Origin: a virus
Reading direction: 5' to 3' (one strand)
IMG/VR virus record: IMGVR_UViG_3300006929_000141
Location: 1-22,336 of that record
Length of the DNA: 22,336 nt
Positions 1-22,336 of this stretch are shown here, piece after piece (positions within the stretch are counted from its first letter, which is position 1; every line of letters starts with the position of its first letter). Below the pieces are notes generated by a model that did not search any database, was not told where the DNA came from, and was given only the letters and a program-made list of their open reading frames with translations. Both the position numbers and the translations under genes were made by a program.

Positions 1-10
1 AGAGGATTAA

Positions 11-151
11 ATGCAACAAACATTAAAAAATTTAAAAGAATGGTTTAAGGAAGTGTATCCTGCATCAGATAAAGAGGACACTTCGGAGATAGACTGGGAT
101 CAAGATCCGAGGTTCGATGAGCTCGGTAAACAGAAAAGGAGAAATGAATGA
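11..151 (+). CDS. Small acidic hypothetical protein, 46 aa
   Basis: This short open frame encodes 46 residues, beginning MQQTLKNLKEWF and ending in a basic patch (KQKRRNE). The centre is rich in Asp and Glu. An AGAGG ribosome site lies just upstream of the ATG at the window edge, and its stop codon overlaps the start of the next gene as ATGA, the usual sign of translational coupling. I recognise no family. It is believed because of the ribosome site, the coupling, and co-direction with the next two genes; function is unknown. Confidence 0.6.
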   Translation: MQQTLKNLKEWFKEVYPASDKEDTSEIDWDQDPRFDELGKQKRRNE

Positions 152-387
152 CCGCAGAGCCCAAGGAGTTGTATAAGATGCACTCCGATGTAGCAAAGTT
201 GTTCACGGAGTGGCAGCTTAAAGATTATGATACGAGATTAGCTATATGGGTAGGTATAACTCGGTTCTCATGCTTCGCTCAACTCGCGCTCGAGGATCAC
301 GATATGGAAGAGTTTCTCGCAAGTGCGATAGAAGCGGGACAAATAGAAGGTAAATTAATAAATAAGGATTTTAAATATGTTAACTGA
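148..387 (+). CDS. Hypothetical early protein, 79 aa
   Basis: The gene starts at an ATG overlapping the previous stop (ATGA), with AAGGAG six bases upstream of the start. The 79-residue product looks mostly helical and acidic, with no transmembrane segment, signal peptide or Cys cluster. Its end overlaps the next gene by 11 bases. The tight overlaps on both sides place it in a three-gene early operon that stops at the hairpin near 640-682. No family is recognised and no function is proposed. Confidence 0.7.
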   Translation: MTAEPKELYKMHSDVAKLFTEWQLKDYDTRLAIWVGITRFSCFAQLALEDHDMEEFLASAIEAGQIEGKLINKDFKYVN

Positions 388-634
388 AAAGAAAATTGTT
401 ACAGTGTCAGACATAACGTACTCGAACAGTGCGTTTGCTGTTACTCAAAGAGGAGAAGGCGTGTTCATCAACGCTAGGATGGTGGAGAAGCTAGGCATTG
501 AGGAAGGAGACGACCTCGTTGTGAAGGTTCTGTTAAACTACAAAGACAAACGAGAAGATGTTAAGTATCGAGCGATCAAAGGCACGATCATTGAGGAAGC
601 AGACTGGACAGAAGTTCAAGAAGAGTTTCTATAA
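377..634 (+). CDS. Small OB-fold/cold-shock-like protein, 85 aa
   Basis: The product has 85 residues. Its central part (about residues 20-60) runs as FAVTQRGEGVFINARMV, then LGIEEGDDLVVKVL. This has the order of a small OB-fold or cold-shock barrel: a strand, a V-F-I strand, a GD turn and a V-x-V strand. That is a pattern judgement, not a database match. If right, it would bind single-stranded nucleic acid or act as a small RNA chaperone. AAGGA lies eight bases before the ATG, and the start overlaps the previous gene by 11 bases. It is the last gene before a strong hairpin. A generic small beta-barrel is the alternative. Confidence 0.6.
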   Translation: MLTEKKIVTVSDITYSNSAFAVTQRGEGVFINARMVEKLGIEEGDDLVVKVLLNYKDKREDVKYRAIKGTIIEEADWTEVQEEFL

Positions 635-635
635 T

Positions 636-682
636 AAAAAAGCCAGGGTAGTAACAAGGAAATGAACACCTACCCTGGCTTT
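636..682. terminator. Bidirectional rho-independent terminator
   Basis: A perfect inverted repeat with core GCCAGGGTAG (642-651) and CTACCCTGGC (670-679) is extended by A/T pairs to 13 bp, with an 18-base loop. Six A's (636-641) precede it on the + strand, so a leftward transcript sees the stem followed by six U's; a rightward transcript sees only UUU. It lies between the rightward genes 11-634 and the leftward genes 807-2732, where a two-way terminator is expected. Confidence 0.8.
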
Positions 683-684
683 AA

Positions 685-783
685 CACTCGTATGAAAGAG
701 ACTAAACAACGAGTGCGTATCCTAATAATTATTTAAAAGATCCTGTCTACTCCATTGGAGTGGAGTGTGGGGTTTCAAATCCA
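685..783. repeat. Cluster of inverted repeats in gene-free region
   Basis: The 172-base gap 635-806 contains, after the terminator, CACTCGT/ACGAGTG (685-691 and 709-715), the palindrome ACTCCA-T-TGGAGT (749-761) and the imperfect GGGTTT-C-AAATCC (771-783, one G-T pair). The 10-mer TAATAATTAT occurs at 723-732 and 820-829. These could be extra terminator structure, protein-binding sites or a small structured RNA. No tRNA fold fits. No promoter was recognised. Confidence 0.4.
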
Positions 784-806
784 GACAAGAAGATTGGAGG
801 AGTAAC

Positions 807-974
807 TCAACCTTTCCCATAATAATTATCAGAATTAGAATTTTGTTTCACCAACTCCCTAACCATAAACGAAATCTGTTTTGGTATGGATCGAGCGTTG
901 TCAGCTGCCAATTGTTTTAGATCAGCGTGATCGTCATCATAAATGGCAACAGTACGATATTTTTTTGCAGACAT
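807..974 (-). CDS. Ribbon-helix-helix DNA-binding protein, 55 aa
   Basis: This 55-residue product begins MSAKKYRTVAIYDDDHADL, followed by a helix (KQLAADNARS) and a second helix (PKQISFMVRELVKQ). A short basic strand with alternating residues, then two helices separated by a turn, is the signature of Arc/MetJ/CopG-type RHH proteins, which dimerise and insert a two-stranded sheet into the DNA major groove. AGGGAG lies six bases before the ATG, a strong ribosome site. It is the last gene of the leftward block (helicase, 85-aa protein, RHH) and faces the two-way terminator. RHH proteins usually repress their own operon; candidate targets are the direct repeats just upstream and the inverted repeat at 2765-2780. 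The fold is read from sequence pattern; the target is inference. Confidence 0.75.
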   Translation of the reverse strand: MSAKKYRTVAIYDDDHADLKQLAADNARSIPKQISFMVRELVKQNSNSDNYYGKG

Positions 975-1014
975 AGCCTACTCCCTGTGTAAATTGTATA
1001 CATGATCTATAGAC

Positions 1015-1032
1015 TAAGCACTCAATAAGCAC
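1015..1032. promoter_or_regulatory. Tandem TAAGCAC repeats, candidate operator
   Basis: TAAGCAC occurs at 1015-1021 and again at 1026-1032, exactly 11 bases apart (one helical turn), in the 61-base gap upstream of the RHH gene. RHH dimers often bind short repeats spaced by about one turn. No convincing sigma70 promoter was found in this gap. Confidence 0.35.
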
Positions 1033-1035
1033 AAG

Positions 1036-1293
1036 CTATAATTTTGCATCATTCGGCTTACCTTTTTTGCCTTTTTTAAGACGTTCTGGTTCGTTGGTGT
1101 AGCCTCGGATCTGCGTGACATTGTGCCTTTTCATTTCTTTTAGCAACGCTTCACACGTTTCTTTCGGTAACCCGGTTGAAGCCTCGAGTTCTTTCGATGC
1201 TGATTTAAGATTAGTCTTTCCAACTCGGTATTCACAAAAAGCTTCTATCATTGCCATTGTATCTACGTTGTGTTTTTTTTCAGTGTCAGCCAT
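1036..1293 (-). CDS. Small basic hypothetical protein, 85 aa
   Basis: The product has 85 residues and looks mainly helical (residues 12-58), with a strongly basic tail (ERLKKGKKGKPNDAKL) suggesting nucleic-acid contact. The ATG lies inside the end of the helicase gene, overlapping it by 31 bases, and is preceded by GGAGAGGAAG, a good ribosome site, which supports the start and coupling to the helicase. I do not recognise a family. A helicase accessory or DNA-binding role is only an inference from position and charge. Confidence 0.7.
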   Translation of the reverse strand: MADTEKKHNVDTMAMIEAFCEYRVGKTNLKSASKELEASTGLPKETCEALLKEMKRHNVTQIRGYTNEPERLKKGKKGKPNDAKL

Positions 1294-2732
1294 TCTGCCG
1301 CTTCCTCTCCTAATACTTGAGCTCCAATTTTTATTTTACCTTGGAGCGATTTCACTATTCGTTCATCTATAGTTCCCTCACATATGATATCAACATATGT
1401 TACAGGATGTTCTTGTTTTATCCGATGGCATCGATCCTCGGATTGGGACCTGTTCGTTAGATTAAAATCATTTGCATAATATATGACTAAATGTGCAGAA
1501 GTTAAGGTCAATCCTAGCCCAGCAACAGCGGGATTACCTACAAAAAACCGCACTGGATGTTTGGGATTTTGAAAATTAGTGACAATGTCGTTACGTTCAT
1601 CGTCAGAAGTGTCCCCGAAATATGATACGGCGGAGCCAGGGCCATACTTCTCGTTAAGAGTTCGAGTGATCTCTAAGATATCATGTCTAAACCTAGACCA
1701 GATGATTACTTTACCAGAACTCTCCTCAATAATATCAAGCACGGCATTCATTCGAGTAGACGGAAAGGTCAACATCTCCCCATCATCTGTCTTCAAGTGT
1801 CCTGACATGACCTGTTGTAGGCGTAACATTTGAGTGATTACAGCGGGAGCCGTGACTAACTCTCCCTCATCGAGTAAGACCATAGCATGGCGGCGAATAC
1901 TTTCGTACATCTCTAGTTGTTGTTTACTTAATGTAACATACCTGGTCGTATATATTTTCTTTGGTAGATCCAAACAATCTTTTTTCAATACTCGATACGA
2001 AAACAAATCTATCTTGGATGTTAACTCATCCAAGTTTCTGTATCCTATGACCTGTTGGAAAGCTTGAGCTCCCATCTTCATTTGTTTTACCACCGCATAC
2101 CTACCTCTGAATGCATAATAGTTATCATAACCCAAGATCCCAGGTTCGAGGAACTCGGCTTGAGCATAGATATCCAGAGGAGAGTTTGTAATAGGTGATC
2201 CAGTTAGTATTCTTTTATACTCGAACTGAGCGGACACCTTATGCAGGGCCTTGGTTCTTTTAGCTTGAGGATTTTTAATTGTTGTGCTCTCATCAACCGC
2301 AATCATACCATGTTTACCGTATCTTTTTGCCAACCAATCCCCCGCTTGCTTACCTTTTAGTGACGAAAAAGCCTCAACATTCATAACAAAGATAGTAAGA
2401 CCACAATAATTTTCTTTGACTGACGCTAACTCTGCTTTTTGTTTCTTATTTGGTGCTGCAACCCATCTAATTACTCGATAATGCACATCTTCTGACATAT
2501 GGTCTGGTATTTCTCGTTGAATCCAATTACGATACACTCCCTTGGGGGCAATAATCAAAGCGAAGTTTACTTTACCTTCTTGAAACAACATACCTAGATT
2601 GTCGATTAGCATTTTCGATTTTCCAGTTCCCATTTCGCACAAGAAAGCAAAGCCTTTTTTGTCTTCCGCTCTTTCCAATGCGGTATACTGATGGTCAAAA
2701 GGTTTAGTTTTAAATTTGTAGTTGACAGTCAT
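1263..2732 (-). CDS. SNF2-like superfamily 2 DNA helicase/ATPase, 489 aa
   Basis: This is a superfamily 2 helicase of the SNF2-like group common in phages. Visible motifs are Walker A EMGTGKSKM (33-41), the DExx box as DEST (147-150), motif III LTGSP (176-180), motif IV KVIIWSRF (341-348), motif V AGLGLTL (404-410) and motif VI QSEDRCHRIKQ (430-440), with the Q-x-x-D-R-x-H-R-I-Q-like pattern typical of SNF2 proteins. Such enzymes translocate on double-stranded DNA and remodel protein-DNA or recombination intermediates. GGAGGAATAG directly precedes the ATG. It is the first gene of the leftward block and is served by a near-consensus promoter at 2754-2782. At 489 residues it is complete for the phage form, with no accessory domains. 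The exact role (replication restart or annealing) is not readable. Confidence 0.9.
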   Translation of the reverse strand: MTVNYKFKTKPFDHQYTALERAEDKKGFAFLCEMGTGKSKMLIDNLGMLFQEGKVNFALIIAPKGVYRNWIQREIPDHMSEDVHYRVIRWVAAPNKKQKAELASVKENYCGLTIFVMNVEAFSSLKGKQAGDWLAKRYGKHGMIAVDESTTIKNPQAKRTKALHKVSAQFEYKRILTGSPITNSPLDIYAQAEFLEPGILGYDNYYAFRGRYAVVKQMKMGAQAFQQVIGYRNLDELTSKIDLFSYRVLKKDCLDLPKKIYTTRYVTLSKQQLEMYESIRRHAMVLLDEGELVTAPAVITQMLRLQQVMSGHLKTDDGEMLTFPSTRMNAVLDIIEESSGKVIIWSRFRHDILEITRTLNEKYGPGSAVSYFGDTSDDERNDIVTNFQNPKHPVRFFVGNPAVAGLGLTLTSAHLVIYYANDFNLTNRSQSEDRCHRIKQEHPVTYVDIICEGTIDERIVKSLQGKIKIGAQVLGEEAAEWLTLKKNTT

Positions 2733-2751
2733 CTATTCCTCCATTTATAGT
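2722..2751 (+). promoter_or_regulatory. Sigma70-type promoter for the rightward operon
   Basis: TTGACA (2722-2727) is a perfect -35 box, followed after 18 bases by TATAGT (2746-2751), five of six matches to the -10 consensus. Transcription would start near 2758 and reach the gene at 2811. The -35 lies in the first codons of the helicase gene on the other strand. Confidence 0.6.
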
Positions 2752-2753
2752 TG

Positions 2754-2782
2754 ATTTTACGGAAGACACAATCCCGTGTCAA
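2754..2782 (-). promoter_or_regulatory. Sigma70-type promoter for the leftward helicase block
   Basis: Read on the - strand, TTGACA (2777-2782) is a perfect -35 box, then a 17-base spacer, then TAAAAT (2754-2759), five of six to consensus. Transcription would start near 2747, about 15 bases before the helicase ATG. Its -10 is two bases from the -10 of the opposing promoter. Confidence 0.7.
2765..2780. promoter_or_regulatory. Inverted repeat GACAC-N6-GTGTC, candidate operator
   Basis: GACAC (2765-2769) and GTGTC (2776-2780) form a perfect 5-bp dyad with a 6-base centre, overlapping the -35 and spacer of the leftward promoter. A repressor bound here would block that promoter and perhaps affect the rightward one. 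The RHH protein at 807-974 is a candidate ligand by location only. Confidence 0.4.
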
Positions 2783-2810
2783 CCAATTTAACCTGAGAAG
2801 GAATAAATCT

Positions 2811-3365
2811 ATGGAAATCTTTGAAGATTACTATGATGAAGCTGATGCAGTATCACAAGTCAATACTGAAACAGCAAAAAATTTAAGTGGCTTGGTGCGA
2901 AACCTCAGAAAAGTAGAAGATCAGATCGAGGACGCAGAACAACATGTCAAAGAACTGAAGAGGGCAAAGCAAAAGCTTTCAACCGAAACAATACCCGCTC
3001 TAATGGATGAGATGGGTCTTGAGCGATTGGATGTGGATGGCATGACAGTTCAAAGAAAGTTGATTGTTCATGCCTCGATACCCAAAGATCGTACTGATGA
3101 GGCCCATGCCTGGCTACGAGAGAATAAATATGATGACATTATAAAGAATGATGTCACTTGTTCTTTTGGCAAAGGCGAGGACAACATGGCGGGAGATGTC
3201 GTAGGTATGCTCGAGGAGCGAGGATTCTACCCCAAAACCAAAACCCATGTACACTCATCCACTCTAAAGGCCTTTGTTAAAGGTCTTGTCGAGGGAGGAA
3301 AGCCTGTCGATCTCGAATTGTTCGGGGCTTATGTTAATAATGCAGCTGAAATACGGAGGAAATAA
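2811..3365 (+). CDS. Coiled-coil hypothetical protein of replication operon, 184 aa
   Basis: The 184-residue product starts MEIFEDYYDEAD. A TTG start 60 bases upstream is possible, but the ATG at 2811 has GAAGGA upstream and the extra 20 residues would fall inside the promoter region. Residues about 18-55 are highly charged with heptad-like spacing (LRKVEDQIEDAEQHVKELKR), a likely coiled coil. Next comes a compact part with TIPALMDEMGLERLDVDG and then a predicted alpha/beta region. It is followed after two bases by the SSB-like gene. I recognise it only as a type of unnamed protein placed next to phage SSB genes. A role as an SSB or replisome partner is inference from position. Confidence 0.7.
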   Translation: MEIFEDYYDEADAVSQVNTETAKNLSGLVRNLRKVEDQIEDAEQHVKELKRAKQKLSTETIPALMDEMGLERLDVDGMTVQRKLIVHASIPKDRTDEAHAWLRENKYDDIIKNDVTCSFGKGEDNMAGDVVGMLEERGFYPKTKTHVHSSTLKAFVKGLVEGGKPVDLELFGAYVNNAAEIRRK

Positions 3366-3367
3366 CT

Positions 3368-4147
3368 ATGAATGATATAACAAAAACCAAAGGAACCGCG
3401 ATGTCTACTGAAGTGATGGACGATATCTTTGAAAGTGCTGGAGAGGGAGCAAGCTTTGACAGTAGTGAGATGCAGATCCCATTTGTCAGGCTTATCCAGG
3501 CTCTGTCACCCCAGATCTCAAAAAAGAAACCTGAGTTTATTGAGGGTGCGTCACAAGGAGATGCGTTTAACACCGTTACGAAAGAGTTTTGGGATGGAGA
3601 ACAAGGTCTTACCGTTGTGCCGTGCTTCCAAACAACAAAGTATCTGGAGTTCGTACCTCGAGAGAGCGGCGGAGGGTTCCAAGGAGAGATCGCACCAGAC
3701 GATCCTTTAATACAACAGGCCACGCGGACTGGTGCAAAGGAGATCTTACCTAGTGGCAATGAGCTCGTTAAGTCGGATCAGCATTTCTGTTTGATTGTTG
3801 GTGAGGATGGGTCTTTCCAACCCGCGATCATTGATATGAAATCTACTCAGCTAAAGGTCAGTCGTAATTGGAAGACTATGATTGCGATGCAAAAAGTAGA
3901 TCATCCTACTAAAGGTAAGGTCACCCCTGCGGTATTTGCTACTAAGTGGAAACTATCTTCCATCGAGCAAAGCAATGACAAAGGTACGTTTGCCAATTGG
4001 CAAGTTGAAAAGATAGGTCTTGTTGATAATCGAGATCTATTGATGGAGGCCAAAGCTTTCCGCTCAAGCGTGGCGGCAGGCGAAGTTAAAGCTGCACCAG
4101 AGGAGTCTCCTAGCTCCGCTGTTAACGGAGATGAAATACCGTTTTAA
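3368..4147 (+). CDS. Single-stranded DNA-binding protein-like, 259 aa
   Basis: The 259-residue product ends in an acidic tail closing with NGDEIPF, very like the DDDIPF tip that bacterial SSB proteins use to recruit partners. The body (about residues 35-230) looks like a beta-rich single domain with an N-terminal segment EMQIPFVRLIQALSP, a composition I associate with phage SSB-like proteins of replication modules. The function is inferred from tail, size and position between the coiled-coil protein and the primase. GGAGG eight bases before the first ATG supports the start at 3368; a second ATG at 3401 also has AAGGA, so an 11-residue shorter form is possible. A strong hairpin follows the gene, consistent with a need for more SSB than downstream products. 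Confidence 0.7.
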   Translation: MNDITKTKGTAMSTEVMDDIFESAGEGASFDSSEMQIPFVRLIQALSPQISKKKPEFIEGASQGDAFNTVTKEFWDGEQGLTVVPCFQTTKYLEFVPRESGGGFQGEIAPDDPLIQQATRTGAKEILPSGNELVKSDQHFCLIVGEDGSFQPAIIDMKSTQLKVSRNWKTMIAMQKVDHPTKGKVTPAVFATKWKLSSIEQSNDKGTFANWQVEKIGLVDNRDLLMEAKAFRSSVAAGEVKAAPEESPSSAVNGDEIPF

Positions 4148-4157
4148 ATGTAGCACG

Positions 4158-4190
4158 GTGGCGGAGAGGGGATGCTCCGCCACTTTTTCT
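4158..4190 (+). terminator. Rho-independent terminator/attenuator between SSB and primase genes
   Basis: GTGGCGGAG (4158-4166) and CTCCGCCAC (4175-4183) form a perfect 9-bp GC-rich stem with an 8-base loop, followed by TTTTT. It lies 11 bases after the SSB-like stop and 12 bases before the next ATG. No separate promoter fits in between, so it probably acts as a leaky terminator that lowers expression of the primase and genes beyond. Confidence 0.85.
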
Positions 4191-4201
4191 AGGAGATACT
4201 A

Positions 4202-5737
4202 ATGTCGAATGCAAAAAGATTATTGGAAGCCTTTGAAGGATCTTCCCTAGCTCACGGTAGAACTACCGTGGGGCGTGTTGGACGCAATGGGAAGACAGAC
4301 GCTAAGTACACAGTGCTTCGAGAACCTCTTACTGAAACAGTAATGCAACATCATATTGATGGTAAGCAAGGTGTGAACTCAATCCCCATCAATGCAGACA
4401 ATCAATGTAAGTTTGGTGTTCTTGATATTGACATATATGATTTAGACTTAGGCGAATTAAATAAAAAGATTAAAAAATTAAAGCTTCCCCTTTTCCAATG
4501 TCGATCCAAGTCAGGTGGAGCTCACCTGTTTTTATTCTTAAAGGATTGGGAGCCAGCGGCTTTGGTACGAGAGTACCTACTCGAGATGTCTGTTGTGTTA
4601 GGATACGCTAGTGATTGCGAGATCTTCCCAAAGCAAGACAAGATTATGGCTGACCGGGGGGATGTTGGTAGTCATATCAACGTACCGTACTTCAATGCAG
4701 AACAAACCATGCGTTATTGTTTCGATAGCCAGGGCCAGGCGATGGAGTTGGAGGAGTTTCTAACCGCAGTTGAGAAGGGTCGAGTATCAATATCCGAACT
4801 GAATGAGATGGATCTTGGTGGTAAAAGGGAAAGTTTTACGGACGGACCGTATTGTTTAGAAGTAATGACCAGTCTTGGGAAAGTTTCAAAGTACAGAAAC
4901 ATATTTATGTTTGCGGTTGGTGTGTATTGCCGAATGAAGTGGCCTGATGATTGGAAGAAACACCATGAAGAATACAACCGACAGTTTTGTTCACCCGCTC
5001 TCCCCTCGAGGGAGGTGGTAGATATCCAGGGATCACTAGAGAAGAAAGAATATTTCTATCAGTGTGACCAATGTCCATTAAAAGATCATTGCGATAAGGA
5101 TCTATGTAAGACCAGACCCTATGGGGTGGGTAACGATGCCTTGGATCTTCCTACGATGGGAGGTCTAACGATTATAAAATCTCAACCTCGACTTTACTTT
5201 ATGGATGTTGAAGGCAAACGTGTGGAACTATCCACGGATCAATTAGTTAACCAGGGCCTTTGGGCAAAGGCATGTGTAGAACAGATCAGTTACTTCCCAT
5301 CTATGATGAAGCCAAGCAAATGGAACTCAACAATAAACCAGATGTTACAAGAGGGAACCTACTTAGAGGTGACCGAAGAGTTTACATATCACGGACAGTT
5401 TAAAGATCATCTTAGAAACTATTGTACAAGTCGAGTACGCGCTATGTCCCCTGATGAGATCCAGATGGGCAAGCCCTGGACCGAGGGCGGAGTTACTAAA
5501 TTCACAATCAATGGTCTAATGGAATATCTAAATAGACAAGATTGGAAACACTGGTCCAAGGCTCAAGTACAAGAGGGTATTAAAGCATTGAACGATGACG
5601 GTGATGGTGTGGGACACCAGAACATAATGAGAGGCGGCAAACGAACTTCGATTAGAGTTTGGTTTGTTCCTTCTTTTGAACCAGAAGAACTTGAAACAAT
5701 CACAAAGGAGAATGATGATGACAAAATCCCCTTCTGA
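4202..5737 (+). CDS. DNA primase of archaeo-eukaryotic (AEP) type, 511 aa
   Basis: The N-terminal half carries the AEP primase pattern: VLDIDIYD (73-80) with paired metal-binding aspartates, RSKSGGAHLF (101-110) as the nucleotide-handling strand, CEIFPKQ (139-145) and GSHINVPYF (156-164). This arrangement resembles the primase domain of TOTE-type conflict systems and several phage primases. A Cys cluster C288-x2-C291-x5-C297-x4-C302 suggests a zinc (or less likely Fe-S) site. The C-terminal 200 residues carry no helicase motifs and may hold winged-helix-type domains. The last residues, NDDDKIPF, resemble an SSB tail. It would synthesise RNA or DNA primers for the polymerase encoded downstream. 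AGGAG precedes the ATG by seven bases. The primase class is judged from motifs; the Cys-site metal is unknown. Confidence 0.8.
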   Translation: MSNAKRLLEAFEGSSLAHGRTTVGRVGRNGKTDAKYTVLREPLTETVMQHHIDGKQGVNSIPINADNQCKFGVLDIDIYDLDLGELNKKIKKLKLPLFQCRSKSGGAHLFLFLKDWEPAALVREYLLEMSVVLGYASDCEIFPKQDKIMADRGDVGSHINVPYFNAEQTMRYCFDSQGQAMELEEFLTAVEKGRVSISELNEMDLGGKRESFTDGPYCLEVMTSLGKVSKYRNIFMFAVGVYCRMKWPDDWKKHHEEYNRQFCSPALPSREVVDIQGSLEKKEYFYQCDQCPLKDHCDKDLCKTRPYGVGNDALDLPTMGGLTIIKSQPRLYFMDVEGKRVELSTDQLVNQGLWAKACVEQISYFPSMMKPSKWNSTINQMLQEGTYLEVTEEFTYHGQFKDHLRNYCTSRVRAMSPDEIQMGKPWTEGGVTKFTINGLMEYLNRQDWKHWSKAQVQEGIKALNDDGDGVGHQNIMRGGKRTSIRVWFVPSFEPEELETITKENDDDKIPF

Positions 5738-5942
5738 GAAACTGATACCTGTTAGCGAAGTTGCTGACTGGTTAGGTGTATCCAGATCCACTATTTATAA
5801 GTGGGTAGAACTAGAAAAATTTCCGCCGCCCTTGATCCTTGGAATCGAGGGAGATGGTAAGAGGAGTGCAAGCAGATGGTATAAGTCTGAAGTCACCGCT
5901 TGGTTAGAAGATCGACCGCGTGGTATACAACATGGGCTCTAG
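5718..5942 (+). CDS. AlpA-like helix-turn-helix DNA-binding protein, 74 aa
   Basis: The sequence EKLIPVSEVADWLGVSRST, then IYKWVELEKFPPPLIL, then SASRWYKSEVTAWLEDRP is typical of AlpA/excisionase-type proteins: a MerR-like winged helix that recognises DNA, with the SRSTIYKW recognition helix and the W-x-x-SEV-x-x-W end. Three ATGs occur in a row (5712, 5715, 5718); AAGGAG at 5705-5710 is correctly spaced only for the last, which gives 74 residues. It overlaps the primase end by 20 bases. Members act as transcription activators or as directionality factors with integrases, but no integrase is visible here. A regulator of phage genes or an origin-binding helper are both possible. Confidence 0.8.
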   Translation: MTKSPSEKLIPVSEVADWLGVSRSTIYKWVELEKFPPPLILGIEGDGKRSASRWYKSEVTAWLEDRPRGIQHGL

Positions 5943-7458
5943 TACTCTGATCTTTGGACCTCCTGGTTGCGGCAAGACTTACACTCTTATTGAGAGCGTT
6001 AAGGAGGCTCTGGCTGAAGGCACGTCTCCAGATCGTATAGCGTTTGTATCTTTTACAAAGAAGGCGGTGCGTGAAGCTACGGATAGAGCCTGTGCTGCGT
6101 TTAACCTGACGGAGAAAGATCTACCTTATTTTAGAACACTACACTCTATGGCCTTTAGAGGGCTTGGATTGCAGTCTTCTGATATGCTTGGTCGAGATGA
6201 TTGGAGAATCTTAGGGAACCAACTTGGTTTAATCTTTGATGGAGTAAGCGGAGTATCTCCAGACGATGGAATGATTATGCCTTTGCCGATTGGTAAGGGA
6301 GACACCTATCTTCAGTTAATGACAAGAGCTCGATACAAAATGATTTCTTTTGAAAAAGAATACAACCAACATGGAGACCGGGATATGTATTTTCCACTCC
6401 TAGAAAAGATTGAGAAAATTGTTTCTACTTACAAACAGGAAAACACTAAGTATGACTTCGTTGATTTGATAGAACTATACATACAATCTGTGATGCCTCC
6501 CTCGTTAGATCTATTGATTGTTGATGAGGCACAAGATCTGACACCGTTGCAATGGGAAATGGTAAAGACAATAAGCTCGAATGCGAAGAAGGTTTTATAT
6601 GCGGGAGATGATGACCAGGCGATCCACCGATGGACAGGTGTTGATGTACGGTTATTCCTAGGGTGCAGCGATCAAAAAGAAATACTTACTCAGAGTTATA
6701 GATTACCAGTGTCAGTGCATCGTTTGTCTCAGCACTTGGTGCATAGGATAGATGAGAGACAAGAAAAAGAATTTAAACCTACCGAGGATCGAGGGTCTGT
6801 AAACTTTCACAGACAGATACGAGAACTTGATTTCTCCACAGGATCATGGACGTTGATGGCTCGAACCAATGCAATGGTACGAGAGTGGGGGGAGTTGCTA
6901 CAGGCCGAAGGTCTTTTGTATTCTATAAAAGGTAGGAGTAGTATTAGCCAATCCACGGCAGAAGTGATTACTTCGTGGAAAAAATTACAGAGGGGAGAAC
7001 ATTTACCTCTTGCATCTGTTGTTAAACTCTACGAAAATGTCCCCAAGATGGGAGATTTCAAAGTAGTGAAACGAGGTTCGAGCAACCTATTACAGGCCGT
7101 TGATCCTGAAAGCCTCCTGTCTTACGAAGATCTTAAAGAAAAATATGGAATGGAAGCACCCAAGGACCGAGATGCGATGGACGTGGCTCGACTAGGCACT
7201 CATGATAAGCTTTACTTTGAGGCTATTGAGCGGAGAGGCGAGGACATTCTGGACGAACCTAGGATTAAACTGTCAACCTTTCATGCCATGAAGGGGGGAG
7301 AAGATGATAATTGTGTGGTATCTTTATCAAGCACTCGAGCATGTGCTGAGAATAGAAACCAAGACGATGAGCACCGTGCATTTTATGTTGGCGTAACGAG
7401 AGCTAAGAAAAATCTGCACATAATTGAGTCCGATAAAAAATACAGGTATATGGTATGA
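5932..7458 (+). CDS. Superfamily 1 (UvrD/Rep-like) DNA helicase, 508 aa
   Basis: The helicase motifs of the UvrD/Rep group are present: Walker A GPPGCGKT (9-16), motif Ia AFVSFTKKA (37-45), motif II VDEAQDL (197-203), motif III AGDDDQAIHRW (224-234), motif IV QSYRLP (254-259), motif V TFHAMKGGE (449-457) and motif VI FYVGVTRAK (484-492). It should unwind DNA 3' to 5' at the fork or during repair. At 508 residues it is much shorter than UvrD (about 720), so accessory domains must be reduced. The start is uncertain: an ATG at 5932 or a GTG at 5920, neither with a clear ribosome site, suggesting coupling to the AlpA-like gene it overlaps. Its stop at 7456-7458 lies 11 bases before the preferred transporter start. 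Confidence 0.92.
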   Translation: MGSSTLIFGPPGCGKTYTLIESVKEALAEGTSPDRIAFVSFTKKAVREATDRACAAFNLTEKDLPYFRTLHSMAFRGLGLQSSDMLGRDDWRILGNQLGLIFDGVSGVSPDDGMIMPLPIGKGDTYLQLMTRARYKMISFEKEYNQHGDRDMYFPLLEKIEKIVSTYKQENTKYDFVDLIELYIQSVMPPSLDLLIVDEAQDLTPLQWEMVKTISSNAKKVLYAGDDDQAIHRWTGVDVRLFLGCSDQKEILTQSYRLPVSVHRLSQHLVHRIDERQEKEFKPTEDRGSVNFHRQIRELDFSTGSWTLMARTNAMVREWGELLQAEGLLYSIKGRSSISQSTAEVITSWKKLQRGEHLPLASVVKLYENVPKMGDFKVVKRGSSNLLQAVDPESLLSYEDLKEKYGMEAPKDRDAMDVARLGTHDKLYFEAIERRGEDILDEPRIKLSTFHAMKGGEDDNCVVSLSSTRACAENRNQDDEHRAFYVGVTRAKKNLHIIESDKKYRYMV

Positions 7459-7469
7459 AAGGAAATAAA

Positions 7470-7925
7470 ATGAAATATGCGATATTATATGTAGCGGCAA
7501 TTGTTGCCGTTAATTATGGGTTTTCTGTTATAAAACCTTGGTTTGTGTTTGGTGCGGCTTTACCGCCAATGACCTTTTTAGTTGGAGCTGTCTTTATTTT
7601 AAGGGACTACGCACAAAAAGATTTAGGTCATTATGTTTGGGCTCCAATGGCAGTCGGTATTTTACTTAGTTACCTAATGGCTGATCCATTTATAGCGATT
7701 GCTTCAGCATTGGCTTTTATAGTTTCAGAAACAACAGATTGGGCTGTGTACACTAAAACAAAAAGACCTATGAAAGATAGGATACTTTTATCTTCCGCGA
7801 TATCTGTTCCAATTGATAGCCTTGTCTTTTTGGTTGTTGCAGGATTTTTTGGTTGGACAGCATTTTTTGTAATGGTTGTTTCTAAAATGATTGCGTCAGT
7901 TATTGTTTGGTTATCTTTAAAATGA
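7470..7925 (+). CDS. yhhQ: YhhQ/VUT-family queuosine precursor transporter, 151 aa
   Basis: The protein is almost entirely hydrophobic with about six membrane segments (roughly 2-20, 25-46, 57-72, 73-88, 106-124, 127-149). Family-specific stretches are LPPMTFLVGAVFILRDYAQ (31-49), ADPFIAIASALAFIVSE (71-87) followed by TTDW, and SVPIDSLVFL (112-121), matching the VUT/YhhQ family that imports 7-deazaguanine precursors such as preQ0 and preQ1. At 151 residues it matches the short form. An ATG at 7455 overlaps the helicase stop, but AAAGGA six bases before the ATG at 7470 favours the latter. Its end overlaps the DpdA-like gene as ATGA. The neighbour implies it feeds a base to that enzyme. The substrate is known for the family, not shown here. 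Confidence 0.88.
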   Translation: MKYAILYVAAIVAVNYGFSVIKPWFVFGAALPPMTFLVGAVFILRDYAQKDLGHYVWAPMAVGILLSYLMADPFIAIASALAFIVSETTDWAVYTKTKRPMKDRILLSSAISVPIDSLVFLVVAGFFGWTAFFVMVVSKMIASVIVWLSLK

Positions 7926-8602
7926 TTCATTATCACGGCACTCCCTTAACACCTAACTCTGAATTGTTAAAGATGGCTGGAAAACACTTTTGTGTTAGTT
8001 ATGCCAATCCAGAAAATGCAGATTGGTGTTTTAAGAATTCTCAATCTGTTATGTGGGATAATGGTGCGTTTACTTCTTACACACAAGGTCAAGAATTTAA
8101 TTTAAAAGGTTTTATATCTTGGGTTGAGGAGTTTCTTTATCCCCCGCATTGGGGAGTAGTTCCTGATATAATTGGTGGAACAGTGGAGGATCAAAAGAAA
8201 TTAATGCATGAATGGCCTTACTCTAAAGAACTTTCTGCCCCTGTTTGGCATATGAATTTACCCATTGACTGGCTACTTGAAATTGCAGACAATTATCCAC
8301 GGTTTTGTTTTGGTTCTTCTGGACAATATTGGCAAGTTGGTTCTGAGGCTTGGTGTAGACGATGCGACGAAGCTTGGAATGAACTAACCAGAAGGAATTA
8401 TCGACCTTGGGTACATATGATGAGGGGACTTTCTTTATGTGGGGATGTTTGGCCTTTTGCTTCTGCCGATAGTACAAATGTTGCTAGAAACTTTAAGAAT
8501 ATAGGTCATCAAGTTTGTCCAGAGAGAATGGCAAGAAGAATTGATTCTATTCAAAGTTGGAAGAAGTGGTCAATAAAAGAAACACAATTGTCTTTAATAT
8601 AG
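7922..8602 (+). CDS. dpdA: DpdA-like 7-deazaguanine DNA transglycosylase (TGT paralogue), 226 aa
   Basis: The order of motifs follows the tRNA-guanine transglycosylase barrel in the compact phage DpdA form: HYHGTPLTP (3-11), VMWDNGAF (43-50; D46 as DSGGF-type general acid), VVPDIIGG (79-86; D82 in the base-recognition position), FGSSGQYWQVG (130-140; equivalent to the GGLAVGE loop), VHMMRGLSL (164-172) and PFASADSTNVARN (178-190; D183 as likely nucleophile). The TGT zinc cluster is not visible, as expected if DNA rather than tRNA is bound. DpdA replaces guanine in DNA with preQ0 or a relative. The ATG overlaps the transporter stop and has no ribosome site of its own, so the two are translationally coupled. 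Residue equivalences are by motif order; a tRNA substrate is the alternative. Confidence 0.85.
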   Translation: MIHYHGTPLTPNSELLKMAGKHFCVSYANPENADWCFKNSQSVMWDNGAFTSYTQGQEFNLKGFISWVEEFLYPPHWGVVPDIIGGTVEDQKKLMHEWPYSKELSAPVWHMNLPIDWLLEIADNYPRFCFGSSGQYWQVGSEAWCRRCDEAWNELTRRNYRPWVHMMRGLSLCGDVWPFASADSTNVARNFKNIGHQVCPERMARRIDSIQSWKKWSIKETQLSLI

Positions 8603-8611
8603 GGAATCAAT

Positions 8612-8875
8612 ATGAAAAGAGAAGAGTTATTACAAAAAGCAGAATCCTTGGTCAACGGTCCGAGAGCCAAGCATTATGGAGATGCTTACGAAAACCATGA
8701 GCGTATCGCCAAGTTATGGTCTGTAGTGTTAGGGGTAGACATAACTGTTGCCCAAGTTTATCTTTGCCTAAACCAATTGAAGGTATCAAGACTTATTGAA
8801 ACCCCTGATCATGAAGACTCTTGGGTGGACATAGCTGGATATGCAGCTTTAGGTGGAGAGAAATGGAACGAGTAG
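8612..8875 (+). CDS. DUF6378-like phage protein, 87 aa
   Basis: The pattern HYGDAYENHERIAKLW (21-36) followed by LKVSRLIETPDHEDSWVDIAGYAAL matches a small phage family that I recall as DUF6378. It is all-helical, with acidic residues spaced (E27, E30, then D66, E67, D68 and D72) in a way that recalls all-alpha NTP pyrophosphohydrolases of the MazG type, though that is only a suggestion. AGGGAA five bases before the ATG sets the start, nine bases after the DpdA-like stop. Its end overlaps the PP-loop gene by 13 bases. If it cleaves nucleotides it could adjust precursor pools; the function is not established. Confidence 0.75.
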   Translation: MKREELLQKAESLVNGPRAKHYGDAYENHERIAKLWSVVLGVDITVAQVYLCLNQLKVSRLIETPDHEDSWVDIAGYAALGGEKWNE

Positions 8876-9672
8876 ATCCTATTATATCTTGGTGGAGTGC
8901 GGGCGTGACGAGTGCGGTTGCTACTAAACTTGCCATAGATAAGTATGGATCTGATGCCGTCCGACCTATGTACTTTCAAATAGATAGTGCTCATCCTGAC
9001 AACGACAGATTTAAAAGTCAGTGCGAAGAATGGTACGGTAAAAAAATAGAAGTTCACAGATCTCATAAGCATAATGATCAGTTTGAAGTTATCATCAAAG
9101 ATAAATATGTTAATGGACCAGGTGGTGCCCGATGTACTTTGGTTCTCAAGAAGAGAGTTCGTCAAAGGATAGAGAAAGAAGTAGATTACTCAGGCCAGAT
9201 CTTTGGGTTTGAGTATAGCAAAAAAGAAATCAATCGAGCCATTCGATTTAAAGAACAGTATCCTGATGCCAAACCTTTATTCCCTTTGATTGAGAACAAG
9301 GTCAATAAGAAGGAGTGTCTTTTTTATTTAGAGCAACAAGGAATTAAACGACCAACGATGTACACTCTTGGATACAACAACAATAATTGTATCGGTTGTG
9401 TGAAGGGCGGCATGGGATATTGGAATAAAATACGGACAGACTTTCCAGATCATTTTGAAAAAATGGCACAGGCAGAAAGACAAGTGGGTAATTCATGTAT
9501 AAGAGGAATCTTTTTGGATGAACTTGACCCAGAGGCAGGAAGAAGACAGAAGATTGTGACCCCAGATTGTGGTAATTTTTGTGACATTGAATTTACAGAG
9601 ATCATGCATCCTAGAGTTGAGTCGATCTACGAACAACCAGAACAATTATCTTTTATGTTTGAGGAGAAGTGA
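8863..9672 (+). CDS. PP-loop ATPase, phage PAPS-reductase/adenine nucleotide alpha-hydrolase-like, 269 aa
   Basis: Near the N-terminus, ISWWSAGVTSAVA carries SAGVTS (12-17) in place of the SGGxDS PP-loop, followed by an alpha/beta Rossmann-like pattern. ARCTLVLK (89-96) is the R-x-C-T-x-x-x-K block seen in CysH/DndC-related enzymes. Further Cys residues are C176-x2-C179, C212 and C236-x3-C240, enough for a metal or Fe-S site. The ECGLH motif of true sulfate-assimilating CysH is missing, so assimilation is unlikely. Such phage proteins are usually called PAPS reductase-like without proven function; members of the superfamily adenylate a substrate during base or backbone modification (QueC, TilS, DndC). 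GGAG precedes the ATG by four bases. Position between the DpdA-like gene and the polymerase suggests DNA or nucleotide modification, which is inference. Confidence 0.75.
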   Translation: MERVDPIISWWSAGVTSAVATKLAIDKYGSDAVRPMYFQIDSAHPDNDRFKSQCEEWYGKKIEVHRSHKHNDQFEVIIKDKYVNGPGGARCTLVLKKRVRQRIEKEVDYSGQIFGFEYSKKEINRAIRFKEQYPDAKPLFPLIENKVNKKECLFYLEQQGIKRPTMYTLGYNNNNCIGCVKGGMGYWNKIRTDFPDHFEKMAQAERQVGNSCIRGIFLDELDPEAGRRQKIVTPDCGNFCDIEFTEIMHPRVESIYEQPEQLSFMFEEK

Positions 9673-11591
9673 TGCAGAAGAATCTATTCGAGATCAGTAG
9701 CAGTAACGATGATGATTACCTAATAAAAAACGAAATGGATCTCATTGAAAAAGACTGGAACATACCACCAGAGTACCCCGACCTAACAGGGTATAAACAA
9801 ATAGCGATAGACCTCGAGACATGTGATCCTAACATCATGACTTTAGGTCCTGGTTGGTCAAGAAACGATGGGCATATAGCCGGGATTGCGGTAGCAGCAG
9901 GGGATTACTACGGATACTTCCCAATCAAGCATGAGAACGGACATAACTTAGACCACAAGATGACCATGAAATGGTTGAAGAAACAGATGGAAACCCCTGA
10001 CATTGATAAGATCATGCACAATGCCACCTACGACGCAGGATGGCTCCGCTCAGTGGGCATTGATGTCCAGGGTAGGATAATCGATACGATGCTTGCTGCG
10101 GCTCTCATAGACGAGAACAGGTTCTCCTACAGCCTAAACAATTTAGGCAGAGATTACCTAGGTGAAACAAAAAGTGAGAGGCTTCTTAGAGCAGCCGCCG
10201 CAGAATGGGGGATCGATCCCAAGGCAGACATGCACAAACTACCTCCGAAATATGTGGGAGCCTACGCAGAACAAGACGCAGTGCTCACATTAAAACTCTG
10301 GGACAGATTCAAAGCAGAGATATCACAACAGGAACTAAGTCACATTTTTGATTTAGAAACATCTCTTATACCAGTAATGCTTGACATGAGACAGAAAGGC
10401 GTTCGCGTAGATCTTAACAAGACAGATAAAATTCGTTCAGAACTCAGGTCCAAGGTGCGAGAACTGAAAGCAGAGATCAAACGTAAGAGCGGCGTGGACA
10501 TCGAACCTTGGGCAAATGCCTCTGTAGAGAAGGTGTTCCAAAAGCTAGACATCGATTACCCTACTACGGAAGCGGGTAGCCCATCCTTTACAAAACATTT
10601 CTTGAATGCTCACCCTAATGATGTAGCTCAGATGATTGTAAAGCTACGAGAGTTTGACAAGGCAGACAGTACATTTATTGATAGTATCATGCGCCATGAA
10701 CATAAAGGTCGGATACACACAGAGTTCCACCAACTTAGAAAGGACAATGCGGGAACTGTAACGGGAAGATTTTCGTCTAGTAACCCAAACCTCCAACAGT
10801 TTCCTGCGAGGGATCCAGATATTAAGAAGGCAATCAGAGGATTGTTTCTACCAGAAGAAGGTGAGAAGTGGGGAAGCTTTGACTACTCGAGCCAAGAACC
10901 GAGGCTCCTAGTGCATTTTGCATCGTCACTACCAGATGGAATGAAGCACTCTGTGGTTGATGGGATAGTCGAAGAGTACAACAATGGGGATGTTGACCTA
11001 CACCAGATGGCGGCAGATCTTGCAGGGATCTCTAGGAAAGAAGCCAAGGTTGTGAACCTAGGTATCATGTATGGAATGGGTGTTGGAAAACTCAGCAATC
11101 AATTGGATATTGCCAAGGAGGAGGCCAAGGATATCCTTGAACTCTACAACGATAAGGTGCCTTTCGTAAAACAGTTGGCAAACATGGCAAGTCAAAGAGC
11201 CGAGAGCCAAGGTCAGATACGAACGATCCTTGGTCGTAAGTGTCGGTTCCACCTATGGGAACCTCGAACCTTTGGATACAATAAAGCGTTACCACTAGAA
11301 GATGCTAAGAAAGAATATGGTGGACTTGGAATGTTGAGAAGAGCGTTCACTTACAAGGCTTTAAATAAACTTATCCAGGGAAGCGCAGCGGATCAAACGA
11401 AGAAAGCTATGGTCGATTGTTATGCAGAGAAACTTCTTCCTATGTTAACGGTTCATGATGAGTTGTGCTTCTCAGTAGAAAGTCAAGAACAAGCTAAAAG
11501 AATAACTGAAATCATGGAGACAGGGCTACCATTAAACGTACCAACAAAGGTGGACTGTGAACTAGGCGACAATTGGGGGGAGGCAGGATAA
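9672..11591 (+). CDS. Family A DNA polymerase with 3'-5' exonuclease, 639 aa
   Basis: This replicative polymerase has the proofreading and polymerase domains of the Pol I family and no 5' nuclease domain. Exonuclease motifs are AIDLET (D47, E49), HNATYD (D121) and YAEQD (198-202). Polymerase motif A is FDYSSQEPRLL (D404), motif B is RKEAKVVNLGIMYG (455-468), and motif C is VHDEL with H595-D596-E597. In motif B the residue aligned with E. coli Phe762 is Leu463. At 639 residues it is close to other phage PolA proteins. The ATG at 9672 shares one base with the PP-loop stop and has GGAG five bases upstream; a GTG one codon earlier is less likely. It presumably works with the primase and helicases of this operon. 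Confidence 0.95.
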   Translation: MQKNLFEISSSNDDDYLIKNEMDLIEKDWNIPPEYPDLTGYKQIAIDLETCDPNIMTLGPGWSRNDGHIAGIAVAAGDYYGYFPIKHENGHNLDHKMTMKWLKKQMETPDIDKIMHNATYDAGWLRSVGIDVQGRIIDTMLAAALIDENRFSYSLNNLGRDYLGETKSERLLRAAAAEWGIDPKADMHKLPPKYVGAYAEQDAVLTLKLWDRFKAEISQQELSHIFDLETSLIPVMLDMRQKGVRVDLNKTDKIRSELRSKVRELKAEIKRKSGVDIEPWANASVEKVFQKLDIDYPTTEAGSPSFTKHFLNAHPNDVAQMIVKLREFDKADSTFIDSIMRHEHKGRIHTEFHQLRKDNAGTVTGRFSSSNPNLQQFPARDPDIKKAIRGLFLPEEGEKWGSFDYSSQEPRLLVHFASSLPDGMKHSVVDGIVEEYNNGDVDLHQMAADLAGISRKEAKVVNLGIMYGMGVGKLSNQLDIAKEEAKDILELYNDKVPFVKQLANMASQRAESQGQIRTILGRKCRFHLWEPRTFGYNKALPLEDAKKEYGGLGMLRRAFTYKALNKLIQGSAADQTKKAMVDCYAEKLLPMLTVHDELCFSVESQEQAKRITEIMETGLPLNVPTKVDCELGDNWGEAG

Positions 11592-11803
11592 TGTCTGAAG
11601 ACGAACTAGATAAATGTGTTGGGTTCAAAGATATGAACACAATGCAAGCAAAAGAATTAATTGTGTTTATACAAGACTCCTTGAATCTTGTAGATAAGTA
11701 TTGCTCAGAAGAACAGTTCTTAGAACATTTTGATAATGCGAGGGAGTTAGTTCAAATGTTTGGTGGCAGTGGTATTGAGATTAAAACTATGACGAACGAT
11801 TGA
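11591..11803 (+). CDS. Small acidic hypothetical protein, 70 aa
   Basis: The product begins MSEDELDKCVGF and looks helical and acidic, with no recognised motif. Its ATG shares one base with the polymerase stop (TAATG), and GGAGG eight bases upstream supports the start. It is the last gene of the rightward operon, and its end overlaps the end of the converging giant virion gene by 17 bases. No function is proposed. Confidence 0.65.
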   Translation: MSEDELDKCVGFKDMNTMQAKELIVFIQDSLNLVDKYCSEEQFLEHFDNARELVQMFGGSGIEIKTMTND

Positions 11804-14800
11804 GGATGTCCGCGTTCCGAGGATCACCCAGTAGGCTTGGAGATAAGTTGGTTCTATTTATTGGTTGAGCTACAGGAGTAGAGATGTTCATGTTGTTAAA
11901 AGGATTTGTAAGAGGTACAGCACTAGATTTTTTCATGTTGCTAAAAGGATTTGATTCTGGTTCAGGAGTGTAAAACTCTCGAGAAGGAGTAGCGGGAATA
12001 AACTCTGGATCTGTTGTTAATTTTTCTTTTCTGAACTGTTGATACAAATTATTTATTTGTTCTCTAGGAAGCTTATCTAAAATTCCAGATCTTCTCATTC
12101 TTGTTTTTACACTAGAGCTAACTCTGTAAGGATCAAACTCTCCTCTCATAACTTTATTACTTACTTTGACCCCTTCATTCTTTAAAATTCTTCTCATTTT
12201 GCTATCGGACAATCCTAACTTTCTTCCGTCCTCAAACATTTGATACACCTGTTCATCTACGTTTTTTAAACTATTGTTTGCGTCTATGTAACCTTGGAGC
12301 AAGGTTTGAGAGTCTATGTTTTTGTCATCAGCAAGAGAAGTAAATTTTCTTTTTGCATCAGTTGCTCTGCCTGATAATTCAAAACCTTTATACTTTAAAT
12401 TATTTTCAGGTTTAAAAGTTATCGGTCTAAAACCTAATATTCCCATCGCGGTAGCTCTATCCATGCTGTAAACATTTCCTTGTTTATCCATAGAATCAAT
12501 AATCCCATCTTCGGTTCCAAGAGTTGACCGAATAATTTTTCTAGGAGCTACAACTCCACCTTGAGTTTGAAAAGGTACGACATTTGGTATGCCAGTATTA
12601 GCCATGTGAAGTCCACCTTTATAGATTTTTTCCGCTATGCTATCTTCTGGATTAAATATTTTTGCTCCTGTGCTCGATTTTCCGTCACCGAAAGGATTTC
12701 CCTCTAGTGTTGCTTTGAAGAACATTGAGGGTTCCATAAATGGTTTCATAGATTCTGTCATGCTTTTAAACATTGCACGACCAATAGCGTTAGACATATC
12801 TTTGCCTGTAAGCCTAGAAGTAGTATAGGTGTCTAATGCAGAGTTTGCGACCTTACGAATATCATTGTACGGATTAAACGTACTGAAGTTAACAAATTGT
12901 GGATGACCGTCTTTATCTAATCCTATAGGAATTAAATCAGCGGACTTTTCCCAAGGAGCTCCAAAGGATCTTTTGTACGCATCTATTTGATCTTGACCTA
13001 TTCCTGTTGCAAGCATCCCCGCTTGAACTGCAGCTATAGGAGCTATCGTAGTTGTTGTAATAGCACCAGATAATCTTCTTAATCCTATATTTCGGACACC
13101 AGGTATATCCGAAGCTAGTTCTTTCATAGCTTGATCTATGGTGTTAAAACCTGTTCTATAAACTTCATATGGAAAAGTTACAAAGTTACCGATGGGTACT
13201 TTTCTAGCTATTCTAACAAAATCAGGAGCTAAATCATAGTTGGGAACAGTGTTCCTTACTATAGAGCCAGCTTGATCTTTAATTAACTCATCAATTTGAT
13301 TTGCAGAAATTCCAGGTGGCATCTTTTTTCCACCTGTTAAATGTTTATATTGATCTTCAACACTTAAATTTTTTAACGCATCCCTTAATTTATTTTGTTC
13401 AAACTTATAGTTGTAAATTTTCCAACCATCATCACTACCTTGATATAATTTATCTGCTAAATTTGTAAATTCTTTAGCTTTCTTTACTGCAAGATTTCTT
13501 TCACCTTTGACGTACCCTTTAAATGTTGGAGCTCCATAGCCCCCTAAAAGCTCTTGAATCTCTCTAAGATTTGCAGACGTTCCGATGATACCTCTAGTTT
13601 GCATTTCTGCAAGTTCTTTGAGCATCTCATCATCTCCTGCATTTCTCATGTTTTTTAACACAATATCAAAAGACTCTTTAAGGTTTGCTCCTCGACCCAC
13701 GTTCCCTTGCATCACTGCAAACATAGAAGCACTGGTAAGGTTTCTACCTTGTGTTATTGGAGACAAAACTGTTTTAGAATACTGAGTGATACCCTTTGCT
13801 TTCATTGCAGTGTTAATAATCTGTGAACCAAGGTTATCTAGTGTTTGGTCGTTCCCTAACTTATAAACACTTAAATCACTATAAATTTGTTTAGGAACCA
13901 AGTACCCACTTAAAGTCCCCCATCCAGAACGGTTCAATTGATCCGTAGTTATTTTTGTTGCCTCTCCAGTAGGAAGAAGTTCTCCTCGTTGAAAACTTTC
14001 TCCCCCTCCTTCTCCCAATTGAACGTATCCTCTTCTTTGTAAGTCTGCCTTTGCTGCATCATTTAACGTATTACCATCAATAAAAAGACGACCTATTCCT
14101 TTTTCTGTTTTTGCTAATCTAGTTATGTCATCAAAAAAAGTATCCGCTGCTTTAAAACTTGCAAGATCATTAATTGTTTGAAGATAGGCTTGCGTAGGAT
14201 TATCTATTTCTCCCATTACTTTTCTTAACTCAGGAGCAATATTTTTTCGTTCTAAAAGCATATCTGTGTTTAATCTGATTGAAGCAATTCTACCGCTAGA
14301 TACATTTCTTGCCCCTAAATTTGAATGCCTATCAATAAAAGCTTTCAGTGCAGCTTCCGCAGCTTCGTCATTAACTTTACCGTTTATAAACCTTATGACT
14401 TCCTCACCTTGCATGGTTCCTGCTTTAGGTGTTAAACCTTTTTTAGCATTGATGCTTTTTAAAAATGCTGCATCGTTAAAATCTAAACCAGTTTCTTCCA
14501 CCATCAAGTCATTTTGTCTTTGAAACGCCTTAGTCAACTCTTCTTCTGCTAGTCGAGCACTTTTAAAAGATTCCTTTGAACTACCTCCTGTTTTAAAAAA
14601 TTGTTTTGCAACTTTTTTTGATTCTTCAGTTGGAGTGTAGTTTTTATTTCTATGTATCTCATAATCACGTCTAAGATACCCTTTGTTACCAGCTATAGAT
14701 TCTGCAATCATGTCTTTAAGGTTAACACCATCTAAAGATAAAACTCCTCCACGCAAAAAAGCACTGTTCTCAATAGCATCTTTAGATAAATCTAAAACAT

Positions 14801-15926
14801 GTTTCCTCATACTGTTAAGATTTTTTCTACCAACAGCATCTGGAATCTCACTGTAAATCTCATCTAATTGATTCGGTTCTGCCGTAAGATATTTTTTTAT
14901 TGAGAGGTTAATTTTTTCTCGGGCTAAGGGTGATGCATTTTGATCTAGTTCTTTAACAACATTATCTATATCTTTTTCTAAAAGCGTCACGTTACGTTCT
15001 GCCCTAGTCATATCTACTTTTATACCTTGTTTATTTAAATTTCTTGATTGACCTATTTCAAACGGAAGTCGTCCTCTATATCTAAGACCTCCTAATATTG
15101 CGGACAAAGCATTTTGACCTGTGCTTCCTTGTCCTTTTAAAACAGTGTCATCTAATTTAGCTATAGCATCAGAAACTTTGTTCGTTCCTTTTAATACAAA
15201 CTGAGCTCCTTCTTGAAGGATAGGTTTTGCAATTGCACTTTCAGCAACAGCTTGTTTGGTTGCCTGTACAGGTTTAGATTTAACTGCTTTAATAACACCC
15301 ATAGCCGCTGGAACAGCAATCGCTCCCTCTACACCTAACGAAAGTCTATCCTTTATATTTTCAAATGCTTTTAATCTACCTGACATTCCAGCTTCTTCTT
15401 CAGGTCCAACTTGTCCATCAAAGAAATTTTCTATCACACCTTCTGTGTCATTTGTCGCTACCATAAAGTCTGCTGCTCCTGCCGCCGCAGAAGCTTCTGC
15501 TAATTTTCTTAACTTACTTGATTCAGCAACATCTTGCCCCGCTTTTAACGCCTTTATCTTTCTAGCTTTTGCTAAAGAGTTAAGACCTTTTACGGCAAAA
15601 CCACCTGGGACACCAAACTGAGTTACCACCTCGGCAGCTTTTCCAGCAAAACCTGTAGGATCAATTCCCGCGGCTTCTCTAAAACCCTCAAACGCCTCTG
15701 TAACTGCGTCCGCTTTCTCAGTTCCAGCTATAAGGTCAATACCAGTAGCTCCAAGTTCCAAGACACCTTGTGGGATTTTAGTTAAACCAGAAACAATACC
15801 CTCGCCTATCTCTTGAATAAAACCTTCACTCTCTTCTGAATCAGGATCAGACTTTTTCATCTTAGAAAAAGGATTATCTGAAGATTCTTTAATCTTCATT
15901 TTTAAGAAAGGATTTTCTTCAGCCAT
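11787..15926 (-). CDS. Giant internal virion (ejection-type) protein, 1379 aa
   Basis: This is the last gene of the leftward virion operon. Its length (1379 aa) is close to T7 gp16 (about 1318 aa), and its place after two other Ala/Gln/Gly-rich virion proteins matches genes for proteins ejected with the genome in podoviruses. The sequence is largely helical, with Ala/Lys-rich and amphipathic stretches, and a hydrophobic stretch near residues 950-977 (GAITTTTIAPIAAVQAG), possibly membrane-active. No lysozyme or transglycosylase motif was recognised. NPFxxM motifs occur twice at the N-terminus (residues 5 and 18) and twice near the C-terminus (1326 and 1341). The ATG shares one base with the upstream stop (TAATG). 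Identity as an ejection protein is inferred from size, order and composition. Confidence 0.75.
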   Translation of the reverse strand: MAEENPFLKMKIKESSDNPFSKMKKSDPDSEESEGFIQEIGEGIVSGLTKIPQGVLELGATGIDLIAGTEKADAVTEAFEGFREAAGIDPTGFAGKAAEVVTQFGVPGGFAVKGLNSLAKARKIKALKAGQDVAESSKLRKLAEASAAAGAADFMVATNDTEGVIENFFDGQVGPEEEAGMSGRLKAFENIKDRLSLGVEGAIAVPAAMGVIKAVKSKPVQATKQAVAESAIAKPILQEGAQFVLKGTNKVSDAIAKLDDTVLKGQGSTGQNALSAILGGLRYRGRLPFEIGQSRNLNKQGIKVDMTRAERNVTLLEKDIDNVVKELDQNASPLAREKINLSIKKYLTAEPNQLDEIYSEIPDAVGRKNLNSMRKHVLDLSKDAIENSAFLRGGVLSLDGVNLKDMIAESIAGNKGYLRRDYEIHRNKNYTPTEESKKVAKQFFKTGGSSKESFKSARLAEEELTKAFQRQNDLMVEETGLDFNDAAFLKSINAKKGLTPKAGTMQGEEVIRFINGKVNDEAAEAALKAFIDRHSNLGARNVSSGRIASIRLNTDMLLERKNIAPELRKVMGEIDNPTQAYLQTINDLASFKAADTFFDDITRLAKTEKGIGRLFIDGNTLNDAAKADLQRRGYVQLGEGGGESFQRGELLPTGEATKITTDQLNRSGWGTLSGYLVPKQIYSDLSVYKLGNDQTLDNLGSQIINTAMKAKGITQYSKTVLSPITQGRNLTSASMFAVMQGNVGRGANLKESFDIVLKNMRNAGDDEMLKELAEMQTRGIIGTSANLREIQELLGGYGAPTFKGYVKGERNLAVKKAKEFTNLADKLYQGSDDGWKIYNYKFEQNKLRDALKNLSVEDQYKHLTGGKKMPPGISANQIDELIKDQAGSIVRNTVPNYDLAPDFVRIARKVPIGNFVTFPYEVYRTGFNTIDQAMKELASDIPGVRNIGLRRLSGAITTTTIAPIAAVQAGMLATGIGQDQIDAYKRSFGAPWEKSADLIPIGLDKDGHPQFVNFSTFNPYNDIRKVANSALDTYTTSRLTGKDMSNAIGRAMFKSMTESMKPFMEPSMFFKATLEGNPFGDGKSSTGAKIFNPEDSIAEKIYKGGLHMANTGIPNVVPFQTQGGVVAPRKIIRSTLGTEDGIIDSMDKQGNVYSMDRATAMGILGFRPITFKPENNLKYKGFELSGRATDAKRKFTSLADDKNIDSQTLLQGYIDANNSLKNVDEQVYQMFEDGRKLGLSDSKMRRILKNEGVKVSNKVMRGEFDPYRVSSSVKTRMRRSGILDKLPREQINNLYQQFRKEKLTTDPEFIPATPSREFYTPEPESNPFSNMKKSSAVPLTNPFNNMNISTPVAQPINRTNLSPSLLGDPRNADILNRSS
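11887..11952 (-). repeat. Near-identical 21-bp direct repeats inside giant virion gene
   Basis: Bases 11887-11907 and 11932-11952 are identical except for one position, 45 bases apart and in frame. They encode the two C-terminal copies of the NPF-(S/N)-NM motif, which suggests an internal duplication. Confidence 0.7.
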
Positions 15927-17227
15927 TACACAAGCCCTACAATTCCCTCTTTCTCAAGGTATGCTACGACTTGAGCACGGTCTGTATTCTCATCTTTTAA
16001 TTCTGTTCTTGCTAAAGCAAGTAATCTTTTTTGTTTGTCGTTTAGATCCGCTTCATTCGTATTTGAAACAGTAGGGCCACCTTCTGGTGCGACTGCCCCC
16101 GCAAGAGTTGCAGCTTGTCGTTTAAGGTCTTCTACAGCGGCTGGAGTTAATGGAGTTTGTTGTGTCATTGCACCTTGGACCAGTGTTTCCAATATTCTAT
16201 CATAAGCTCTTTGTCGCGTATACTCAGAAGGTTTCTTAGATGCTTCTACTTCTGCCAACCTCAATCGTGCTTTCGCTCCAGCTTCTAAACCTTTAGCAAG
16301 TCGTGCTGAGAACCCACCTCTAGCAGACATAGCAGCACCACCTATAATTGCTTGGATTGATCCTTCAATCTTATCACTTTTAGAAACAGCTTTAGGTATT
16401 TTTTTACCGCCTGTAACAGTACCGTATATTTTATTTAGTTCTTCTTTGATATCACCATTTGGATCACCACCCATCCGAGCGATTAATGCTTTAGCACCTT
16501 CTTCTGAGTTTCCAGCATTGATTGCAACTTGTGCAGTTTCATTAAATTCTTTGTTTAAATTATCAGCCTTTTCCCCAAACTCACTTTTAGTAAATGGACT
16601 AGATAGTTCTGGTGCAAGACCATATGCTGCAAGTATTGATCCTACTTTAACATAATCTTTGTAACCTTCTTTCCCAGCCCCGAATCCCTTTTTGTTATTA
16701 GGAATTAAAGCTTTACCTAAATTTTTTCCAGAGAACTGTGCTTTTAAAGATGCAAGATCATCTGAGGCACTTTGAAGAGCCTCATCTACTACAGATCCTG
16801 CTCTTCTTGAGACATCCATATTTGGTTTAAGTTTAGATCCTAACGAAGCGAGTTTAGAGCCTACGTTAGCAAGCCCTTTTCCTGCCGATATTACACCTCC
16901 AATTGCAAAATCTGTTTGTACATTTGGCATACCAGGCACTGGACCTTGAGCCATGTTCATTCGTTGTTCATTCATGTTCATCGGTTGTGGTCGTGGAACA
17001 GGTTGTTTCATAGGTGCAGGACCAAACTGACCAGGTAGTGCTCCTGTGACTATCTCGCCTTGTCCTGTTTGACGTTGCGGCATTGCAACGGCTTGCATTA
17101 GTTCAGATGACCCAGCAAGAATGCCTGTGGGTTTTCTGATCCCAGCCATGTTACTTAACATGTCTCTAGCAGAAGTGTTTTTATTTTTTTTAAACAAACC
17201 ACTATTGTTTATATTTTTATTCAACAT
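15926..17227 (-). CDS. Internal virion protein (ejection-type), 433 aa
   Basis: The product has 433 residues. The N-terminal 100 residues are rich in Gln, Pro, Met and Asn (for example PVPRPQPMNMNEQ), then come Gly/Ala/Lys-rich helical stretches such as GVISAGKGLANVGSKLASLG, and a conserved-looking C-terminal helical part. There is no catalytic motif, signal peptide or Cys. It lies between the 393-aa protein and the 1379-aa protein, one base after the first and overlapping the second by one base, and GGAGC precedes its ATG. Position and composition fit the second of three podovirus-type internal proteins. That identity is inferred, not recognised. Confidence 0.65.
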   Translation of the reverse strand: MLNKNINNSGLFKKNKNTSARDMLSNMAGIRKPTGILAGSSELMQAVAMPQRQTGQGEIVTGALPGQFGPAPMKQPVPRPQPMNMNEQRMNMAQGPVPGMPNVQTDFAIGGVISAGKGLANVGSKLASLGSKLKPNMDVSRRAGSVVDEALQSASDDLASLKAQFSGKNLGKALIPNNKKGFGAGKEGYKDYVKVGSILAAYGLAPELSSPFTKSEFGEKADNLNKEFNETAQVAINAGNSEEGAKALIARMGGDPNGDIKEELNKIYGTVTGGKKIPKAVSKSDKIEGSIQAIIGGAAMSARGGFSARLAKGLEAGAKARLRLAEVEASKKPSEYTRQRAYDRILETLVQGAMTQQTPLTPAAVEDLKRQAATLAGAVAPEGGPTVSNTNEADLNDKQKRLLALARTELKDENTDRAQVVAYLEKEGIVGLV

Positions 17228-17228
17228 G

Positions 17229-18410
17229 TTATGCTCCGCTTGGATTAATTAAACCAGATAAAATTCCTTGACCTGTAGCCTGTTGTTGTCCTTGTATCCC
17301 TTGAGCTCCGAACAATACATTCCCTAAGAATCCGCCTCTAGGTGCAGTGTTCGTAGAGAGAGTGCTTCCTGAAGAAGGTTGTCCTCTTAAAACGTCAGAC
17401 ATGTATTGAAATCTTTGGAACGGTTCATATGCTGATTCTAATTGTGCTTGTCTTTGAACATCAAATTCATTTTGTCGTTGACGTTGTTCTAGTTGTCCAA
17501 GATTAAACAATGAATTGACATCTCTTGTCTGAGCCCCTTGTGCTGCTTCTCCAAGAGCCGCTTGTTGAATACCTGTCTTCGTTATGTCTCCACCAAGTGT
17601 TCCTATACCTTGACCAAGTTGATTAAATATTTGAGCCGCGTTCTGCCCTCTGTTCATTTGATTTTCAAAAACAGACTGCGCTTGTTGTTGCGCCGCTCCA
17701 TATCCTTGAGATCTCAACTGTGCCCCTGTTCTAGCCATTTGATCCGCAGTGTTTCTTGTCAACTCTGATTGTTGTAGAGCACCTCTAGACCCACCAAAAG
17801 CTCCCGCACCAATAGCAGAATCTCTAACTCTGTTTCGATCCATGTCTGCTTGTCTATTAATATCTGCAAACGTAGTGTCTATAACTTCTTGAGTATAAGG
17901 ATCCATGTACGCCTTGTACGCATTAGGATCAAACTCTCTTACCGTACCATCTTCGTTAGTTGTTCCAGCAAGAGCCGTAACACCCATCTCTGTAATGTCT
18001 CTGCCCCTATCAAAAACACCTAAACCTTTTTCAACATTAGCGGCACCTCTGTCCATCATCGGTTGGTAGGCTCCAACGCCCTCCATCCCTAGTCTAATGG
18101 CTTCTTTTTGTGCATCTGTGAATCGAGCTACATCAGGTCGAGCAACTCCACCTATTGTTTTTTGTATTGGTTGACCAGCAAAATCTAATTTTTGAGATCC
18201 ATCTGGGTTTGTTTCAAATACTGGATTACCTTCGTCATCCGTAACAAGTTGTCCCTCCAATGGATTACGAGAAGCAATGCCCGTTATCTCCCCTGTGTCA
18301 GGATCTGTTCCATATATGTTAGCAAGAAGATCTTTTAAAAACTGTTCTTGATACCCAGGAAGAAAAGTCCCACCTTGCTGACTGCCTGTCTCGTCATATT
18401 GAACAACCAT
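17229..18410 (-). CDS. Internal virion/DNA-ejection-type protein, 393 aa
   Basis: The product (393 aa) contains YMDPYTQEVIDTTFADINRQ at about residues 167-186 and then SAIGAGAFGGSRGALQQSEL, a block I associate with a virion protein widespread in marine podoviruses and often called an internal virion or DNA-transfer protein. The second half is rich in Gln, Gly and Ala (GYGAAQQQAQSVFENQ), typical of extended helical proteins ejected from the capsid. The ATG shares one base with the stop of the upstream gene and is preceded by AGAGG. It is the first of the three probable ejection proteins. The family resemblance is from memory of sequence pattern; the molecular role is inferred. Confidence 0.7.
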   Translation of the reverse strand: MVVQYDETGSQQGGTFLPGYQEQFLKDLLANIYGTDPDTGEITGIASRNPLEGQLVTDDEGNPVFETNPDGSQKLDFAGQPIQKTIGGVARPDVARFTDAQKEAIRLGMEGVGAYQPMMDRGAANVEKGLGVFDRGRDITEMGVTALAGTTNEDGTVREFDPNAYKAYMDPYTQEVIDTTFADINRQADMDRNRVRDSAIGAGAFGGSRGALQQSELTRNTADQMARTGAQLRSQGYGAAQQQAQSVFENQMNRGQNAAQIFNQLGQGIGTLGGDITKTGIQQAALGEAAQGAQTRDVNSLFNLGQLEQRQRQNEFDVQRQAQLESAYEPFQRFQYMSDVLRGQPSSGSTLSTNTAPRGGFLGNVLFGAQGIQGQQQATGQGILSGLINPSGA

Positions 18411-19117
18411 TATACTACCTCTGCCATTCCCTGTTGCAACTTATATAACTCAGCCGCCCCAGCATTTCTATCGCCATCACCTATTCTTCTAACTGTAGCT
18501 TCATTCACTACAAACTCTCCGTCAGAAAGAGCCGCCTCTCGTACTGGTGAACCATCCTGATAAATCATTGCGGGTATAGAATCACTTGTCCCGGTTCCAG
18601 GGCCACGGATCATGCCGCCACCTCTATAAGCTTGTACAATACCACCATTGGCTAATCTTCTGTCTGGAGCTCTCCGTCCTACGATAGTCGGATCTTCTCC
18701 TGCTAGTAGTTTAGCTCTCATCGCATCTGAACTAGATCTTTCTTGCCCATCTAGTAGTTGCATAGCAAGAGAAGTAATTAAAGGGTTCTTATCTAAAAAT
18801 CCTGCCGCTCCTGTTATACCTTTTCCGATTGCTTGCATAGGAGTTGATGGACCCGTAGTGTTCATGAATTGAGAAACCTTCGGCATAGACATAGGACTTT
18901 TACCTGTAGTTCCCATAAACCCAGTAGTGTTGCCTCCACCTAAACCCAACATGTTAGCCGCACTAGCAAAAGGAGAAGCCGAAAACCCTCCTTGTAACCC
19001 TGCTTGAATAATGTTTCCTATTCCACCGCCACTTGCCGCAGCCGCGCTTGCGCCTGAAAAAGCACCCGCTAGGGTACTTAGTCCCGCTATTGCTGATACT
19101 ATTCCGCCAATACCCAT
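18410..19117 (-). CDS. Gly/Ala-rich virion protein with tape-measure-like C-terminus, 235 aa
   Basis: The start is taken at the ATG giving MGIGGIVSAIAGLS, with AAAGG nine bases upstream; an earlier ATG would overlap the neighbouring gene and add an unlikely Cys/Arg-rich leader. The first 120 residues are Gly/Ala-rich and low in charge. The C-terminal part has RGPGTGTSDSIPAMIY, then LSDGEFVVNEATVRRIGDGD and AAELYKLQQ. The GPGTGTSDSIPA...GEFV motif is common at the C-termini of phage virion proteins, including tape-measure proteins, usually without assigned function. It lies between the tail genes and the ejection-type genes in a tightly packed operon, so a tail-core or internal role is probable. 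Confidence 0.7.
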   Translation of the reverse strand: MGIGGIVSAIAGLSTLAGAFSGASAAAASGGGIGNIIQAGLQGGFSASPFASAANMLGLGGGNTTGFMGTTGKSPMSMPKVSQFMNTTGPSTPMQAIGKGITGAAGFLDKNPLITSLAMQLLDGQERSSSDAMRAKLLAGEDPTIVGRRAPDRRLANGGIVQAYRGGGMIRGPGTGTSDSIPAMIYQDGSPVREAALSDGEFVVNEATVRRIGDGDRNAGAAELYKLQQGMAEVV

Positions 19118-19158
19118 GTGCTTTTGCCTTTCATATTTAACATACCTTACCTGTTTTT

Positions 19159-19461
19159 TTACGAAACAGCAACTGTTACTGTTCCTATCGCGCCAGTTCC
19201 TGTTGATCCAGCACAAGCGGCAACATTAACGAGAGCTATTTTAACAAATCCATCTACTTGATACAATGCCCCTGATTCTAATCCAACATCGTTATCGGCC
19301 TGTAATTGAGTGAGTGTGGCTCTTGTACCTCGTAAGGGCCCAGGGTTTTGAAGTACAGCAAGAGTCGCCTCTAATGCTCTTACTAAATCACTCATGTATC
19401 TACTGTCAACTTCTCTTGCTGGAGTGGGAAGTCTTGGAAAAGGAGTTACAGTATTAGACAT
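19159..19461 (-). CDS. Small conserved virion-region protein, 100 aa
   Basis: The product of 100 residues begins MSNTVTPFPRLPTPAREVD, continues with RYMSDLVRALEATLAVLQNPGP, and ends in a beta-rich part (ALYQVDGFVKIALVN). The layout of a helix holding RYM-x-DLVRALE followed by short strands recalls small proteins that sit beside the tail gene in marine podoviruses. The ATG shares one base with the stop of the 621-aa tail gene (TAATG). No enzyme motif is seen. A minor tail or adaptor protein is the most natural reading, but this is inferred from the neighbourhood. Confidence 0.65.
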   Translation of the reverse strand: MSNTVTPFPRLPTPAREVDSRYMSDLVRALEATLAVLQNPGPLRGTRATLTQLQADNDVGLESGALYQVDGFVKIALVNVAACAGSTGTGAIGTVTVAVS

Positions 19462-21326
19462 TACCGCCTACCATCCTGACGTAACTCAATCCTTGGAGTT
19501 CCAAGTCGCCAATTCACACCCGCTGCATTTGAAGATATCTTAAAAGCAAACGCCCTACCCCTCAATCGTATGTCTGCTTTCGTTGTAAATTGTTCAAAAG
19601 GAACGGTGGTTGAAGTTGCCGTCCAATCAATATCACTTGTATCCGTTTGCAAATACGCACCTCCTGGGAAGTTTTGCATTCCAAAAGTCATATCTACACT
19701 TGGAGCTCCAGCCGTTGATCCTTGGAAACTAAGATCTGGAATAAGTTTGCTAATGAACATAAACCTGTCCCCATCTCCTATATCTACAGGACTAGCCTCA
19801 ATAGATGCAGTCATTGCGGAACCATCATCATCATATCCAATCTCATGGTTGTAAAGATATCCGCCTTGTGCTGCTATCGGGTATTGGTTAACACCTCGAT
19901 CCATAAACGCTGTTCTAGCTAAAGAACCATAGTACCAAACACCTTCTCCGTAATTAAATGTAACGTACCTATCGTTCTGTCCGTCCCCACCATTAGCAAG
20001 AGAGTTTGAATTAGACACATAGAACCAGGTTAGTTCTGTAAACTCAGCGTTATGAGCCGCGTATGTTTTATCTTTTTGACCATAATCAAAATCAGCAAAC
20101 ACTTTATCTTTTACGGTGCAAGCTAACTGAGTCGTCTGCCCCTGGTAACTGTAGAAGGAATCTTGTCCCATCCAAAAGACAGCATCCTCAATAGCAACCG
20201 CAGCATTAGGACCCATGATTGTTATGCCCGTAGACAAAGGTTGAATACCAAAAGTAAACGGAGCACCTAGATACTGCATGGAATGTAAAGTACTATCAGT
20301 AAAAACTACGATCTCACGTTTTGTTTCAAGGGCTGTAACAAAAGTAGAACCCGTACCAATCCGTAAATCACCCGCTGAGTTCGTAGCTAGAGGAGTCCAA
20401 TCGGTTAAGGACTCCGAACTAGAGAAACGTATAAGCAACGGATCCTGTGTCGAAGTACCAATTGTATTTGTTCCAAACGCAATCACATGCCGAGAGTTAT
20501 CCGAAACCATTACTTGTTTTGCGACAGTGGGTATATCGCTACCAGTAAGAGAACTAATATCCACGGCTCGAGCAGCAAGTCCTCCACTTTCATCCCAATA
20601 GTAGATAGCTCCATCTTTTAAATTAAGTAGAAGGTCTTCTCCAAAGTTGTCTTGATTCCATAAGGACAGTTGTCCTTCAACCCCTGCACCAAAGCTAGAT
20701 CCCCATGTGCCTCTACTCCAAGTTCCTGATCCCCAACCTGTTCCACCAACTTGTGTGTCTATTCCACAATCAATTTGGTATTTAGCAACCGTACTACCAC
20801 CGCCATTACCAGAGTCACTGGAGTTTCCCGTAGCTGATATATTTATAGTATAAGTGTTGGTAGTTGGAACAGTTTGTATTTCAAACTCTTGATTAAGAAT
20901 TGCGGCTGTAACATTTCCCCCTAGAGAGGCCGCGCTACTAAACGTAACAAAATCCCCTGCATTAGCACCATGCGAACTGTCCGTTACAGTTGCTGTAGTA
21001 AAGCCGTCACCAACAGAAAAAGTAGCTGATCCGCTAGTGGTTTTTCTAATAGGAGTAATATCATTGAAATCTGTTCCCCTTAGAATATAAAACTTTTTAT
21101 TCGTCCCTACTCCAATATATTGGTTGCCGTCTAGTGCCGTCCATGCAAACAAACTTCTAGCAGAACCAACATAAGTGTTTGATGTATACTTTTCCCAGCC
21201 ACCTATTTTCTCAGGAAGACCTAGTCTAAAACGAATTTTATCACAATCGACCCAACCACCTTCATTGGAAAACGAAGTAACATCTCTGTTGATGCCTGGT
21301 TTATATTGTAGTTTTGTTAAGGGCAT
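19461..21326 (-). CDS. P22 gp10-like tail/DNA-stabilisation protein, 621 aa
   Basis: The protein begins MPLTKLQYKPGINRDVTSFSNEGGW, and continues with DCDKIRFRLGLPEKIGGWEK and repeated short beta stretches such as NQYIGVGTNKKFYIL, YYWDESGG and QGGYLYNHEIGYDDDG. This start and the propeller-like repeats match a tail protein frequent in marine podoviruses and similar in layout to the P22 gp10 stabilisation family, which plugs the portal and connects it to the tail. Size (621 aa) is somewhat above P22 gp10 (about 470 aa). It lies upstream of the ejection-type genes. ACGGAG precedes the ATG by six bases, and a possible promoter lies 40-70 bases upstream. A T7 gp12-like tail tube role is the alternative. 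Confidence 0.8.
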   Translation of the reverse strand: MPLTKLQYKPGINRDVTSFSNEGGWVDCDKIRFRLGLPEKIGGWEKYTSNTYVGSARSLFAWTALDGNQYIGVGTNKKFYILRGTDFNDITPIRKTTSGSATFSVGDGFTTATVTDSSHGANAGDFVTFSSAASLGGNVTAAILNQEFEIQTVPTTNTYTINISATGNSSDSGNGGGSTVAKYQIDCGIDTQVGGTGWGSGTWSRGTWGSSFGAGVEGQLSLWNQDNFGEDLLLNLKDGAIYYWDESGGLAARAVDISSLTGSDIPTVAKQVMVSDNSRHVIAFGTNTIGTSTQDPLLIRFSSSESLTDWTPLATNSAGDLRIGTGSTFVTALETKREIVVFTDSTLHSMQYLGAPFTFGIQPLSTGITIMGPNAAVAIEDAVFWMGQDSFYSYQGQTTQLACTVKDKVFADFDYGQKDKTYAAHNAEFTELTWFYVSNSNSLANGGDGQNDRYVTFNYGEGVWYYGSLARTAFMDRGVNQYPIAAQGGYLYNHEIGYDDDGSAMTASIEASPVDIGDGDRFMFISKLIPDLSFQGSTAGAPSVDMTFGMQNFPGGAYLQTDTSDIDWTATSTTVPFEQFTTKADIRLRGRAFAFKISSNAAGVNWRLGTPRIELRQDGRR

Positions 21327-21366
21327 TGATTATCTCCGTCAAATTATCCTCGTAGGATGATAACAT

Positions 21367-21395
21367 TTTTTACAACAAAGTTAACCCCTTATCAA
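21367..21395 (-). promoter_or_regulatory. Possible sigma70-type promoter upstream of tail gene
   Basis: On the - strand TTGATA (21390-21395) is followed after 17 bases by TAAAAA (21367-21372): five of six and four of six matches. Downstream, before the tail ATG, is the small dyad ATCCT-CGT-AGGAT (21346-21358). The 84-base gap is the largest in the virion operon, which makes an internal promoter plausible but not certain. Confidence 0.35.
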
Positions 21396-21410
21396 AACCT
21401 ACACTTACTT

Positions 21411-21773
21411 TTATGAACTAGGGTGTTTAGCTTTAATTTTTGCTACTTCCTCCTGCCAAGCCGCCAAGCCCTTTTCAGTGATATACTCAATTTGACTTGT
21501 TAATGATCCATAAGCCTCTATTCTAGCTCTTAGCCAAGCTGGATTAGTGTCCTCTTCCACTCCGTCACTAAAAGATATTTGATCTACTGATCCAGTTTGA
21601 CCAGCCGCTATCCATGAAGGGTTTGATACAGCAGCTTTTGGAGCATACCCTTGAACCCTTTCTTCAAAAGTTTCCTTCGTGTCACTTGTTTTTACTGGAA
21701 CATTAGCCCAAGAATCGTCAGCAAAGGTTACGACTGCATTGCCGTCTGTCAATTCTTTTATTGTGTAATCCAT
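21411..21773 (-). CDS. Hypothetical virion-region protein, possible tail assembly chaperone, 120 aa
   Basis: The product of 120 residues has an N-terminal beta-like part (YTIKELTDGNAVVTFADDSW), a variable middle, and a C-terminal helix pair with NPAWLRARIEAYGS, then SQIEYITEKGLAAWQEEV. A C-terminal W-x-x-R...E-x-x-x-x-GL-x-AWQ pattern is seen in small phage tail-fibre and tail assembly proteins, but I cannot assign the family with confidence. AAGGAA about nine bases before the ATG sets the start. It lies between another small protein and the gp10-like tail gene, consistent with a tail-related role. Confidence 0.6.
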   Translation of the reverse strand: MDYTIKELTDGNAVVTFADDSWANVPVKTSDTKETFEERVQGYAPKAAVSNPSWIAAGQTGSVDQISFSDGVEEDTNPAWLRARIEAYGSLTSQIEYITEKGLAAWQEEVAKIKAKHPSS

Positions 21774-21795
21774 CTTTATCGTTCCTTTTTACACA

Positions 21796-22098
21796 TCATA
21801 AGACATAGGGATATGCAGGGTTTTCTGGTACTAAACTGTTCAAGTTATCGTCCGACCAATCAAAACCTTCTGAGTTCCATGATGTATAAACTTTGGCTAA
21901 ATAAATGGAATAACCTTCGTCATCCAACAGGCAATAAGCTTTCACCTTATTGCCATCGTCAACAAAAATCCATCGCCCTATTCCCTTATGTGTGTTGTTC
22001 GGAGTATCAACACCCCGATCTACTAACAAAGAAATTGCATTCGTTGTCGGATGTTTAAGATATACTTTATCACCTTCTTTTTTAATTGTAATATCCAT
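21796..22098 (-). CDS. Hypothetical protein, 100 aa
   Basis: The product of 100 residues is beta-rich and acidic (WIFVDDGNKVKAYCLLDDEG), with no membrane segment or known motif. GGAGG five bases before the ATG is an excellent ribosome site; it overlaps the stop of the upstream zinc-ribbon gene. Its stop lies 22 bases before the next gene. I do not recognise it; placement in the leftward virion operon is the only functional hint. Confidence 0.65.
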   Translation of the reverse strand: MDITIKKEGDKVYLKHPTTNAISLLVDRGVDTPNNTHKGIGRWIFVDDGNKVKAYCLLDDEGYSIYLAKVYTSWNSEGFDWSDDNLNSLVPENPAYPYVL

Positions 22099-22108
22099 AT
22101 CGTTCCTC

Positions 22109-22249
22109 CTACCAATTACCCACAGGACAACGTGCCGATTTTAAATGAACTTTTAATTTCATTATGCACATACACTTTTTACATTGTGAGATGCTTGATC
22201 TAAACCAATCACATTCTTTACATATATCATATCGCTCTGACGCTGACAT
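22109..22249 (-). CDS. Small zinc-ribbon-like protein, 46 aa
   Basis: This short frame encodes MSASERYDICKECDWF and continues with SQCKKCMCIMKLK and ARCPVGNW. Six Cys residues in 46 (C10-x2-C13, C23-x2-C26, C28 and C41) make a zinc-ribbon-type fold very likely. Similar C-x2-C...C-x2-C-x-C-x-MKLK...CP-x-GxW proteins of this size are frequent in marine phages, in virion or tail-fibre gene regions; their function is unknown to me. The ATG shares one base with the stop of the upstream partial gene (TAATG), supporting it as a real gene despite its length. Confidence 0.75.
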   Translation of the reverse strand: MSASERYDICKECDWFRSSISQCKKCMCIMKLKVHLKSARCPVGNW

Positions 22250-22336
22250 TAAGTGTATGCTCCATTAATTGTTCCAGAGTTTGTACCAATTATTGTGTAA
22301 GCCGATACGCCTGAGAAAGTTACAGCTCGACCTGCG
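22249..22336 (-). CDS. C-terminal end of a virion/tail-fibre-like protein (partial)
   Basis: A frame open to the window edge encodes AGRAVTFSGVSAYTIIGTNS followed by GTINGAYT and a stop, and it couples to the zinc-ribbon gene by TAATG. The Gly/Ser/Thr-rich, beta-type sequence is compatible with the end of a tail-fibre or capsid-decoration protein. Only 28 residues are visible, so identity is not assignable. Confidence 0.5.
   Translation of the reverse strand, partial: AGRAVTFSGVSAYTIIGTNSGTINGAYT

Follow-up and report, generated by a model that had tools for sequence, protein, structure and literature searches.

Among the closest described systems is that of Escherichia phage CAjan (Seuratvirus), in which FolE, QueD, QueE, QueC and DpdA are encoded in one cluster with an annotated preQ0 transporter inside it. 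Deletion of CAjan dpdA leads to loss of dPreQ0 from the DNA and loss of restriction resistance (PMC6884629), and a preQ0 transporter within a full pathway is also known in phage EC151 (PMC8310023). DpdA has been reported without preQ0 synthesis genes in Salmonella phage 7-11 and Pantoea phage MED16, the DNA of which contains dADG by LC-MS at about 0.02% of G in 7-11 and about 0.13% in MED16 (PMC6884629, PMC8306585); the restriction enzymes tested on MED16 DNA were barely affected by dADG (PMC8306585). Hutinet et al. 2019 left open the base source of 76 such DpdA-only phages, for which uptake of exogenous precursor was suggested, and described phage YhhQ as uncorrelated with any phage group (PMC6884629).

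Genomic context of the gene pair

The window analyzed here is an entire IMG/VR record, a 22,336 bp fragment of a marine phage. On its + strand, a transporter gene (7470-7925) and an enzyme gene (7922-8602) lie between a helicase gene (5920-7458) and genes for a DUF6378 protein, a PAPS-reductase-like protein and a DNA polymerase. The G+C content of the pair is 36-38%, versus 43-45% in the flanking helicase and polymerase genes. Positions 2751-11591 resemble Pelagibacter phage HTVC023P (60.9 kb), with the same early-gene order and a homologous polymerase (51% identity), and no VUT-DpdA pair was found in the interval between helicase and polymerase of that phage. Missing from this related backbone and lower in G+C content, the pair seems to be a cassette that was acquired. 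The likeness to HTVC023P also suggests that the window may hold about one third of the genome it derives from, and hints at a marine alphaproteobacterium as the possible host.

The DUF6378 protein (8612-8875), named "phosphofructokinase" in PHROG, is a frequent but loose neighbor of the pair in relatives. Just 3' of the pair, positions 8821-9672 encode a PAPS-reductase-like N-type ATP pyrophosphatase of the QueC superfamily, which was rejected as a part of the module since such a gene lies within 1.5 kb of the enzyme gene in just 5 of 176 loci. A scan for sigma-70 promoters and terminators gave no excess over shuffled sequence, and no tRNA genes were found in the window.

A putative queuosine-precursor transporter

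The first gene of the pair (7470-7925, + strand) is predicted to encode a 151-residue VUT/COG1738 (YhhQ-type) queuosine-precursor transporter. It is preceded by a Shine-Dalgarno-like AAGGA (7459-7463, + strand) 6 nt 5' of the ATG at 7470, and an alternative in-frame ATG upstream, at 7455, overlaps the helicase stop codon. An earlier reading made from sequence only had placed a VUT/YhhQ-type membrane protein here, and this was borne out by a Pfam Vut_1 match of 33.4 bits, above the cut-off of 27.2. With the NCBIfam model TIGR00697 ("queuosine precursor transporter"), the protein scored 28.9 bits, below the equivalog cut-off of 50.95, and it is shorter than the 201 positions of that model; by these scores it is placed among the Vut_1 relatives but outside the TIGR00697 equivalogs. 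Both Vut_1 and the NCBI queuosine precursor transporter model are matched by each of the 15 VUT proteins drawn from pairs, and alignment of the window protein with the annotated CAjan preQ0 transporter gives 43% identity over 148 residues. Assignment to the VUT proteins of queuosine-precursor transporter type, with a putative substrate, is supported by the Vut_1 match, the CAjan homology and phrog_4899.

The sequence-only reading had further given the transporter six membrane segments. Hydropathy and an AlphaFold model (pLDDT 90) agree on a membrane helix bundle and put the count at 5-6, leaving exactly six segments plausible but not fixed. The best fold match of this model was the S-component FolT, at an insignificant score, with weak similarity to FolT and ThiT. 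The dN/dS ratio of the transporter is about 0.05-0.1 and does not exceed that of the enzyme. With dN of 0.02-0.16 versus dS of 0.3-2.5, both genes of the pair are under purifying selection.

A compact DpdA-like enzyme

The second gene (7922-8602, + strand) encodes a predicted compact DpdA-like 7-deazaguanine base-exchange enzyme of 226 residues. Its start codon shares an ATGA (7922-7925, + strand) with the transporter stop codon, and no Shine-Dalgarno sequence precedes the enzyme ATG at 7922 (ttggttatctttaaa), both as previously read. Given this overlap and no ribosome site of the enzyme's own, its translation is probably coupled to that of the transporter. The four motifs named in that reading, DNGAF, PDIIGG, GSSGQY and PFASADSTN, are all present, and its description of a TGT-like enzyme agrees with the profile evidence. 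The protein matches phrog_887 ("queuine tRNA-ribosyltransferase") at E 4e-41, and an hhalign comparison of the 36-member enzyme family with CAjan DpdA covered 156 columns at E 3.7e-9 and 96% probability. The alignment places two aspartates in register with CAjan, both of them invariant across the 36 homologues. Asp46 of WDNGAF (8057-8059, + strand) falls on the Asp of CAjan DSGAF, which corresponds to DSGGFQ of TGT, and is predicted by analogy to be catalytic; Asp183 of ASADSTN (8468-8470, + strand) falls on CDSSS of CAjan DpdA and is the candidate nucleophile.

BLASTP matched the enzyme to 7-11 gp32 (29% identity, E 3e-21), and it is 34% identical to the DpdA of MED16. Structure searches, which the sequence-only reading had named as a check on both proteins, gave a mixed outcome for the enzyme: a BFVD fold search gave 20 matches at E<=0.001, in which those with names are phage queuine/queuosine transferases and the others are uncharacterized, while a PDB fold search returned generic TIM barrels with no TGT in the top 50. 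For the transporter, they gave the FolT match above. A PDB sequence search gave no match, none of the 36 family members matched Pfam TGT (PF01702), and the TGT zinc motif CxCxxC...H is absent from the family alignments. Direct profile comparison with 12 canonical TGTs was insignificant, its best segment aligning DNGAF with DSGGFQ, and the link to TGT was therefore made through CAjan DpdA. The matches to CAjan DpdA, 7-11 gp32, MED16 DpdA and the BFVD transferases identify the enzyme by homology as a compact DpdA, and its membership in the DpdA/TGT superfamily is supported; we infer that it acts on DNA.

Recurrence of the pair across phages

In order to place the pair among its relatives, the 80 IMG/VR loci closest to the window were inspected. 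Of the 77 loci with room for a VUT gene, 76 have one within 1.5 kb of the enzyme gene on its strand, upstream in 38 and downstream in 38. The VUT genes fall into two diverged lineages, each found in both gene orders, with the distant lineage 26-33% identical to the window VUT. Reciprocal searches from VUT genes found the enzyme next door in 31/32 and 67/77 loci with room, and VUT is rarer near more distant DpdA subfamilies (30/80 and 8/80). About a hundred dereplicated loci carry the pair; of the 98 dereplicated VUT loci, 74 have the two genes overlapping or separated by no more than 10 nt, and 24 have them >100 nt apart. On a FastTree phylogeny of 177 sequences (176 dereplicated loci and the window), in which many branches are weak, VUT presence changes about 20 times and gene order about 11 times. 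As each of the two families occurs in roughly 0.2% of 50,697 phage records, this pairing is beyond chance, and the transporter and enzyme form a real conserved module. Since the pair recurs in many unrelated phages, these phages probably import the modified base instead of making it. In Acinetobacter phage vB_AbaM_AB3P2 and Vibrio phage K392, the VUT gene overlaps a DpdA-like gene and carries no annotation beyond hypothetical.

Synthesis genes and alternative sources of the base

The absence of FolE, QueD, QueE and QueC noted in the sequence-only reading holds for the 22,336 bp and extends to nothing beyond them, as the window is a fragment. The further claim that the base is taken up instead of made cannot be read from the fragment; what stands in its favor comes from relatives, in which the module is conserved and in which no FolE, QueD or QueC was found in four complete phages carrying the pair (Rhizobium phages RHph_X2_30 and RHph_N3_2, Pseudanabaena phage Pam5 and Vibrio phage K392). 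This absence favors salvage or supply by the host. From the homology, the pairing and these missing genes, the interpretation of the window pair as a probable salvage-type DpdA module is well supported.

Enzyme homologues without VUT frequently adjoin a gene for a QueD-like protein (Pfam PTPS; L285, L303, L121) or a QueE-like radical-SAM protein (L108, L296, L308, L311), and in one instance QueC (L393); these neighbors connect the enzyme with the preQ0 pathway. The synthesis neighbor of such a transporter-less compact DpdA is often one lone gene, for example a QueD-like gene of ~100 aa, and, among cultured phages, Caulobacter phage DMCA has an enzyme homologue with QueD. Among the 176 dereplicated loci, VUT is present in 98, QueD/QueE in 23 and both in 0 (hypergeometric P 9e-10), with QueD/QueE models that were built from loci without VUT. 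A tree-aware test of this exclusivity was insignificant, and because too few independent pairs lie on supported branches, we treat it as a trend only. When 39 records, mostly with VUT, were searched separately with the Pfam models of QueC and QueD, DMCA alone gave a match. An enzyme that depends on a 7-deazaguanine base, imported or synthesized, would be expected to have either VUT or synthesis genes as neighbors.

The second VUT lineage adjoins QueC at the end of QueE-QueD-QueC clusters. Four loci in Ensifer, Microvirga and Devosia genomes (L141-L144) have QueC next to a VUT of this lineage (lineage B), L141 and L144 also with QueE and QueD, and a weakly TGT-like long ORF lies nearby in L142, L143 and L144. 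By gene content, these bacterial loci appear to be 7-deazaguanine clusters that include a transporter of the same kind.

An unnamed family of ~82 aa (CPNNGE...VEHI...FHEQIAD...AHHHGVDIET) adjoins the compact DpdA in 37 of the 176 loci (L364:5756-6001, L105:9753-9995, L117:4765-4998 and L118:5678-5914, among others), and 16 of these 37 carry VUT as well. An hhalign comparison with QueF (E 2.6e-4, probability 42%) brings its Cys-Pro, VE and FHE motifs into register. This suggests a QueF-like enzyme of half the usual size, possibly acting on preQ0. This protein was rejected as the source of dADG in MED16 and 7-11, as it is absent from both genomes. One possible interpretation, to which we give somewhat less than even weight, is that compact DpdA is a cassette enzyme with exchangeable base suppliers, either an importer (VUT) or QueD-like, QueE or QueC proteins, sometimes with the ~82-aa QueF-like protein, the window having the import version. 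If so, the modification level of phages with the import version would depend on dissolved environmental 7-deazaguanines.

Proposed function and alternative explanations

The explanation that we consider best, and probable, is that the pair imports a base and inserts it into DNA. During infection, VUT in the host inner membrane would take up a 7-deazaguanine base, and the co-translated compact DpdA would swap guanines in DNA for the imported base or a derivative, with two Asp residues performing base exchange as in the TGT superfamily. In this way, the phage would supplement host preQ0 instead of carrying FolE-QueD-QueE-QueC. Candidates for the imported base are preQ0, preQ1 and queuine, of which the first two are most likely; the direction of transport, the substrate, the action on DNA and the benefit to the phage are all inferred. 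Evasion of restriction through modified DNA, the use proposed in the sequence-only reading, is the weakest step and is doubtful because the two measured relatives carry only 0.02-0.13% modified G. If import and insertion do operate as proposed, phage DNA chemistry would depend on an environmental nutrient.

The name of phrog_887, the relationship of the enzyme to the TGT superfamily and the service of VUT family members to tRNA queuosine in bacteria would also fit a role in tRNA modification, in which a shortened TGT would act with imported queuine or preQ1 on the tRNA of host or phage and so adjust translation. We regard this as improbable: the window carries no tRNA gene, the enzyme is ~150 aa shorter than canonical TGT and lacks its conserved zinc motif, and the nearest functional match is DpdA, with the 7-11 and MED16 homologues accompanying modified DNA. 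In addition, canonical tRNA TGT is present in 14 of 15 bacterial genomes carrying relatives, and replacing it would bring little. Still less probable is that VUT has a different cargo, for instance another vitamin-like molecule, and is no more than a common neighbor of the enzyme. The Pfam name "putative vitamin uptake transporter", the resemblance to FolT and ThiT and the score below the TIGR00697 cut-off would agree with another substrate, but the identity to the transporter inside the CAjan preQ0 cluster, the reciprocal adjacency from two VUT lineages and the position of the second lineage beside QueC in QueE-QueD-QueC clusters argue against it.

The source of the base bears on a third alternative, in which host preQ0 is the main supply and VUT does no more than replenish the pool or recover leaked base, making the module a booster and no salvage route. 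Strong QueC matches were detected in 10 of the 15 bacterial genomes; as most carrier bacteria encode QueC, import is not strictly needed and may only top up the host pool, and a host without preQ0 synthesis was rejected as a general reason for import. A transporter alone does not mean dependence on salvage, since CAjan has both a transporter and full synthesis, and the DpdA-only phages 7-11 and MED16 have modified DNA with no adjacent transporter (PMC6884629, PMC8306585). Set against this are the near-universal pairing in the window subfamily, a VUT dN/dS no higher than that of the enzyme, and the lack of any locus among the 176 with both VUT and QueD/QueE. We consider a mere booster unlikely, though less so than the two preceding alternatives, and retain import followed by insertion into DNA as the preferred explanation.

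Comparison with known systems

The window resembles the CAjan cluster in its homologous transporter and in a homologous DpdA with both aspartates in register; as differences, CAjan makes its own preQ0, carries dPreQ0 at about 32% of G, has a DpdA of 306 aa and does not have its transporter and DpdA genes as an overlapping pair. With 7-11 and MED16 the window shares compact DpdA homologues, whereas those phages have no VUT beside dpdA and are modified at a very low level. The transporter matches the Vut_1 and queuosine precursor transporter models as does the COG1738/QPTR family, which includes the E. coli preQ0/preQ1 transporter YhhQ, but it is only 151 aa long, falls under the NCBI equivalog cut-off and has a predicted substrate. 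Likeness to bacterial TGT (PF01702) consists of superfamily kinship via DpdA and of the DNGAF Asp, which the best profile match, itself insignificant, aligns with DSGGFQ; in contrast to TGT, the enzyme has no Pfam TGT match, no zinc motif and 226 aa versus about 370 aa.

The limited literature searched yielded no description of a near-obligate coupled transporter-DpdA pair of the window subfamily, and no DNA base analysis of any phage with the pair. Phage preQ0 transporters in full pathways and DpdA-only phages are already known; what appears to be new, judging from these loci, is the near-obligate coupled pair, in which one DpdA subfamily is almost always joined to a YhhQ-type transporter, in contrast to the earlier statement of no correlation.
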